From contig NZ_KI866530.1 in assembly GCF_000511175.1 (NCBI RefSeq), forward strand, positions 2,582,959-2,646,958: a stretch of DNA of 64,000 nt. The letters are read 5' to 3'. Numbering within the stretch: the stretch's first letter is position 1; each line of letters begins with the position of its first letter. The position numbers were made by a program, and so were the translations under genes. This stretch comes from Sediminibacterium salmoneum NBRC 103935 (lineage in GTDB: Bacteria > Bacteroidota > Bacteroidia > Chitinophagales > Chitinophagaceae). The notes below the pieces were generated by a model. It did not search any database, had not been told where the DNA came from, and worked only from the letters and a program-made list of their open reading frames with translations. This document shows positions 1 through 64,000 of the stretch, piece after piece.

Positions 1-1011
1 ATCTCCTGTAATAACTACTTTCAGGTTTTTTGGAAGCTCTTCGCTTTCCTGCATTTCAGCCACAATTTTATTAATACCATCGGCAGTGTTGATTAGGTTT
101 TCACCCGCTCTTTTTACAATATTGATGGTAATTACATTTTTTCCGTCTAAGCGCGCATAGCTCTCAGTTTCTTTAACCGTATCAATAATTTGTGCAACGT
201 CCTGTAAATAAATAGGAGCTCCGTTCACATTTTTTACCTGAATATGCTGCATATCATAGGCAGTTTTGAACTGTCCTTTGATTTTGATATTGCGCTTCAT
301 GGTTCCTACTTCCACCAAACCACCACTGATATCCTTATTCTCTAGGTTAACGGCAGATTCAATGTCTCTGAAAGTTAATTTTGCTGCAGCCAGTTTTGCA
401 GGATCTATATTAATTTGAATTTCTCTTTCAGGTGCACCTACAATTTCTGCCCGGTTTACTTCTTTCAGTTCTTCAAAACGATCCTGTAGCTTATCAGCAT
501 ATTGTTTAAGCTTTACTCCGTCAAAATCCCCACTGAGGTTCACAAACATGATGGGCTGATCACTGATGGAAAACTCCTGCACATTGGGCAAAGAAGTTAA
601 GTCGTTAGGTAGGTCGGTCTGTGCCTTGTCTACTGCGTCTTTTACTTTAATCTTGGCAATTTCAGGTTTAATATCGGTATCAAATTCCACCACAATCAAA
701 CTGTAATCCTGTTGTGAAGTGGATTGAATTTTATTCACTTTGGCACCGCTGATCCCTTTTAATTGTTTTTCAATGGGTCGGGTAACCAGGTTTTCGATGT
801 CTTTGGGTGAGTTACCAAAATAAACAGTAGTGATAGAAATGGTAGGTACCACAATATCAGGAAACTGCTCTTTGGGAAGGGTAGTGAACTTATTTAATCC
901 ATACAATGAAATCAATATTGTGATAACATAAACAGCCGTCCGGTTGTCAATGGCCCAGCTGGTAGGTTTAAATTCTTTGAATTTTTTGGCAACGCCTTCT
1001 ATGAAATTCAT
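1..1011 (-). CDS. RND efflux pump permease, N-terminal part (cut by window edge)
   Basis: Inner-membrane resistance-nodulation-division transporter of the AcrB/MexB type, which would export substrates using the proton gradient. Translating from the ATG at 1009-1011 gives 337 residues open to the window edge. They include a first membrane segment (about residues 24-40), then text typical of the porter domain: NSPKDIENLVTRPIE near residue 70, and VNLENKDISGG further on. The remaining two thirds lie outside the window. It is the last visible gene of the minus-strand operon tetR - tolC-like - adaptor - pump, 12 bases after the adaptor stop. Substrate cannot be read from the sequence. The family is secure; assignment to multidrug rather than metal export rests on the ordinary HAE1-like text and is less sure. 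Confidence 0.9.
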   Translation of the reverse strand, partial: MNFIEGVAKKFKEFKPTSWAIDNRTAVYVITILISLYGLNKFTTLPKEQFPDIVVPTISITTVYFGNSPKDIENLVTRPIEKQLKGISGAKVNKIQSTSQQDYSLIVVEFDTDIKPEIAKIKVKDAVDKAQTDLPNDLTSLPNVQEFSISDQPIMFVNLSGDFDGVKLKQYADKLQDRFEELKEVNRAEIVGAPEREIQINIDPAKLAAAKLTFRDIESAVNLENKDISGGLVEVGTMKRNIKIKGQFKTAYDMQHIQVKNVNGAPIYLQDVAQIIDTVKETESYARLDGKNVITINIVKRAGENLINTADGINKIVAEMQESEELPKNLKVVITGD

Positions 1012-1023
1012 ATCTAGTATTTT

Positions 1024-2229
1024 TTATTTTCTTAAAACCTTTACAGCCTGTCCGTCATAAATATTCTGGTATCCTTCAGTGATTAATAAATCATTTTCGT
1101 TTAAACCAGATTTCACTTCAATCAGACTGCCGTAGAATTCACCTACAGTGATCATTTTCTTTCTTGCTACCATTTTCTTTCCTTCCTGCACTGCTATATA
1201 AACATATTTACCTTTCTCTTCGGTTTGTACGGTATTTACATTGATTGCAATGGCATTGGGAGCTTCATAATCCTGAAACTTAACCTGAGCCAATTGGTTG
1301 GGTCTGATATTGGCATCGTAAGGTATTTTTATTTCAACATCAAAACTTCTGGTATTGGCATCAATACTTCTGCTGGCAGTTGAAACATTTGCCTTGATTT
1401 CTTTATTCAGGTCTGGCAAACTGATAATGCTCACTGATCCAGCTTTAATACGATTGCTGTAGTTTTCCGGAACGCGGGTAACCACTTTCATGTTTTGCGT
1501 ATTCACAATCTTTATCTGCGGAGTAACACCAGCTAGTCCAACAAAAATTTCCCCCACTCTTACATTCAATTCGTCCACTACACCATTAACGTCTGCAACA
1601 ATATTTGTAGCGCGCAACTGCTCTTCGGTCACTTTTACCTGCTCTTCTGCAGCTGCCAGTTGTCTTTCTAAAGACTGCACATTGTTTTTAGCTGAAATCA
1701 ATTGCACTTCTGTTCCAATGCCCTCTTTCCATAGGTTGCTTTGTCTGTTGTAGAGGTCCTTGGCAAAACTCAATTGACTTTTTACGGTTTCAATAGATTT
1801 CTGAGCTGCAACAACAGACTGTCTTAAAACTGCATCATCCAGTTTAATTAACAGCTGTCCCTTTGATACCAGATCACCTCTTTTTACGTAAAGTGCTTTC
1901 ACTTGTCCTCCGCCCATTCTGGGGGACACATAAGAAATATTATCAGATGTAATATTTCCCTGCAAGTCTATATAATGAACAAAAGTTGATTTGCCAACAG
2001 GTGTGATATCAATTAACTTGGAAGTGGCTCCTGCAGATGCAGTATCCAGCTGATTAATTTCGTTTTGCAATGTGGTAATCTGATCTGCCAGTTTGTTCTG
2101 TTCTGATTTCAGTTTTTCAAGAGCTGCTTTTTTAGAAGCCAGATCGTTACCTTCTGTGTTTTTATTACCACAGCTGCTGATAACCAGGAGGGCAGCGGTA
2201 ACAGGTAGTATAAATATTGATTTTCTCAT
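1024..2229 (-). CDS. RND efflux periplasmic adaptor subunit (membrane fusion lipoprotein)
   Basis: HlyD/AcrA-family adaptor of 401 residues that would bridge the inner-membrane pump and the outer-membrane channel. The N-terminus is a lipoprotein signal with lipobox VISSC, so the mature protein should be anchored at Cys20. A coiled-coil segment follows directly (about residues 32-62, Lys/Glu/Gln/Leu-rich). Next comes the biotinyl-lipoyl half-motif near YVKRGDLVSKGQLLIKLDD, a long alpha-helical hairpin (about 135-210), the second lipoyl half (VDELNVRVGEIF), and a beta-barrel plus membrane-proximal domain. It lies between the TolC-like gene (19-base gap) and the pump gene (12-base gap). Length and domain order are normal for the family. 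Confidence 0.93.
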   Translation of the reverse strand: MRKSIFILPVTAALLVISSCGNKNTEGNDLASKKAALEKLKSEQNKLADQITTLQNEINQLDTASAGATSKLIDITPVGKSTFVHYIDLQGNITSDNISYVSPRMGGGQVKALYVKRGDLVSKGQLLIKLDDAVLRQSVVAAQKSIETVKSQLSFAKDLYNRQSNLWKEGIGTEVQLISAKNNVQSLERQLAAAEEQVKVTEEQLRATNIVADVNGVVDELNVRVGEIFVGLAGVTPQIKIVNTQNMKVVTRVPENYSNRIKAGSVSIISLPDLNKEIKANVSTASRSIDANTRSFDVEIKIPYDANIRPNQLAQVKFQDYEAPNAIAINVNTVQTEEKGKYVYIAVQEGKKMVARKKMITVGEFYGSLIEVKSGLNENDLLITEGYQNIYDGQAVKVLRK

Positions 2230-2248
2230 TGTTATGGTTTTAATATGT

Positions 2249-3649
2249 TTAAAGTTTTCCGGTTGCGGTTAAATAATCTACTCTGGCTATAATGGCATCG
2301 TACAAAGCAGAGATATAATTGGTTTGTGCGGCTTTCAGGTCAACATCAGCTGCATTGATCTCTGTATTAGATCCGGTACCTGCTTCGTATTTTTTCTTGG
2401 TTTGCTGGTATACTTTCTCTGCAAGAGACATATTGTTCTTCTGAAAATCCAAAGTAGCAATGGCAGTTTTGTATTTTAATCTTGCCTGCTCCACAGACTG
2501 GTCAATATTCAGTTTAAGGTTCTCCAATTGATTGCTGGTTTGTTCCAGTTCAATTTTAGCTTTCTTAATTCTGGCATCTTTTGCAAATCCGCTGAAAATA
2601 GGAACAGAAATGTTTAATCCTATAGAGGAAGCGGTAAACCAATCTCCTTTTCCAAAAAAGTTAAACTGATTTCTTTGCGCCAGCTTACTGTAAGAAGCAC
2701 CCAGTGCAACTGTAGGCAATTTGCTCAGCTCGTACCTTTTAACATTGAAATTATTCAATTGCTTCGCAGAAGTAAGGTATTGAAAATCTTTGCGATCCTG
2801 GTAGTTATACTCCTGCATCGTAATGTCATCTTTAATCTGGTTGTAATCGAGCGTATCAGTTAAAACCAGTGTATCTGCAGCCGGCATACCTATAAGGGTC
2901 TTAAGTCCAATGTATCCCATGGCAATACTATTCATTGCCTTTATTTTTTCTGTACTTAAATTGTTCAGCTGAACTTCAATTTTATCAATATCAATTCTTT
3001 CAGCAAACCCATTTTTGTATAATGCTTTCACATCATAATCTAGTTTTTGCAATCGCTTGATATTGGCATCCAGCAATTCAATCTGGGTTTTGCTTACTAC
3101 CAGCTGATAGTACACTTTGTAAATATTCGTCTTGATATTTTCCTCGGTTACTTTAGCGGCTGCTTCCTGAAAATCAATGGATGCTTTTCTTGCCTGTAAA
3201 CCAATAAATACCTGTCCGTCGAACAACAACTGTTGTAGTGAAACACCCACAGTTGAATTCCACTTTGTTCCGAACTGAGCAGCAATAAATCCAAAGTCTC
3301 CGGGCATTTGAATAGGATTACCATTACCATCTTTCACCCCCTCATTTACCAGCACCTGATAGGTGGCCGGAGAAATAAAGTTGGGAATTGTTTGCACTGC
3401 TACATTGGGGAAGTGATTCGCAGCAACGGATCCGGAAATGGTTGGTAAGGCTGATGCTGTTATTTCCCTGTTTGTCTGCATTTGAGCCTGAATGGCTAAT
3501 AGGGCATTTTTTACCTGCACATTGTTCTTCTGTGCAAATGCCACAGCTTGTTGCACACTGAATTCGTATCTGCTTGTCTTTTGCGCATTTGAAGCACCGG
3601 CTAACATCAATAAACTCAGTACGCTGAACATTTTGATTCGCTTGTACAT
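2249..3649 (-). CDS. TolC-family outer membrane efflux protein
   Basis: Outer-membrane channel component of the tripartite pump, 466 residues. It has a Sec signal peptide (MYKRIKMFSVLSLLMLAGASNAQ) and two outer-membrane-efflux repeats rich in amphipathic helices. These include a first repeat with AVAFAQKNNVQVKNA and a C-terminal repeat with KKKYEAGTGSNTEINAADVD, the usual TolC signature. The start sits one base after the tetR stop, and the adaptor follows 19 bases downstream, so the three are almost certainly one transcript. The family and role are well supported; cargo is unknown. Confidence 0.93.
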   Translation of the reverse strand: MYKRIKMFSVLSLLMLAGASNAQKTSRYEFSVQQAVAFAQKNNVQVKNALLAIQAQMQTNREITASALPTISGSVAANHFPNVAVQTIPNFISPATYQVLVNEGVKDGNGNPIQMPGDFGFIAAQFGTKWNSTVGVSLQQLLFDGQVFIGLQARKASIDFQEAAAKVTEENIKTNIYKVYYQLVVSKTQIELLDANIKRLQKLDYDVKALYKNGFAERIDIDKIEVQLNNLSTEKIKAMNSIAMGYIGLKTLIGMPAADTLVLTDTLDYNQIKDDITMQEYNYQDRKDFQYLTSAKQLNNFNVKRYELSKLPTVALGASYSKLAQRNQFNFFGKGDWFTASSIGLNISVPIFSGFAKDARIKKAKIELEQTSNQLENLKLNIDQSVEQARLKYKTAIATLDFQKNNMSLAEKVYQQTKKKYEAGTGSNTEINAADVDLKAAQTNYISALYDAIIARVDYLTATGKL

Positions 3650-3650
3650 A

Positions 3651-4256
3651 TTATTTTTCTCTTTGCTTTTTATACTTGTGAATTAATTTTTGCCCTTTTG
3701 GCGTGCAAATACCATATAAAAAATGTTCCATCAATTCCATTTCCACTTCAACCAGTGTAAACTTCCCCTGCATAAAAATTTCAGGATTAAAACCGAGGAA
3801 TACACTTTCGATTCTGTATCTGGAAAGGATGTCAATGTTTAAATCTTCTCTGTAGTTGCCTTCTGCAATACCTCTGATGAGGTTTTCTTTGGTAATGTTT
3901 ACAAAAAACTTGTTCTTGTGTGCATTCATCTTCTTGTATGCTTCCGGATGGTACTTCTGCATTTCAAAAATGATGGATGGGTTCATAGTGGTTAGCATTT
4001 CCTGCAGCATATCGAATGCCCTGAAAACTTCATGAACAGCATTGTCGCAACTCACAGCAATGCGACCACATTCCTGCATGTCCTGCTCAATTTCCTTTTG
4101 CACAACAGCGTCCACAAGACTATCCTTGTCCTTAAAATACTGGTAAAGCGTTTTTTTACTGGCGCCCAAGTTGGATGCGATATCGTCCATGGTGATACTC
4201 TTTAATCCATAACGGAAAAAGAGTTCCTGGGCTTTTTCAACAATTCTTTGCTCCAT
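3651..4256 (-). CDS. TetR/AcrR family transcriptional regulator
   Basis: Repressor-type regulator of 201 residues, first gene of the efflux operon. The N-terminal helix-turn-helix is clear: SITMDDIASNLGASKKTLYQYF at about residues 20-41, with the recognition helix ending in the usual YxYF. The C-terminal ligand-binding half (about 60-190) is mostly helical and not diagnostic. It lies immediately upstream of the TolC-like gene, so it probably represses its own operon. Three half-sites of the form (T)AGTTTCC lie at 4283-4310, just upstream of its start, and are the likely operator. The effector is unknown. Confidence 0.92.
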   Translation of the reverse strand: MEQRIVEKAQELFFRYGLKSITMDDIASNLGASKKTLYQYFKDKDSLVDAVVQKEIEQDMQECGRIAVSCDNAVHEVFRAFDMLQEMLTTMNPSIIFEMQKYHPEAYKKMNAHKNKFFVNITKENLIRGIAEGNYREDLNIDILSRYRIESVFLGFNPEIFMQGKFTLVEVEMELMEHFLYGICTPKGQKLIHKYKKQREK

Positions 4257-4280
4257 AGTTAAAAATTCGGACGCAAAACT

Positions 4281-4312
4281 ATGGAAACTATTTTAGTTAC
4301 CAAAGTTTCCAT
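4281..4312. promoter_or_regulatory. Probable TetR operator upstream of the efflux operon
   Basis: ATGGAAACT (4281-4289) and AGTTTCCAT (4304-4312) form a perfect 9-bp inverted repeat with a 14-base spacer. A third, one-mismatch half-site TAGTTACC (4294-4301) pairs with GGAAACTA (4283-4290) around a 3-base centre, so two overlapping palindromes share one arm. The position, 25-56 bases upstream of the tetR start, is where an autoregulated TetR repressor would bind. Binding is inferred. Confidence 0.55.
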
Positions 4313-4425
4313 TAAGTTTTTTATTAAATTATTGTTAAACACCCGATAGAAGAGGATGAGCGGCAACACCCGGCAACCCTTATTGATTCACCGAACTCCG
4401 TTTCTTAGCCTATCTTGCAGGATAT

Positions 4426-5049
4426 ATGACTTTCAAAGCCATTTTAAAACGCTTATTACAGTACTTTTTCCAGGGATTGATTGTATTGGCTCCAATAGGA
4501 ATCACTTTCTGGGTAGTCATCAGTCTGTTTAATGTGGTGGATAATCTTTTGCCTAGTTTTCTTCAAAATCTGGCCCCGGACTTAGTAAGAAGAGATGCCA
4601 ATGGTAATATCATTCGTATGCCGGGTCTGGGATTTGTGGTAGTAATTGGGGTTGTATTACTGGTAGGCTGGCTTTCCTCCTTATTTGCCATCAATCGTAT
4701 TGTAGCATTATTAGATACGGTGCTGGAAAAAACTCCTGGTATCAAGTTCATTTATTCCTCTGTTAAAGATTTTCTGGAAGCCTTTGCAGGAAATAAAAAG
4801 AAATTCAATCAACCGGTTCTGGTAAATGTAGACGGGGAAGATATCTGGAGAGTTGGATTCATCACCCAGGAAACCAGTGCCGATTTTGGATTAGAGGACC
4901 ATGTAACTGTTTATGTGCCTCATTCCTATGCTATTTCGGGCATAACCTATTTTGTACCCAAAAACAAGGTGAAGCCCCTGCCCAATATTGGTGCTGCAGA
5001 TGCCATGAAATTTACTGTTTCCGGCGGAGTTACAGATGTAAATGACTAG
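4426..5049 (+). CDS. DUF502 family membrane protein
   Basis: 207-residue protein of the DUF502 family, which has no established biochemical role. Two hydrophobic membrane segments are visible (about residues 12-34 and 66-88). They are followed by the family-typical motif TPGIKFIYSSVKDFLEAF and a soluble beta-rich tail with DFGLEDHVTVYVPHSYAISG. It is divergent from the efflux operon and is followed 2 bases later by a glycosyltransferase, so the two are likely co-transcribed. The family is clear from these motifs; any function would be a guess. Confidence 0.88.
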   Translation: MTFKAILKRLLQYFFQGLIVLAPIGITFWVVISLFNVVDNLLPSFLQNLAPDLVRRDANGNIIRMPGLGFVVVIGVVLLVGWLSSLFAINRIVALLDTVLEKTPGIKFIYSSVKDFLEAFAGNKKKFNQPVLVNVDGEDIWRVGFITQETSADFGLEDHVTVYVPHSYAISGITYFVPKNKVKPLPNIGAADAMKFTVSGGVTDVND

Positions 5050-5051
5050 CC

Positions 5052-6185
5052 ATGATTATTGCAGTAAATGCTATTTTTTTCCAGGATGATTATCTAGAGG
5101 GCTACGGGCAGTATGCGGTTTCTGTTTTTGAACTGCTGGTTCGCAACCATCCGGAACATGATTTTGTTTTTGTTTACGACAGGCCTCATCAAAAAGAATG
5201 GATAACAGGCCCCAATGTAAAGTCGGTAACCATTGCCCCTGCAGCCCGCCATGTGCCAGCATTTTTGTATTGGTACAATGTAAGTGCAGCGTTGGCGGTA
5301 AAAAAATGCAAGGCAGATATCTGGATTCAACCCTATGGTTTTTGCAGTTTAGTTTCCGGTATACCACAGCTATTGGTTATTCACGATCTGGCTTTTAAAC
5401 ATGTTCCCCAATCCATTGCCTGGCATCAGCGATTCTTTTATCAAACTTTTACTCCCTTTTTTCTAAAGAAGGCCAAAAGAACCATCACGGTTTCTGAATT
5501 TTCCAAACAGGATATTTTACAATTCTATCCCAATAAAGCCAAATCTATTGAAGTGGTGAGTGGCGCTGCCAGAGCTGGTTTCAGGCCCATCAGCTGGGAA
5601 GAAAAAGAGCAGGTGAAAGAAGCGTATACCGACGGTTACGAATACTTTATTTGTGTGGGGGGAATTAGTCCGCGAAAAAATATGCTGAATATTCTCAAGG
5701 CATTTTCCTTGTTTAAAAAATGGCATAAAAGCAATATGAAACTGGTTTTTGCAGGCAGGCTGGCCTGGCAATACCAGGACTTTACTGAGAAACTCAAAAC
5801 ATACAAATACAGAAACGATGTGGTGTTAACCGGTTATGTAACAGATGAAATTCTGGCCCGATTAACCGCATCGTCCTATGCGGCTATATATGTTTCTCAT
5901 TTTGAGGGATTTGGACTGCCGGTTCTGGAAGCCATGCAATCTGGGGTACCTGTAATTACGGCCAATAACTCCAGTATGCCCGAAGTGGGCGGAGATGCTG
6001 CTTTGTACGCGGAAGCGGATCAGCCCGATACCATTGCCGCCCATATGCAAACCCTGTACAAAAACGAACAGATTCGTGAAAAATTGGTACAGAAAGGATT
6101 AGAAAGGGCAAAACAGTACAGCTGGGAAAAAGCAGCCGACCTGTTTTGGCAGGAAATACTCGCTACCAAAGCAGTTTCGTCTTAG
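5052..6185 (+). CDS. Glycosyltransferase family 4 (GT-B fold)
   Basis: 377-residue retaining glycosyltransferase of the GT4 (group 1) class, acting on the cytoplasmic side. The N-terminal domain (1-190) resembles the acceptor-binding half. The C-terminal half has GGISPRKN (about 202-209), AGRLAWQY, VVLTGYVTDEILARLT, and the nucleotide-sugar signature EGFGLPVLEAM (about 285-295) followed by SGVPVITANNSSMPEVGGDAA. It starts 2 bases after the DUF502 gene. The donor and acceptor cannot be inferred, and no polysaccharide gene cluster surrounds it. A stand-alone mannosyl- or glucosyltransferase is the simplest reading. Confidence 0.9.
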   Translation: MIIAVNAIFFQDDYLEGYGQYAVSVFELLVRNHPEHDFVFVYDRPHQKEWITGPNVKSVTIAPAARHVPAFLYWYNVSAALAVKKCKADIWIQPYGFCSLVSGIPQLLVIHDLAFKHVPQSIAWHQRFFYQTFTPFFLKKAKRTITVSEFSKQDILQFYPNKAKSIEVVSGAARAGFRPISWEEKEQVKEAYTDGYEYFICVGGISPRKNMLNILKAFSLFKKWHKSNMKLVFAGRLAWQYQDFTEKLKTYKYRNDVVLTGYVTDEILARLTASSYAAIYVSHFEGFGLPVLEAMQSGVPVITANNSSMPEVGGDAALYAEADQPDTIAAHMQTLYKNEQIREKLVQKGLERAKQYSWEKAADLFWQEILATKAVSS

Positions 6186-6214
6186 TTTTGCGGCATTCTA
6201 AATAATTGAACGAT

Positions 6215-6559
6215 ATGAAACAATCAACGATTACCGTTAATGTGAGTTTGGATGAGAATAAAGTGCCTCAGCATATTAATTGGTCGGCTTCTGATAGTAC
6301 TGCAGACCTTAAACAGGATGCCAAAGCCATGATGCTGGCTTTCTGGGACGGAGCAGACAAATCTGCTATGCGCATAGACCTTTGGACCAAAGACATGATG
6401 GTAGATGAAATGGCCGATTTTTATTACCAGACTTTTATGGGTATGGCCGATGCGTTCATGAGGGCAACTCAACAGCAGGAACTGGTAGATGACATGAAAG
6501 CACATGCGAAAACTTTTTATAAAAAGTTTCGTGATTCACAAATCAATCAAAACAAATAA
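6215..6559 (+). CDS. gldC: Gliding motility protein GldC
   Basis: 114-residue protein matching the GldC family. It has the characteristic opening (STITVNVSLDENKVPQHINW), then an acidic middle with DAKAMMLAFWDG and ALRIDLWTKDMMVDEM-like text (here SAMRIDLWTKDMMVDEM). I chose the ATG at 6215 over an in-frame TTG at 6206 because it is the common start and gives the family-typical N-terminus. GldC accompanies the Bacteroidota gliding machinery but is also kept in non-gliding members; no other gld gene is seen nearby. It is followed 2 bases later by the GatB/YqeY protein. Confidence 0.85.
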   Translation: MKQSTITVNVSLDENKVPQHINWSASDSTADLKQDAKAMMLAFWDGADKSAMRIDLWTKDMMVDEMADFYYQTFMGMADAFMRATQQQELVDDMKAHAKTFYKKFRDSQINQNK

Positions 6560-6561
6560 TT

Positions 6562-7014
6562 ATGAGTCTGGAAATACAAGTGATGGGCGTAATGAAAGAC
6601 GCCATGAAAGCAAAAGATGAAGCATTATTAAGAGGATTAAGAGCTATCAAAGCCGAAATTATTAAAGCCAAAACAGAACCTGGTGCCAATGGCCAGATTA
6701 ATGAAGAGCAGGAGCAAAAGTTGTTGCTAAAACTGGTAAAACAAAGAAAAGATTCTTTGGAAATTTATCAGCAACAAAACCGTGCAGACCTTGCACAGAA
6801 AGAGTTAGAGGAAATTGCAGTTATTGAAAAGTTTCTTCCGAAGCAGTTAAGTCAGGAAGAGCTGGAAGCGGCAATTGCAGCCATTATTGCAGAAACAGGC
6901 GCAACTGCCATCTCCGATTTAGGTAAAGTTATGGGTGTAGCTTCCAAGCAATTAGCCGGTAAAGCAGAAGGCAAAGCAATTGCAGCAACAGTAAAAGCGT
7001 TATTGAGTAAATAA
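6562..7014 (+). CDS. GatB/YqeY domain-containing protein
   Basis: 150-residue stand-alone YqeY protein, related to the tail domain of the GatB subunit of Asp/Glu-tRNA amidotransferase. Family marks are the opening MSLEIQVMGVMKDAMKAKD, then LRGLRAIKAEIIKAKTE, and the C-terminal block EKFLPKQLSQEELEAAI followed by GKVMGVASKQLAGKAEGK. Its length is normal. It may affect tRNA charging, but its function is not established. It begins 2 bases after gldC and ends 5 bases before the CvpA-like gene. Confidence 0.93.
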   Translation: MSLEIQVMGVMKDAMKAKDEALLRGLRAIKAEIIKAKTEPGANGQINEEQEQKLLLKLVKQRKDSLEIYQQQNRADLAQKELEEIAVIEKFLPKQLSQEELEAAIAAIIAETGATAISDLGKVMGVASKQLAGKAEGKAIAATVKALLSK

Positions 7015-7019
7015 CCATT

Positions 7020-7556
7020 ATGTTTTTAGATATAGTAGTGCTGGCATTGCTGGTTCTTGCAATCATTAAAGGATTTAAACAAGGATTGGTTTTGGCAGCA
7101 CTTTCTTTTATAGCCATTTTTATTGGTCTGGCCGCAGCTTTGAAATGTAGTACGCTGGTTGCCGGATGGATTGGCAGCACTGTGAATGTAGGTTCATCCT
7201 GGTTACCCTTTCTGGCATTTATCCTGATTATGGCCGGGGTATTTATTGGGGTAAGGATGCTAAGTACTGTTATTGAACAGATGCTTGAATTGTCCATGTT
7301 GGGCTGGGCCAATAAATTAGGTGGTATCCTGATTTATTCCCTGCTTTATATAACTGTATTCAGCGTACTGACTTTTTATACAGAGAAAATGGAACTGCTG
7401 AGCAAGGAAACCATTCAAACTTCCCAAACCTACCCCTATATACATTTGTGGGGTCCGTATGCAGTTGAGGGCTTTGGAAGCGTAATCCCTTTCTTTAAGG
7501 ATTTATTTAGCGATTTGACCGATTTTTTTGATGGATTAAATACCAATAAGGGCTGA
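7020..7556 (+). CDS. CvpA family membrane protein
   Basis: 178-residue inner-membrane protein of the colicin V production (CvpA) family. Four hydrophobic segments are evident (about residues 2-22, 25-45, 62-82 and 100-120). The family-typical N-terminus FLDIVVLALLVLAIIKGFKQGLV is present, and a polar C-terminal tail follows. In this position it is the last gene of a tight gldC - yqeY - cvpA group. Homologues are linked to envelope stress tolerance; this copy's role is unknown. Confidence 0.88.
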   Translation: MFLDIVVLALLVLAIIKGFKQGLVLAALSFIAIFIGLAAALKCSTLVAGWIGSTVNVGSSWLPFLAFILIMAGVFIGVRMLSTVIEQMLELSMLGWANKLGGILIYSLLYITVFSVLTFYTEKMELLSKETIQTSQTYPYIHLWGPYAVEGFGSVIPFFKDLFSDLTDFFDGLNTNKG

Positions 7557-7616
7557 AAATCTCTTTTATTTTGATTACTTTAGCAACAATTGCTAGGCCT
7601 TACGAAAATCAAGCCA

Positions 7617-8378
7617 ATGAATTACGAGTTAAAAGAAATTGATAAGTATAAGTTTATAGAAGAAGGAGAAGGAGAGACTTTGCTGCTCTTGCACGGACTG
7701 TTTGGTGCAATGAGCAATTTTGCAGATTTAATTGAACATTTTAGAAAAAACTATCGGGTAGTGGTACCTATTTTACCCTTATTCGATTTAGATATTTTTC
7801 ATACCAGTGTTGGTGGCTTGGAAAAATTCGTTCACAAATTTGTAGAAACCCGCGGTTACACCAATATTCATTTGTTGGGAAATTCATTGGGAGGACATGT
7901 GGCATTGGTTCATGTTTTGAAACATCCCGAAAAAATTAAAACATTAACGCTTACTGGTAGCAGCGGGCTTTTTGAAAATGGTATGGGAGATAGTTATCCT
8001 AAAAGAGGAGACTACGAGTACATCAGAAAAAAAACCGAATTAACTTTTTACGACCCTGCCATGGCTACCAAAGAACTGGTAGACGAAGTTTTTGAAATTA
8101 CCAATAGCAGGGTTAAGGTAATTAAAATTATAGCATTGGCTAAAAGCGCCATTCGTAACAACCTGGGCGAAGAGTTAAATCAAATTAAACAACCCACTTG
8201 CTTAATCTGGGGCAACAACGATACCATAACCCCTCCGTTTGTGGGCAAAGAGTTCAACAAGTTGATACCCAATAGTGAATTGCATTTTATTGATAAATGC
8301 GGACACGCACCTATGATGGAAGTGCCTGCTGAATTCAATGTAATCCTGGAAGGCTTTTTAGGTAAACACAAAGGATAA
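7617..8378 (+). CDS. Alpha/beta hydrolase
   Basis: 253-residue alpha/beta-fold hydrolase. The oxyanion region is LLLLHGLFGAMSNF, the nucleophile elbow is GNSLGG (Ser in GxSxG), a late acid lies in LIWGNNDTITPP, and the catalytic His is in DKCGHAPMMEVP. No signal peptide is present, so it is cytoplasmic. I use the ATG at 7617 rather than an in-frame TTG at 7590 because it gives the normal N-terminus and follows a T-rich leader. The substrate (ester, lactone or a ring-cleavage product) is not decidable. Confidence 0.88.
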   Translation: MNYELKEIDKYKFIEEGEGETLLLLHGLFGAMSNFADLIEHFRKNYRVVVPILPLFDLDIFHTSVGGLEKFVHKFVETRGYTNIHLLGNSLGGHVALVHVLKHPEKIKTLTLTGSSGLFENGMGDSYPKRGDYEYIRKKTELTFYDPAMATKELVDEVFEITNSRVKVIKIIALAKSAIRNNLGEELNQIKQPTCLIWGNNDTITPPFVGKEFNKLIPNSELHFIDKCGHAPMMEVPAEFNVILEGFLGKHKG

Positions 8379-8419
8379 TTCACTGTGTTGCCTGAATCAT
8401 TTTGTACATTTGTACTTCA

Positions 8420-9079
8420 ATGGTTGTATCGCAAATTGTAAATACCAGTTTCCCCTCGCTGAATATTTCGGACAAGCCATCTTTTGCCTTGCAGCTAATG
8501 GATGACTACGATGTGCTTCATTTACCTGTTTTAAGCGAGGAAAAATTTGTGGGTTTGGTTGCTAAGGAAGATATGCTGGATGCAATGGACGCAGACATGC
8601 ATTTATCCAGTCCTGAATTACTCAGGAAACTTTCCATACAACCTGAGGAAAATTTACTGGGAGCTTTAAACCTGATTGCCAATCATGAGCTTTCTATCTT
8701 GCCCGTTGTAAACGCACAGATGGAATTACAAGGAGTTATACTTACCAAAGAATTTCTCAAGTCGATGTCTACTTTTTTAGGAAACGATGAAAAAGGGGCT
8801 GTTATAGTACTGGAGACAGAAAAGAGAAACTTTTCTTTTGGTGAGCTTAGCCGATTGGTTGAAACCAATGATGCCTATATTACTCAATTAAATACATATA
8901 CAGAAGCAGGGACAGGGCTGGTTGTTATTACCATTAAAATCAATAAGATTGAGGTTTCTGATATAGTAGCTACGTTTCAGCGCTACGATTATGTGGTAAG
9001 ACATTTTTATGGGGAAGAAGAATATGCGAATGAGCTGAAAGAAAATTACCAGCACTTGCTGTCGTACCTGAATATGTAG
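8420..9079 (+). CDS. CBS domain-containing protein
   Basis: 219-residue protein with a tandem pair of CBS domains in the first 125 residues. The blocks DYDVLHLPVLSEEKFVGLVAKED and NHELSILPVVNAQMELQGVIL are the usual ligand-binding core. A C-terminal domain of about 80 residues (VIVLETEKRNFSFGELSRLVETN) has the look of an ACT-like fold. Such proteins usually sense adenosyl nucleotides. I take the ATG at 8420. A TACATTTG box at 8405-8412 ends only 7 bases before it, so the message may be leaderless. nadK follows 17 bases downstream. Confidence 0.85.
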   Translation: MVVSQIVNTSFPSLNISDKPSFALQLMDDYDVLHLPVLSEEKFVGLVAKEDMLDAMDADMHLSSPELLRKLSIQPEENLLGALNLIANHELSILPVVNAQMELQGVILTKEFLKSMSTFLGNDEKGAVIVLETEKRNFSFGELSRLVETNDAYITQLNTYTEAGTGLVVITIKINKIEVSDIVATFQRYDYVVRHFYGEEEYANELKENYQHLLSYLNM

Positions 9080-9096
9080 TTATTAAAATCCAATTC

Positions 9097-9975
9097 ATGA
9101 AAGTTGCCATTTATAGTCGTGGCTTAGATATAGAACAAGAAAATCCGCTGTTGATTTTATTGGAAGAACTAAGTAGGCATGATACAGAAATATTGCTTTT
9201 TAATACCTTATTTGAACAGTTTAATATTCCACAACAGCTTTGTAGTAAAGTTCAGCATTTTTCCGGGTACGAAGACCTGGATGAGTCAATTGACTGTGTA
9301 ATTAGTTTGGGGGGAGATGGAACCATGCTTGATACCATTACACTAATCAGAGAAAAAAATATTCCGGTGCTGGGTATTAATTTCGGAAGATTGGGTTTTC
9401 TGGCGAGTATCAGCAGAGAAGAATTGTCTACAGCAGTAGATGCTTTAGTGAATCACACGTATATCATTGATAAACGTACCCTGATACATCTGGACTCCAA
9501 TGTTCCATTGTTTACTGATGCCCCTTTTGCGCTGAACGAATTTACCATTCACAAGAAAGACACTTCCCCCATGATTAAGATTCACACTTATATGAATGGG
9601 GAGTTTTTAAATACCTATTGGGCAGATGGATTAATTGTTTCTACCCCTACCGGATCAACAGGGTACAACCTAAGTTGCAATGGACCTATTTTATTTCCAG
9701 ACTCTTCCAGCCTGGTTATCACCCCTATTTGTCCGCATAATTTAAATGTCCGTTCCATTGTTATACCCGACAATAATATTATTTCTTTTGAGGTAGAGGG
9801 AAGGGCTGATGAGTTTATTGTGGCAATGGATGCACGCAGAGAACTGGTGCCCAAATCGGTTCAACTGGCTGTACGAAAAGAATCATTTAACATTAGTTTA
9901 ATAAGATTAAACGAAAATACTTTTCTCTCCACGCTGCGAACAAAGCTTACCTGGGGTCTTGATAAAAGAAATTAA
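9097..9975 (+). CDS. nadK: NAD kinase
   Basis: 292-residue cytosolic enzyme that phosphorylates NAD to NADP, the entry point to the NADPH pool. The diagnostic GGDG motif is at residues 72-75 within ISLGGDGTMLDT. It is followed by VLGINFGRLGFLA, the catalytic/NAD-binding block NEFTIHKKDTSPMI, and STPTGSTGYNLSCNGPI near residue 185. Its length is usual for bacterial PpnK. The gene neighbours (CBS protein upstream, DUF6089 then uppS-bamA downstream) match the common Bacteroidota order. Confidence 0.97.
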   Translation: MKVAIYSRGLDIEQENPLLILLEELSRHDTEILLFNTLFEQFNIPQQLCSKVQHFSGYEDLDESIDCVISLGGDGTMLDTITLIREKNIPVLGINFGRLGFLASISREELSTAVDALVNHTYIIDKRTLIHLDSNVPLFTDAPFALNEFTIHKKDTSPMIKIHTYMNGEFLNTYWADGLIVSTPTGSTGYNLSCNGPILFPDSSSLVITPICPHNLNVRSIVIPDNNIISFEVEGRADEFIVAMDARRELVPKSVQLAVRKESFNISLIRLNENTFLSTLRTKLTWGLDKRN

Positions 9976-10034
9976 CAAATTAGATAATGAAATTTGTTGC
10001 TATTTTACAAGACCAATAGAAGTCTATAGATCAT

Positions 10035-10883
10035 ATGTTGAAAAAGCTTTTAATTATTCTCCTTTCTTTGTCGGCCGGAATTTCGGCGAAAGCCCAGTTA
10101 ATGGAAAGCTTTTTGCATTCAGGTGAAATTGGTATTGGAGTTGGAATGGGACATTATTTCGGAGATCTGAATCCTGAAATCCGTTTCAATCGACCCAAAA
10201 CGGCTTTTGGGCTTTTCTACAGAAAACAAATCAATAATTATATCAGCGTTCGTTTATCTGGGGAATATGCTTTGCTGGGTTACTCGGACCGATACAGTAA
10301 TAATGATGTACAAAGATCCAGAAACCTCAGTTTTAATTCTAATGTGTGGGAAGTGGGTATTTCCGGGGATTTTAATTTTTTCCGTTTCCAGCCTGGATTT
10401 GAGGGATTTAATTTTACCCCCTATATAGGGTTGGGTATCGGGGCCTTTTCCTATGATCCCTATGCTTATCTGGGTGGGCAAAAATATTTTTTACGATTGT
10501 TGGGCACAGAGGGTCAGGGATCTTCCCTTTATTTAGACCGCCAGTATTATAATCCGGTGGCCATCAGCATCCCCTTTACTTTTGGGGCAAAATATGCTTT
10601 GAATGCCCGGACCAATGTATTTGCTGAATTAATTTACCGGTTTACCAATACCGATTTTTTAGACGATGTAAGCGGCCAAACCTATGCTCCGGATGCGTTT
10701 TCGCCTCTTCCTGATGGGTCTCCCAGCCCGGCATTCCTGTTACAGGACAGAAGCTATGAAACCGGCGCTTCCATTGGTGTTAAGGGAAGACAAAGGGGAA
10801 ATAGCCTCAAAGCCGACGCTTTTGCAACCATTAAAGTGGGCATTTCCTTTAACCTGCACAACTACCGCTGCCCTACTTATTAG
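10035..10883 (+). CDS. DUF6089-type outer membrane beta-barrel protein
   Basis: 282-residue exported protein with a Sec signal (MLKKLLIILLSLSAGISAKAQ) and many alternating aromatic/polar strands, as in an outer-membrane beta-barrel. Examples are EIGIGVGMGHYFGDL, FTPYIGLGIGAFSYDPYA and FAELIYRFTNTDFLDDVSG. Proteins of this type sit between nadK and uppS in many Bacteroidota; the DUF6089 name is from that resemblance. The C-terminal line KVGISFNLHNYRCPTY holds the final strand. Its function is unknown, but the neighbourhood suggests envelope biogenesis. Confidence 0.82.
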   Translation: MLKKLLIILLSLSAGISAKAQLMESFLHSGEIGIGVGMGHYFGDLNPEIRFNRPKTAFGLFYRKQINNYISVRLSGEYALLGYSDRYSNNDVQRSRNLSFNSNVWEVGISGDFNFFRFQPGFEGFNFTPYIGLGIGAFSYDPYAYLGGQKYFLRLLGTEGQGSSLYLDRQYYNPVAISIPFTFGAKYALNARTNVFAELIYRFTNTDFLDDVSGQTYAPDAFSPLPDGSPSPAFLLQDRSYETGASIGVKGRQRGNSLKADAFATIKVGISFNLHNYRCPTY

Positions 10884-10959
10884 TCTATAAGGCAGTTTTA
10901 AGGGATTTAAATCCTTAAAAACCATTGATTTTGTTAATTTTGCACACTAAATTAATCCC

Positions 10960-11729
10960 ATGGTTAAAAAGGAAGACCTTTTGCCGCAAATTAACAAAGA
11001 CCGTTTACCTAAACATATTGCCATCATTATGGATGGAAATGGTCGTTGGGCGGAGGAAAAAGGACAGGACCGTTTATATGGTCATTTTCATGGGGTAGAG
11101 AGCGTTAGAGATATTGTAGAAGGCGCAGCAGAGCTAGGTGTGGGCTATCTTACCCTATATGCATTCAGTACGGAAAACTGGGACAGACCTCAGCCGGAAG
11201 TAGATGGATTAATGGCATTACTGGTAGATACCATCCGTAAAGAAGTGCCGGTGCTCAATAAGAATAATATTCGTTTGCATGTAATTGGAAATACAGATTT
11301 ATTGCCTGAGTTTGCCAAGACTGCTTTGCAGGAAGCTTTGCAAATGACAGAAAGCAATACAGGCCTGAATCTCATTATGGCATTGAGTTATAGCAGTCGC
11401 TGGGAACTGGTGAATGCCGTAAAAATATCGGGCTGGATGTTGCCAGTGGGGTTATCGATCCAAAAGAAATAACCGCCGAAACTTTGCAGCATTACCTTGC
11501 AACCAGTAACTTTCCAGACCCTGAGCTGATGATCAGAACCAGTGGTGAATATAGAATCAGTAACTTTTTATTGTATCAGCTGGCCTATGCTGAACTGTAT
11601 TTTACCAATACACGCTGGCCAGACTTCAGAAAAGAGAACCTGTATGAAGCCATTATAGATTTTCAATCCAGGGAAAGGAGATTTGGCAAAACCGGCCATC
11701 AGGTGCAAACCGAGACCAGTATTGCTTAG
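10960..11729 (+). pseudogene. uppS: Isoprenyl transferase (undecaprenyl-diphosphate synthase), apparent -1 frameshift
   Basis: Cytoplasmic cis-prenyltransferase that builds the C55 lipid carrier for peptidoglycan. The first frame (10960 to a stop at 11472) has the catalytic IMDGNGRW (Asp25), the FHG block and LYAFSTENWDRP. The second part is read in another frame and ends at 11729; it holds [20 protein letters not shown] and [10 protein letters not shown]. The two join if one A is added to the A5 run at 11421-11425, giving [19 protein letters not shown] and about 256 residues, a normal length. The gene is normally essential, so a homopolymer sequencing error is more likely than a true null. 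A TAATTTTG box at 10935-10942 suits a promoter. The gene identity is sure; the break is real in this sequence. Confidence 0.9.
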
Positions 11730-11842
11730 TTTATTTAACAAACAGTTTTCATTATTCGGGGTAATTTGCCCAGCTTAAAGAACCAAATTAATTGCTGCGT
11801 GTGCGGAAATAACCAACCGCCAACAGAACAAACAGAAACGGG

Positions 11843-14578
11843 ATGCATAAAGTGTTTAAATTATCGGTGTTCGCTTTAGTTGTTTTATTATTTACTAAAC
11901 CTGCATTTGCACAACAAACTTCTGATACAACCATCCGCTCTATTGACGCAGATCTGATCAATCTTTTCAACCAAAAAACTCCCAAGAAGTACAGGATTGC
12001 AGCAGTAAAAGTAGTAGGGAACAGTTTTTTTGATGAGAATCTGCTGATCTCTATAGCCAACTTGAATATTGGGGATGAAGTTACCATTCCGGGTGGCGAT
12101 AATTTTTCCAAAGCTATTACCAAACTCTGGAGCCAGAACTATTTTAGTGATGTTGAAATATATATAACCAAGCTGGAAGGCAAAGAGATTGATATAGAAA
12201 TTTCAGTTACGGAACGTCCCCGTTTATCTAATTTCTTCTTTAAAGGTATTCCAAAAGGTCAGGCCGATGAATTAAGAGGCAAAACCGGATTGGTTCCTAA
12301 CCGTGTAGTAACTGAAAATATGAAAATCACCGCTTCTGAAGTAATCAAGAAGTTTTATGGTGAGAAGGGGTACAGAGACACCAAGGTTAAAATTGCGGAA
12401 AGAAGGGATAGTACTTTTGCCAACACGCTTGCGTTGGATTTCTTTATTGATAAGGGGCCAAAGGTAAAAATCAACAATATCAATTTCGGGGATATTACCA
12501 TTGATGAGGTTAAATTGAAAAAACAACTTAAAGGGTCAAAGGAAAGGTCCAGACTTACTTTGTTCCCTGTTATGGATAGCGGCCGAATTGTGGTTCCTAA
12601 AAACTACACTTTCGAAGAATACCTGAAAGAAAAAGGCTATTTAACTTTCAGTAAAACAAAGCGGGTGATGGATCCATACATGAGGATCAAATTCAGTTCT
12701 GCAAAGTTCGACGAAAAGAAATATTTAGAAGACAAAGAGTCTTTGCTGGAATATTATAACACTTTGGGGTATAGAGACGCGGTGATTGATAAAGATACTG
12801 TGTATAGTGTTGGTAACGGCAATCTGAACATCGACCTTAAGATGAACGAAGGAAGAAAATATTACTTCGGTAATATTTCCTGGAGAGGGAACACCAAATA
12901 TTCTGATTCAATTTTAACTACAATCCTCGGAATTAAAAAAGGAGATATCTATAACCTGGATGTATTGAATAAGAGACTGGGTAAATCTTCTACTCCGGAT
13001 GGAATGGATATCAGTGGATTGTATCAGGATGATGGTTATTTGTTCTTCAGAACAGAACCCATTGAAACAGCGGTGTACAACGATACCATCGATTTTGAGA
13101 TTCGCATTATTGAAGGTCCGCAAGCAACCATTAAGAATGTTCGTATTGCAGGTAATGACCGTACCAAAGAATATGTAATCAGAAGAGAAATCAGAACCAT
13201 CCCCGGGGAAAAATTCAGCCGTCAGCTATTAATTCGTTCGGTGCGTGAACTGGCTCAGTTGAATTATTTTAACCAGGAAAAAATTACTCCTAATCCGGTG
13301 CCTAATCAGGAAGACGGAACGGTAGACATCAACTATAGTGTTGAAGAAAAATCAAGCGATCAGCTGGAATTGAGTGCAGGATGGGGTGGTTTGATTGGAT
13401 TGACTGGTACCCTGGGTGTATCGTTCAATAACTTTTCTGCAAAGAATTTATTTAAGAAATCAGCCTGGGATCCATTGCCAATGGGAGATGGTCAGAAGTT
13501 GAGTCTGCGTGTTCAGAGTAATGGTCGTGCATTCCGTTCTTATAACTTCTCTTTCACCGAGCCCTGGTTAGGTGGTAAAAAAAGAAATGCATTAACAGTC
13601 AGCGTTTTCAATACCAAGTTTGGTCAGACATTCGACCCGTTAACCGGTCGTTTTGATCCTGCCATTGCAAGTCAGCGATATATTTCTACTACAGGGGCAA
13701 CGGCAAGTATTGCCCGTCAGTTAAAATGGCCAGATGACTATTTCTCTTTGTCGATGGGTTTAAACTATACCCGATATAAACTAAGTAACTATGCCATTGA
13801 CCCTACCAACTTACCTGGTTTTGACAATGGTATTGTAAACAACCTGAACTTCAGAATTGCTTTACAGCGTTCTTCTATAGACCAGCCTATGTTCCCTAAA
13901 ACAGGGTCTAACTTCCTGGCCAGTTTACAGATTACTCCACCGTATTCTTTAATTAATAGCAGTATTAATCCTGCAGATAACCCATACAAATGGATTGAAT
14001 ACCATAAGTGGCGTTTTAACGGGGAATGGTTTGTTCCATTGGGTAAACCACACGGAGAAGACCGAAACAAACAATTCGTAATGCGTTTTGCTGCTAAGTT
14101 TGGTTTTGTGGGCAGATTCAACGAAAAGTTACAGATTTCTCCATTCGAACGTTTCCAGGTAGGGGATGCGGGTTTAACCAACCAGTTTGCCTTATTAGGA
14201 TTTGATATTGTGGCACACAGAGGCTATCCGGTTTATGATAACTCTAATCCACGTGTAAACCCTGATCAGCAAAGAGCCAGCCAATACTTTACCATCTTTA
14301 ATAAATACACGATGGAATTAAGGTATCCGCTTAGCCTTAACCCAAGCAGTACCATTTTTGGTTTGGCTTTCTTTGAAGCAGCCAATGGCTGGTATTCCTT
14401 TAAAGATTATAATCCATTCCAGCTAAGACGTTCTGTGGGTGTAGGTATGAGATTCTTTTTACCTATGTTTGGATTGCTCGGATTCGATTATGGCATAGGA
14501 TTGGATAGGTTTAATGGAACCAATCAGTTAAGGGATGCAGCACGCTTTACCTTTATGCTTGGATTTGAACCTGAATAA
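11843..14578 (+). CDS. bamA: Outer membrane protein assembly factor BamA
   Basis: 911-residue Omp85 protein that inserts beta-barrels into the outer membrane. It has a Sec signal (cleavage about after TKPAFA), then a string of POTRA domains to about residue 480. POTRA-like text includes AAVKVVGNSFFDENLL, VTERPRLSNFFFKGIPKG and GPQATIKNVRIAGNDRTKEYVI. The C-terminal 16-strand barrel runs from about 500 and carries the conserved block FPKTGSNFLASLQITPPY and a lid-loop area around GYPVYDNSNPRV. The N-terminal region is longer than in E. coli, as is usual in this phylum. The two ompH genes follow 16 and 32 bases downstream in series, forming the standard assembly operon. Confidence 0.96.
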   Translation: MHKVFKLSVFALVVLLFTKPAFAQQTSDTTIRSIDADLINLFNQKTPKKYRIAAVKVVGNSFFDENLLISIANLNIGDEVTIPGGDNFSKAITKLWSQNYFSDVEIYITKLEGKEIDIEISVTERPRLSNFFFKGIPKGQADELRGKTGLVPNRVVTENMKITASEVIKKFYGEKGYRDTKVKIAERRDSTFANTLALDFFIDKGPKVKINNINFGDITIDEVKLKKQLKGSKERSRLTLFPVMDSGRIVVPKNYTFEEYLKEKGYLTFSKTKRVMDPYMRIKFSSAKFDEKKYLEDKESLLEYYNTLGYRDAVIDKDTVYSVGNGNLNIDLKMNEGRKYYFGNISWRGNTKYSDSILTTILGIKKGDIYNLDVLNKRLGKSSTPDGMDISGLYQDDGYLFFRTEPIETAVYNDTIDFEIRIIEGPQATIKNVRIAGNDRTKEYVIRREIRTIPGEKFSRQLLIRSVRELAQLNYFNQEKITPNPVPNQEDGTVDINYSVEEKSSDQLELSAGWGGLIGLTGTLGVSFNNFSAKNLFKKSAWDPLPMGDGQKLSLRVQSNGRAFRSYNFSFTEPWLGGKKRNALTVSVFNTKFGQTFDPLTGRFDPAIASQRYISTTGATASIARQLKWPDDYFSLSMGLNYTRYKLSNYAIDPTNLPGFDNGIVNNLNFRIALQRSSIDQPMFPKTGSNFLASLQITPPYSLINSSINPADNPYKWIEYHKWRFNGEWFVPLGKPHGEDRNKQFVMRFAAKFGFVGRFNEKLQISPFERFQVGDAGLTNQFALLGFDIVAHRGYPVYDNSNPRVNPDQQRASQYFTIFNKYTMELRYPLSLNPSSTIFGLAFFEAANGWYSFKDYNPFQLRRSVGVGMRFFLPMFGLLGFDYGIGLDRFNGTNQLRDAARFTFMLGFEPE

Positions 14579-14594
14579 CCATAAAATTATCGGT

Positions 14595-15113
14595 ATGAAA
14601 AAAATTCTAGTTGCTTTTACCACGCTTTTATTGCTTACTACTGTAGTAAGCGCACAACAACGTTATGCCATTATTGACACCAAGTACATTCTGAGTAAAA
14701 TACCGGAGTACAAAGACGCAGACAAAAAGCTGCAGCTGGTAGGGGAACAATGGCAGAAAGAAATTGACGATAAGCAGGCAATCCTCGACAAAATGTATAA
14801 AAACTACGAAGCAGAGCAGGTAATGCTAACCGAGGAGTTGAAGAAAAAACGGGAAGATGAACTTTTTGTAAAAGAAAAGGAAATCCGCGATTTGCAGAAA
14901 AAGCGCTTCGGATACGAAGGAGATTTGTTCAAGGAACGTCAAAAATTAGTTAAACCTATACAGGATAAAGTCTACAATGCCATTCAAAAAATAGCAGTAG
15001 CAAGGGTTTATGATTTTATCTTGGATAAAAGTGAAGGAATTACCGTTATATTTGCCGACCCCAAACTGGATAAATCCGATGAGGTTTTGAGAGAGTTGGG
15101 CATAAGAAACTAG
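14595..15113 (+). CDS. OmpH/Skp family periplasmic chaperone (first copy)
   Basis: 172-residue Skp-like chaperone that would hold unfolded outer-membrane proteins for BamA. It has a Sec signal ending VVSAQQ and the family opening YAIIDTKYILSKIPEYKDADKK. A long charged coiled coil follows (about 45-130, Lys/Glu-rich), as expected for the tentacles. The C-terminal block FILDKSEGITVIFADPKLDKSDEV is typical. I start at the ATG at 14595, 16 bases past bamA. A second paralogue follows 32 bases downstream. Confidence 0.9.
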   Translation: MKKILVAFTTLLLLTTVVSAQQRYAIIDTKYILSKIPEYKDADKKLQLVGEQWQKEIDDKQAILDKMYKNYEAEQVMLTEELKKKREDELFVKEKEIRDLQKKRFGYEGDLFKERQKLVKPIQDKVYNAIQKIAVARVYDFILDKSEGITVIFADPKLDKSDEVLRELGIRN

Positions 15114-15145
15114 TTAATCAAAAACAAACAATAAATTTCATTACA

Positions 15146-15760
15146 ATGAAAAAATTTCTCTTTGTGTGTGTGGCAATCGCTGCGGTTACACTTTTCTCTA
15201 ACAGCGCCAGCGCTCAGGTTAAAATTGGTTATTTTGATGAGCAAGCCGCTCTTTCTTTGTTCCCTGGTATTGCTAAAATTGACACCCTTTTAAATAGCTA
15301 CAGAATAGACTCTTTGCAAGAAGAGTACAAATATACTTTGGCTGACTACCAACGCAGAGACAGCATCTTCAAAAAAGATTCTGCAACTATGCCTCCTAAA
15401 GCAAGAGAAATGGCAACCAGAGAATTACTACAGGCCCGTTACAAATTGGTTAACTGGACTGAATATTCTCAGCAAATGGAACAAGCTAAATACGAAGAAC
15501 TGGTAGATCCATTCAGACAAAAATTATATGCTGCCGTTCAGGAAGTAGTTGCTGAACAGAAGTATACATTGGTTTTAAAAGCAGAAACCATTTCTCCTTA
15601 TGTAAGACCTAATTTATTGGATAATATTACTATCCGTGCAGCACAGAAATTAAAGCTTCCTTTACCAAAGGAAATTGAAGACGCATGGAAAGCAGCTTCC
15701 GGAAGCAGCGGTGCTCCGGCTCCAACCAAACCAGCGGCTAAGCCAGCAGGAAAAGGATAG
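15146..15760 (+). CDS. OmpH/Skp family periplasmic chaperone (second copy)
   Basis: 204-residue paralogue of the preceding chaperone. It has a Sec signal (cleaved near SASA-QVKIG), the family opening VKIGYFDEQAALSLFPGIAKID, and a charged helical middle. The C-terminus is Ala/Pro/Lys-rich (AP repeats after residue 185), which is absent from the first copy. It is the last gene of the bamA operon: a strong hairpin terminator lies 33 bases after its stop. Two adjacent Skp-like genes are common in Bacteroidota. Confidence 0.9.
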   Translation: MKKFLFVCVAIAAVTLFSNSASAQVKIGYFDEQAALSLFPGIAKIDTLLNSYRIDSLQEEYKYTLADYQRRDSIFKKDSATMPPKAREMATRELLQARYKLVNWTEYSQQMEQAKYEELVDPFRQKLYAAVQEVVAEQKYTLVLKAETISPYVRPNLLDNITIRAAQKLKLPLPKEIEDAWKAASGSSGAPAPTKPAAKPAGKG

Positions 15761-15793
15761 TCTTGTCTGATTATAATTAAAGCATTGATATAG

Positions 15794-15822
15794 CCTCTCT
15801 GATTTACTTCAGAGAGGTTTTT
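15794..15822 (+). terminator. Intrinsic terminator after bamA-ompH-ompH
   Basis: CCTCTCTGA (15794-15802) pairs perfectly with TCAGAGAGG (15809-15817) around a 6-base loop, followed by TTTTT and a further T-run. It ends the outer-membrane assembly operon just before murI. Confidence 0.88.
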
Positions 15823-15839
15823 GTTTTTATCTTTAGACC

Positions 15840-16670
15840 ATGCAACCATCAGCACCGATTGGCGTTTTTGACAGTGGATACGGAGGTTTGACCATTTTAA
15901 AAGAACTGGTAAACACACTTCCCCAATACGATTATCTCTATTTAGGAGATAACGCCAGAGCACCCTATGGCACCCGTTCTTTTGAAACTGTTTACCAATA
16001 TACTTTAGAAGCAGTAGACTGGTTTTTTAAACAAGGCTGTGAACTGGTAATATTAGCCTGTAATACAGCTTCCGCCAAGGCATTGCGCACCATTCAACAA
16101 AAAGATTTATCCAGTTACGGGCCATCTAAAAGGGTTCTCGGGGTGATCAGACCCACCGCAGAAGTGATTGGTCGTTTCTCGGAATCGGGCCAGCTGGGGG
16201 TACTGGCAACCAAGGGAACCGTTATCAGTGAAAGCTATATTCTGGAAATTGCCCATTTCTTTCCTGAAATGGCTGTGTATCAGCAGGCCTGCCCCATGTG
16301 GGTGCCCTTAATTGAGAATGGAGCGCATGAAGGATCAGGAGCAGACTATTTTGTAAAAGAAAGCCTGGGTCAGCTTTTGCAACAATCACCGGCCATTGAC
16401 ACTATTTTACTGGCTTGCACCCATTATCCGCTTCTTATTCCTAAAATTTCCGCTAATCTTCCTGATCATATTCAGTTGATTGCACAGGGGGAAATTGTAG
16501 CCCAAAGTCTGGCAAATTACCTGGAAAGGCACCCTGCCCTGGAGGATCAATGCTCAAAAAAAGGGCAAATCAGGTTCTGTACCACCGATTCAACTGCCGA
16601 TTTTGATGAAAAAGGGGCTATTTTCTTCGGAAAATCCTTGAAATCGGAGCATATACTATTGGGTCATTAA
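15840..16670 (+). CDS. murI: Glutamate racemase
   Basis: 276-residue cytosolic enzyme that makes D-glutamate for peptidoglycan. The family opening IGVFDSGYGGLTILKEL holds the Asp11-Ser12 pair. The two catalytic cysteines are Cys74 in ACNTAS and Cys193 in ACTHYPLL. Its length is normal. The gene lies 18 bases beyond the bamA-operon terminator. A TATCTTTA box (15828-15835) ends only 4 bases before the ATG, so transcription may begin at or close to the start codon. Confidence 0.96.
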   Translation: MQPSAPIGVFDSGYGGLTILKELVNTLPQYDYLYLGDNARAPYGTRSFETVYQYTLEAVDWFFKQGCELVILACNTASAKALRTIQQKDLSSYGPSKRVLGVIRPTAEVIGRFSESGQLGVLATKGTVISESYILEIAHFFPEMAVYQQACPMWVPLIENGAHEGSGADYFVKESLGQLLQQSPAIDTILLACTHYPLLIPKISANLPDHIQLIAQGEIVAQSLANYLERHPALEDQCSKKGQIRFCTTDSTADFDEKGAIFFGKSLKSEHILLGH

Positions 16671-16689
16671 TCTTTTTTACTTAATTTTG
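16659..16689 (+). promoter_or_regulatory. Probable Bacteroidota-type promoter for rpmH
   Basis: TTG (16659-16661) lies 20 bases before TAATTTTG (16682-16689), fitting the -33 TTG / -7 TAnnTTTG pattern of the phylum's primary sigma factor. The box overlaps the end of murI and lies about 80 bases upstream of rpmH, leaving room for a ribosomal-protein leader. No transcript data back this. Confidence 0.4.
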
Positions 16690-16769
16690 CCGTCCTTTCA
16701 CAAGCGGCGGTATGGTGACTGCAGCATTGAAATGAAACCATATTTTAGGGTTAGTAAAAAAAGACATCA

Positions 16770-16925
16770 ATGAAACGTACATTCCAACCACACAAGCGTC
16801 GTCGTAAAACCGTACACGGTTTCCGTAAACGTATGGAGTCTGCTAATGGCCGTAAAGTACTGGCAAGCCGCAGAGCGAAAGGTCGCAAGAAACTTACCGT
16901 TTCCAGCGAAAAAGGATTAAAGTAA
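16770..16925 (+). CDS. rpmH: 50S ribosomal protein L34
   Basis: 51-residue basic protein with the full L34 signature: [18 protein letters not shown], then [21 protein letters not shown]. It is a component of the large ribosomal subunit near the exit tunnel. It is followed by a hairpin terminator, then rnpA, the near-universal rpmH-rnpA order. The C-terminal extension ([11 protein letters not shown]) is typical of this phylum. Confidence 0.98.
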
Positions 16926-16986
16926 TCCCTCCAATCCTCACTGAGGAAGCAGGAATCAAATGAATCCTGTTGGGCAAATCATATTG

Positions 16987-17014
16987 AGCTCCGTCTTTGT
17001 GACGGAGCTTTTTT
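16987..17014 (+). terminator. Intrinsic terminator between rpmH and rnpA
   Basis: AGCTCCGTC (16987-16995) pairs perfectly with GACGGAGCT (17001-17009) around TTTGT, followed by six T residues. It would end or attenuate transcription from rpmH 14 bases before the rnpA start, letting the ribosomal protein be made in excess over the RNase P protein. Confidence 0.85.
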
Positions 17015-17027
17015 AGTTTTGTAAAGC

Positions 17028-17432
17028 ATGGATACCAAAAACACTTATTCCAAAAACGAAAAATTAAAAAGCAGAAAAGCTTTGGAAGGGCTATTTGCCA
17101 GGGGTAAGTCGTTTAGTATTTTCCCGATTAAAGTGTTTTACACCTTGTCGGAAGAAGTTAATTCAGGCAATGTTCAAGCCGGTGTAGGTGTGAGTTCAAG
17201 GATTTTTAAGAAAGCCAATGACCGAAACAGGGTTAAACGATTGTTGCGCGAAGTATACAGAACACAAAAGCACCCGCTTTATGCTGCAATGGAACAAAAG
17301 ACACCGTCTTTGAATGTATTCTTTTTATATATCGGTAAAGAGCTGCCTGAGTTTGCCGCGCTAAAAGAAACCATGGAAAAAGTCCTGGAAAAATTGGTTC
17401 GAAAAATCAATGAAACCCCAAGCCATGTGTAG
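17028..17432 (+). CDS. rnpA: Ribonuclease P protein component
   Basis: 134-residue protein subunit of RNase P, which matures the 5' ends of tRNAs. The conserved opening [21 protein letters not shown] and the RNR signature [16 protein letters not shown] (about residues 62-77) are present. Its length is normal. It sits between rpmH and yidD, the usual order, and its 3' end overlaps yidD by 23 bases. Confidence 0.95.
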
Positions 17433-17706
17433 CAGTTGTAATCCCTCAATAACTTCTGAGAAAAGCCGGCAAAGCCAATTTTCTGTAACCCGATTGCTTG
17501 GATATGTATTGATTCCTTTTATTAAAGTATACCAGTACATTATTTCTCCTGTAATGGGACCCAAGTGCAGATTTGTACCTACTTGCTCTCAATACGGTGA
17601 AGAAGCATTAAAAAAGCACGGGATCTTTAAAGGTGGATGGTTACTTATCAAGCGACTCAGCAAATGCAGGCCTGGCGGTGGTTCTGGCTGGGATCCGGTT
17701 CCTTAA
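17410..17706 (+). CDS. yidD: Membrane protein insertion efficiency factor YidD
   Basis: 98-residue YidD protein, a small factor linked to YidC-dependent membrane insertion. It has an amphipathic stretch ([19 protein letters not shown]) and the highly conserved core [18 protein letters not shown], ending with [17 protein letters not shown]. The first 25 residues are a poorly conserved extension. The ATG at 17410 overlaps rnpA by 23 bases; an in-frame ATG at 17425 (8-base overlap) is a possible alternative. Confidence 0.94.
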
Positions 17707-17708
17707 AT

Positions 17709-18305
17709 TTATTCAGGCGCAACCGTTAACGCTCTGAGTTTAGTGATCATCTCTCTGATTTCCTTGATACTATAGAAGCGATAGATTTCCGGATCTTTCC
17801 CATCAACTTTTTCTGCGGAACGCATCTGGTGATAAGGTCCTACTACCTGAGCCAGTGGATTGCTGGTAATAAATGTTGACTGGTTCGGTAAAATGAAGTA
17901 ATTCCTGTTGGCAACTGTTACATTTTTTCCTTCACTCAATAATTGCAGAGAATCAATTTTTTGAGACAGGCTTTCCTGAGTAATTACTTTTTGTGCCTGA
18001 GATGCACTGGTATAGGGTTGATAACTGCCGATGATGGTGTCATTCTTAACGTTGATTACATACAGACCATTTTCCTTCAACTCAACAGTAGCTTCACCTG
18101 CCGGGGTATTGAGTTTAAAACTGATATTGGCTTTGTTTACGGCTACCAGTTTTTCTTCATGACCTGCCCCGTCTTTTGCCTGAATGGTTCCTGCATTTAA
18201 ATCTACTGAGGCTTCTCCTTTACTCATAATGATAATGGTTTTATCATTTCCGGCACAGGCGATTAGTAAACTGCTTAAAACAAAAAAGGCAAATAGGTTT
18301 TTCAT
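17709..18305 (-). CDS. Hypothetical lipoprotein
   Basis: 198-residue protein that I do not recognise. The start is taken at 18305 (MKNLFAFFVLSSLLIACAG), which gives a clean lipoprotein signal with lipobox LIAC; a longer in-frame start at 18329 would break this. Residues 20-80 look beta-rich (SVDLNAGTIQAKDGAGHEEK). The C-terminal half is more helical, with an Arg-rich end (IKEIREMITKLRALTV). It is convergent with yidD (2-base gap) and lies just below the terminator of sod. A surface or periplasmic role is likely; nothing more can be said. Confidence 0.72.
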   Translation of the reverse strand: MKNLFAFFVLSSLLIACAGNDKTIIIMSKGEASVDLNAGTIQAKDGAGHEEKLVAVNKANISFKLNTPAGEATVELKENGLYVINVKNDTIIGSYQPYTSASQAQKVITQESLSQKIDSLQLLSEGKNVTVANRNYFILPNQSTFITSNPLAQVVGPYHQMRSAEKVDGKDPEIYRFYSIKEIREMITKLRALTVAPE

Positions 18306-18317
18306 ACAACTATATTT

Positions 18318-18352
18318 AAAAAAAATCACGCTGCAGAAACCTACAGCGTGAT
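18318..18352 (-). terminator. Intrinsic terminator after superoxide dismutase
   Basis: Read on the minus strand, ATCACGCTG (18352-18344) pairs with CAGCGTGAT (18333-18325) around a 10-base loop, followed by eight U residues (the A8 run at 18318-18325). It ends the sod transcript before the lipoprotein gene. Confidence 0.88.
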
Positions 18353-18372
18353 GTGAAAATACAAGATTTTAT

Positions 18373-18978
18373 TTACTTGGCTGCAGCAAAACGCTCTGCT
18401 ACTTTGCTCCAGTTAACTACATTCCAGAAAGCAGCTAAATAATCTGCTCTGCGGTTCTGGTATTTAAGATAGTAGGCATGCTCCCAAACATCCGCACCTA
18501 AGATTGGCGTTCCTTTTACTTCAGCAACATCCATTAAGGGGTTGTCCTGATTTGGCGTAGAGCTTACTTCCAGTTTACCGTCTTTTACAATTAACCAGGC
18601 CCAGCCACTTCCAAAACGAGTCATACCAGCGTTCGCAAATTTTTCTTTGAACGCATCAAATGAACCGAAAGCAGCATTAATGGCATCTGCTAATTCACCT
18701 GAAGGTGTTCCACCTGCATTGGGTGCAAGGCTTTCCCAGAAGAAAGTATGGTTCCAGTGACCACCACCATTGTTACGGACAGCAGGGCTGATGCTACCAG
18801 CAGCTTGCACCAACTCTTCCAAAGACTTTCCTTCGTTGGGTGTACCAGCGATGGCTTTGTTTAAGTTGTCAACATAAGCCTGGTGGTGCTTGCCATGGTG
18901 AATTTGCATGGTAGTAGTGTCAATATGTGGTTCAAGCGCATCGTGCGCATAGGGTAAAGGTGCTAGTGTAAATGACAT
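18373..18978 (-). CDS. Superoxide dismutase (Fe/Mn family)
   Basis: 201-residue cytosolic enzyme converting superoxide to hydrogen peroxide and oxygen. The metal ligands are visible: His27 in [12 protein letters not shown], His in [13 protein letters not shown], and Asp/His in [17 protein letters not shown]. The Gly before HWNH and the Gln in TPNQDNPL resemble the Mn-type environment, but iron or dual use cannot be excluded. No signal peptide is present. It is a single-gene unit with its own -7 box (19013-19020) and terminator (18318-18352). Confidence 0.96.
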
Positions 18979-19012
18979 AATATTTCTGTTTAAAATGTGT
19001 ATGTATGAATTA

Positions 19013-19020
19013 CAAATTTA
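19013..19020 (-). promoter_or_regulatory. -7 box of the sod promoter
   Basis: The minus strand reads TAAATTTG here, matching TAnnTTTG, 34 bases upstream of the sod start. No clear TTTG -33 element is seen at the usual spacing, so the call is tentative. Confidence 0.4.
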
Positions 19021-19084
19021 CGCGGCATTGGTTTAAATGGCTGTTAAATCAATAAATTCTTTCGCAATTCGACATAAATGAAGC

Positions 19085-19360
19085 GTCTGTCTTAAAATCA
19101 AACGCTCGCGGCCGAGAAATGCCAATTACTTTAACTTCAAAACCACCGAAAACTAGCATTTCTCGAATGCTCGCTTATTTATTTTAAGACAGACAATACT
19201 AGTATTGCCGAATGCTCACTTAGTTCTTTTAGTTCAAACAGATAAATCTACCTCTCGTATGCAATCATTTCTCGAATAAATTCTGAGCAAGCATTCGAGG
19301 ATTGCATGTATAATTAAATATCACGTTACGTGAATTCAATCCTCGGCCGCGCGCGAAGTG
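19085..19360. repeat. Hairpin-rich intergenic repeat cluster
   Basis: The 406-base stretch 18979-19384 carries no convincing gene, and this part is full of symmetric sequence. GTCTGTCTTAAAAT (19085-19098) is perfectly inverted at 19181-19194, enclosing an inner 9-bp stem GAGAAATGC (19114-19122) / GCATTTCTC (19156-19164). CAATACTAGTATTG (19194-19207) is a perfect palindrome. ATGCAATC/GATTGCAT and CTCGAAT/ATTCGAG make a compact hairpin at 19259-19307. TCACGT/ACGTGA lie at 19321-19333. Overlaid on this is a degenerate ~23-base unit around TYTCGAATGCTCGCT, in copies at 19101-19123 (minus), 19156-19178, 19203-19225, 19285-19305 (minus), 19336-19360 and partly at 19261-19288. It is probably a REP/MITE-like relic or a structured RNA. 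I saw no further copies elsewhere in the window by eye. Confidence 0.6.
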
Positions 19361-19384
19361 TTTATTTGAGCAATGTACAGCGAA

Positions 19385-19831
19385 TTATCGCTTGGCTCTG
19401 AAAAAAGAACGCATTAAGAATGCACAGTCGGCTTCTAATATGCCTGAGATTAATTCTGTCTTGGGATGAAAGGGCCACTGTTCTTTTGTGAGATGCTTGT
19501 AACCGTTTTTTTCGTCGGAGGCTCCGTAAACAATGCGTCCTAATTTACCCCAGTAGATAGCGCCGCAGCACATGAGGCAGGGTTCTACCGTTACGTATAA
19601 AGTGGCTTCTGGTAAGTATTTGGCGCCTAATGAACTATAGGCAGAAGTGAGGGCCAGTATTTCTGCGTGCGCAGTTGAATCGTTCAATAGCTCCACCTGG
19701 TTGTGGGCTCTTGCAATAATTTGATTATTCATTACCACCACTGCACCCACGGGTACTTCATCTGCATCAAAAGCCAGCTGGGCTTCTTTCAATGCCTGTT
19801 GCATGAAGTACTCGTGGTTCAGGGTTTGCAT
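19385..19831 (-). CDS. tadA: tRNA-specific adenosine deaminase (TadA-type nucleoside deaminase)
   Basis: 148-residue zinc deaminase that most likely converts adenosine 34 to inosine in tRNA-Arg(ACG). The zinc/proton-shuttle motif HAE is at residues 55-57 (DSTAHAEIL), and the PCLMC cysteines are at 85 and 88. VPVGAVVV and the Asn in RAHNQ are typical of TadA; a guanine or CMP deaminase is less likely. Its ATG overlaps the stop of the DUF1080 gene (TAATG), so it is translationally coupled to the sugar-oxidation operon. This looks like a hitch-hiking arrangement rather than a functional link. Confidence 0.88.
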   Translation of the reverse strand: MQTLNHEYFMQQALKEAQLAFDADEVPVGAVVVMNNQIIARAHNQVELLNDSTAHAEILALTSAYSSLGAKYLPEATLYVTVEPCLMCCGAIYWGKLGRIVYGASDEKNGYKHLTKEQWPFHPKTELISGILEADCAFLMRSFFRAKR

Positions 19832-20589
19832 TATAATTCCTTGATTTCAATATTGCGGAACCATACATCGTCTCCATGGTCCTGCAAGGCAATATGTCCG
19901 CTAAAAGTTCTGCCGAATCCAGACATGGTTTTGAATTTGCTATTGGCAATTAAGTTAAACCATGCTTCGTCTCCATATGTGGTTTTAACGGTTGTAACAC
20001 CATTCAGTTTTAATTCCAGCGTTCCGTTTTTAGAAATAATCTCTGCCTTGTTCCATTCACCAACTGGCTTTACAACTGTGTCTGGTCCTTCAATTAAATC
20101 GTATAAATCACCGGCACGGTGTTTTCTGATTTTTGCATCCGGATGTCCGCCATTGTCCAATACCTGCATTTCAGGTCCGGTATGCCAAACAGCTTTGTAT
20201 TTTGCCGGATCGTTTTGTGCCCAGAAAATAATACCACTGTTGCCATTTTTAGAAACTTTCCATTCCAGACGAAGATGAAAATTTTCAAATGATTTTTCGT
20301 GAATAATATCACCTCCGCCCAGTTTCTGTTCCTTTTTGGCTTTCGAGTCTAAGAACAATACGCCGTCTTCTACTTTCCAGGCGCTTCCAATGCTGTCCTT
20401 AGCATAGGTTTTCCAGCCATTAGTTGTTTTGCCATCAAACAGTTTAATCCATTTCGCTCTCGCGTTATTGGGACTGGCTGACAAAGAAACCGTTGATTTG
20501 TTTTCAGTTGCAGGCGGAAGGTTTTTTCTGTTAAGGGTAGCAGTTATTAAAGCAGCTCCAATTGCAGTAACCCAAATTAATTGATTCAT
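19831..20589 (-). CDS. DUF1080 protein (3-keto-disaccharide hydrolase family)
   Basis: 252-residue exported protein with a hydrophobic N-terminal segment (about residues 4-18). Its concanavalin-like beta-sandwich fold belongs to the DUF1080 / 3-keto-disaccharide hydrolase family. Family marks are WIKLFDGKTTNGWKTY, IIHEKSFENFHLRLEWKVS, NSGIIFWAQ, GPEMQVLDNGGHPD and GHIALQDHGDDVWFRNIEI. Some members cleave 3-keto-glycosides produced by FAD dehydrogenases. The neighbours here (cytochrome c 5 bases upstream; GMC dehydrogenase across the divergent promoter) fit that role. Activity is inferred from family and context. Confidence 0.88.
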   Translation of the reverse strand: MNQLIWVTAIGAALITATLNRKNLPPATENKSTVSLSASPNNARAKWIKLFDGKTTNGWKTYAKDSIGSAWKVEDGVLFLDSKAKKEQKLGGGDIIHEKSFENFHLRLEWKVSKNGNSGIIFWAQNDPAKYKAVWHTGPEMQVLDNGGHPDAKIRKHRAGDLYDLIEGPDTVVKPVGEWNKAEIISKNGTLELKLNGVTTVKTTYGDEAWFNLIANSKFKTMSGFGRTFSGHIALQDHGDDVWFRNIEIKEL

Positions 20590-20594
20590 GTGGC

Positions 20595-20984
20595 TTACTT
20601 AAGTAATAAAACATATTTAACCATAGCTTTTGCATCGTCTTCGCTGATTTGTGGATGCGGAGTCATTGGAACTTCTCCCCAAACACCTTTACCACCTTTG
20701 ATGATTTTGCCAGCCAACATACTGATGTTCTCTTCTGTTGCTTCATATTTGTTTGCTACTTCCTTATAAGATGGCCCGATTAATTTATCGTTCACTTTAT
20801 GACAGGTTAAGCAATCTGATTTGCCAACCAGCTCCAATCCCTTTGTGTAGTCAGGGTTGCTGCTAAGGTCTGCTACAGGAGCTGCTGCTGGTTCAGCTGC
20901 TTTTTCTTCTTTCTTCTCTTCACTACCGCCGCAGGCTGCAGCTACTAATCCGGTAATGGCAAATAGCACTAAGTACTTTTTCAT
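20595..20984 (-). CDS. Lipoprotein c-type cytochrome
   Basis: 129-residue mono-haem cytochrome c anchored to the membrane: lipobox LVAAC (Cys18), then a Lys/Glu/Ala/Pro linker to about residue 40. The haem site is CLTCH (58-62), and the distal Met is in WGEVPMTPHPQ (Met107). It lies between a TIM-barrel protein and DUF1080. Cytochromes of this type next to DUF1080 and GMC dehydrogenases are good candidates for taking electrons from a periplasmic sugar dehydrogenase. That partnership is inferred. Confidence 0.93.
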   Translation of the reverse strand: MKKYLVLFAITGLVAAACGGSEEKKEEKAAEPAAAPVADLSSNPDYTKGLELVGKSDCLTCHKVNDKLIGPSYKEVANKYEATEENISMLAGKIIKGGKGVWGEVPMTPHPQISEDDAKAMVKYVLLLK

Positions 20985-21006
20985 AATCGTTCGTTTTAAT
21001 GATGAA

Positions 21007-21026
21007 ACGCTACTTGTTAGTAGCGT
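21007..21026 (-). other. Intercistronic hairpin before the cytochrome c gene
   Basis: ACGCTACT (21007-21014) pairs perfectly with AGTAGCGT (21019-21026) around a 4-base loop, in the only sizeable gap (50 bases) of the minus-strand sugar operon. No T-run follows, so it is more likely an RNA processing or stability element than a full terminator. Confidence 0.4.
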
Positions 21027-21034
21027 GGTTAAAG

Positions 21035-22090
21035 TTAGTTGATACCTAAGATTGTTTTATTAAAATTTTCATCAGAACCCGTGCCGGCAAAATCATCAAA
21101 TGTTTTATCCGTAACACGGATAATATGCTGCTGAATAAACGGAGCGCCTTCTGCTGCACCGGTTTCAGGATGCTTCAATGCACATTCCCATTCCATCACC
21201 GCCCAGCCCGTATAGTTGTACTGTGCCAGTTTGCTGAAAATGGTTTTGAAATCTACCTGCCCGTCTCCCAGCGATCTGAATCTGCCAGCTCTTTCAACCC
21301 AACCCTGATAACCACCATAAACACCCTGTTTTCCTGTTGGATTAAACTCGGCATCTTTTACATGGAACATTTTAATACGCTCATGGTAATGGTCTATATA
21401 GGCTTTGTAGTCCAGGCATTGCAATACAAAGTGAGAAGGATCGTAGAGTAAACAGGCACGTGGATGGTTATTTACTTTTTCCAAAAACATTTCATAAGTA
21501 ACGCCATCATGTAAATCTTCTCCAGGATGAATTTCATAGCAAAGGTCAACACCATTAGCATCAAATTCATTTAAGATGGGCATCCATCTCTTAGCCAGCT
21601 CAGTAAATCCTGTTTCCACCAATCCCGCTGGTCTTTGTGGCCAGGGATATACGGTTTGCCACAACAATGCACCGCTGAAAGTGGCGTGCGCATTGAGTCC
21701 CAGGTTTTGAGAAGCTTTTGCTGCATACTTTAATTGCTGCACCGCCCATTCTGTTCTGGCTTTGGGATTGCCTCTTAAAGCTTCGGGTGCAAAACCATCG
21801 AAAAGTGCGTCATAAGCAGGGTTCACTGCTACCAGTTGTCCCTGCAAGTGCGTGGATAGCTCAGTAATTTCTAACCCTGCGGCAGCTACAATCCCCCTGA
21901 TTTCATCTGCATAGGTTTTGCTTTCTGCTGCTTTTTGTAAATCTATACAACGGGCATCCCAGGAAGGAATCTGCACTCCTTTAAAACCCAATGATGCTGC
22001 CCACTGGCAGATAGACGCCAATGAATTAAACGGGGCTGTGTCGCCCATAAACTGCGCCAGGAAAATACCTGGTCCTTTAATATTGGTCAT
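21035..22090 (-). CDS. Sugar phosphate isomerase/epimerase family TIM-barrel protein
   Basis: 351-residue xylose-isomerase-like TIM barrel without a signal peptide, so probably cytoplasmic. Metal-ligand-type residues are seen in LCYEIHPGEDLHDG (Glu, His), LLYDPSHFVLQ (Asp, His), IKMFHVKDAEFNP (His, Asp) and WAVMEWECAL (Glu). Its N-terminus (GIFLAQFMGDTAPFNS) and insert near QGVYGGYQGWVERAGRFRSLGDGQVDF are typical of Bacteroidota members paired with MocA oxidoreductases. It lies 3 bases after the Gfo/Idh/MocA gene and upstream of the cytochrome. An epimerase/isomerase step in keto-sugar breakdown is likely; the substrate is unknown. Confidence 0.87.
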   Translation of the reverse strand: MTNIKGPGIFLAQFMGDTAPFNSLASICQWAASLGFKGVQIPSWDARCIDLQKAAESKTYADEIRGIVAAAGLEITELSTHLQGQLVAVNPAYDALFDGFAPEALRGNPKARTEWAVQQLKYAAKASQNLGLNAHATFSGALLWQTVYPWPQRPAGLVETGFTELAKRWMPILNEFDANGVDLCYEIHPGEDLHDGVTYEMFLEKVNNHPRACLLYDPSHFVLQCLDYKAYIDHYHERIKMFHVKDAEFNPTGKQGVYGGYQGWVERAGRFRSLGDGQVDFKTIFSKLAQYNYTGWAVMEWECALKHPETGAAEGAPFIQQHIIRVTDKTFDDFAGTGSDENFNKTILGIN

Positions 22091-22093
22091 GAA

Positions 22094-23260
22094 TTATATT
22101 TTATGTTCGGTCCACTTTACATCTGAGTTGGCAGATGCTACTACATTGTCAATAAATGCCATCCCTCTGATACCATCTTCTACGCCCGGAAAATCCAGTT
22201 GTTCTTTGGTTGGGGTACGTCCTTCAATTTTGGCCTGCACGGTTGCCGCAAAGTTTTTGTAGATATTGGCAAATGCTTCCAGGTATCCTTCCGGATGTCC
22301 GCCCGGTGTTCTGCAGTTACTGGTGGCAAAGATAGACAAGCGATCGGTGTAATTGGCTCCGGCACGTAAAATCTGCATCGGTGCTTCCAGCCATTTTACA
22401 ATTAAGGTATTGGGCTCCATCTGTGCCCATTCCAAACCTCCTTTTTCTCCGTATACTCTTATTTTTAGTGCGTTTTCTTCTCCTGCTGCTACCTGAGATG
22501 CCATTAGAACACCCGATGCGCCGCTGTTAAAATGCAACAATACAGATCCATCGTCGTCCAGCATTCTTCCTTCAACCTTGGTATTTAAGTCAGCGCAAAT
22601 TTTGCTAATCTGCGCACCGGTTACATATTCAGCTAAATGCGCTGCGTGGGTGCCAATGTCTCCCATACTTCCGCTCTTTCCGGATTTTTTGGGATCGGTT
22701 CTCCAGGCTGCCTGTGCATTGCCTTCTCTTTCGCTCAGCTTGCTTAACCATCCCTGAGGGTATTCTACCCATACTTTTCTGATTTTACCCAAAGCGCCTT
22801 CAGCAACCATTGCCCTGGCCTGTTTTACCATTGGATAGCCTGAATAAGTATGCGTTAAGCATAGTGTTAATCCTGTTTCTTCCACTTTAGCTTTTAATTG
22901 CTTGGCCTCGTCCAGCGTAAAAGTGATGGGTTTTTCTATTACAACGTGAAAACCATGCTCCAATGCCATCATAGCTGGTGCAAAGTGGGCGAAGTTGGGT
23001 GTAACGATGGTTACAAAATCCATTCGCTTGTCTGCAGGCAAAGCTGCTTCCTTCGTAATCATTTCGTCATAAGTCATATAAATGCGATCCTGAGGCAGGA
23101 ACAACATTTCCCCTGATTCCTGTGCTATGGCTGGATTAATGCTCAATGCACCACATACCAGTTCTATTTGTCCATCCATATTGGCAGCTAAACGGTGGAT
23201 TGCTCCAATAAAAGCGTCTTTGCCCCCGCCAATCATTCCCATTCTTAATTTTCTGGCCAT
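22094..23260 (-). CDS. Gfo/Idh/MocA family oxidoreductase (cytosolic)
   Basis: 388-residue NAD(P)-dependent oxidoreductase. The Rossmann glycine motif is in RMGMIGGGKDAFIGAIHR, and the EKP signature is in HVVIEKPITFTLDEA. The second domain has the substrate His block GSMGDIGTHAAHLAEYVTG. It starts the minus-strand operon of the divergent sugar locus (MocA - isomerase - cytochrome c - DUF1080 - tadA). Proteins of this family often act on 3-keto-sugars or inositols. No export signal is present, unlike the MocA protein at 27656-29113, so the two may act in different compartments. Confidence 0.92.
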   Translation of the reverse strand: MARKLRMGMIGGGKDAFIGAIHRLAANMDGQIELVCGALSINPAIAQESGEMLFLPQDRIYMTYDEMITKEAALPADKRMDFVTIVTPNFAHFAPAMMALEHGFHVVIEKPITFTLDEAKQLKAKVEETGLTLCLTHTYSGYPMVKQARAMVAEGALGKIRKVWVEYPQGWLSKLSEREGNAQAAWRTDPKKSGKSGSMGDIGTHAAHLAEYVTGAQISKICADLNTKVEGRMLDDDGSVLLHFNSGASGVLMASQVAAGEENALKIRVYGEKGGLEWAQMEPNTLIVKWLEAPMQILRAGANYTDRLSIFATSNCRTPGGHPEGYLEAFANIYKNFAATVQAKIEGRTPTKEQLDFPGVEDGIRGMAFIDNVVASANSDVKWTEHKI

Positions 23261-23308
23261 AAGTATATTTTTTAATTTATTGTTTGGATAAGCGCCTCTA
23301 ATTTAATC

Positions 23309-23323
23309 ATAATCGCCGATTAT
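23309..23323. promoter_or_regulatory. Palindrome in the divergent sugar-operon promoter region
   Basis: ATAATCG (23309-23315) and CGATTAT (23317-23323) form a perfect palindrome about a single C, in the 189-base gap between the two divergent operons. The place and symmetry suit a shared operator. No regulator gene is nearby, so the cognate protein is unknown. Confidence 0.42.
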
Positions 23324-23449
23324 ATTCATTTAATAAAGAGGAATCATTCTTGTTATTTGTTCACCGAATCAAAGACCTTCTTGAACATTTTATATATTTC
23401 ATGGAAGTTTACTGCAAACAAATAATTATATTAGGGTTCTGAATGCTGT

Positions 23450-24331
23450 ATGAAAAAATCTTCCAATAGGCGGTCTGCCATCAAAAACATAATAACGGGA
23501 TCAGTTGCTGTTGCATCGGCTCCCCTTATTCCAACTTTAGCGTCCTGCGCAACGGGTTCAATTACTATGAAAGGAAATATAAATCATTCGGTTTGTCGCT
23601 GGTGTTTCGATGGATTATCCTTAGACGAATTATGTATTGAAGCTAAAAAATTAGGTATAACCGGAATTGATTTAGTGGGTCCGAAAGACTGGCCAACTTT
23701 AAAAAAGCATGGTATGGTTTCTACTATGTGTAATGGGGCAGAAATCAGTCTGGTAAAGGGATGGAACGACCCGCAGTATCATGCAACGTTGATTAAAAAC
23801 TATACAGAGCATATTAACCTGGTGGCAGATGCAGGGTATAAAAACCTGATTTGTTTTAGTGGTAACCGTAATGGAATGGATGATGCAACCGGATTAAAGA
23901 ATGCTGCAGAAGGCTTGAAAAAAATTATGCCGCTTGCTGAGAAAAGAGGGGTTACCATTATCATGGAGTTACTGAACAGTAAAGTAGACCACAAAGATTA
24001 TATGTGCGATAAAACTGCCTGGGGAGTGGAGCTTTGCAAAATGGTAGGGTCAGAGCATTTCAAATTACTCTACGATATCTACCATATGCAGATAGATGAA
24101 GGAGATGTTATCAGAACCATCCGCAACAATGCAGCTTATATTGGACATTACCATACGGCTGGCGTACCTGGTCGTCATGAAATTGATGAGTCACAGGAAT
24201 TGTATTATCCTGCCATCATGAAAGCCATTGTGGAAACGGGCTTCAAAGGATATGTGGCTCAGGAATTCATTCCTATTGCAAAGGACAAACTGGGTTCATT
24301 GAAAAAAGCAATTGAAATCTGTAATATTTAA
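23450..24331 (+). CDS. Hydroxypyruvate isomerase-like TIM-barrel protein, Tat-exported
   Basis: 293-residue TIM-barrel protein of the xylose isomerase/hydroxypyruvate isomerase superfamily. The N-terminus has a twin-arginine signal (KKSSNRRSAIKN, hydrophobic core to about 29) ending in LASC, so it may be a Tat-exported lipoprotein. Core residues are seen in IIMELLNSKVDHKDY (Glu), LLYDIYHMQID (Asp, His), IGHYHTAGVPGRHEID and GYVAQEFIPI (Glu). It is the first gene of the plus-strand operon and lies 38 bases upstream of the GMC dehydrogenase. It probably isomerises or epimerises a sugar in the periplasm; the exact reaction is not shown. Confidence 0.87.
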   Translation: MKKSSNRRSAIKNIITGSVAVASAPLIPTLASCATGSITMKGNINHSVCRWCFDGLSLDELCIEAKKLGITGIDLVGPKDWPTLKKHGMVSTMCNGAEISLVKGWNDPQYHATLIKNYTEHINLVADAGYKNLICFSGNRNGMDDATGLKNAAEGLKKIMPLAEKRGVTIIMELLNSKVDHKDYMCDKTAWGVELCKMVGSEHFKLLYDIYHMQIDEGDVIRTIRNNAAYIGHYHTAGVPGRHEIDESQELYYPAIMKAIVETGFKGYVAQEFIPIAKDKLGSLKKAIEICNI

Positions 24332-24369
24332 TAACTATTTTTTAAACCATCAAAGCTTAAACATCTAAC

Positions 24370-26049
24370 ATGGCTGAACAAAATTTCGACGCGATTGTGA
24401 TTGGCTCTGGCATCAGCGGCGGCTGGGCGGCAAAGGAGCTAACAGAGAAAGGCTTAAAAGTATTGATGCTCGAAAGAGGTCGCAACATTGAACACGTAAA
24501 GGATTATGTGAATGCTAATAAAGAAGCCTGGGATTATCCGCACCACGGAAGAAAAACCCAGGAAATGATTGCGCAGAATCCTGTGCTCGATCGCGACTAT
24601 CCTTTGAATGAACAGACTTATGGCATGTGGGTGAACGACAAGGAAAGCCCTTACGTGGAAGTGAAGCGTTACGACTGGTTCAGGGGATATCATGTAGGCG
24701 GACGCTCTTTGTTATGGGGACGTCAGAGCTATCGCTGGAGCGATCTGGATTTTGAAGCCAATGCAAAAGATGGTATAGCGGTTGACTGGCCGGTACGATA
24801 TAAGGAAATTGAACCCTGGTACGATTATGTTGAGCGTTTTGCAGGTATCAGCGGAAACAGAGATGGTTTGTCTGTATTACCTGATGGTCAGTTTTTACCT
24901 CCGATGGAAATGACCTGCGTTGAAAAAGATGTAGCCAAACGTTTACAGGAATATTATAAGGGACAACGTGCCATGATTATTGGCCGTACTGCCAACTTAA
25001 CCAAGGAGCATGAAGGAAGATCTTCCTGTCAGTTCCGTAATAAATGCTGGCTGGGTTGTCCTTTTGGTGCTTATTTCAGCACACAGAGTTCTACTTTGCC
25101 TGCGGCGATGAAAACCGGTAATCTTACTTTAAGACCCTGGAGCATCGTAACCAAGATTTTATACGATAAGGACACCAAGCGTGCAACCGGTGTTGAAGTG
25201 CTGGATGCGGAAACCAACAAGACCTATGTTTATAAGTCTAAGATTGTTTTCTTAAATGCTTCTACTTTAAACTCTGCCTGGATTCTGATGAATTCTGCAA
25301 CCGATGTTTGGGAAGGCGGATTGGGAAGCAGCAGTGGCGAATTGGGTCACAATATTATGGACCACCATCTTGGCGTAGGTGCCGGCGGAAAAGTAGAGGG
25401 CTACGAAGACAAATACACGTTCGGAAGAAGAGCCAATGGCATTTATATTCCACGTTACCAGAATATTGGCAATGATAAACGTGAATACCTGAGAGGCTTT
25501 GGCTATCAGGGTAGTGGTAACAGAGGTGGATGGGGCAGTAATGTAGCAGAAGCTACCATTGGCGCAGCATTCAAAGAAGCCATTTCTGAACCAGGTGGCT
25601 GGTCAATGGGTATTATGGGCTTTGGTGAAGTATTGCCTGACCATAAAAACTTTGTAACCCTTGATAAAACAGTAAAAGACAAGTGGGGCTTGAATGTATT
25701 GAAAATAGACGCTGAGTTAAAAGAAAACGAACTTAAAATGCGTAAGGACATGCAGGCCGACGCTATTGAAATGTTAACCAATGCAGGAGTAAAAGATGTA
25801 CGTGGTTACGATGCAAATGGCGTATTGGGAAGAGGTATTCATGAAATGGGTACTGCCAGAATGGGTGCTGATCCTAAAACTTCGGTAGTAAACAAATACA
25901 ATCAGATCTGGGATGCTCCCAATGTATTTGTTACCGATGGTTCTTTCATGACTTCAGCAGCATGTGTAAACCCATCATTAACCTATATGGCTTTTACAGC
26001 ACGCGCAGTTGATTTTGCTGTAAGCGAATTGAAAAAAGGAAATTTATAA
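24370..26049 (+). CDS. GMC family FAD-dependent sugar dehydrogenase, large subunit
   Basis: 559-residue glucose-methanol-choline oxidoreductase. The FAD dinucleotide motif is Gly12-x-Gly14-x-x-Gly17 (IGSGISGG). HVGGRSLLWGRQSYRW lies at about residues 111-126. The catalytic His491 is in GIHEMGTARMG and Asn534 in VNPSLT. A Cys cluster (CQFRNKCWLGCPFG) at about 220-233 resembles the Fe-S or disulfide region of membrane-linked gluconate/glucoside dehydrogenases. It has no own signal, so export with the Tat-signal small subunit encoded 21 bases downstream is likely. Best reading: catalytic subunit of a glucoside 3-dehydrogenase-like complex; gluconate or other polyol dehydrogenase is the alternative. 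Confidence 0.92.
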   Translation: MAEQNFDAIVIGSGISGGWAAKELTEKGLKVLMLERGRNIEHVKDYVNANKEAWDYPHHGRKTQEMIAQNPVLDRDYPLNEQTYGMWVNDKESPYVEVKRYDWFRGYHVGGRSLLWGRQSYRWSDLDFEANAKDGIAVDWPVRYKEIEPWYDYVERFAGISGNRDGLSVLPDGQFLPPMEMTCVEKDVAKRLQEYYKGQRAMIIGRTANLTKEHEGRSSCQFRNKCWLGCPFGAYFSTQSSTLPAAMKTGNLTLRPWSIVTKILYDKDTKRATGVEVLDAETNKTYVYKSKIVFLNASTLNSAWILMNSATDVWEGGLGSSSGELGHNIMDHHLGVGAGGKVEGYEDKYTFGRRANGIYIPRYQNIGNDKREYLRGFGYQGSGNRGGWGSNVAEATIGAAFKEAISEPGGWSMGIMGFGEVLPDHKNFVTLDKTVKDKWGLNVLKIDAELKENELKMRKDMQADAIEMLTNAGVKDVRGYDANGVLGRGIHEMGTARMGADPKTSVVNKYNQIWDAPNVFVTDGSFMTSAACVNPSLTYMAFTARAVDFAVSELKKGNL

Positions 26050-26070
26050 ACTCATTAAACGCATTATACC

Positions 26071-26616
26071 ATGATGAATAGAAGAGAAGCATTATCCAGT
26101 GTTGCGCTGTTATTGGGCGGAACCATTTTAGGCTCTCAGGCATTTTTGTCTGGCTGTAAATCTACTGCTGGTGATGCAGTTGCTTTTACGCCGGAAGACA
26201 TAGCATTTTTAAATGAAGTTGCTGAAACCATACTTCCTAAAACAGATACCCCCGGTGCCAAAGAAGCCAATGTGGGTGAGTTCATGACCGTAATTGTAAA
26301 AGATTGCTATAAGCCGGAAGAAGCAAAAGTTTTCATGGAAGGTCTTTCCAAGTTAAAGGGTACTAGCTTTATGAAAGCTTCCGCAGAAGAGCGCACCAAA
26401 ATGCTAACCGAATTGGATGCAGAAGCAAAAGCATTCCAGGAAAAGAAAAAACCGGAAGAGCTTCCGCATTATTTCAGAATGATGAAAGAACTTACCCTAT
26501 GGGGCTTCTTTACTTCTGAAGTGGGTGCTACCAAAGTATTGCGTTATGTAGCAGTGCCTGGTAAATTTGAAGGATGTACTGAGTACAAAAAAGGCGATAA
26601 GGCCTGGGCTACCTAG
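26071..26616 (+). CDS. Gluconate 2-dehydrogenase subunit 3-like protein (GMC small subunit)
   Basis: 181-residue small subunit family that escorts GMC dehydrogenases through the Tat system. The signal has twin Arg (MMNRREAL), a hydrophobic core, and a lipobox-like FLSGC (Cys29). The mature part has the family text FTPEDIAFLNEVAETILPKTDTPGAKEANVGEF and ELTLWGFFTSEVGATKVLRY. It immediately follows the large subunit (21-base gap), which fixes the pairing. The second Met (26074) is an equally good start. Confidence 0.92.
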   Translation: MMNRREALSSVALLLGGTILGSQAFLSGCKSTAGDAVAFTPEDIAFLNEVAETILPKTDTPGAKEANVGEFMTVIVKDCYKPEEAKVFMEGLSKLKGTSFMKASAEERTKMLTELDAEAKAFQEKKKPEELPHYFRMMKELTLWGFFTSEVGATKVLRYVAVPGKFEGCTEYKKGDKAWAT

Positions 26617-26698
26617 TAGTATAAGTAAAGTGCCAAGGCTGTAAAGCAACATGGCACAGCATTTGATTTAAATTGATACACGCTTTCAAATAAAAAGT

Positions 26699-27568
26699 AT
26701 GAGTAACAACAGAAGAGATTTTTTAAAAACGGCGGGATTTGCAGCAGCCGGTTTGAGTTTGCCATTTGCCGGGAAAGCTAATTTTCTTTCCAGTTTTGGA
26801 GAAGCCAAAAAACTGTCTGCTTTTGGCTTGCAATTATGGACAGTGAAAGAAGATATGATGAAAGATGCCAAAGGCACTTTGGCCAAACTTTCTTCTTATG
26901 GTTATAAGCAGATTGAAAGTTTTGAAGGCCCGAAAGGATTTTTCTGGGGCTGGAAAAATACGGAGTTCAAAAAATATATGGATGATCTGGGAATGACTTT
27001 GGTTTCTTCGCATTGTAACAATACAGTAGACTTTGAACGCAAAGCAGCTGAAGCAGCAGAAGTGGGTGTTAATTACCTGATTTGTGCTTACAAAGGACCA
27101 CAGAAATCTATTGACAACTTTAAACGTTTTAACGACGAGTTTAATAAGTGCGGAGAAATCTGCAAGAAAAACGGAATCCGTTTTGCTTATCATAACCACG
27201 ATTATTCCTTTAAAGTATTAGATGGATTGGTTCCTCAGACGGTTATGATGGAGGGTACCGATGCTGGCCTGGTTGATTATGAAATGGATATTTACTGGGT
27301 AGTAGCAGCCAATGAAGATCCGGTTGCCTGGGCTAAAAAATATCCGAATCGCTTTAGACTATGTCATGTAAAAGATCAGACTAAAACAGCCAAAGGTATT
27401 GAGTCTTGCCAGATTGGTAAGGGCGATATTGACTTCAAAAAAATCCTGGGTCAAATGCAGAAATATGGCATGAAGCATCATATTGTTGAACAGGAAGCAT
27501 TCACGGGTTCTAATCCGCTGGAAAGTGCTGAGAAGAATGCAGCCTATATGAAGGATTTTTCTATTTAG
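26699..27568 (+). CDS. Sugar phosphate isomerase/epimerase family protein, Tat-exported
   Basis: 289-residue TIM-barrel protein with a clear Tat signal (SNNRRDFLKTAGFAAAGL). Characteristic features are FGLQLWTVKEDM near the mature start, then RFAYHNHDYSFK (His), DYEMDIYWVVAANEDPVAW (Glu, Asp), FRLCHVKDQTK (His, Asp) and HIVEQEAFTGSNPLES (Glu). It is the last gene of the plus-strand sugar operon, 82 bases after the small subunit, and ends at a bidirectional terminator. It likely isomerises, epimerises or cleaves an oxidised sugar in the periplasm. This is the third such barrel in the locus. Confidence 0.9.
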   Translation: MSNNRRDFLKTAGFAAAGLSLPFAGKANFLSSFGEAKKLSAFGLQLWTVKEDMMKDAKGTLAKLSSYGYKQIESFEGPKGFFWGWKNTEFKKYMDDLGMTLVSSHCNNTVDFERKAAEAAEVGVNYLICAYKGPQKSIDNFKRFNDEFNKCGEICKKNGIRFAYHNHDYSFKVLDGLVPQTVMMEGTDAGLVDYEMDIYWVVAANEDPVAWAKKYPNRFRLCHVKDQTKTAKGIESCQIGKGDIDFKKILGQMQKYGMKHHIVEQEAFTGSNPLESAEKNAAYMKDFSI

Positions 27569-27592
27569 TGTCCTTTAGGATTCTTAAAATAA

Positions 27593-27623
27593 AAAACCCA
27601 GTGCCGATTTTGCACTGGGTTTT
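27593..27623. terminator. Bidirectional terminator of the sugar locus
   Basis: AAAACCCAGTGC (27593-27604) pairs perfectly with GCACTGGGTTTT (27612-27623) around a 7-base loop. T-runs lie on both sides, between the convergent TIM-barrel and MocA genes. Confidence 0.9.
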
Positions 27624-27655
27624 GTTTTATTCGATGTTTTAGGATTTATCTCTGA

Positions 27656-29113
27656 TTAGAAAGTTCTGTATTCCTTTCTTACAAATTGATTGGCTTCGTC
27701 GAAGTTGGTGATCTTCATATTCGGACCATCCCAAAGCAATTTGATATTTCTGCCTGGATAAGATACTCTACCGCCAACTTTCTTCTGAATATCAAAGCTT
27801 CTGATGGCCAGGTTACCCATCAGTACACTCTCCGTTAAAGGTCCGGCAATGTCGAAGTTAGAGCTGAGTTCTTTTGCCTGAGCAGAACCATATCCGGCAA
27901 TAGCCGCTTCTACCCATGCAGCATAGTGACCATTATCACCTTTGGGTACACGCTTGATGGTTTGCGGAACATTATCGTATTCTTTGCTCTTAGAAGTAGG
28001 TAATAAGTTAGGCAATGCACCATAAGTGCCGCAAATCATTTTTCCCTTGGTTCCTTCAAAGATGGCTCCGTTTCCACCATCTCCCATCATTTCATTGGGT
28101 CCCAATTCTTCCGGACGTGCGGGTTGAATACCACCATCCATCCAATGAAGTTTTACATCGGGTTTACCGTTTTGTCCTTTAAAGGTCAGGATTATATGTG
28201 AAGCGGTTGGGCAGCTTTCCGGATAATAAGCACGGGTCCATGGTTGCAGGTAACGGGTAGCCACACTACACTCTGCAGACACAGGATATCCCAATCCCAA
28301 TACAGCAAATGCAGGTGCCATGATATGACAAGCCATATCACCCAATGCGCCGGTACCGTAATCCCACCAGCCTCTCCAGTTAAATGGCAATAAACCATCT
28401 ACATAATCTTTAGCCGGAGCAACCCCTTGCCATAAGTTCCAGTCCAAACCTTCAGGAACGGTTCCTTTGGTGGTAGGCCAACCAACACCCTGTGGCCAAA
28501 CCGGACGGTCTGTGTAACAGTAAATAGTGTGCACGTCGCCTATTAATCCAGCATTGTACCAGTCAATTAGTTTTCTTACTCCATCCCCACTGGCACCCTG
28601 GTTACCCATCTGAGTAACTACTTTGTATTTGTGAGCTGCTTCTGTTAGTTCTCTTGCTTCGGAAATATTATGTGATAATGGCTTTTGAATATATACATGC
28701 TTTTTCAATTGCATGGCTGCAAGCCCTTGAATGGCGTGCATATGGTCGGGTGTTGATACTGAAACCGCATCAATATATTTGTGTTCTTTATCGAGCATTT
28801 CGCGGTAATCCTTGTAGTACTTAGCTTTTGGATAACGCTCTCTGCTCTTTTTAGACTGTCTGTCGTCTACATCACATAAAAAAGCGATGTCTGCTTTTCC
28901 GCTATTGTAGAAACTCCACAAATCGCTTTCTCCTTTTCCGCCTGCACCAATACCTGCAATCTGGAGTTTATCACTGGGGGCAATAAAACCTCGTCCCAGC
29001 ACATGACGGGGTACAATGTAAAACCCTGCGGCAGCAAGGCCTGCATTCCTTAGAAAGGAACGCCTGGAATTGGGTTGAGCTGATTGTTTTTCTGGATTTT
29101 CTTTCTTTTTCAT
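27656..29113 (-). CDS. Gfo/Idh/MocA family oxidoreductase, Tat-exported
   Basis: 485-residue oxidoreductase. Starting at 29113 it begins with a Lys-rich leader, then a Tat signal (NSRRSFLRNAGLAAAGFYIVP). The Rossmann core is LQIAGIGAGGKGESDLW, the YIQKPLSHNISEA block replaces EKP, and the substrate region has WWDYGTGALGDMACHIM. An in-frame start 45 bases upstream (29158) gives an unlikely extra leader. It is the exported kind of MocA protein, common in Bacteroidota beside GMC dehydrogenases and TIM barrels. It converges on the sugar operon through a shared terminator. Some exported members act on glycosides with bound NAD; here this is inference. Confidence 0.9.
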   Translation of the reverse strand: MKKKENPEKQSAQPNSRRSFLRNAGLAAAGFYIVPRHVLGRGFIAPSDKLQIAGIGAGGKGESDLWSFYNSGKADIAFLCDVDDRQSKKSRERYPKAKYYKDYREMLDKEHKYIDAVSVSTPDHMHAIQGLAAMQLKKHVYIQKPLSHNISEARELTEAAHKYKVVTQMGNQGASGDGVRKLIDWYNAGLIGDVHTIYCYTDRPVWPQGVGWPTTKGTVPEGLDWNLWQGVAPAKDYVDGLLPFNWRGWWDYGTGALGDMACHIMAPAFAVLGLGYPVSAECSVATRYLQPWTRAYYPESCPTASHIILTFKGQNGKPDVKLHWMDGGIQPARPEELGPNEMMGDGGNGAIFEGTKGKMICGTYGALPNLLPTSKSKEYDNVPQTIKRVPKGDNGHYAAWVEAAIAGYGSAQAKELSSNFDIAGPLTESVLMGNLAIRSFDIQKKVGGRVSYPGRNIKLLWDGPNMKITNFDEANQFVRKEYRTF

Positions 29114-29237
29114 ATTGAGCAATTGTGAGGTATGAATATACTGAAATTTGCAAAACAAGAGAATGAAAATTGATGCGTGGATGTAGGCTGTTTCCAGTTT
29201 AATAAGTGCTAACTTGTTCTTCTAAATTTTTTTACAA

Positions 29238-30614
29238 ATGCAAGCCCTTATTGCACAATTGCAGCAACAGAAAAAGTTTTTTGAATCTGGTGCTACCAGG
29301 CCTTATGCTTTTAGAAAACAGCAGTTACTGTTGTTGAAAAAAGCAGTGGAAGAATTTGAAGAAGAAATTTATGATGCGCTTTTTAAAGACCTGCATAAAA
29401 GCCGGGAAGAAACCTGGGTTACAGAGAATGGTTTTTTTCTTACTGAGTTAAAGGAAACGCTGAAACATTTGTCTTCCTGGATGGAAGCGGAACCAGTTAC
29501 AACCAATTTGCTAAATCTTCCTTCCAGTTCTTCCATACTTCGTGAGCCCCTGGGGGTTGTGCTGGTGATTGGTCCCTGGAATTATCCTTTCCAGTTGTTG
29601 TTTACTCCTTTGATGGGGGCCATTGCAGCTGGTAATACAGTGGTTCTGAAACCCAGCGAGTTTGCTCCTGCCACAGAAGCCGTAATGGAAAAAATTGTTC
29701 AGGCTGTTTTTCCTCCGGAGCAGGTACTTTATGTAAAAGGAGATGGCGCTACGGTTATTCCTGCAATGATGAATCAGTTTGTATTTGATCATGTTTTTTA
29801 TACGGGCAGTACTTCGGTAGGTAAAATAATTTATAAAATGGCTGCAGAAAATCTGGTGCCTGTTACGCTGGAATTGGGTGGTAAAAGCCCCTGTGTTGTG
29901 GAAGCTGACGCCAATATTTCTGTTGCTGCCAGGCGCATTGCCATGCCGAAGTTCTCTAATGCGGGTCAGATGTGTGTGGCACCTGACTATGTATTGGTGC
30001 ATGAATCAAAGCGTGTTCAATTAATTGAGGCACTTAAAAAATACATTCCTCAGTTTTATGGATCCAATGCCGCAGAGTCTGATGCATATGGCCGAATCAT
30101 TAACCAGAAACAATTCAACAGAATTGTCTCTTATTTATCGGATGGCACTATTGTATATGGCGGTAAATACGATGAAGCCAATTTGTATATTGAACCCACT
30201 TTGCTCGATGGCGTTTCGGTTGATTCCAATATTATGCGCGACGAAATTTTTGGACCCGTATTACCCATTCTTACTTTCTCTACACTGGAAGAAGCCAAGG
30301 CGATCATTAACAGAAATCCTAATCCACTTGCCTTCTATGTATTCACCGGAAGCGCTGAAAAAGAAAAAGCATGGTTAGAAGCTATTCCATCCGGAGGTGC
30401 CTGTGTTAATACAGCCAGTCTGCATTTAACCAATCCCAATCTTCCTTTTGGAGGCAGGGGTTTCAGCGGTACAGGTGCTTATCACGGGAAACAAAGCTTT
30501 GATACTTTCAGTCATAAAAAGTCGGTGATGAAAACACCTACCTGGTTCGATCCTGCACTAAAATATCCTCCTTTCACCGGCAAGCTGAAATTATTGAAGT
30601 GGTTAATTGGCTAA
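29238..30614 (+). CDS. Aldehyde dehydrogenase, class 3 type
   Basis: 458-residue NAD(P)-dependent aldehyde dehydrogenase without a signal peptide. The catalytic Cys246 is in NAGQMCVAPDYVLV and the general base Glu212 is in TLELGGKSP. FTGSTSVGK and LGVVLVIGPWNYPFQL are also typical. The NAGQMCVAPDY form, length and lack of the usual long C-terminus favour the ALDH3 (fatty aldehyde) group. It is divergent from the exported MocA gene, and the GPx-like gene follows 25 bases downstream, so the two may form an oxidative-damage unit. Confidence 0.94.
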   Translation: MQALIAQLQQQKKFFESGATRPYAFRKQQLLLLKKAVEEFEEEIYDALFKDLHKSREETWVTENGFFLTELKETLKHLSSWMEAEPVTTNLLNLPSSSSILREPLGVVLVIGPWNYPFQLLFTPLMGAIAAGNTVVLKPSEFAPATEAVMEKIVQAVFPPEQVLYVKGDGATVIPAMMNQFVFDHVFYTGSTSVGKIIYKMAAENLVPVTLELGGKSPCVVEADANISVAARRIAMPKFSNAGQMCVAPDYVLVHESKRVQLIEALKKYIPQFYGSNAAESDAYGRIINQKQFNRIVSYLSDGTIVYGGKYDEANLYIEPTLLDGVSVDSNIMRDEIFGPVLPILTFSTLEEAKAIINRNPNPLAFYVFTGSAEKEKAWLEAIPSGGACVNTASLHLTNPNLPFGGRGFSGTGAYHGKQSFDTFSHKKSVMKTPTWFDPALKYPPFTGKLKLLKWLIG

Positions 30615-30639
30615 CCCCTGAACATTTTACCTTTCAAAA

Positions 30640-31317
30640 ATGTATATGAGAAAACTATTTCTGTTGGCTGTAGTACTTGGTGTTGCAGCTTTTCTGATAA
30701 AAGAACCCGATATGACCTGGAGACAATCAATCATGAAAAAAGCTTACCCTATTATTATGTTTTTTGGGAAGCTTGCCGGGAAGTCTAGTAAGACGATGCT
30801 GGTTAATGAAAAAGCCATTAAGCCCCGGGAAACCTTCTACGAATTGTCTGCTATAAAAAACAACGGAGATACGCTTCATTTCAGCGAATTAAGAGGCAAA
30901 AAGGTTTTGCTGGTTAACACAGCCAGTGATTGTGGTTACACCGGACAATATGAAGAACTGGAAGCATTGCACAAAAAGTATGGCGATCGCCTGGTGATTC
31001 TTGGATTTCCTGCAAATGATTTTAAAGAGCAGGAAAAAAAATCAGATGAAGACATTGCTGCTTTCTGTAAAATAAATTATGGAGTTACTTTTCAACTTAT
31101 GAAAAAAGGACAGGTAATTAAAGGTGCCGGGCAACTGCCGGTTTACCAATGGCTCACTAACCCTGCGAAAAATGGCTGGTGCGATAAAGAACCCGACTGG
31201 AACTTTTCCAAATATCTAATTGATGAAACAGGTATCCTGATGGCTTACTATTCACAATGGGTTTCACCCAAAAACATGTCACTAGTTAATGGGACATTTC
31301 TGGTGATAGTCGATTAG
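30640..31317 (+). CDS. Glutathione peroxidase-like protein, membrane-anchored
   Basis: 225-residue thioredoxin-fold peroxidase. It has an N-terminal hydrophobic segment (about residues 4-19) that is probably a signal anchor, then a GPx domain from about 65. The peroxidatic Cys98 is in VNTASDCGYTGQYEEL, the Gln/Trp/Asn partners are in FPANDFKEQE and PDWNFSKYL, and FCKINYGVTFQLM is the usual third block. The reductant is more likely thioredoxin than glutathione. Its last 36 bases overlap the convergent dusB gene, giving the tail GTFLVIVD. Confidence 0.88.
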   Translation: MYMRKLFLLAVVLGVAAFLIKEPDMTWRQSIMKKAYPIIMFFGKLAGKSSKTMLVNEKAIKPRETFYELSAIKNNGDTLHFSELRGKKVLLVNTASDCGYTGQYEELEALHKKYGDRLVILGFPANDFKEQEKKSDEDIAAFCKINYGVTFQLMKKGQVIKGAGQLPVYQWLTNPAKNGWCDKEPDWNFSKYLIDETGILMAYYSQWVSPKNMSLVNGTFLVIVD

Positions 31318-32322
31318 TTCAATAGGGGTTCTCTCAAACTCATATCCTGTGTAGTTGGCGGTTACTTCGTCTAATACACCTTCTATTTCGGCAGGTTCCA
31401 TTAAGGTTACCAACCTGGCCCTGTAATCTTTAATACCAGGCAAGCCTTTGAGGTAGTTTGTATAATGTCTGCGCATTTCGAAGATGCCCACTTTAGGTCC
31501 CTTCCATTCAACCGATTTGCGTAAGTGTTTTTTACATACTTCAATTCTTTCTGACAATGTTGGAGCAGGTAAAATTTCACCAGTGGCCAGATAATGTTTT
31601 ATTTCTCTGAATATCCAGGGATATCCAATAGCGGCCCTTCCAATCATAATACCATCTACACCGTAACGTTCTTTGTATAGTTTGGCTTTTTGAGGACTGT
31701 CGATATCGCCGTTACCAAAAATGGGGATTTTGATTCTGGGGTTGTTTTTTACTTTTCCAATCAAAGTCCAGTCTGCTTCTCCCTTATACATCTGCGCCCT
31801 TGTTCTTCCGTGAATGGCCAATGCCTTGATGCCCACGTCCTGCAATCTTTCTGCCACTTCTTCAATATTCTTGCTCTGATCGTCCCATCCCAGTCTGGTT
31901 TTTACCGTAACAGGAAGCTTGGTGCTTTTTACCGTGGCTTCTGTTAAGCGAACCATCAGATCAATATCTTTTAATACACCGGCACCCGCTCCTCTCAAGG
32001 CCACTTTTTTAACCGGGCATCCAAAATTGATGTCCAGTAAATCAGGGTTTACCGTTTCTACTATTTTGGCACTTAAAGAAAGTGCTTCTTCGTCTCCCCC
32101 AAAAATCTGAATGCCCACCGGTCGTTCGTATTCGAATATGTCGAGCTTCTGTCTGCTTTTGATGGCATCTCTGATTAAACCCTCACTGCTGATGAACTCT
32201 GTGTACATCAGGTCGGCTCCATTGTCTTTACATACCGCCCTGAACGGAGGATCGCTAACATCTTCCATGGGTGCAAGTAATAAAGGGAAATCGGGCAGTT
32301 CTATTTGATCTATTTTTACCAT
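31282..32322 (-). CDS. dusB: tRNA-dihydrouridine synthase
   Basis: 346-residue FMN enzyme that reduces uridine to dihydrouridine in tRNA. It shows the TIM-barrel opening LLAPMEDVSDPPFRAVCKDNGAD, the catalytic Cys in DINFGCPVKKVALRGAGAG, LAIHGRTRAQMYKGEADW for FMN/phosphate, and IFGNGDIDSPQKA. RAAIGYPWIFREI and the C-terminal helical domain (FEMRRHYTNYLKGLPGIKDYR) fit the DusB class. It is convergent with, and overlaps, the GPx-like gene by 36 bases, and is divergent from the CPBP protease gene. Confidence 0.95.
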   Translation of the reverse strand: MVKIDQIELPDFPLLLAPMEDVSDPPFRAVCKDNGADLMYTEFISSEGLIRDAIKSRQKLDIFEYERPVGIQIFGGDEEALSLSAKIVETVNPDLLDINFGCPVKKVALRGAGAGVLKDIDLMVRLTEATVKSTKLPVTVKTRLGWDDQSKNIEEVAERLQDVGIKALAIHGRTRAQMYKGEADWTLIGKVKNNPRIKIPIFGNGDIDSPQKAKLYKERYGVDGIMIGRAAIGYPWIFREIKHYLATGEILPAPTLSERIEVCKKHLRKSVEWKGPKVGIFEMRRHYTNYLKGLPGIKDYRARLVTLMEPAEIEGVLDEVTANYTGYEFERTPIELIDYHQKCPIN

Positions 32323-32403
32323 ATTGCAGATGATCCTTTTATCATTATTTAGTTGGTGAATGAAAAAAGGAATGGCAAATTTACAATCTTATTACGCATT
32401 TTA

Positions 32404-33333
32404 ATGAATCAGAGACCAGTTGTTGCATATTCCAGCCAGTTAGGCATGTTGTTGGGTTTTTTAGGAGTCAGTTTAATACTTAGCGGATTGCTCCTGAGCT
32501 GGTTAAGTTCTCTTGTGTTGGAAGTGCCGTTAATGCAGGCCGGAGACGCCTTATTAAGACCTGAAAACGTACAGTTTTCACGTTTTGCCAATGCTTTTGC
32601 CACTTTTCTGGCTTTCTTTATTCCATCCTGGGCCGTTGCCAGAATTGCCTACCCATCACCCATGAAGGAACTGGGCTTCAATAGTAATTTAACAATTAAA
32701 CAAGTGGCTGCTGCAGGTGCCATTGCTTTCGGTTCTCTTTTTATCAGCGGTTCACTGGCAGAAATCAATGAAATAATCCCTATGCCCGCCTCTTTCTTAG
32801 CCAAAGCCAGACAGATGGAGGATGATTATATTAAAACCATGTTGTCGCTGGCCAATATGAAAGATGTCTGGGATTTATTACTGGGATTATTGGTAATTGC
32901 GGTTGCCCCGGCCATTTTTGAAGAAGTATTGTTTCGTTCAGGATTACAAAGGATATTGGTTGGATTAACTAAAAATGCATTCCTGGGTATTTTAATTGCC
33001 TCAATTGTTTTCAGTGCCATTCATGGTTCCTATTTTGGTTTTTTACCCAGGGTAGCATTAGGTGTTGTGCTGGGTTTGATTTATCATTACAGTAAAAATA
33101 TTTGGTTGGCGATTCTCATGCACTTCTTAAATAATGCAGTGGTTGTTATTCAAATATTCATGTACACCAAAGCAGGTAAACCTCTCAAGGAAGCCATTGA
33201 AGAATCCATGCCCATCTGGTATGGATTAATTGGATTAATCGTTGTTGTGCCTGCTATTCTTTTTTTGAAAAAGGAAGCCAATGCATTTTTTCCCAAACCA
33301 ACCAACCTTGTTGCGAATGAATCAGTGGACTAA
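32404..33333 (+). CDS. CPBP family intramembrane glutamic endopeptidase
   Basis: 309-residue multi-pass membrane protein of the CPBP/Abi (Rce1-like) family. It has about eight hydrophobic segments. The active-site motifs are EEVLFRSGLQRIL (EExxxR), FSAIHGSYFGFLPR and ILMHFLNNAVVV (HxxxN). I take the ATG at 32404; an in-frame TTG at 32353 would add 17 unconserved residues. It begins a plus-strand group with a DUF2007 protein, cdsA and psd. The cleavage target is unknown. Confidence 0.9.
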   Translation: MNQRPVVAYSSQLGMLLGFLGVSLILSGLLLSWLSSLVLEVPLMQAGDALLRPENVQFSRFANAFATFLAFFIPSWAVARIAYPSPMKELGFNSNLTIKQVAAAGAIAFGSLFISGSLAEINEIIPMPASFLAKARQMEDDYIKTMLSLANMKDVWDLLLGLLVIAVAPAIFEEVLFRSGLQRILVGLTKNAFLGILIASIVFSAIHGSYFGFLPRVALGVVLGLIYHYSKNIWLAILMHFLNNAVVVIQIFMYTKAGKPLKEAIEESMPIWYGLIGLIVVVPAILFLKKEANAFFPKPTNLVANESVD

Positions 33334-33523
33334 AGTGTTTACCACCAAAAGCCTGGCAGAAGCCAGTATAGTGTACGGAATGTTGTCTGAAAATCAGATA
33401 CCTGTGCAGCAACTGAACAAACAGGACAGCAGTTATCCGGTATTTGGTGAGATTGAAATTTATGTGCCCTTTCACTTAAAGGAAACCTCCTTACAGTTAA
33501 TCCAGCAGACATTCAGCCAATAA
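33317..33523 (+). CDS. DUF2007 family signal-transducing-type small protein
   Basis: 68-residue protein. Text such as WTKVFTTKSLAEASIVYGMLSENQIPVQQLNKQD and YPVFGEIEIYVPFHLKETSLQLI fits the DUF2007 family, whose fold resembles small P-II-like domains and whose role is unknown. The start at 33317 overlaps the protease gene by 17 bases, implying co-translation. cdsA begins 27 bases later. Confidence 0.8.
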   Translation: MNQWTKVFTTKSLAEASIVYGMLSENQIPVQQLNKQDSSYPVFGEIEIYVPFHLKETSLQLIQQTFSQ

Positions 33524-33550
33524 CCACGCGATCCTTATCTTCGCTTTATT

Positions 33551-34411
33551 ATGGCATTAAACCTACAGACTTTAAAAACCAGGGCCCTCACTGCAGTTGT
33601 ATTTGTATTGGTGATGTGTGGTGGTCTTTTTTATAACCAATGGAGTTTCTTAGGCTTGTTTGGGGTTATCATGGTAGGTTGCCTGGTAGAATTGCATCGG
33701 TTACAGGGGAAGATAAACGCCACATATGCCGGGGCCCCAATGATTTATAAGTTTCAGAATATTATCGGAAGTTTCTGGGTAATGCTGGTGATAGCGGGTA
33801 AAGGCAAGCTATATCAGGCTTTGCCGCTCTGGTATTGGGCTTCTGTTGTTGTGTATGTGCTGATAATTGTAGTCTTGATCACCATATTTTTCTACAGAAC
33901 CAGACTGGGTTATCCGGTAAGTTTATATTCGGCATTCGGTTTATTATATATTACCATCCCCTGTGCCATGATGATTGATTTATACGATCATAGTATTCAG
34001 TTTTTTGAGGGTCCGCACTGGGTATTACCAATGATTATTATTGCTTCCATCTGGATCAATGATACCATGGCTTATCTGGTGGGTTCAATCATTGGAAAAA
34101 CACCTTTAAGCCCTATCAGTCCCAAAAAAACCAAGGAAGGAACTTATGGGGGAGCAGTACTGGCGGTAATAGCGGTTACGCTGGCTGGCCATTATATCTG
34201 GGGCTTGCCGCTGAAAACCCTGGTAGCTGTTTCGCTAACATCTGCTATAGCAGGCACTTTGGGCGATTTGCTGGAGAGTAAAATCAAAAGGACTGCTGGT
34301 GTTAAAGACAGCGGAAGCTTTATGCCGGGTCATGGAGGCTTTCTGGATCGATTCGACTCTTTGCTGATAGCGATTCCTGCTGTTTGGCTGGTTTTATTTC
34401 TTTTTTTCTAA
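33551..34411 (+). CDS. cdsA: Phosphatidate cytidylyltransferase
   Basis: 286-residue multi-pass enzyme that makes CDP-diacylglycerol from phosphatidate and CTP, at the head of phospholipid synthesis. About seven or eight membrane segments are present. The signature at the C-terminus is KRTAGVKDSGSFMPGHGGFLDRFDS, with the Asp/Gly pattern of the family. It is followed by psd after 47 bases, so the pathway from phosphatidate to phosphatidylethanolamine is partly clustered here; the phosphatidylserine synthase is not in the window. Confidence 0.95.
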   Translation: MALNLQTLKTRALTAVVFVLVMCGGLFYNQWSFLGLFGVIMVGCLVELHRLQGKINATYAGAPMIYKFQNIIGSFWVMLVIAGKGKLYQALPLWYWASVVVYVLIIVVLITIFFYRTRLGYPVSLYSAFGLLYITIPCAMMIDLYDHSIQFFEGPHWVLPMIIIASIWINDTMAYLVGSIIGKTPLSPISPKKTKEGTYGGAVLAVIAVTLAGHYIWGLPLKTLVAVSLTSAIAGTLGDLLESKIKRTAGVKDSGSFMPGHGGFLDRFDSLLIAIPAVWLVLFLFF

Positions 34412-34458
34412 GAGTAAGTTCTCTGCACCCTACATTTGCACATTAATTCATTGACAAT

Positions 34459-35115
34459 ATGACCATACATCGGGAAGGATATAAAACCATTGCCATCACT
34501 GCCTTGCTTTTTGGAGGCACCAATTTGTTGTCGTTTGGTTTCCTGAGTGCCAGTTTGCCAACTGTAGCAACCATTGTTTTTATAGTAACATTGGCGCTAT
34601 TTCTTTTTATTATTTCTTTTTTCAGAATTCCTAACAGGGTTCATACCATTGATGACAATAAAATTATTTGTCCAGCCGATGGCAAGGTGGTGGTGATTGA
34701 AGAAATTACAGATGTAGAATATTTTAAAGACAAGCGAATTCAGGTAAGTATTTTCATGAGCCCTGCGAATGTGCATGTTAATCGCTATCCCATGAGTGGT
34801 GAAGTAACCTATAACCAATATCATAAGGGAAAATACCTGGTAGCCTGGCATCCAAAATCTTCCACAGAAAACGAAAGATGGAGTGTGGCTGTTAAGAACA
34901 AGCACGGAGAAATTTTATTTAAACAAATTGCAGGTGCATTAGCTAAAAGAATATGCAATTATTCTGCTGTAGGTGAAACTGCAAAGCAATGCGAAGAATA
35001 CGGTTTTATTAAGTTCGGTAGTAGGGTAGACGTTCTTTTGCCAGTAGGAACCAAAGTAGATGTTTCCCTGAATCAGGTGGTAAAAGGCGGTGTTACTGTG
35101 CTTGCCAGCTGGTAA
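34459..35115 (+). CDS. psd: Phosphatidylserine decarboxylase (archaeal-type, short form)
   Basis: 218-residue pyruvoyl-dependent enzyme converting phosphatidylserine to phosphatidylethanolamine. Two hydrophobic segments (about residues 10-30 and 34-54) anchor it. The catalytic core has VSIFMSPANVHVNRYPMSG and KQIAGALAKRICNYSAVGE. Self-cleavage should occur between Gly187 and Ser188 in FGSRVDVLLPVG, giving a very short alpha chain carrying the pyruvoyl group. A TACATTTG box at 34431-34438 suggests its own promoter as well as read-through from cdsA. Confidence 0.95.
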   Translation: MTIHREGYKTIAITALLFGGTNLLSFGFLSASLPTVATIVFIVTLALFLFIISFFRIPNRVHTIDDNKIICPADGKVVVIEEITDVEYFKDKRIQVSIFMSPANVHVNRYPMSGEVTYNQYHKGKYLVAWHPKSSTENERWSVAVKNKHGEILFKQIAGALAKRICNYSAVGETAKQCEEYGFIKFGSRVDVLLPVGTKVDVSLNQVVKGGVTVLASW

Positions 35116-35200
35116 TCAATAGGTTAAGAAATTAACAAGTTTTCTGCAGAAAAATTGAACAAAAGCAGTATTTTTAATACATCAATTAAAAACAAATCAT

Positions 35201-35407
35201 ATGAAAAAATTATTCTTATTCGCTATTTCTGCTACCCTTTTCACAGGTGTTGCATTGGCTCACGGTGATGGAAAAAAATGTGCAAAAGGAAAAGAGTGTG
35301 CAAAAGACGGTAAAGAAATGAAATGCGATATGAAAGGCAAAGAAATGAAAGATTGTTGCAAGAAAGATGCTGCTAAAAAACCAGCACCTGCAACTAAGAA
35401 AGCTTAA
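35201..35407 (+). CDS. Small secreted Cys/Met/Lys-rich protein
   Basis: 68-residue protein of no family I recognise. A clear Sec signal (MKKLFLFAISATLFTGVALA) precedes a mature peptide of about 48 residues. That peptide has His at its N-terminus (HGDGKK), five Cys (KKC, KEC, MKC and a CC pair), three Met, and many Lys, then an Ala/Pro/Lys tail. The composition suggests metal binding or anionic-surface binding, but nothing proves it. The gene is preceded by an 85-base gap after psd and ended by a strong hairpin at 35430, so it is a real unit. Confidence 0.78.
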   Translation: MKKLFLFAISATLFTGVALAHGDGKKCAKGKECAKDGKEMKCDMKGKEMKDCCKKDAAKKPAPATKKA

Positions 35408-35429
35408 TCAATCCCCCCAATTGTTACGT

Positions 35430-35461
35430 ACCCGTCCTGATAATATCAGTACGGGTTTTTT
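35430..35461 (+). terminator. Intrinsic terminator after the small secreted protein gene
   Basis: ACCCGT (35430-35435) with CTGA, and TCAG with ACGGGT (35451-35456), form a long hairpin with one mismatched pair, followed by TTTTTT. It lies between convergent genes. Confidence 0.85.
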
Positions 35462-35504
35462 ATTTTCATGATTTCAGATACGCGCAAAACGGATTTCCAT
35501 ATTA

Positions 35505-36200
35505 CTAGAAAATCTGCTCAAGTTCCTGTAAATGATATACCGTATAAGTAGGTTGAATATGCGGTGTAGTATTGAGATGATTTACGAATACCGTATCCAG
35601 GCCAGCATTAATCCCTCCCTGAATATCTGCATCTAAATTGTCTCCAATCATGATGCTGTGTTTGGGAACTGCCCCTGTTTTGCTAAGCGCAAAATCAAAT
35701 ATTTCTTTATGGGGTTTCAGGCTATTACTCACTTCAGAAGTAATCATTTCATTAAAGAAATGATCCATATTACTCTGTACTAATTTGTGCTGCTGAACTT
35801 TTTCGAAACCGTTGGTAATAAGATGCAATACATATCCCTTGCCAGTTAAATATTCCAGTATTTCATGTGTATAAGGAAATACCTTGTTTTTGTTGGGGAG
35901 AATATCCAGAAAGTCAACGCCCATTGATCTGGCCAGTTTTTCATTGGCCAGTTTAAAATCGAGCATGGCCAGGTACATTCTTTTCCATCTTAGCTCATCC
36001 TGTTTAATAACGCCTTTGGCATAGCGTTCCCATAAAAGATGGTTGTGAAAACTGTATCGTTCAAAAAATACATCAAAGTCGGCAATGCCTTTTTCATTCA
36101 ACTGATGAATACGGTAAAGGTCTTGTAATGCTTCTTTTGAATTGGTGTCAAAATCCCAAAGGGTATGGTCTAGATCGAAAAACAAGTGCTGGTATTGCAT
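35505..36200 (-). CDS. YjjG family noncanonical pyrimidine nucleotidase (HAD superfamily)
   Basis: 231-residue HAD phosphatase of the YjjG group, which removes phosphate from noncanonical pyrimidine nucleotides. Motif I is FFDLDHTLWDF (Asp9, Asp11), motif II is LITNGFEKVQ, and motif IV is IMIGDNLDADIQGG. The helical cap lies between about 20 and 95. The opening pattern DLDHTLWDFDTNSKEAL is characteristic of this group. It is divergent from an SDR gene with only 25 bases between starts. Confidence 0.92.
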   Translation of the reverse strand: MQYQHLFFDLDHTLWDFDTNSKEALQDLYRIHQLNEKGIADFDVFFERYSFHNHLLWERYAKGVIKQDELRWKRMYLAMLDFKLANEKLARSMGVDFLDILPNKNKVFPYTHEILEYLTGKGYVLHLITNGFEKVQQHKLVQSNMDHFFNEMITSEVSNSLKPHKEIFDFALSKTGAVPKHSIMIGDNLDADIQGGINAGLDTVFVNHLNTTPHIQPTYTVYHLQELEQIF

Positions 36201-36225
36201 GCGGTAAAGTTAGTAACTTTAACAG

Positions 36226-36924
36226 ATGAATATCATTGTAACAGGAGCTTCCAAAGGAATAGGCAGAGCAATTGCAGAAAAATTTGCTGCAGAAGGCAAT
36301 ACCATACTTATCTGCAGTAGAGGAGAGAAGTCTTTGTACGATACGGTGAACGAACTGCAAACAAAATTCCCCGGGAGTATTATTAAAGGGAAAGCCAGTG
36401 ATATGTCAGATAAACAATCTGTACATGAATTTGCTAGCTGGTGTCTTGAACAGGGTTCACCTGATGTTTTGGTAAACAATGCAGGTCAGTTTGTGCCAGG
36501 GAGTATTCATGATGAAGCGGATGGCATTCTGGAGCAAATGATTGAGACGAATTTGTATAGTGCCTATCATTTAACAAGAGCGCTTTTGCCCTCGATGATT
36601 AACAAAGGTTCAGGCCATATTTTTAATATCTGTTCTATTGCTTCTTTACATGCTTATTCCAATGGCGGAAGCTATAGTATTTCCAAATTTGCCTTATTAG
36701 GGTTTAACAAAAATCTTCGGGAGGAGCTAAAACCCAAAGGCATCAAAGTGACCGCTGTAATGCCGGGAGCTACACTGAGTGCCAGCTGGGATGGATTTGA
36801 TATTGATCCCAAAAGAATCATGGAAGTGAATGATGTTGCTGAAATGATTTATGCAACGTCAAAGCTTTCGTCCATGGCTGTTGTAGAAGACATAGTAATG
36901 CGTCCTCAGTTGGGAGATTTGTAA
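36226..36924 (+). CDS. SDR family oxidoreductase
   Basis: 232-residue short-chain dehydrogenase/reductase. The cofactor motif is TGASKGIGRA (residues 6-15), NNAGQF is the NNAG block, and the catalytic Tyr150 and Lys154 are in SYSISK with Ser upstream in ICSIAS. A basic residue (Arg) after the first strand favours NADPH. A TAACTTTA box (36214-36221) ends 4 bases before the ATG. The substrate is not indicated; 3-ketoacyl or sugar reductions are both possible. Confidence 0.92.
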   Translation: MNIIVTGASKGIGRAIAEKFAAEGNTILICSRGEKSLYDTVNELQTKFPGSIIKGKASDMSDKQSVHEFASWCLEQGSPDVLVNNAGQFVPGSIHDEADGILEQMIETNLYSAYHLTRALLPSMINKGSGHIFNICSIASLHAYSNGGSYSISKFALLGFNKNLREELKPKGIKVTAVMPGATLSASWDGFDIDPKRIMEVNDVAEMIYATSKLSSMAVVEDIVMRPQLGDL

Positions 36925-36927
36925 ACC

Positions 36928-37818
36928 TTAATCTATACTGCCCGAAAGAAGTATTTGCCAGGCCTCCTGCACTTTTTCCTGATTCAGTAATTCTGCTGCA
37001 TATTTATGAAGTTCCTGTTCCATTTCAGTGGGCGTTAGACCGTAATACTGAATGATGTTTTTTAAACGGTCATCTGAAAATCCAGGGTTAATGGTTGGCA
37101 ACTCATGCACATTGGCTAACTGACCTAAATGATTTCCGGTTAAGAAACTGCTGTTCTTAATGCTGCCGGGTAAAGCATCTATTCCAATGCCTAGTGCAGT
37201 ATTGGGTTTGGCTACTTTAAAAAGATTGCCGGTGTTCACTTTGCAATACCAGTCTCCACCTAAACGGGCAACCAATTCCAGTTTGGTCTGATCAATCATA
37301 TTGCCTGCTTCATTTAAAATGCTATCGTCAATATGCATACAAAGCACTTCAGCAATCACCAGTTGTCCTGCCCCACCTTCTTCTCCCAAACTTTTTACTT
37401 CGTTAATTTTACACTCCAGTTTTATTTTGGCTTCTTTTACCATAGGAGGAGCAACTTTACTTGCAGCTTCTTTGGTAAAACCTGCTTTGGTAAATTCATC
37501 TGTTCCTTTAGGATATTCGCAGCTAGATAAACTCATCTGCTGCACCATGCTATAGTCTACAATGTTTATTACACATTCAGGAACTTCCAGCACATTTTCC
37601 AGGGTATGTTTAGTGGTATTGTCTCTGCCTCTTCTTGCAGGCGAAAAAATTACAATCGGCGGATTAGATGAAAACAGATTGAAAAAACTAAATGGGCTGA
37701 GATTTACATTGCCTAGCCTGTCGATGGTACTGGCAAAACAAATAGGTCTTGGGGCAATGGCATGTTGCAACCAGGCCTGTCTTTGCATAATGGGTAACTC
37801 AGCCAATTCAATTTTCAT
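36928..37818 (-). CDS. Flavin reductase family protein (FMN-binding split barrel)
   Basis: 296-residue protein with the flavin-reductase/split-barrel fold: APRPICFASTIDRLGNVNLSPFSFFN and VIFSPARRGRDNTTKHTLENV at the N-terminus are the FMN site. The C-terminal 90 residues (GIDALPGSIKNSSFLTGNHLG onward) are a helical extension found in Bacteroidota homologues. It lies 9 bases downstream of the FAH-family gene, so the two are probably one transcript in aromatic or other ring-compound breakdown. Confidence 0.9.
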   Translation of the reverse strand: MKIELAELPIMQRQAWLQHAIAPRPICFASTIDRLGNVNLSPFSFFNLFSSNPPIVIFSPARRGRDNTTKHTLENVLEVPECVINIVDYSMVQQMSLSSCEYPKGTDEFTKAGFTKEAASKVAPPMVKEAKIKLECKINEVKSLGEEGGAGQLVIAEVLCMHIDDSILNEAGNMIDQTKLELVARLGGDWYCKVNTGNLFKVAKPNTALGIGIDALPGSIKNSSFLTGNHLGQLANVHELPTINPGFSDDRLKNIIQYYGLTPTEMEQELHKYAAELLNQEKVQEAWQILLSGSID

Positions 37819-37827
37819 ACCCTTGAT

Positions 37828-38835
37828 TTATATTTTCTTTTTATCTAAAATAGAAAAACCGTCTTCGTCTTTTACAATTGTATTGGTTAGTCTGCCCAAT
37901 CCTTCTATTTCCATTTCCACTGTATCTCCCGGCTGCAACCATTGTTCGGTATAGTTGGGGTCATTTAATTTTCCTGTACCATTCAATTCCAGAAAGCAGC
38001 CCGTACCCACTGTTCCGCTACCAATTACATCACCTGCCTGAATATTTACCCCATAAGAACAACGCTCAATAATTTCTGCGAAAGTCCAATCCATATCGCC
38101 CACATTTCCATCGCTTACTTGCACCCCATTCACCCAGCATTTCATTGGGAGGTTCCAGCTTTTACCCACATGACCTTCCTTGGCTGGAATTTCAAATTGT
38201 TCCAATTCGTCCAGGGTAACCAGACAAGGTCCAATAACTGTTGAAAAATCCTTTCCCTTAGCAGGTCCCAGATTCAAAAGCATTTCTTCCATCTGAAGTC
38301 TTCTGGCACTCATATCGTTCATAATCATGAGACCTCCAATATATTGGTCGGCATGCTCTGCTCTTATATTTCTTCCATTTCTGCAAATTACAATGGCTGC
38401 TTCCAGTTCAAAATCGAGTTTTTCAAAATGGTCCGGCATACAAACGATATCACCAGGACCCTGAATGCTATGGTGATTGGTAAAATAAAAAATTGGGTAT
38501 TGATCAAATTCAGGAATCATGTCTACTTTTCTGTTTCTTCTGGCAGCAGCAACGTGTTGTCTGAATGCATAACCATCTCTGCAGGAAGTAGGAAAGGGAA
38601 CCGGTGCCAGCAGCATTGCTTCTTCAATAGGCAGGCCTCTGTCTTTGCTTAAACGCCCCGATTTAATGGCAGCTTCTGTTTGCTGTGCAATCGGAAACAT
38701 ATCGTCCCAGTAATGCAGGAACATATTCATGCTATTGGGTAATTCCGGATGCATGGCATCACAGTCGAATAACAAACCATCTACTAAAAAAGCCAGTTGA
38801 TCGTGTCCGTTGGATAAATAAGAAACAAGCTTCAT
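37828..38835 (-). CDS. Fumarylacetoacetate hydrolase family protein
   Basis: 335-residue FAH-fold hydrolase. Family blocks are PTSCRDGYAFRQHVAAARR near residue 85, DFELEAAIVICRNGRNI (Glu metal ligand), YIGGLMIMNDMSARRLQ (Asp ligand) and GKDFSTVIGPCLVT. The C-terminal VIGSGTVGTGCFLELNG is also typical. It probably cleaves a C-C bond in a fumarylacetoacetate-like compound. It is first of a two-gene unit with the flavin reductase and is divergent from the GH9 gene. Confidence 0.92.
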   Translation of the reverse strand: MKLVSYLSNGHDQLAFLVDGLLFDCDAMHPELPNSMNMFLHYWDDMFPIAQQTEAAIKSGRLSKDRGLPIEEAMLLAPVPFPTSCRDGYAFRQHVAAARRNRKVDMIPEFDQYPIFYFTNHHSIQGPGDIVCMPDHFEKLDFELEAAIVICRNGRNIRAEHADQYIGGLMIMNDMSARRLQMEEMLLNLGPAKGKDFSTVIGPCLVTLDELEQFEIPAKEGHVGKSWNLPMKCWVNGVQVSDGNVGDMDWTFAEIIERCSYGVNIQAGDVIGSGTVGTGCFLELNGTGKLNDPNYTEQWLQPGDTVEMEIEGLGRLTNTIVKDEDGFSILDKKKI

Positions 38836-38909
38836 GCACTTTCAATTTGAATACAAAAATAGGCTAAAAAGCCTGCCTAAGCACTTATCTTTAAGGCATA
38901 ATTGTTGCC

Positions 38910-41480
38910 ATGAAAATTTTGAATTTTAATCGCATAGTTTTTACTTTACTTCTGGTTTTTTTTGCCGGAGATCTTATTGCAAAAGAAAATAGCTGGATTC
39001 GGATTAACCAGCTGGGTTATCAGCCAGGAGGTTCAAAAGTGGCCGTATTCGTGAGTAAGGAGCAGGCTCCCATTTCTTATTTTGAATTAATTAATGCAAG
39101 GTCGAAGCAAGTGGTGTATAAAGCTGCTACAGGGAAAAGCTTTGGTTCCTATGGTCCCTTTGCAATGGGCTACCGACTCAATTTTAGTGCGTTTAAAGGG
39201 AAGGGTAAATTTTATATCAAGGCAGGAGCAGCAACGTCTCCTGAGTTCAGGATAGATGATCATGTGTACAACGGAACAGCTGATTTTTGTTTACAGTATA
39301 TGCGTCAGCAACGCAGTGGGTATAATCCATTTCTGAAAGACAGTTGTCATACGCATGATGGCTATACTTTGTATGGAGCCGCCGCCGGATTACCCGATAG
39401 TACTAAAATAGATGCCAGTGGTGGTTGGCACGATGCCAGTGATTATTTACAATATAGTACTACCACGGCCAATGCCACTTTTCATTTACTGGCAGCATAC
39501 CGGGATTTCAAAAATGTATTTTCAGATCAGTATGACTGGAACGGGCTAAAAGGGAAGAATAATCGAGCAGACATTATGGATGAAGCCAAATGGGGACTGG
39601 ACTGGTTGGTAAAAATGCATCCCCGCAAAGACTGGATGTTTAATCAACTGGCAGACGACAGAGACCATATGAGCATGCGCATCCCGAAAGAAGATGCTTA
39701 TTACGGAAGAGGATTTGAACGCCCCGTTTATTTTATTAATGGGGAACCTCAACAGCGAGGTAAATTTTTAAATAATACCAAGGGAACCAGTTCTACTGCT
39801 GCCAAGTTCAGTGCTGCTTTTTCATTGGCTGCCGGTCTTTTTAAAGGCACACCGCAAGCAGATTTATATGCATCCAAATCTTTATCAGCTTATGAATATG
39901 CTTTTATTAAGCCTGGGGTTACACAAACTGCTTCAGTACGTTCGCCCTATATTTATGCAGAAGACAACTGGGTAGATGATATGGAGCTTGCTTCTGCCAT
40001 GCTGATTACCAAAGATCAGAATGCAGCTGATAAAGCTTTTCAATATGCTTTACAGGAACCGGTTACACCCTGGTTGGGCAAAGACACTGCCAGTCATTAT
40101 CAATGGTATCCATTCATAAATCTGGGACATTATGAACTGGCTAAACAATTGAAAGACAAAAGAAGAGATACCATTATACAGTTTTATCGCAATGGAATAG
40201 AGGGCGTTTGGAACAAGGCAAAACAAAATGTTTTTTACAGAGGAATTCCTTTTATCTGGTGTAGCAATAATTTAACCGTTTCATTTGCCATTCAATGCTT
40301 ATGGTATAGCAACTTAACCGGTAGCAAAGAATTTGATGAACTGGCACAGGCCAATATCGATTGGTTGTTTGGTTGCAATCCCTGGGGTACCAGCATGGTA
40401 TACGGATTGCCTGAATGGGGTGATATACCTGTAGATCCACATTCTGCTTTTACGCATATAAAAAACTATCCTATTAACGGAGGATTAGTAGATGGTCCGG
40501 TTTATACCAGCATCTATAAAAACCTAATTGGCATTCAGTTGAATGATCCGGATGAATATGCTGAATTCCAAAGTGATCTGGCCGTATATCACGATGATTA
40601 CGGCGATTACAGTACCAATGAACCAACCATGGACGGAACAGCCAGCTTGGTTTATTTACTCGCGGCCAAGGAGCAGGAAGGGCTTGCTGCTTTAAAGTCA
40701 ACGAATGGCGATAGAAAACCACTCAGTAGTACAAACATGAGTAATATCAATACAAAACCAGCAACTCCTGCTTCTATTCCTGTTTATCAAATGGGTGCGG
40801 TTGTTAAATCGCTGAATCCGGCAGAACCTTCAGTAGCATTGGTTTTTACCGGAGATGAATACGGGGAGGGATTAGCAACGGTTGAACAGATACTGGCCCG
40901 CGAAAAAGTAAAAGCTGGTTTCTTTTTCACCGGAAGATTTTATCGTAATCCTGCTTTTACAAAAGGTATAAAAGCCTTGCAGAAAAGCAATCACTATCTG
41001 GGTGCACATAGCAATGATCACTTGTTGTACAATGATTGGACAAATCGGAATCAGTTATTAGTTAGCTACGATTCTTTCAATACAGACCTGAAGAAAAATT
41101 TTCAGGCCATGGAAGACCTGGGTATTGATACAAGGGATCGTAAGCTGTTTATTCCTCCTTATGAATGGTGGAATGACAGTGTAGCCAGCTGGTGCAATTG
41201 GAATGGACTTCGTTTGTTCAGCTTTACGCCGGGAACTTATACCAATGCAGACTATACCTGGCCGGAATTGGGCAGCAGCTATCAATCCAATGCAGCGTTG
41301 ATGAATAAGCTAAAAGATTTGACCTCTACACCCGGAAAATTAAATGGCAATATTTTATTGTTACATGTAGGTACAGACCCAAGACGAAAGGAAAAATTAT
41401 ACAATGAATTGTCTGCTATTATTCGTTTGCTGCGAAGCAGGGGGTATTCAATAAAAAGGATAGATGAGTTAATCAATTGA
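38910..41480 (+). CDS. GH9 glycoside hydrolase fused to a polysaccharide deacetylase-like domain
   Basis: 856-residue secreted enzyme with three parts. After the Sec signal (to about residue 24), an Ig-like CelD_N domain begins at WIRINQLGYQPGGSK. The (alpha/alpha)6 GH9 domain follows (about 120-595), with the catalytic bases Asp175 and Asp178 in GGWHDASDY and the acid Glu571 in NEPTMDGTASL. After a Thr/Pro/Ser linker (about 600-640), a CE4/NodB-like domain runs to the end. It has FTGDEYG (Asp649, Glu650), GAHSNDH (His700, His704), FIPPYEWWND and a final LLLHVGTDPR. The pair of activities suggests attack on an acetylated beta-glucan or xylan. Activity of the second domain is inferred from its retained motif order. 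Confidence 0.92.
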   Translation: MKILNFNRIVFTLLLVFFAGDLIAKENSWIRINQLGYQPGGSKVAVFVSKEQAPISYFELINARSKQVVYKAATGKSFGSYGPFAMGYRLNFSAFKGKGKFYIKAGAATSPEFRIDDHVYNGTADFCLQYMRQQRSGYNPFLKDSCHTHDGYTLYGAAAGLPDSTKIDASGGWHDASDYLQYSTTTANATFHLLAAYRDFKNVFSDQYDWNGLKGKNNRADIMDEAKWGLDWLVKMHPRKDWMFNQLADDRDHMSMRIPKEDAYYGRGFERPVYFINGEPQQRGKFLNNTKGTSSTAAKFSAAFSLAAGLFKGTPQADLYASKSLSAYEYAFIKPGVTQTASVRSPYIYAEDNWVDDMELASAMLITKDQNAADKAFQYALQEPVTPWLGKDTASHYQWYPFINLGHYELAKQLKDKRRDTIIQFYRNGIEGVWNKAKQNVFYRGIPFIWCSNNLTVSFAIQCLWYSNLTGSKEFDELAQANIDWLFGCNPWGTSMVYGLPEWGDIPVDPHSAFTHIKNYPINGGLVDGPVYTSIYKNLIGIQLNDPDEYAEFQSDLAVYHDDYGDYSTNEPTMDGTASLVYLLAAKEQEGLAALKSTNGDRKPLSSTNMSNINTKPATPASIPVYQMGAVVKSLNPAEPSVALVFTGDEYGEGLATVEQILAREKVKAGFFFTGRFYRNPAFTKGIKALQKSNHYLGAHSNDHLLYNDWTNRNQLLVSYDSFNTDLKKNFQAMEDLGIDTRDRKLFIPPYEWWNDSVASWCNWNGLRLFSFTPGTYTNADYTWPELGSSYQSNAALMNKLKDLTSTPGKLNGNILLLHVGTDPRRKEKLYNELSAIIRLLRSRGYSIKRIDELIN

Positions 41481-41491
41481 TGGCTATTAAA

Positions 41492-41512
41492 TGAAAGTAA
41501 AAGCTACTTTCA
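41492..41512. terminator. Weak hairpin between convergent genes
   Basis: TGAAAGTA (41492-41499) pairs with TACTTTCA (41505-41512) around a 5-base loop between the GH9 fusion gene and the 94-residue unknown. No clean T-run follows, so termination is only possible. Confidence 0.32.
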
Positions 41513-41519
41513 CTTGGAG

Positions 41520-41804
41520 TTACCATTTTTCTTCGTCGGAAGCAGAAGGATCTTGTTTGAATTTTTCACGGGAAGCTTTTTTCTCTGCCAGTCTTTGCAA
41601 TATAGCTTCTGCAATAACGGGTGCTGCGTCAGTAGTGTTGGCCTGATCTAACAGGGATTTTATTTTTGCTTCGCTAACATCAATGCGATAGAGAATAAAA
41701 ACCAGCTTTTCGAAATCCTTGGTAATTAACCAGTCAATCGCCTTAATTAAATCTGCTTTGTTTAGCTGTTCAATGGTTGCAATATCTAAAATGGGTTCAG
41801 CCAT
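41520..41804 (-). CDS. Hypothetical protein, 94 residues
   Basis: Small, mainly helical, acidic protein that I do not recognise: no signal and no Cys. It has regular Leu/Ile spacing (IEQLNKADLIKAIDWLITKDF, then KIKSLLDQAN) and a charged tail ending DEEKW. It is the last gene of the long sdpR-led operon, 8 bases after the TIGR02757 gene. Coupling to that gene supports reality. Function unknown. Confidence 0.75.
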   Translation of the reverse strand: MAEPILDIATIEQLNKADLIKAIDWLITKDFEKLVFILYRIDVSEAKIKSLLDQANTTDAAPVIAEAILQRLAEKKASREKFKQDPSASDEEKW

Positions 41805-41812
41805 ATTTAAAT

Positions 41813-42586
41813 TTAATATTTCTCAATGACTCCCAGGCCAAATAGTGCAAAGTCGTATTTGGCAGGATCTTTAGGATCCAGCTTTCGTAAATAATTGGTC
41901 AACTCTTCTGCTGCCAGCCAGTCTGTTTGCTTGCGATCCAATAACTGAAATCTTTTGGCAACCCTGGCTACATGTACATCAATTGGACAAATGAGTTGTT
42001 GCGGTTTTATCTGATTCCAGATGCCAAAGTCTACACCTTGTTTGTCCTTTCTTACCATCCATCTCAAAAACATATTCAGCCTTTTACAACTAGACCCTTT
42101 TTCGGGAGTTGATATATGTTTACGGGTTCTTACAGGAGCGTCTTCTAATGAGAAAAAGTAGTGATGAAAATAACTGAGCGCCTCTTTCACAGAATCGGGT
42201 GCTTTATTTCCGGGCATGAATGCATTTTCAAGTGAATCATATTGCTGATAGTGTTCCCTGAAAAATTCAATGCAGTATAATAAGTCGGTTGCATTGAAAG
42301 TGCGGTGCTTAAAGTTTTCCAGCTTTTTTAATTCGGTAGGTTCTGCATTAAGGCAAAACTGATGTGGCTGCATTTCCATCAGCTGCATCAGCTCTTTTGC
42401 TTTTTGAATAATGGTAGTTCTGTTCCCCCAGGCAAAAATGGCTGCAAAAAATCCGGCTATTTCAATGTCTTGTTTTTTGGCGAATAAATGAGGAATGCAA
42501 ACGGGATCAGCGGCAATGAACGCAAGCTGATTATACTCTTTTACTTTTCTGTTGAAAAAGACCTGTAATTTCTCCGCGGCTTCCAT
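41813..42586 (-). CDS. TIGR02757 family protein (DUF2400)
   Basis: 257-residue protein of a widespread Bacteroidota family with a helix-hairpin-helix-like (HhH-GPD resembling) core and no settled function. Family marks are NQLAFIAADPVCIPHLF, FFAAIFAWGNRTTII and RLNMFLRWMVRKDKQGVDFGIW. The block QQLICPIDVHVARVAKRFQLLDRKQ follows, then LRKLDPKDPAKYDFALFGLG. A DNA-repair-like role is often supposed but unproven. It lies 4 bases after the serine hydrolase gene. Confidence 0.9.
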   Translation of the reverse strand: MEAAEKLQVFFNRKVKEYNQLAFIAADPVCIPHLFAKKQDIEIAGFFAAIFAWGNRTTIIQKAKELMQLMEMQPHQFCLNAEPTELKKLENFKHRTFNATDLLYCIEFFREHYQQYDSLENAFMPGNKAPDSVKEALSYFHHYFFSLEDAPVRTRKHISTPEKGSSCKRLNMFLRWMVRKDKQGVDFGIWNQIKPQQLICPIDVHVARVAKRFQLLDRKQTDWLAAEELTNYLRKLDPKDPAKYDFALFGLGVIEKY

Positions 42587-42590
42587 TCCA

Positions 42591-43646
42591 CTAATTTAAT
42601 AAGCGGGTCATGATTTCAATGCCCAGTTTGTCTGCAATATCATTTTTGCTGAATGCATTAATAACTATCACAATACACTGTTGGTTTTTGGGATTAAATG
42701 CGGCAAAAGTTGAGAACCCATATGTGCCGCCGTTATGCCAATACAAAAGCGTTTTGCCAGATTGTTCAAGCGTGTGCCAGCCTTTTGCAATGGCTATCTG
42801 GTTATTTACACTGGCAGTTTTGGTTAGCACAGATTTAACCACAGGGTGGGAGGCTTGACTGGCCATGAATTCAAGATATTGCAACAAATCCGTGGCGTCT
42901 GATTTAATGCCACCAGCGCCGGCTAAAATACCCATGTCCCAATAAGCTGCGGGTTCAATACCAAAAAAACCAATTGCTTTGGGCATTTTTTTGGCTGCTT
43001 GTAAACCCGTATGTTTAAGTTGAATGGGTTGATTAATATACTGGTTTAATAATTTCTCATAGCTTTTGCCACTGATATTTTGCGCAATCACACCTGCTAA
43101 TCCTGCCCCTAAATTAGAGTAAGCTACTTTGCCAAATGTTTTAGGATCTGTCTTGCTCAAATACAAATAAAGGTTTTCAAGATTGTAGTTAGAATAAGGT
43201 TGTAAGCGATCTTTCGGAATACCCATATTCTCAGGCAATCTGGGTAAGCCAGATGTGTGGTTCATTAAATGCACCAATTGAATGGGTAAAATAAAAGGAT
43301 TATTTTTTAAAGTATCGGGTAAGTATTCTACCATTAAACTGGTATCGGAAATACCACGGGATTGCAATACCGATTCAAGTAAAAAGGCAGTAAATGTTTT
43401 GCTGATACTTCCTATTTCGAATTGAGTGGTTGGTGTAAAAAGCTCGTTGGTTTGTTTATCTGCTACTCCTGCACTAAAATATTGGCGCTGGCCTTTTATA
43501 GAACTGGCAATATATATACCCGGCACTGTATTTAATTTAAATACACTGTCTACTTTGGCCTGAATTGCCAAAGCAATATTGTCCTGTGCATGCACTACTT
43601 CTGCAAAGCAAAACAGACCAATCAAAATGCACCTGAATCTTTTCAT
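42591..43646 (-). CDS. Serine hydrolase, beta-lactamase class C family
   Basis: 351-residue exported penicillin-recognising hydrolase. It has a Sec signal (ending EVVHA), then SxxK as Ser80-Ile-Ser-Lys83 (EIGSISKTF), the second motif YSN in VAYSNLGAGLAG, and the third motif as HNGGTYGFSTF. It could be a D-aminopeptidase, esterase or peptidoglycan enzyme rather than a true beta-lactamase. It lies directly after the cystathionine gamma-synthase gene with no gap. Confidence 0.9.
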   Translation of the reverse strand: MKRFRCILIGLFCFAEVVHAQDNIALAIQAKVDSVFKLNTVPGIYIASSIKGQRQYFSAGVADKQTNELFTPTTQFEIGSISKTFTAFLLESVLQSRGISDTSLMVEYLPDTLKNNPFILPIQLVHLMNHTSGLPRLPENMGIPKDRLQPYSNYNLENLYLYLSKTDPKTFGKVAYSNLGAGLAGVIAQNISGKSYEKLLNQYINQPIQLKHTGLQAAKKMPKAIGFFGIEPAAYWDMGILAGAGGIKSDATDLLQYLEFMASQASHPVVKSVLTKTASVNNQIAIAKGWHTLEQSGKTLLYWHNGGTYGFSTFAAFNPKNQQCIVIVINAFSKNDIADKLGIEIMTRLLN

Positions 43647-44786
43647 TTATGCCAAAGCATTATCTAAATCATGAATTAAATCATCCGCATCTTCCACGCC
43701 AATGCTCAATCTGATTAAGGTGTCGCTTAATCCATTCGCAATTCTTTTTTCTCTGGGAATAGAAGCATGGGTCATTGATGCCGGATGATTAATCAGACTT
43801 TCTACCCCTCCCAGGCTTTCAGCCAAAGAAAATAATTTAGTAGAAGATAAAACCTTTTTGGCTGCTTCTATGCTATCGTCTTTTAATTCAAAGGAAAGCA
43901 TGCCACCAAAATCACGCATTTGTTTTCTGGCTATGGCATAGTTGGGATGATCTTCAAAACCACACCAGTATACTTTACCTACTTTCGGATGCATTCTTAA
44001 CCAATGAGCAATGGTTCTTCCGTTTTCGCAATGTCTTTGCATGCGTAAGTGCAGGGTCTTGATACCTCTTAATACCAAAAAGCAATCCATTGGGCCGGGA
44101 ACTGCTCCGCAGCTTTTCTGAATAAAATACAATTGCTCTCTGAGTTCTGCACTGTTCATCATTAATGCTCCCTGAATTACATCGCTGTGACCACCTAAGT
44201 ATTTTGTAGCAGAATGCATCACTATATCTGCACCCATGTCCAGCGGATTCTGCAAGTAAGGTGAAGCAAAAGTATTGTCTACACAAAGCAATACATTATT
44301 GGCTTTTGCTATGGCAGCAGTGCCTTCAATATCTGTGATATTCATTAATGGATTGGTTGGTGTTTCAATCCATATCAGTTTGGTTTTGTTGCTAACCGCA
44401 TTCTTGATATTGTTGATGTCTGTAGTGTCTACATAAGTAAATACAATACCAAATCGCTCGTATACTTTAGAAAACAAACGATAAGTGCCGCCGTACATAT
44501 CATTGGCAGCAATTACTTCATCGCCGGGTGACAATAGTTTCATTACTGCATCGGTGGCGGCAACACCACTACCAAATGCCAGTCCAAATTTTCCATTTTC
44601 AATTTGAGCATAAGCTTCTTCCAGCGCTTTTCTGGTTGGGTTCTGGCTTCTTGCATATTCAAATCCCTTGTTTACACCCGGTGCTTCCTGAACATACGTA
44701 GAAGTTTGATAAATAGGAGTCATAATGGCTCCGGTAGAAGGATCAGGTTCTGCGCCTGCGTGGATGTATTTGGTAGCAATCTTCAT
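43647..44786 (-). CDS. Cystathionine gamma-synthase (PLP-dependent, Cys/Met metabolism)
   Basis: 379-residue PLP enzyme of the Cys/Met metabolism family. The Schiff-base Lys195 is in HSATKYLGGHSDV, phosphate ligands are in FGSGVAATDAV, and Tyr/Arg blocks are in FEYARSQNPTR. The ending SIGVEDADDLIHDLD is typical. Sequence character favours gamma-synthase (O-acyl-homoserine plus cysteine to cystathionine), but gamma-lyase (reverse) is not excluded. It is flanked by DUF2911 (4-base gap) and the serine hydrolase in the operon. Confidence 0.9.
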   Translation of the reverse strand: MKIATKYIHAGAEPDPSTGAIMTPIYQTSTYVQEAPGVNKGFEYARSQNPTRKALEEAYAQIENGKFGLAFGSGVAATDAVMKLLSPGDEVIAANDMYGGTYRLFSKVYERFGIVFTYVDTTDINNIKNAVSNKTKLIWIETPTNPLMNITDIEGTAAIAKANNVLLCVDNTFASPYLQNPLDMGADIVMHSATKYLGGHSDVIQGALMMNSAELREQLYFIQKSCGAVPGPMDCFLVLRGIKTLHLRMQRHCENGRTIAHWLRMHPKVGKVYWCGFEDHPNYAIARKQMRDFGGMLSFELKDDSIEAAKKVLSSTKLFSLAESLGGVESLINHPASMTHASIPREKRIANGLSDTLIRLSIGVEDADDLIHDLDNALA

Positions 44787-44790
44787 ATCA

Positions 44791-45363
44791 TTATTTTTTT
44801 GCGTTTACTAAACTTAGGGGTAATTCTGCTTTCTGGTTATCCCAGAGAAATACCAGACTGGCTTTGTCTGCTGAATCTTTAAAATAGATGGTGAAAGTCT
44901 CTACTATTTCCACTGTTGTTTCTGGTTTTATTTCAGCTCTTGCTATGTCTTTTCTGGTATCGTAGGTAAAACTTCCCCAGCAAAAATTATCCTTACTTAC
45001 AATAATAGTCCATTTGTTTTCTGTTGGTACACAAAATAATGTGTATCGACCTTTTGGTAAAACTTTATTGGCCATTTTAACCGGGCTGAATATTTCCAGT
45101 TCGGTGGCTTCATTGGCACCCAGTCTCCATAGTTCATTGTATTTTATGATACCCCCGAAAATGGTTCTTCCATTTTTCATGGGGCGGCCATAAATAACCC
45201 TGGCAATGGGTTGATTCTTGGCTTTCCCGCTCATTTTTAGCAAAGGGTAATTGTCGGGCCAATAACTCATGTCCATGGGTGACTTGTCTAATTCTGTTGG
45301 TTTTTGCTGGGCAAAGACAGCAAGAGAGGCAAACACAAATGCCAATAGGAGTCCGATTCGCAT
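44791..45363 (-). CDS. DUF2911 family protein
   Basis: 190-residue exported protein of the DUF2911 family. It has a Sec signal (LLLAFVFASLAVFA-QQ), then the hallmark RVIYGRPMKNGRTIFGG followed by LWRLGANEATELEIF, and LPKGRYTLFCVPTENKWTIIVSKD. Its role is unknown. It lies between acpH (29 bases) and the cystathionine gamma-synthase gene (4 bases). Confidence 0.9.
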   Translation of the reverse strand: MRIGLLLAFVFASLAVFAQQKPTELDKSPMDMSYWPDNYPLLKMSGKAKNQPIARVIYGRPMKNGRTIFGGIIKYNELWRLGANEATELEIFSPVKMANKVLPKGRYTLFCVPTENKWTIIVSKDNFCWGSFTYDTRKDIARAEIKPETTVEIVETFTIYFKDSADKASLVFLWDNQKAELPLSLVNAKK

Positions 45364-45392
45364 ATTGTAATAATTTTTACAAATATACTTGG

Positions 45393-45986
45393 CTATTTTG
45401 CTATCAGGTCTTCAAATTGACCAATGGCAAAATTTTTAACATCTGCCAGAAAAAAATCAGACAGTTCCTGCATCTGAAGATAATTTCTTTTGAATAACTC
45501 AAAAGCCTCTTGGGAATGCTCCAGGTAGGTGGCCCTTCTCACCAGTCCTTTAAAACTGTTTTCTATGCCCCATTCATAGCGGTAATTAAACAACCAGTTC
45601 TGTTGTTCCATAAAAGGGAACATGCTGTAAAATGGTTCAGGAAACCAATTCCGCTGCTGATTTAGTAAGCCATAGGTTTTTTTAGTAAAATCCATCCAGC
45701 TTTCTGCATTCAATTCATTTGGGTGGATGGCCAGAAAATGATCGTAAACAATATCTGTGAAAGCCCCGGCGTACAAACGAACAGCCGGAGAAAAAAACTT
45801 CTTTATTTCCTTTGTAATTAAATGATCATCTGTATACAAGTCAATAGCCCGGTGCAAACGTATCCCTTTTTGAATACCTGCCGGATAATCAAATTGTTTT
45901 TTGCCTTTAATGAAATCACTGATCATATTTCCCGTCAGTATTTCGGGATGATCAAAGGAAAAGTAGGCGTGTGCTAGATAATTCAT
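45393..45986 (-). CDS. acpH: Acyl carrier protein phosphodiesterase
   Basis: 197-residue AcpH (DUF479) protein, which removes the phosphopantetheine arm from acyl carrier protein. It has the typical opening MNYLAHAYFSFDHPEILTGN, FIKGKKQFDYPAGIQKGIRLHRAIDLYTDDH with HD-type metal residues, and YDHFLAIHPNEL. It overlaps the hydrolase stop by 4 bases (ATGA), so the two are translationally coupled. Confidence 0.92.
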   Translation of the reverse strand: MNYLAHAYFSFDHPEILTGNMISDFIKGKKQFDYPAGIQKGIRLHRAIDLYTDDHLITKEIKKFFSPAVRLYAGAFTDIVYDHFLAIHPNELNAESWMDFTKKTYGLLNQQRNWFPEPFYSMFPFMEQQNWLFNYRYEWGIENSFKGLVRRATYLEHSQEAFELFKRNYLQMQELSDFFLADVKNFAIGQFEDLIAK

Positions 45987-47413
45987 TTGTACAGGGCTAA
46001 TATCCAGTTGCTAATTTTTTCTAAAGCAATCGGGGCAAAACTTTCTGCTATGCTTTCGTAGGATTGCTCAGGGTTTTGGGCCGTTTGAAACAAGTGGTTT
46101 AATGAGGGAATTATTTTTACTTCGTATTGTTTGTTCCCGGCTTTTTTTAGTGCCTTATCAATTCCATTGATATTTTCATTGGCCAATACCTGTATATCAT
46201 AGGATCCATTGATGGCCAGAACAGGCAATTTTACTTTGGATAGATTCTCGAAAGGTTCATAGTTTAAAAAATATTGTAACCATACAAGACCCGAAGCAAA
46301 TTGATTTACCAGGGTTTTGTATGGATTGATTCCGGTAGCCAGGAATAATTTGTTTTCATCAATAGTTGAATTTGTTGCTTTCCAATCTGCATATACAGCT
46401 TCCATTTTTTTCTTAATGGTATCTGCTGAAGTGCTGAAACGGAAGGGTGAATTCATTTTGTTTACCAAATCGGCGGCTATATTATAATCTTCCGGGTTCA
46501 GGTTAGGTTTAATAAAGTTACGTCGCATTTGTCCGTTCCAGATTTCGTAACCCGCTACACCTGGTCCTGCCAGTAATGTAATGAATGCCACGTTTTTATT
46601 TCGGGCAGCAACCAGTGGAGCAATCATGCCACCTTCGCTGTGCCCGATCAATCCCAGTTTTTTAGCATTAATTTCTTTTCTGCTTTGTAAATAGGCAAGT
46701 CCGGCTTCTACATCTTTGGCAAAATCTTCACTGGTTAGTTGGGTTGGGTTAGGCCCCAGACTTGTTTTTCCCATTCCTCTGTCATCTACTCTTAAAACAC
46801 CAATTCCTGATTTGGTTAAGTGATCTGCCAATACCCAGTAAATTTTATGATTGAACATAGAACCGTCTCTGTCCTGTGAACCACTACCTGAGATGAGTAT
46901 TACGGCAGGAAAGTCTTTCTTGTTTTTAGGAAGGGTGAGTGTTGCTCCAAACTGAACTGTACCTTCCTGATTGCTATAAGTTACTTCTTCAACAGAATAG
47001 TCAAAAGGTGGCTGAGGGGTTTGTGGTCTTTTTATTTCTGGCTTGCTTGCTTTGCCCTCCTTTGATTTTAAAAGCACCATCGGAGCTTTGAAATTTCCTT
47101 GTTGAAAAGTTCCGTAAATACTATCTGCTCCATTCCATTTGCCGGTATAACTCCCGTTTATCAATGGTATTCGAATGACCAGACTGTCGTTCTTCAGCTC
47201 TGTAGCGCCAGTGTTAATGCCAAATGCATTTTGTGCAGGGCTATCAAAAGTGGAAGATAATTGTGTGCCCGATTTTGTAATGGTAAAGACCAAGGGCAAT
47301 GCATTTCCATTGATGCTTAAACCACCATTCCATATACCCGTAATATCCTGTGCAATACTATTCTTTGCAATGAGAACAGTGGCCAAAATGAAGAGTCTCC
47401 ATTTATTTCTCAT
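45983..47413 (-). CDS. Secreted alpha/beta hydrolase
   Basis: 476-residue exported hydrolase with a Sec signal (to about residue 21). A small beta-rich N-terminal domain (TGIWNGGLSINGNALPLVFTI, about 22-130) is followed by an alpha/beta hydrolase domain. The nucleophile elbow is GHSEGGM, LRVDDRGMGKT is the oxyanion side, LAINGSYDIQV the late Asp region and PSLNHLFQTA the His. It overlaps sdpI by 11 bases and acpH by 4. Probable esterase or peptidase; substrate unknown. Confidence 0.88.
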   Translation of the reverse strand: MRNKWRLFILATVLIAKNSIAQDITGIWNGGLSINGNALPLVFTITKSGTQLSSTFDSPAQNAFGINTGATELKNDSLVIRIPLINGSYTGKWNGADSIYGTFQQGNFKAPMVLLKSKEGKASKPEIKRPQTPQPPFDYSVEEVTYSNQEGTVQFGATLTLPKNKKDFPAVILISGSGSQDRDGSMFNHKIYWVLADHLTKSGIGVLRVDDRGMGKTSLGPNPTQLTSEDFAKDVEAGLAYLQSRKEINAKKLGLIGHSEGGMIAPLVAARNKNVAFITLLAGPGVAGYEIWNGQMRRNFIKPNLNPEDYNIAADLVNKMNSPFRFSTSADTIKKKMEAVYADWKATNSTIDENKLFLATGINPYKTLVNQFASGLVWLQYFLNYEPFENLSKVKLPVLAINGSYDIQVLANENINGIDKALKKAGNKQYEVKIIPSLNHLFQTAQNPEQSYESIAESFAPIALEKISNWILALYK

Positions 47414-48065
47414 GTTGTTGTTTTTTATAGAATCGGTAAGAATAAATCATGGGATAAATAACAATGACTGCCAATATAATCATGCCTATGGTGAATCCTG
47501 AAGTGCCATTAAAAAAAGGTGTAATTATAGCAATTGAAATTCCCCCTATCATCCAGAGTTTGCTCCCAATCTGATGTGTTTTTCTCCAGTTCTCAGGATC
47601 TTCCAGTGTCCAGGGCAAACGCATGCCTATAAAGTAGTTGGGTTTAATGCTGTGCATGAAATTGCCTAGTCCTGCAAAAAACAAACCGATTAACGGCATT
47701 AAATATTTGTTTCCCTCAAGGCTGCCGGTTTGCGTTGAATGAATAATTACCATTTGAATGGCACTTAGAAACACTAGCAACATGTAGGCGATTTTTTGCA
47801 ACAACTCTGGTGACTGGCCCGATTTTTTTGGATCAATTTTATTGGCGTATTTAACCAGAAAATAGGTAAACAGTGATATGCCTGTCATGAATAGGGTCAT
47901 CACAAGCAAGGTTGATTTTTCACCCCTGCCATCTACTTCTCCCTTGTGATTGAAATGGGTGGGCACAATATCGGGCAATGACCCGTAAATGCTTGCCAGG
48001 TAAGCAATGGGTAGGCCAATGCAGATTAAAATGATGAGCCATTCTTTCCAGTTAAATGTCTTCAT
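47403..48065 (-). CDS. sdpI: SdpI family membrane protein
   Basis: 220-residue inner-membrane protein. The DUF1648 part has LPDIVPTHFNHKGEVDG after the first segment. The SdpI part has YFIGMRLPWTLEDPENWRKT, which is diagnostic. About six membrane segments are predicted. In Bacillus SdpI gives immunity to the SDP toxin and works with SdpR. Here it sits 5 bases after an SdpR-like regulator and overlaps the next hydrolase gene by 11 bases. No toxin genes are seen, so its role may be general envelope protection. Confidence 0.9.
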   Translation of the reverse strand: MKTFNWKEWLIILICIGLPIAYLASIYGSLPDIVPTHFNHKGEVDGRGEKSTLLVMTLFMTGISLFTYFLVKYANKIDPKKSGQSPELLQKIAYMLLVFLSAIQMVIIHSTQTGSLEGNKYLMPLIGLFFAGLGNFMHSIKPNYFIGMRLPWTLEDPENWRKTHQIGSKLWMIGGISIAIITPFFNGTSGFTIGMIILAVIVIYPMIYSYRFYKKQQHEK

Positions 48066-48070
48066 ACGAT

Positions 48071-48331
48071 TTATTTTTTTCGTTTAAACTGTAGCATCCA
48101 TTTCAGCATTTCATCCATTACCGTTGTATTAATGGAATAATGAATAAACTGTCCGTCTTTGTTGGCTATCACCAGCCCTGCTTGTTTTAACAGGTCCAGA
48201 TGGTGCGAAATACTGGGCTTGGAAATATTGAATTGATCGGCAATTTCTCCGGCAGTCATATCCCTGTCTTTCAATAGTTCCAGTATTTCCCTTCTGGTAG
48301 TATCATTCAATGCCTTAAAAATGATGTTCAA
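48071..48331 (-). CDS. sdpR: SdpR-like ArsR-family autorepressor
   Basis: 86-residue winged-helix regulator. The motif NIIFKALNDTTRREILELLK, the helix-turn-helix in AGEIADQFNISKPSISHHLDLLKQAGLV, and the wing (NKDGQFIHYSINTTV) match the SdpR type of ArsR family. It lacks the metal Cys pairs of sensor ArsRs. It heads a nine-gene minus-strand operon. A perfect palindromic operator lies 10 bases upstream of its start (48341-48360), implying autorepression, probably relieved with SdpI as in Bacillus. Confidence 0.92.
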   Translation of the reverse strand: MNIIFKALNDTTRREILELLKDRDMTAGEIADQFNISKPSISHHLDLLKQAGLVIANKDGQFIHYSINTTVMDEMLKWMLQFKRKK

Positions 48332-48340
48332 CTTTTAGAT

Positions 48341-48360
48341 ATTTAGACAAATGTCTAAAT
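48341..48360. promoter_or_regulatory. Palindromic operator of sdpR-sdpI operon
   Basis: ATTTAGACA (48341-48349) and TGTCTAAAT (48352-48360) form a perfect 9-bp palindrome around AA. Size, symmetry and place, 10 bases upstream of sdpR, are those of an ArsR-type autorepressor operator. Confidence 0.7.
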
Positions 48361-48378
48361 AATATTTCAGAATTGCAA

Positions 48379-48420
48379 ATTTTACAGTGAGAAATCAAAC
48401 TGTAGTTGAATCTGTAAAAT
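48379..48420. other. Inverted repeat upstream of the sdpR operator
   Basis: ATTTTACAG (48379-48387) is perfectly inverted at 48412-48420 with a 24-base loop, between the end of the glycan cassette and sdpR. It may be a weak terminator for the cassette or a second protein site; no strong T-run supports the first. Confidence 0.35.
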
Positions 48421-48441
48421 GGGAAATCCTTTTTTAAGTAA

Positions 48442-49212
48442 CTACTTCATCAAAACGGGAAATCCAAACTGATTCATCGTGTCAAAAGATGCCTCCTTAG
48501 ATAAATCCTTCACCAGCTGCATCAGTCTTTCAATAAGTAAAGGACCACACCAGCGGCGGGTATAGGCTGGTAAACCATAGGGTTCAATTGGCGTAAATTC
48601 CCAGGGATGAAAATACAAGCAGAGATACCCATCTTTTGCCAGGGTCTGCAGGCAAAGTTGCTTATATACAGTATAGGGCATATTCTTGAAACTCAACCAG
48701 AATAGGGGTATGCGGATACCCGGACTAACGGATGCCGGAATTCTCATAATATCTTCTTCCTTATACGCGGTTCTGGGCAAATGAAAGTTATTGTATCTGC
48801 CGGGCAACCAGGTTGGGTTAATAGATGAGTCATACTGGTAGCCTGCTGCCAGCACATCCTTCATTAATACCGGGCGCATGCGGGGCATTCGAAGGCCCGT
48901 CACTTTTTTCCCGGTAATTTCTTCCAGTCTCAGCCTTGACTTTAATAAGTCTGCTGTTTCGTAATCGGTATGATAAAATGTATGAGAGGCAATTTCATGT
49001 TTTTCAGCAAGCAATCGGATGCGGTCAGGAAAATGATTGGCAAAATTAGCTGTCGTAAACAAGGTCGAAGGCACTCTTTCCAAAACAGGTTGAATGGCAT
49101 CAAGCCCATTGATACCTACCTGCATCTGATCGTCCACTGAAATTGCATATTGGTATTCCAGTGGCATGTCAAATTCTTCCACATCAAAACTCAGAAAAAC
49201 TTTTTTATTCAT
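48442..49212 (-). CDS. Polysaccharide deacetylase family protein
   Basis: 256-residue cytosolic-looking NodB/CE4-fold protein. Metal-site motifs are FDVEEFD (Asp10, Glu12) and SHTFYH (His77, His81); LRMPRMRPVLM replaces the usual RxPY. The C-terminus has CLYFHPWEFTP for the late His. It overlaps the GT2 gene by 8 bases and is last of a four-gene cassette with two glycosyltransferase-like proteins and a methyltransferase. It probably deacetylates or deformylates a lipid-linked sugar, as ArnD-type enzymes do. This last point is inference from context. Confidence 0.88.
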   Translation of the reverse strand: MNKKVFLSFDVEEFDMPLEYQYAISVDDQMQVGINGLDAIQPVLERVPSTLFTTANFANHFPDRIRLLAEKHEIASHTFYHTDYETADLLKSRLRLEEITGKKVTGLRMPRMRPVLMKDVLAAGYQYDSSINPTWLPGRYNNFHLPRTAYKEEDIMRIPASVSPGIRIPLFWLSFKNMPYTVYKQLCLQTLAKDGYLCLYFHPWEFTPIEPYGLPAYTRRWCGPLLIERLMQLVKDLSKEASFDTMNQFGFPVLMK

Positions 49213-50137
49213 TCTCCCAACTTCTTTCTTTTATAAAGTAGTGCGGCCTGTTTTTGCTTTGCATAAACAGCTTGCCCAGATAGAGGCCGATAATTCCAAG
49301 AATCATCAGTTGTAATCCCCCGAAAAAAGCAATGGCAGCAACAATAGAAGCCCAGCCGGAAACGGTATGGCCCTGATAAAAGCTATAAACGATATAGGGT
49401 ATATATAAGACCGATAAAAAAGCAAAGCTAAAACCCAGATAAGCTGCCATATACAATGGCTTCGTACTGAAAGAAGTAATTCCCTGCAGAGCAAAGCGTA
49501 CCATTTTTTTAATGGTGTATTTGGAAGCGCCGGAAAAACGGGCAGCGGGCATATAGGCAATTCCAGCCTGGCTGAATCCCATCCATTTTACAAGCCCTCT
49601 GATAAACAATTCGTGTTCTCTCAATTGTCTGAATGCCTCTACTACTTTCTTATCCATTAAACGGAAATCAGCGGTACCCTGTTCCAATTCAATGTCCGAC
49701 ATATTATTAATTACATCGTAAAAAAGTGCTGAAGTTTTCCTTTTCAGTAAAGACAAATCTTCCTGTTCTTTTCTGATGGTGTAAACCATGTCGGTACCTT
49801 CTTCCCATTTTTCCAGTAACAGGGGGATTAAAGCCGGCGGGTGTTGCAGGTCCGCATCCATCATGATAACCGCCTCTCCTTCGGCATGATCCAGACCCGC
49901 TTTCAGTGCATTCTGATGACCAAAATTTCTGGACAGACTCAGGTATTTAACCTGTTGATTTTCTTTAGAAAGTTTTTGTAAAACAGAAAGTGTATGGTCA
50001 CTGCTTCCGTCATCCACAAACAAAAAGTGATAGTGATAAGGCAGGTCTGTCATTACAGCAGCAATCTCCTTTATAATAACAGGAATATTTTTTTCTTCGT
50101 TGCAGGCCGGAATAACAAAACTGACTAATCTACTCAT
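49205..50137 (-). CDS. Glycosyltransferase family 2, dolichol-phosphate-sugar synthase type
   Basis: 310-residue GT-A enzyme. The nucleotide site is SFVIPACNEEKN and VDDGSSDHT, and the metal site is MMDADLQHP. The C-terminus has two membrane segments (about 232-255 and 268-290), as in polyprenyl-phosphate sugar transferases. Starting at 50137 the ATG overlaps the stop of the GT87-like gene (ATGA); a longer in-frame start at 50209 would lie inside that gene. It probably loads a sugar on undecaprenyl phosphate for the cassette. Confidence 0.92.
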   Translation of the reverse strand: MSRLVSFVIPACNEEKNIPVIIKEIAAVMTDLPYHYHFLFVDDGSSDHTLSVLQKLSKENQQVKYLSLSRNFGHQNALKAGLDHAEGEAVIMMDADLQHPPALIPLLLEKWEEGTDMVYTIRKEQEDLSLLKRKTSALFYDVINNMSDIELEQGTADFRLMDKKVVEAFRQLREHELFIRGLVKWMGFSQAGIAYMPAARFSGASKYTIKKMVRFALQGITSFSTKPLYMAAYLGFSFAFLSVLYIPYIVYSFYQGHTVSGWASIVAAIAFFGGLQLMILGIIGLYLGKLFMQSKNRPHYFIKERSWENE

Positions 50138-51339
50138 TGTCCTGATGAGAATTTGGGTAAATGAATTTTCCAGCAACTGATAATTAACCAGCACCAGATG
50201 ATAAAACAAGGTAAAGCTTTCAATGAATATGCAAGTATAATATTAATTCTTATGTAAGGGGGAATCAGGTCAGTCGGGGATAGAATGGTTAAAATAAATA
50301 ATATTGCCAATAGGATTTTTACATAATTGCTGATGGGCTTTTCCTGAAGTATAAACCATATTGCGGCACCCGTTACCGCAATTACAAAAGTGGGGCTTTC
50401 GGCAGCAGAACTAAAAATTACAACAGAAAGCAATACCAGTGCCAGATACGACAATCCAAATGTGGCACTTAATTGATTTTGTTTTTTTAACAAAGGAATT
50501 CCAAATAGGGTTCCTGCAACGGCAATAATCGGAAGATCAATCGGGCCATAGTAATGAAAGATTCTTCTGATCATGCCAGGTACAGAAATATCCTGCATGC
50601 CTGCAGTTCTGGAGTTATCTATATTTTGCTGATTACGTCGGATGATCTGATAGTACCAGTCTTCGTAGGTCTGCATAATATAGTCGGCACTTGAATATAC
50701 AATAGGTGCAACCACAATGATAGCCATCCATGCTATAAAGGAAAGTACAAACTGTAGCTTGTTTCTTGAGAAGAAGAAAAAAGCAAGGCCTGCAATTCCA
50801 TATAGTTTGGTTAGAAAACCCAGTGCTATAAATAAAGTAGCCAACCAGTCTTTTCCCCGAATAGTGAATACATAAGAGAAAATAAAAAATGCAGTGAACA
50901 TAGGATTGAACTGGACACTGTGAATAGATGTCATCATTTCAATCAATACAATCCAGTAAACAATAATTCTATGCTTCTCTTCAATAGGGAGTAGTTTCAA
51001 CGCATAAAACAGAGCTGCTGCATTTGCTATTGCCCAAAGAAAACAACCTATATAAGTGGGAAGTAGTGCAAAAGGTGCTATCACCAGCGAAAACGCCGGA
51101 CCATAATTGTTGAAGGATACATATTCATCAGGGTAATAGCTGAAAAGATATTTTTCCTGCACTACATGTCTGAATACGCCTTCAAAAATCAGGTAGTTGT
51201 CAATGCCTGTTAAACCTCTGCTTATTTCTGCAGTTACGGCTATGGCTGCCAGTAAAAACCAGATTACATATATCAGATAAATATCTCCTGCCCACCTGGT
51301 TTCCCACTTTTTATAGAATATGTTCGGTAGATGATTCAT
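50134..51339 (-). CDS. GT87-type (DUF2029) membrane glycosyltransferase
   Basis: 401-residue multi-pass membrane protein with about ten hydrophobic segments. The text NYGPAFSLVIAPFALLP after the first periplasmic loop, and LGFLTKLYGIAGLAFFFF, are typical of DUF2029/GT87 polyprenyl-phosphate-mannose-using transferases. It lies between the methyltransferase (no gap) and GT2 (4-base overlap). It would use the lipid-linked sugar made by the GT2 enzyme on the outer face of the inner membrane. Confidence 0.85.
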   Translation of the reverse strand: MNHLPNIFYKKWETRWAGDIYLIYVIWFLLAAIAVTAEISRGLTGIDNYLIFEGVFRHVVQEKYLFSYYPDEYVSFNNYGPAFSLVIAPFALLPTYIGCFLWAIANAAALFYALKLLPIEEKHRIIVYWIVLIEMMTSIHSVQFNPMFTAFFIFSYVFTIRGKDWLATLFIALGFLTKLYGIAGLAFFFFSRNKLQFVLSFIAWMAIIVVAPIVYSSADYIMQTYEDWYYQIIRRNQQNIDNSRTAGMQDISVPGMIRRIFHYYGPIDLPIIAVAGTLFGIPLLKKQNQLSATFGLSYLALVLLSVVIFSSAAESPTFVIAVTGAAIWFILQEKPISNYVKILLAILFILTILSPTDLIPPYIRINIILAYSLKALPCFIIWCWLIISCWKIHLPKFSSGQ

Positions 51340-52101
51340 TTACGATTCTTTTTTAAAAATTACCATAATGGATACGCCTGCGGGAAAACGAAATCCTAAT
51401 TTAAGCAAGTAATAATCAATGGAGAAAACACCTCCTAATAATTTATTGAAAAAGCCATCTGTTCCAAATACTGTATGGTCCGATTCTACCATTTCTTTTT
51501 TCTTTCCTTTTATTTTCTGAATGGCATTCGCCATTAATCTGAATGCAGCAATCGGAGCAAAGAGAAGCGAATTAAAATAACTATGGTAAATCACTTTTCC
51601 TTTTTGTGATTGAATCAGTTTTAGTAATTCAGTGCGTGTATACCTTCTAACGTGCTGGTTAATTATATCGTGGTCACCCCATAAAAACATATATGCCGGT
51701 ACCGTAATAAAGAGATGGCCCTCTGGTTTACAGACTCTCCACATTTCTTCTATTGCTTTTTGATGGTCTTCTACATGTTCTATTACATCAAAGGCACAGA
51801 CCAGGTCGTAACTATTATCTTCAAAGGGTAGTTCGGTGATAGATCCCTGAATAATGGGGCTTTTCAGCAGGGTTTTGGCAAAATTACAACAGGTCTCATC
51901 GTATTCTACCGACATAACCGTTCCAAATTCTTCCAGCATTTCTGATGTGGTACCCGTTGCGGCTCCTATATTGAGTGACTGAATTCCCCGCGGATTCCCC
52001 AAAAAGCTACAGATTCGCTCCCTCAATATCTTTTTTCTTACTGTAAACCACCAGTTTACTCTTTCCAGATGATAATATTCTTTAAAGTATTGTTGGTCCA
52101 T
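51340..52101 (-). CDS. Class I SAM-dependent methyltransferase
   Basis: 253-residue Rossmann methyltransferase. Motif I is SLNIGAATGTTSEMLEEFG (degenerate Gly-rich loop), motif II has VEYDETCC, and motif IV is DLVCAFDVIEHVED. The post-motif WRVCKPEGHLFITVPAYMFLWGDHD with QHVRRYT is common in glycan-cassette methyltransferases. It is the first gene of the cassette, and the next gene starts immediately after its stop. The substrate is probably a sugar or lipid-linked intermediate, not known. Confidence 0.92.
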   Translation of the reverse strand: MDQQYFKEYYHLERVNWWFTVRKKILRERICSFLGNPRGIQSLNIGAATGTTSEMLEEFGTVMSVEYDETCCNFAKTLLKSPIIQGSITELPFEDNSYDLVCAFDVIEHVEDHQKAIEEMWRVCKPEGHLFITVPAYMFLWGDHDIINQHVRRYTRTELLKLIQSQKGKVIYHSYFNSLLFAPIAAFRLMANAIQKIKGKKKEMVESDHTVFGTDGFFNKLLGGVFSIDYYLLKLGFRFPAGVSIMVIFKKES

Positions 52102-52194
52102 GATTTATTAAAGGGGGAGCTGCAAGTAACGAAAAATTGAGAACAATTTAGATGAGGCATACCAGTTAAAAAATTTACTTTTGCCCTCTTAAAA

Positions 52195-53178
52195 ATGAAT
52201 AATATGAGCAAAGGACCTGTTTCTCAGTTTATAGAACACCATTACAGACACTTTAATGCTGCTGCATTGGTGGATGCTGCTAAAGGATATGAAACCCATT
52301 TACTGGAAGGAGGTAAAATGTTGGTGAGTTTGGCAGGTGCCATGAGTACTGCAGAGTTGGGTATTAGTCTTGCCGAAATGATTCGTCAGGATAAAGTGGC
52401 CATCATTAGCTGTACAGGAGCCAATTTAGAAGAGGATATTATGAATCTGGTTGCACATAGCCATTACAAGCGTGTACCGAATTATCGTGATTTAAGTCCT
52501 CAGGAAGAGTGGGATTTGCTGGAAAACCATTACAACCGTGTAACCGATACCTGTATTCCGGAAGAGGAAGCTTTCCGTCGTTTACAAAAACATATTTATA
52601 AGGTTTGGAAAGATGCGGACAATGCGGGAGAACGCTATTTTCCGCATGAATTCATGTACAAAATGTTGCTGAGTGGCGATTTGCAGCAGTATTATGAAAT
52701 TGATCCAAAGAACAGCTGGATGTTGGCCGCAGCAGAAAAGAACCTGCCAATTGTAGTTCCGGGTTGGGAAGACAGTACCATGGGAAATATTTTTGCTTCC
52801 TATGTAATTAAGCAGGAACTGAAAGCTTCTACCATGAAAAGTGGTATTGAATACATGGTATGGTTAACAGAATGGTACCGTGCGAACAGTGGTGGTAAGG
52901 GTGTTGGCTTCTTCCAGATTGGAGGTGGTATTGCCGGAGATTTCCCTATTTGTGTAGTTCCTATGATGTACCAGGATCTGGAGTGGCATGATGTTCCTTT
53001 CTGGAGCTATTTCTGTCAGATCAGTGATTCAACTACTTCTTATGGTTCTTACTCGGGTGCAGTACCTAATGAAAAAATCACCTGGGGTAAATTAGACATA
53101 CATACCCCTAAATTCATTGTAGAAAGTGATGCAACCATTGTTGCTCCGTTAATTTTTGCTTATTTGTTAGGTTGGTAA
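52195..53178 (+). CDS. Deoxyhypusine synthase family protein
   Basis: 327-residue NAD-dependent enzyme of the deoxyhypusine/homospermidine synthase fold. Visible are MLVSLAGAMSTAELG, AIISCTGANLEED for NAD, and FFQIGGGIAGDFPICV. The active-site Lys299 is in ITWGKLDIHTPKFIVESDATIVAPL, the usual position of the catalytic lysine. Bacteria lack eIF5A, so the reaction is more likely on a polyamine (homospermidine-like) than on a protein. An in-frame ATG at 52204 is an alternative start. A TACTTTTG box at 52176-52183 lies 11 bases from the ATG. Confidence 0.93.
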   Translation: MNNMSKGPVSQFIEHHYRHFNAAALVDAAKGYETHLLEGGKMLVSLAGAMSTAELGISLAEMIRQDKVAIISCTGANLEEDIMNLVAHSHYKRVPNYRDLSPQEEWDLLENHYNRVTDTCIPEEEAFRRLQKHIYKVWKDADNAGERYFPHEFMYKMLLSGDLQQYYEIDPKNSWMLAAAEKNLPIVVPGWEDSTMGNIFASYVIKQELKASTMKSGIEYMVWLTEWYRANSGGKGVGFFQIGGGIAGDFPICVVPMMYQDLEWHDVPFWSYFCQISDSTTSYGSYSGAVPNEKITWGKLDIHTPKFIVESDATIVAPLIFAYLLGW

Positions 53179-53254
53179 GATTGGCATTACCTGGTGCATG
53201 TTAAATAAGTGCAACTTGTACTAAGATTTATATAGATTAAAATACGTATATGTG

Positions 53255-53284
53255 GCCCCGATTCATTGAATCGGGGCTTTTTTT
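53255..53284 (+). terminator. Intrinsic terminator after the deoxyhypusine-synthase-like gene
   Basis: GCCCCGATTCA (53255-53265) is perfectly inverted at 53267-53277, giving a stable hairpin with a small loop, followed by seven T residues. It separates this gene from the SusC/SusD operon. Confidence 0.92.
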
Positions 53285-53300
53285 GCACTTTTTCTTCAAT

Positions 53301-53321
53301 TATATAGCTATAAGCTATATA
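53301..53321. promoter_or_regulatory. Palindrome upstream of the SusC/SusD operon
   Basis: TATATAGCT (53301-53309) and AGCTATATA (53313-53321) are perfectly inverted around ATA, about 118 bases before the susC-like start. The place fits an operator or activator site; no regulator gene adjoins. Confidence 0.42.
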
Positions 53322-53438
53322 AACACCGTATAATGTATAATCTAATCGTTTCAATGTTTAAACTATTAAGATTTTTTTAACATTTAATTGAAATTATGTA
53401 CATTGAAATTCTAAATTCTATCACAAAAACCTAAACAA

Positions 53439-56400
53439 ATGAGAAAAATTTTGTTGTTAATGCTGGGTTTTATTCTTTTTATGAATACTACCTATGCGCA
53501 AAAAACAACAGTGAAGGGAAAGGTTACAGACACAAATGGTGTGGGTGTACCTTCTGCCACTGTTAAAGAAAAAGGCACTAAAAACGCAGTGAGTGCTGAT
53601 GGGGAAGGCAATTTTACCATTTCTGTATCTCCCAATGCCGTGCTGCAGTTTACTGCCACTGGTTTTGGAATGGTAGAATTACCAGCCGACAAAGCTTCTT
53701 CAGTAAGAATGAAAGAAGCGGTTGATAATTTAAGCGAAGTTGTTGTAACTGCGCTGGGTGTTAAAAGAGAAAAGAAAGCGCTGGGTTATGCAGTGCAGGA
53801 AGTTAAGGGCGAAAACTTAACCGTTGCCAAGTCGCTGGATATCAGTACCTCATTAGCAGGTAAAGTAGCTGGTGTTCAGTTGGTTGGTTCTCCCAGTTCT
53901 TCTTTTGATAATGCCGATATCTTAATTCGTGGCGTTACAGGTCTTGGACCACAGGCGCCTATTTTTGTGGTAGATGGAACTATTACGAATCAATCAGCAG
54001 TAATTCTGGACAATATTGAAACTGTTTCAGTGTTGAAAGGGCCTGCTTCAACTGCATTATATGGTCAGCGTGCTGCCAATGGAGCAGTTGTAATCACTAC
54101 TAAAAAAGGTTCTCGTAAAAAATACACGAGTGTAGATGTAAACCTGGGTTTAACATTTGAGAAGCTGGCTTTATTGCCTCCTTACCAAAATGAATATGCA
54201 GGTGGTTATTCCTCTTCTTTAACTTCTGCCGGAACTTCATTTGATGCACAGGGATTTTATTTGTTTAAGTACAACCCTGCTATCCATCCTGCATCTTGGG
54301 CCGCATTCAATGGTCAAAGAATGCTGGAGTATGGTGCCGATGAAAGCTGGGGTCCTAAAATGAACGGAGACAATTACCGTGCATACTGGAGTTGGTATCC
54401 TGGTGCTGAGTTTGGTCAGCTAACACCATTGGTTGCTCAACCTAATAACGTAAGAGATTTCTTTAAAACCGGTGTAAACAAAAACAATTCCATTTCATTC
54501 TCTTCTGGTGGAGAAGGATATAATTTCAGAATGACTTATGCCAATCAGAACAGAAGCTTAATGATTCCGAATGCAAACAGAGATCAGCATCAGCTGGCTT
54601 TGAATGGTTCATTTGACATTGGTAAGTATATCACCATCTCTACCGATCTTACCTATACTACCAATAGTACAAAAGGTAAGCCTGCAGAAGGATATCGTTT
54701 AGATGGTTTAAATATCACACAGAATTTTAACCAGTGGTTTCAGCGTCAGATTGATATGAAGCGTATGGTAAACTACAGAGAGCCGGATGGTAGTCTGAAC
54801 TCCTGGAACATTGGAGATCCTAATGCAAGTGCAGATATTAAAGTATACGGAAGACCTCAATACTGGGATAATCCGTATTTCATGGCTAATGAAGCGTTTT
54901 CAACACAGGCTCAGAACAGATTGATTGGTAATGTTGGTATGAATATTAAAATCAACAAACACCTGAACATCATGTCTTATGTAAGAGCAAATACTTACAA
55001 TAATGAAAATACAGGCAGAATGCCAACGGGTGCTTTAACCCTGGATTACTTTGATATTTCACAGGATCGTTATTCTGAAATGAACTACGAAACCAATATC
55101 ATGTACAAAAATAAATTCGGAGATTTTTCTGTAGATGCGATGGTGGGTGGTAACGTTCGTAAGAATAGCTATAGCGCCTTGTCTATGGGTACACAGGGTG
55201 GATTAAGTTCTCCTAATTACTTTGATATTGCTGCTTCTATTTCCAGACCAAGTGTTAGCCGTTCTTATGAAAAGAAAACAGTGAACTCTGTTTTAGGTAA
55301 AGCGTCTGTGGGTTGGAGAGATATGTTGTTTGTAGAAGGAACATTACGTAATGACTGGTCTTCTGCATTGCCTTCACAAAGCAATTCTTATTTATACCCA
55401 TCTTTAAGTACCAGTTTCATCTTCACAGAATTGTTGAAATCTAGCTGGCTAACTTATGGTAAACTTAGAGCTTCTTATGCCAGTGTTGGTTCAGACTTAG
55501 GTGCACACGCGCTTAATCTTGCCATCGGAAACGGATCTTTCTATGGAACCAATCCTTCTGCAACCATTGGCAATCAGTTTAAAGGTGGTGGCATTCGTCC
55601 TGCTCTTACCAAGGCCTATGAGTTTGGGGTTGAATTGCGTTTATTCAAGAAAATTGGTTTAGATGTTACTTACTACCAGAACAACAATACCGATCAGATC
55701 TTAGGTATTGATGTAACACCTGCCAGCGGTTTCTCTACTGCTCAAATTAATGCAGGAAACATTCAAAGTAAGGGTATTGAAATTACCCTTAGCGGTAAGC
55801 CAATTGAAACCAGAAACTTTAGTTGGGATGTTACCCTTAACTGGGCTAAGAATCAGAACAGCATTAAGGAACTGGCTCCAGGCATCAATACTTACCTATA
55901 TGCAACCAACCGTTATGATACTCGTTTAGAGCACAGAGTAGGTGGCGAATGGGGTATGTATTATGGAAGAAAATGGAGAACAGACCCTACAACTGGCCAA
56001 ACTTTAATTGATGCTACAGGTCAGCCTTTGTATGATATTAACGTGCCAATCGGGAATGTATTACCGAAATTTACCGGAGGTATGTTTAACTCATTAAAGT
56101 ATAAGTCTTTTGATCTTACTTTCGGAATTGACTTCCAAAGCGGTGGATTATTCTACTCTGAAACCAGAAACTTTAATACAGGTGCTGGTCTTTCTCAGGA
56201 AACAGTTGGTAAGAATGACAAGGGCAATGATTGGAGAGATTATCCTGGTGCTTATACTACTGCAGGAGGTAATACCGGAGCAGGTGGTATCAGAATTCCT
56301 GGCATTTTTGCTAATGGAGCATTAGCCGGAAAAGAAAACAACCGCTATATCTCTGCAAGAGCTTACTGGTATACTGCTCGTCAGAGAGACGCAAGCAACG

Positions 56401-56651
56401 TATTGTTAGATGCATCTTATATCAAATTAAGAGAAATCAGATTCGGTTACACACTTCCCGCTTCTCTTTTAAAAGCGGTTCCTTTTGTTAAGTCTGCCAA
56501 TATCGGATTCATGGTTCAGAATGCCTGGTTAATTTGGGCTACAACCAAGAAATGGGGTGTTGATCCTTCCGAATTGGAATCGTTTTATCGTGAAGGTGGT
56601 CAGCTATCTTCTACCAGACAATTTGGTTTCAACTTAAGGGCTTCATTTTAG
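53439..56651 (+). CDS. SusC/RagA family TonB-linked outer membrane protein
   Basis: 1070-residue outer-membrane transporter. It has a Sec signal (to about residue 20), a carboxypeptidase-regulatory-like domain (KTTVKGKVTDTNGVGVPSATV, to about 95), then a TonB-box-like ALGVKREKKALGYAVQEV. The plug domain (ISTSLAGKVAGVQLVGSPSS, IFVVDGT, VLKGPASTALYGQRAANGAVVI) follows, and the rest is a 22-strand barrel ending FGFNLRASF. The SusD-like lipoprotein gene follows 33 bases downstream. It imports an oligosaccharide, peptide or other polymer fragment; the cargo is not decided because no degradative enzyme adjoins except an M28 peptidase on the other strand. Confidence 0.95.
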   Translation: MRKILLLMLGFILFMNTTYAQKTTVKGKVTDTNGVGVPSATVKEKGTKNAVSADGEGNFTISVSPNAVLQFTATGFGMVELPADKASSVRMKEAVDNLSEVVVTALGVKREKKALGYAVQEVKGENLTVAKSLDISTSLAGKVAGVQLVGSPSSSFDNADILIRGVTGLGPQAPIFVVDGTITNQSAVILDNIETVSVLKGPASTALYGQRAANGAVVITTKKGSRKKYTSVDVNLGLTFEKLALLPPYQNEYAGGYSSSLTSAGTSFDAQGFYLFKYNPAIHPASWAAFNGQRMLEYGADESWGPKMNGDNYRAYWSWYPGAEFGQLTPLVAQPNNVRDFFKTGVNKNNSISFSSGGEGYNFRMTYANQNRSLMIPNANRDQHQLALNGSFDIGKYITISTDLTYTTNSTKGKPAEGYRLDGLNITQNFNQWFQRQIDMKRMVNYREPDGSLNSWNIGDPNASADIKVYGRPQYWDNPYFMANEAFSTQAQNRLIGNVGMNIKINKHLNIMSYVRANTYNNENTGRMPTGALTLDYFDISQDRYSEMNYETNIMYKNKFGDFSVDAMVGGNVRKNSYSALSMGTQGGLSSPNYFDIAASISRPSVSRSYEKKTVNSVLGKASVGWRDMLFVEGTLRNDWSSALPSQSNSYLYPSLSTSFIFTELLKSSWLTYGKLRASYASVGSDLGAHALNLAIGNGSFYGTNPSATIGNQFKGGGIRPALTKAYEFGVELRLFKKIGLDVTYYQNNNTDQILGIDVTPASGFSTAQINAGNIQSKGIEITLSGKPIETRNFSWDVTLNWAKNQNSIKELAPGINTYLYATNRYDTRLEHRVGGEWGMYYGRKWRTDPTTGQTLIDATGQPLYDINVPIGNVLPKFTGGMFNSLKYKSFDLTFGIDFQSGGLFYSETRNFNTGAGLSQETVGKNDKGNDWRDYPGAYTTAGGNTGAGGIRIPGIFANGALAGKENNRYISARAYWYTARQRDASNVLLDASYIKLREIRFGYTLPASLLKAVPFVKSANIGFMVQNAWLIWATTKKWGVDPSELESFYREGGQLSSTRQFGFNLRASF

Positions 56652-56684
56652 TAAACGAATTCAGTAAAAACAAAAAGACATTTT

Positions 56685-58109
56685 ATGAAAAAGATTTTAA
56701 TATTTTTTGGTTTGCTGGCTACGTTACAGAGTTGTAACAAGTTTGGCGACACGAATATTTCACCGGCGCAGCTAACAACGGCTTCTACCAAAGCGCTTTT
56801 AACCAATGCACAGCAGGCATTAAGCACTTATGTTACGAGTGCCAGATTAGGTTCTATGTATGTGCAGCATATATCTGAAGGACCTTATCCTGGTTCTTCT
56901 TTATACAGTGACCGTAACTCAAGTTTTGCAGGCTGGTATACCGGTCCTTTGTATGATTTACAAACCATCATTAATTATAACAATGCGGGTTCTTCTTCTG
57001 CAAATGGTAATGGTTCCAAGAATAACCAGATTGCGGTTGCCCGTATTTTGAAAGCGTATTATTTCCTTCAAATGACCGATATATGGGGTGATATCCCTTA
57101 TAGCGAAGCATTACAAGGAGATAAAAATTATGCACCTAAATACGATAAGCAGCAGGATATTTATACTGCATTGTTTAAAGAGCTTACTGAATCTGTTGCC
57201 CAAATTAATGAATCAGAAGCAGCTGTTGTAGGTGATATTCTTTTGAACGGTAATATGGCAGCATGGAAGCGTTTTGCCAATACTACCCGTATGGTGATGG
57301 CTTTAAGAATTTCAAAAGCTGATATAGCAAAAGGCAAAACAGAATATGCTGCTGCTCTTGCGGCTGGTGTTATCACCAGTAATGCTCAGAACATCAACTT
57401 TAAGTATATTGCCGGAGACCCCAACAACTATAATCCCTGGTATAATAACTATACCATCAGTAACAGAAACGACTATGCTATCAGTAAAACTATGACTGAT
57501 TATATGGATCCTAAAGCAGATCCAAGATTGCCGGTTTTTGCTGAAACATTGGCAGGCGGTGTAATCAAGGGTTTACCTTATGGAAGAAACGTAGCGGTAA
57601 ATATTCCAGCTGCTTTCAGCAGAATTGGTTCTGCTTTCAGAAGCCAGGATTCTCCTCTTACTTTACACAACTATGCTCAGGTATTATTTATGCAGGCTGA
57701 AGCAGCTAAACTAGGCTATGTTGCCGGTGGTGATGTTGAAGCAGAAGCTAAATATAAGGCTGCTATAAAAGCATCATGGGAAATGTATGGTGTATTTAAT
57801 CAGACAAAGTATGATACCTATGTGGCACTACCTGAAATTGCATACACTTCTGTAGATGGTCATAAGAAAATCATGACTGAGAAGTGGGTGCACAATTATT
57901 TGGCCAGCTATGAAGCCTGGAAAGACTGGCGCAGAACAGGTTTCCCTGTATTAACTCCTGCAGTAGATGCAGTTGATTCAAGAGGAATTCCAATGCGTTT
58001 AGGTTATTCACCAACCGAAGCATCTTTAAATCCGGTTAACTATGCAGCTGCAGTAACTGCATTGGGAGGGAAAGATGAGAACTATGGTTTGATGTGGTTG
58101 GTAAAATAA
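56685..58109 (+). CDS. SusD/RagB family nutrient-binding outer membrane lipoprotein
   Basis: 474-residue lipoprotein with lipobox LQSC (Cys17), partner of the upstream SusC-like transporter and forming its surface lid. The helical TPR-like scaffold and motifs such as YYFLQMTDIWGDIPYSEAL, MRISKADIAKG-like text (here ALRISKADIAKG) and FMQAEAAKLGYV resemble the SusD-like_2 group. It is followed by a strong terminator. The ligand is unknown. Confidence 0.94.
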   Translation: MKKILIFFGLLATLQSCNKFGDTNISPAQLTTASTKALLTNAQQALSTYVTSARLGSMYVQHISEGPYPGSSLYSDRNSSFAGWYTGPLYDLQTIINYNNAGSSSANGNGSKNNQIAVARILKAYYFLQMTDIWGDIPYSEALQGDKNYAPKYDKQQDIYTALFKELTESVAQINESEAAVVGDILLNGNMAAWKRFANTTRMVMALRISKADIAKGKTEYAAALAAGVITSNAQNINFKYIAGDPNNYNPWYNNYTISNRNDYAISKTMTDYMDPKADPRLPVFAETLAGGVIKGLPYGRNVAVNIPAAFSRIGSAFRSQDSPLTLHNYAQVLFMQAEAAKLGYVAGGDVEAEAKYKAAIKASWEMYGVFNQTKYDTYVALPEIAYTSVDGHKKIMTEKWVHNYLASYEAWKDWRRTGFPVLTPAVDAVDSRGIPMRLGYSPTEASLNPVNYAAAVTALGGKDENYGLMWLVK

Positions 58110-58145
58110 GTTCTTGATAGTTTATGTTTAAGAATTGCTGCTAAC

Positions 58146-58180
58146 AAAAAGCCCCGGCTCAACTGAGACCGGGGCTTTTT
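58146..58180. terminator. Bidirectional terminator between SusD-like and M28 genes
   Basis: GCCCCGG (58151-58157) with CTCA and TGAG with CCGGGGC (58169-58175) form a hairpin flanked by A5 and T5 runs, able to stop transcription from both sides. Confidence 0.92.
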
Positions 58181-58223
58181 ATTTTAAGACTTTCAAACGC
58201 AGTATGTAAACCTGTTGTTTGAA

Positions 58224-59771
58224 TTATCTTGCTGGCATTGTAAGTGGGATATCACGCTTTAGCATTTCATCTCTGTTGGCCATTTCCCAAGCAGTATGAA
58301 ATACCAGCTTCGCTCTTTTCTCCATTAATTCAAAGTTGATTTTGTCAACGGTATCACCGGGCTGGTGGTACTCTGCTTTCAACATTCCATCATAGAAGAA
58401 TAAAATAGGAACTCCTTTGCGTGCAAAGTTGTAATGGTCGCTTCTGTAATAAATTCTGTTCACGTCTTTTGGATCATCGTATTTGTAATCCAAAGTCATG
58501 TTCAGGTATTTTGCATTTACACTTTCATTAATCTTTGCTAAATCAGAGCTCAATTTATCATGACCAATTACATAGATATAGTTTAAAGTATCTGCTGTTT
58601 TTCTCTCTGTATCTACACGACCAATCATATCGGTATTTAAATCAACGGTGGTTTTATCCATTGGGAAAATAGGATTGTCTGAGTAGTATTGTGATCCCCA
58701 AAGACCTTTTTCTTCTCCGCTTACGGTCATGAACACCAAAGTTCTGCGAGGCTTGTTGCCTTTTTTAGCAGCCGCTGCAAAAGCTTCAGCCATTTGCATT
58801 ACACCAACTGTACCGGAACCATCATCATCTGCTCCGTAATAAATTACATCGCCTCTTTTACCAAGGTGATCGTGGTGACCAGTCATGAAAACATATTCGT
58901 CTTTTTTGTCGGTACCTTCAATAATTCCGATAACATTGCTGGTTTCCAATGCAATTGATTTTTTATCGGCATTAATGCTAAGTTCAGCACTGTACTTGCC
59001 TTTGTTAAGGCTGGCCAAAGCGTCACTGCTCAATTTTGACGTTCTTCCGGCTAAAGCAGAAGCAATTTCTTCAGAAACCGTTACCATCATAAATGGAGCA
59101 CCAGTAGGCTTGTTCATGTACATATTGCCTTTTGTAGCGGTTGGATTTTTACGAGGGAAATCCTTGGAAACTAAAATGATGCCTGTTGCGCCAGCTGTTC
59201 TGGCAGCTGTAGCTTTGGCAGCACCTGAAATTGGACTTGGCGTTCTGGTACCAGGAGCAGGAGTCGGTGCTTTGTATCCGGCGGGTGCACCATCCAGCAT
59301 CATTACAATCTTACCTTTTACATCTAAACCGGCATAATCATCTAAACCAGCTGCTTTGTCTACAAGACCGTATCCCACAAATACCAATTCCTTAGAACTG
59401 GTAGCTCCGTTGGCGATGGATTGTAAAGACATCATATAGTCTTTGTCCCAGTTGTATAACTTTCCATTAACTCTTAATTCAATACTGGCCAGTTCGTCCT
59501 GGTAAACATTAAAGTATTGCTGATAGCTATTACCATTTCCTGGCTTTAGCCCCATTCTTCTGAATTCAGATTCAATATAGGCTGCCGCTTTTCTTTCGCC
59601 TGGCATAGCGGTTTCTCTGCCTTCCATTTCCGGACCTGCAAGAATGGTAAGTTTCTGCTTCATTGAAGCGGGGGTAATTAATGCAGCAAATTTTGCAGAT
59701 GCATCTTCTTTTTGCCCGTATGCAATTCCGCTTGACAGGAACATTGCACCGAACAGGATTTTTTTCATCAT
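58224..59771 (-). CDS. M28 family zinc metallopeptidase
   Basis: 515-residue exported aminopeptidase-type enzyme. It has a Sec signal (to about residue 20), then a protease-associated domain insert (about 120-250). The M28 zinc residues are His in TGHHDHLG, Asp in GADDDGSGTVG, Glu-Glu in SGEEKGLWGS, Asp in LNTDMIGRVD and His in EYHQPGDT. It is last of the unit CNNM - tatC - rpiB - M28 (11 bases after rpiB) and convergent with the SusC/SusD pair, which may import its products. That link is a guess. Confidence 0.94.
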   Translation of the reverse strand: MMKKILFGAMFLSSGIAYGQKEDASAKFAALITPASMKQKLTILAGPEMEGRETAMPGERKAAAYIESEFRRMGLKPGNGNSYQQYFNVYQDELASIELRVNGKLYNWDKDYMMSLQSIANGATSSKELVFVGYGLVDKAAGLDDYAGLDVKGKIVMMLDGAPAGYKAPTPAPGTRTPSPISGAAKATAARTAGATGIILVSKDFPRKNPTATKGNMYMNKPTGAPFMMVTVSEEIASALAGRTSKLSSDALASLNKGKYSAELSINADKKSIALETSNVIGIIEGTDKKDEYVFMTGHHDHLGKRGDVIYYGADDDGSGTVGVMQMAEAFAAAAKKGNKPRRTLVFMTVSGEEKGLWGSQYYSDNPIFPMDKTTVDLNTDMIGRVDTERKTADTLNYIYVIGHDKLSSDLAKINESVNAKYLNMTLDYKYDDPKDVNRIYYRSDHYNFARKGVPILFFYDGMLKAEYHQPGDTVDKINFELMEKRAKLVFHTAWEMANRDEMLKRDIPLTMPAR

Positions 59772-59782
59772 GGCTTTTTATT

Positions 59783-60238
59783 TTAGTTACAGCTTATTTT
59801 ATTTACTCTATTTGCGTGTCTTCCACCTTCAAACGGAGTATTCATAAATACTTCAATCATTTGTTCAGCCAAAGGGAGTGCTACAAATCTGGCAGGAATG
59901 CAAATTACATTGGCATCATTATGTAATCTGGACAGTTCTGCAACATCATTCTGCCAGCATATGGCAGCTCTGATGCCCTGGTGTTTATTAGCGGTGATGG
60001 CTACACCATTGGCACTGCCGCAAATTAAGATGCCAAAACCCGATTCTCCTTTTTCTACCGCACTCGCTGTGGGATGTGCAAAGTCGGGATAATCCACTGA
60101 ATCCAATGAAAAAGTTCCATGGTCGGTAACTTTGTAACCTTTTTCGGTTAACCAGGATATCAGTGCAGATTTATAACCAAATCCGGCATGGTCGCTTCCA
60201 ATCGAGATGGGTTTGGAAGCATCAAATACATATGGCAT
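59783..60238 (-). CDS. rpiB: Ribose-5-phosphate isomerase B
   Basis: 151-residue enzyme interconverting ribose- and ribulose-5-phosphate. Family marks are ISIGSDHAGFGYK, VDYPDFAHPTASAV, the ICGSANGVAI loop (the usual catalytic Cys position) and IRAAICWQNDVAELSRLHNDANV. Starting at 60238 (MPYVFDAS) is best; a longer in-frame start at 60271 would overlap tatC. It may also act on allose-6-phosphate. Confidence 0.93.
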   Translation of the reverse strand: MPYVFDASKPISIGSDHAGFGYKSALISWLTEKGYKVTDHGTFSLDSVDYPDFAHPTASAVEKGESGFGILICGSANGVAITANKHQGIRAAICWQNDVAELSRLHNDANVICIPARFVALPLAEQMIEVFMNTPFEGGRHANRVNKISCN

Positions 60239-60261
60239 ACTAAGGGTTTTACTTCTTCTAA

Positions 60262-61116
60262 TTAATCCCACTCCTTGTCCTCTTCTTTTTCCAGTTTTCT
60301 GTATACTTTGGCAGATACCAGTATACTCAATTCATATAATAGGAATAAGGGGATAAACACAATCAACTGACTCATCCAGTCTGGACTTGGGGTAATAAAA
60401 GCAGCTACAATCAAGATGATTACCACAGCATACTTACGGGTGGCTCTTAAGAAACTTGGTGTAACAATCCCAATCTGTGTTAACACATGCGCCAGCACCG
60501 GTAATTCAAAAGCCAATCCACATCCTAAAATAATATTGGTCAGGTTGTCTAGATAATCAGAAAAAGTAGGACGGGTAACAATCATATTTTCGGTGCCTAA
60601 TTGAAAACCAGCTAAAAAGTTGAAGGTGAAAGGTCCCAGTAAAAAATATCCAAAAGCGGCTCCGCAAAAGAAAAAGAAAGAAACCCAGAAAATAATAAAG
60701 CGGGTATTCTTCACTTCTTTATCTTTTAAGGCTGGCTTTACAAAACGCCAGAATTCCCAGAAAATATAAGGGAAAGCCATGATGATTCCTCCTACAATCG
60801 CCATACTGATAGTACTTAAGAATTGTCCTCCGAATGTGGTACTCTGCATGGTTACTTCTACGGGGGGCATACAAAGCGCATCGCCAATTCGCAGCCAATG
60901 ACTAAAATCGCAAAGTGCTTTATAACTTACAAAGTCTTTGTTGATAGGGCCTACAATGATATTATCGAAAATCCAGTTGCGATAAATAAAAATCACCACT
61001 GCCATAACCAATATAGAAACAATGGAGCGAATAATATGCCCTCTTAATTCTTCCAGATGGTCTATAAAAGACATTTCTTCCTGATCTTCCGCCGCTTTTC
61101 TATTAAATAGTGCCAT
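60262..61116 (-). CDS. tatC: Sec-independent protein translocase subunit TatC
   Basis: 284-residue inner-membrane core of the Tat system, which exports folded proteins. The conserved N-terminal block MSFIDHLEELRGHIIRSI precedes the first of six membrane segments, and FPYIFWEFWRFVKPALKDKE is the key cytosolic loop; ITPSPDWMSQLIVFIPLFLLYELS marks the C-terminus. It would serve the several Tat-signal oxidoreductases at 23450-29113. It lies 1 base after the CNNM gene and 23 bases before rpiB. Confidence 0.96.
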   Translation of the reverse strand: MALFNRKAAEDQEEMSFIDHLEELRGHIIRSIVSILVMAVVIFIYRNWIFDNIIVGPINKDFVSYKALCDFSHWLRIGDALCMPPVEVTMQSTTFGGQFLSTISMAIVGGIIMAFPYIFWEFWRFVKPALKDKEVKNTRFIIFWVSFFFFCGAAFGYFLLGPFTFNFLAGFQLGTENMIVTRPTFSDYLDNLTNIILGCGLAFELPVLAHVLTQIGIVTPSFLRATRKYAVVIILIVAAFITPSPDWMSQLIVFIPLFLLYELSILVSAKVYRKLEKEEDKEWD

Positions 61117-61117
61117 G

Positions 61118-62377
61118 TTATTGAAGTACTTTCATCTTTACCATTTCAATTCTTCTTTCAGATACAGTTAGAATATCAAACTTGAAATTATTGATGATAA
61201 TGGTTTCTTTTTGTTTGGGAATGGTTTCGTGTTCGCTGATAATATAGCCACTCAGTGTTTCTGAATCACTGGTAGGAAAATCCAGGTTGTATTTTTCATT
61301 TAGGTAATCCAGTTCCAGTCTGCCACTGAAAATAAATTCATCTTCGGCCAGTTGCTTTTCAACAAATTCTTCTGTATCGTATTCGTCCTGAATTTCTCCG
61401 AAAATTTCTTCCAGTAAATCTTCCATGGTAACAATTCCTGAAGTGCCACCAAATTCATCTACCACCCAGGCAATGCTTTTTCTTTCTTTGGTGAACTTAT
61501 TAATCAGGTCTGTGGCGCTCATGCTTTCCGGAACCGCTACAATTGGATGCAGCATGGCTTTGATGTTTTCAGGCCTGTTAAACAAATCTAACTGATGAAT
61601 ATATCCTACGATATTGTCGATGCTGTTTTCGTACACCAGTAATTTGCTGAGCTTGGTCTGTATAAACAATGCTCTTGCTTCTGCAAGACTGTCGTTTACT
61701 TCCAATGCTACAATTTCAGTTCTGGGAACCAGGCATTGTCTGATTTTTACGGTTGGTAAACTCAAGGCATTTTCAAAAAGTTCCGTATTCAGTTCCTGGT
61801 TTTCATCGTCCTGGTCTTTGGTCTGCTGAAAAAAATGTTCCAGGTCTATTTTAGTAAATGCTTCGTTTTTATCTTTAACCCTAACGTTAAATAAGTACTT
61901 TAATATCCATTGAGAAATATTAACGAAGAGATTGGTCAGGGGTAAAAATAAGTTGTGAAAAAAGTTAGCGACTGGAGCAAACACGAATAGCAGGCTGTCG
62001 CTCTTGGCTCTGAAAATGGCTTTGGGTAAAAATTTACCGATTACCAAAACCACCAAAGTGGAAACCAGGGTATCAAATGCCAGTTTTAAAAAATCATTTT
62101 CAATCTTTAACGGCATCCAGATCCCTGCTTTTAGCAGTTCATCGAAAAGCAAACCATAAATTACCAGAAACAGATTAACGCCAATTAAACAAGTACCAAT
62201 AAATCTTGCAGGAGATTCAATGAATTGCGCCAGAATGATGCCACTTCTTTTACCCTGCTTTTTCTTAAGCTCAATGCTTAGCCTGTTGGCGGTAACGAAT
62301 GCAATTTCGTAACCGGCAAAGAAGCCAATGAACAACAAAGTACCCACTATACTAAGAATGGTATAGACATGCGCCAT
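61118..62377 (-). CDS. CNNM/CBS/CorC_HlyC membrane protein (hemolysin family)
   Basis: 419-residue membrane protein with an N-terminal CNNM (DUF21) domain of about four segments (FIGFFAGYEIAFVTANRLSIELKKKQGK at its start). Two CBS domains follow (about 205-330; ALFIQTKLSKLLVYENSID, VDEFGGTSGIVTMEDLLEEIFG), then a C-terminal CorC_HlyC domain. Relatives transport Mg2+ or Co2+. The sequence is of the general hemolysin type rather than GldE. It starts the tatC-rpiB-M28 unit. Confidence 0.9.
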   Translation of the reverse strand: MAHVYTILSIVGTLLFIGFFAGYEIAFVTANRLSIELKKKQGKRSGIILAQFIESPARFIGTCLIGVNLFLVIYGLLFDELLKAGIWMPLKIENDFLKLAFDTLVSTLVVLVIGKFLPKAIFRAKSDSLLFVFAPVANFFHNLFLPLTNLFVNISQWILKYLFNVRVKDKNEAFTKIDLEHFFQQTKDQDDENQELNTELFENALSLPTVKIRQCLVPRTEIVALEVNDSLAEARALFIQTKLSKLLVYENSIDNIVGYIHQLDLFNRPENIKAMLHPIVAVPESMSATDLINKFTKERKSIAWVVDEFGGTSGIVTMEDLLEEIFGEIQDEYDTEEFVEKQLAEDEFIFSGRLELDYLNEKYNLDFPTSDSETLSGYIISEHETIPKQKETIIINNFKFDILTVSERRIEMVKMKVLQ

Positions 62378-62403
62378 AATAAGCCAAAGTTAAGGGATAT
62401 ACC

Positions 62404-62433
62404 CAAACAAAGTACCCCGTAGAAACGGGGTAC
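62404..62433 (-). terminator. Terminator after the DUF4097-like gene
   Basis: GTACCCCGT (62412-62420) pairs perfectly with ACGGGGTAC (62425-62433) around a 4-base loop. Read on the minus strand it is followed by TTTGTTT, so it should end the 62485-63939 transcript before the CNNM gene. Confidence 0.68.
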
Positions 62434-62484
62434 GTGACCGATTTAACACATGAGAATCGGCGCTGTAAAGTTTATATAGTTCTT

Positions 62485-63939
62485 TTATTTAAAGTCTACG
62501 GTGCAATTCTGACAATTCATCTCAATTTTAAGCCCCTTGCCTTCCCCAACTTTAGCGGTGAAACGCGATTCATTGCCGCTTGCCTGTGCAAACCGGGTTA
62601 CAGAACGGTTGATTTCAATTAATTGTCTGGCCAATGCGTCGGTTTCTTTTTCCTTTTTTTCCGGGGCTGTTTTTTTAGGCTCTTCAATAACTACAGGCTC
62701 TTTCTCAAAGTTGCCATAAACAGTGCTGTAAGCGCCGTTGAAATTCACCGTATAGTTTTTTACATTCCGTACCGGAATGCGTATATCGGCATATTTATTG
62801 TCAATTTTAATCAGACTCAGATTAGATCCTACATTTCTGATTTTTACATCTGCATTGGTGCCATCCATTTCTAGCGAACCATTCAGCTGAGTCACCCTAA
62901 GATTTCCGTAGTTCTTTCTTCCTCTTAGTTCGTCGGCTTCATCAATTTCATATTCGTCATTGGTACTTCTGAATACGGCTTTTTTGGTGCTACCAATTTC
63001 AACCGTTGCATATTTGGTATCCAGGTCTGCATCGGCAATACTACGTGCACTGAAACGGCCGTTCATGAATTCAATTTCTGCTACTCCTGCGTTTTCAATA
63101 TTTACATTCGAGTATTTGGAACGAAGGAATAGTTTGGTGAAACTTTCGGCTTCTACATTTCCATTGGTGATACTAATAGTGGTTGTTCCCGCATTGCCTG
63201 TAATCTGCAAGTCTGCGTATTTGGTATCTACATCCAGTTTGGCTGATGAAGGCAAATAAATGGTCACTACTCTTTTTATGTTCGATTTGCTGCCAATATT
63301 TTCACCTTTGTCGTTGAATACTGCTACAGCAGGATTGCCGCTCCATCCAAAAGTATTTCCATTGATGGTATAGCTTCCGCCTGAAATGGTTCCCGATTTA
63401 ACACGAACCATATTTCCTACTGTTTTTAAGGAAAGGTTCATTTTCTCAAACCATTCTTCATCGCTTAATTTACCTTCCCCTTCAAAATATACAGTGGTAA
63501 CCACTTTTACTTTTGGCTGGTCCCAGGTTTTAATTTGCAGATTCCTGGAAGTGTTGTCAATGAAAATTTCAGCAGATTTAGCAACACTGATTTCCTGACT
63601 GATTTCTTTGGATTTTACATCCTTTAAATCTTTGAAACCATAAGACTCATTAAAAAAACGATCTCCTGGAAATCCGGTAACTGTAATTGCACGTGGGCCA
63701 TTGATTGGGAAACCTTCAACTACAATAGGCTCCAGTGCTTTTGCCATACTTTCTTTTACAGATTTGCGCACTTCAATATTGGCTGCCTTAATTTCTTTTT
63801 CAGCCTTTTGCATTTCTTTTTCGGCTTTCTGCTTTTCCTTTTCTGCCTGTTTTTCGGCAGTACTCTGTTGTGCAGATACTGAAGCAAAGCTTAGCATGCA
63901 GGCGGCAAAAAGAAGGGATTGTTGAATTCTATTTTTCAT
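62485..63939 (-). CDS. DUF4097-like exported beta-helix protein with charged coiled coil
   Basis: 484-residue exported protein with a Sec signal (to about residue 23). A strongly charged helix follows: Lys/Glu/Ala repeats such as EKQKAEKEMQKAEKE at about 30-65. The body (110-400) is a run of short beta rungs typical of putative adhesin/DUF4097 proteins: VVTIYLPSSAKLDVDTKYADL, then ISITNGNVEAE, then LDTKYATVEIGSTKKAVF. A second charged segment (EEPKKTAPEKKEKE) precedes the C-terminus, which holds a Cys pair (NCQNC). It probably sits in the periplasm or on the surface; such genes often follow ECF sigma factor genes, which would lie beyond the window. Confidence 0.82.
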   Translation of the reverse strand: MKNRIQQSLLFAACMLSFASVSAQQSTAEKQAEKEKQKAEKEMQKAEKEIKAANIEVRKSVKESMAKALEPIVVEGFPINGPRAITVTGFPGDRFFNESYGFKDLKDVKSKEISQEISVAKSAEIFIDNTSRNLQIKTWDQPKVKVVTTVYFEGEGKLSDEEWFEKMNLSLKTVGNMVRVKSGTISGGSYTINGNTFGWSGNPAVAVFNDKGENIGSKSNIKRVVTIYLPSSAKLDVDTKYADLQITGNAGTTTISITNGNVEAESFTKLFLRSKYSNVNIENAGVAEIEFMNGRFSARSIADADLDTKYATVEIGSTKKAVFRSTNDEYEIDEADELRGRKNYGNLRVTQLNGSLEMDGTNADVKIRNVGSNLSLIKIDNKYADIRIPVRNVKNYTVNFNGAYSTVYGNFEKEPVVIEEPKKTAPEKKEKETDALARQLIEINRSVTRFAQASGNESRFTAKVGEGKGLKIEMNCQNCTVDFK

Positions 63940-64000
63940 AATACTGATTTAAAATCAAAAATTTAAATATTGATAAAGTAAGCGCGGGTGGAATCTACAG

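Follow-up and report, generated by a model that had tools for sequence, protein, structure and literature searches.

A split uppS gene in the Sediminibacterium salmoneum genome as a probable 454 homopolymer artefact

In the deposited genome of Sediminibacterium salmoneum, the uppS gene (positions 10960-11729, + strand, of the 64,000-nucleotide stretch analysed here, called the window) is divided between two reading frames that join at a run of five A residues (11421-11425). The most probable explanation, to which we assign a probability of about 0.96, is that the gene itself is ordinary and essential and its split a 454 homopolymer sequencing artefact, a reading adopted because other essential genes of the same assembly are broken likewise. 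The living strain would then carry an ordinary, intact, single-copy uppS with six A residues at the site; 454 pyrosequencing and the Newbler consensus would have under-counted the homopolymer, leading to the deposition of A5, and the lost A would have moved the second half of the gene to the other frame. From the sequences of relatives, we infer that the true run is A6.

The split gene and its relatives

As deposited, the ATG at 10960 opens a frame of 170 codons with a stop ending at 11472. The first part of the gene (10960..11424, + strand), read in the frame of this ATG, matches positions 1-134 of the PF01255 model and 1-140 of TIGR00055. The second part (11424..11729, + strand), read in the other frame to its natural stop, matches PF01255 at 144-219 and TIGR00055 at 145-228. 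These two models of UppS and the cis-prenyltransferases are covered by the halves jointly, one frame each, and the deposited sequence contains no single continuous uppS frame. The open reading frames and the separate model matches of each half bear out the first-pass annotation, which had placed the halves in different frames parting at the A5 run. The predicted activity of the rejoined product is undecaprenyl diphosphate synthesis. The neighbours are ordinary: genes for an NAD kinase (9097-9975) and a PorG-like protein (10035-10883) lie on the 5' side of uppS, and that for a BamA-like protein (11843-14578) lies on the 3' side. No RNA family reached its gathering score anywhere in the 64-kb window.

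Alignment of the join with relatives, suggested at the outset as a check, gives the same answer in each of the two nearest ones. The same gene in Sediminibacterium sp. C3 (L033, NZ_KI669560.1), whose flanks align too, differs from that of the window in having A6 and one open frame of 256 residues. The uppS of a second relative (G017, taken as Sediminibacterium sp. TEGAF015, AP026683) is again the same gene, 92% identical, and it too has A6 and one open frame, unlike the window. The earlier description of "one extra A" at the join therefore holds if it is taken to mean that the window lacks one A. The window and C3 are 90% identical over 6,465 aligned bp, and the sole gap in that alignment is the missing A in the uppS run. 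A stretch of about 300 bases (window 11680-11979, L033 3722-4021), reaching from the last part of uppS across the spacer into the bamA-like gene, shows only two differences from C3, in a region that differs by 10% overall; this near-identity may perhaps reflect local recombination or constraint on the spacer.

A wider survey of relatives found a PF01255 match in 56 of 59, with exactly one in each of those 56; the other three genomes are incomplete (75, 56 and 76%). In 55 of the 56 the match starts at position 1 or 2 of the domain and continues through its last position; in the remaining genome, G026, the match spans 21-219. At the DNA level, uppS matches were found in 56 of 60 relatives, G026 contributing two fragments. 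Two uppS-matching places occur in G063 (G063:C47 and G063:C83), a genome with contamination given as 2%, for which a mixed bin is possible. The C3 UppS protein aligns as a single stretch, in one frame and over essentially its whole length, in all 63 related loci examined, which comprise 30 from the PF01255 survey, 29 from the DNA-match survey and 4 from a set of 80, with at least 4 of the 63 repeating a genome.

Both halves bear the marks of a protein under selection when each is read in its own frame. Compared with C3, the first half has 30 synonymous and 3 nonsynonymous changes in 155 codons (dN/dS 0.021), and the second has 21 synonymous and 2 nonsynonymous changes in the 100 codons compared (dN/dS 0.020). 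Against G017 the values are 0.012 for the first half and 0.050 for the second, and the second halves of the intact C3 and G017 genes give 0.041 when compared with each other. Conservation on either side of the join is far beyond chance. Judged by these substitution patterns, the halves are equally constrained and nothing points to decay, as would also be true after a very recent deletion.

Broken genes elsewhere in the assembly

The window sits in a single contig of 3,246,830 bp. The genome of the type strain NJ-44T was described as one scaffold of that length, assembled with Newbler 2.8 from 454 GS FLX Titanium reads alone, and the C3 genome was likewise derived from 454 reads, with the Celera Assembler (PMC3894271). 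TEGAF015 was assembled from PacBio CCS reads (PMC9671011), which applies to G017, a single contig of 3,055,665 bp, if G017 is TEGAF015. No other assembly of the S. salmoneum type strain (NBRC 103935) is described in either PMC3894271 or PMC9671011.

Two further essential genes, both outside the window, are split in the S. salmoneum assembly (G000, whose coordinates are used below) by a one-base shift in an A run: pheS (TIGR00468; 2566411-2567627) and prfA, encoding release factor 1 (NF001859, TIGR00019; 2913196-2914256), the names being assigned from the intact G017 copies. The pheS match occupies one place with a stop inside it, and its shift is visible against both G017 and C3. The prfA gene is in two pieces, each with a match containing a stop; its shift is visible against G017, and the C3 stretch compared ends short of prfA. 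Family searches of the assembly found no intact copy of either gene. The other match to the prfA model, an open frame at 1115915-1116865, scores 219.7 bits, below the family cut-off of 423.25, and is probably release factor 2. Bacteria are known to be unable to live without phenylalanyl-tRNA synthetase. The best argument for treating the shifts as errors is the implausibility of uppS, pheS and prfA all being dead at once. The lpxD gene (3007308-3008361, also outside the window) is likewise split, at a T run, but because the assembly has another LpxD-like open frame of 334 aa (2274625-2275518), it was left out of the tally of broken essential genes.

The frequency of such breaks was estimated by a gene-by-gene comparison of 800 kb each of the S. 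salmoneum assembly and G017 with one another and with 400 kb of C3. In its final form, the comparison counted frame-breaking gaps that are away from gene ends, lie at or next to a homopolymer of five or more in either genome, and are flanked on both sides by 25 codons of which 75% or more are conserved; this definition was fixed after inspection of an earlier event list (15 versus 5). Open reading frames aligned over less than 90% of their length or below 78% identity (70% in the first two versions) were left out, as were those aligned across N in every version except the first. With G017 genes as queries, 11 of 455 are broken in the S. salmoneum assembly, pheS and prfA among the genes broken there, while none of 465 S. 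salmoneum genes is broken in G017, the genome of the other technology (Fisher p = 0.0004); the final definition dropped 4 and 5 rows, respectively. C3 genes as queries are broken in 7 of 290 cases in S. salmoneum (2 rows dropped) and in 0 of 251 in G017 (1 dropped). With C3 as the target, 4 of 290 S. salmoneum genes (5 rows dropped) and 3 of 244 G017 genes (2 dropped) are broken. In these stretches, then, frameshifts that qualify are present in the two 454 genomes and absent from the PacBio genome.

All 11 shifts in S. salmoneum involve one base, eight being losses and three gains, with one gain located beside a run of unchanged length. The uppS shift is the only qualifying event in the window, where about 0.9 would be expected by proportion (11 in 800 kb). 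Looser versions of the count gave larger numbers for both genomes. The first, over 400 kb of each and with many differences at gene starts and N gaps in two, listed 19 of 255 genes broken in S. salmoneum versus 10 of 263 in G017. A stricter count over 800 kb gave 17 of 483 versus 9 of 493, and the next version listed 15 events in 455 genes versus 5 in 465, with 1 event in G017 in the run that used C3 queries. The excess of broken genes in S. salmoneum is in the same direction in every version.

The C3 contig (G084:C4) has homopolymer frameshifts of its own at 121896-123082, 264846-265618 and 365063-366042, each seen against both S. salmoneum and G017. A 702-bp gene of S. salmoneum at 2752637-2753337, with a one-base gap in CC, is 99.4% identical to C3, compared with about 90% around uppS, and is perhaps recently shared or mobile.

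Real deletion, recoding or a two-piece enzyme

The first-pass annotation had left three options open for uppS, namely sequencing error, recoding and a second uppS elsewhere. Sequencing error is strongly supported, recoding is without support, and the second gene was not found: a PF01255 search of the whole assembly, made in answer to the suggestion that another intact UppS be sought, yielded only the two halves. Were the one-base deletion genuinely present in the culture that was sequenced, uppS would be a very recent pseudogene, or the culture a mixed one, with the activity supplied from elsewhere. The constraint on both halves is equally expected after so recent an event, and the N content of about 1.1% in the 800 kb examined leaves room for a hidden copy, which is unlikely though not impossible. 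However, the split uppS is the sole PF01255 gene in the assembly, and yet users of its product are present, in the form of one member of PF00953, the family to which MraY belongs, and one BacA/UppP-type phosphatase (PF02673). Plasmid records gave one weak partial match, covering 23% of the query, and a 30-base stretch across the A5 join has no exact copy in viral contigs. Read as true deletions, the shifts in pheS and prfA would have to make those genes dead as well, and we judge a true deletion to be very unlikely.

Sites with A runs can slip in some bacteria, and slippage by -1 at this run would bring the two halves of uppS back together. If A5 were real, full-length UppS might be made by -1 ribosomal frameshifting or by transcriptional slippage at the run. 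NJ-44T would then obtain its sole UppS through frameshifting or slippage of a kind so far unrecorded, perhaps within a wider tolerance of A-run frameshifts that also rescues pheS and prfA. Both the local proposal and this broader one appear still more doubtful than a deletion. The zero frame reads GTA AAA ATA, in which inspection by eye finds no X XXY YYZ slippery heptamer. The fold of the 85 nucleotides 3' of the run is ordinary and resembles that of shuffled sequence (z -0.74; 44 of 200 shuffles equally or more stable) in a test of this one stretch for structures free of pseudoknots. Neither the split nor a slip site is conserved: all 63 related loci are in one frame, and because their codons at the join differ, no conserved slip site can be recognized. 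A literature search for a programmed frameshift in uppS yielded one paper, which concerns an insect. Alternatively, the two open frames might be translated separately and assemble into an active enzyme, the second piece starting at a TTG (11484) that lies 11 bases past the first stop. A piece of this kind would be missing 20 residues (encoded at 11424-11483) that C3 and G017 share almost unchanged, and a split uppS was seen in none of the 63 related loci examined. A two-piece enzyme is accordingly the least credible of these proposals, with a negligible probability.

Relation to known 454 errors

Several points weigh against the artefact reading. The run is short (six), coverage was about 35-fold (our own arithmetic from PMC3894271), three of the 11 events are gains, the definition of an event was settled post hoc, and the looser counts list G017 as well. 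At about 35-fold, few errors per site would be expected from the error data given in PMC3045373. Nevertheless, a handful of errors is unsurprising despite a low per-site rate, because the 800 kb of the S. salmoneum assembly that were compared contain A or T runs of length six at 1,450 places and of length seven at 548.

The relevance of these results is to curation only. If uppS was indeed broken by a sequencing error, the type-strain genome of S. salmoneum carries scattered homopolymer frameshifts, including those in uppS, pheS and prfA. Any pseudogene, lost gene or recoding event claimed on the strength of the deposited genome would then need to be checked against a resequenced one.

The closest known parallel is provided by 454 sequencing of E. 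coli K12 strains. The 454 homopolymer errors described there take the form of one-base gaps or insertions, about 90% of them in runs of at least five (PMC3045373). The uppS difference is of the same kind, an indel of one base in a run of five or more (A5 versus A6). The two cases differ in how errors were recognized: the E. coli K12 errors were assigned by comparison across eight genomes, with some of the candidates resequenced (PMC3045373), whereas the assignment in S. salmoneum is based only on relatives and on the essentiality of the genes.
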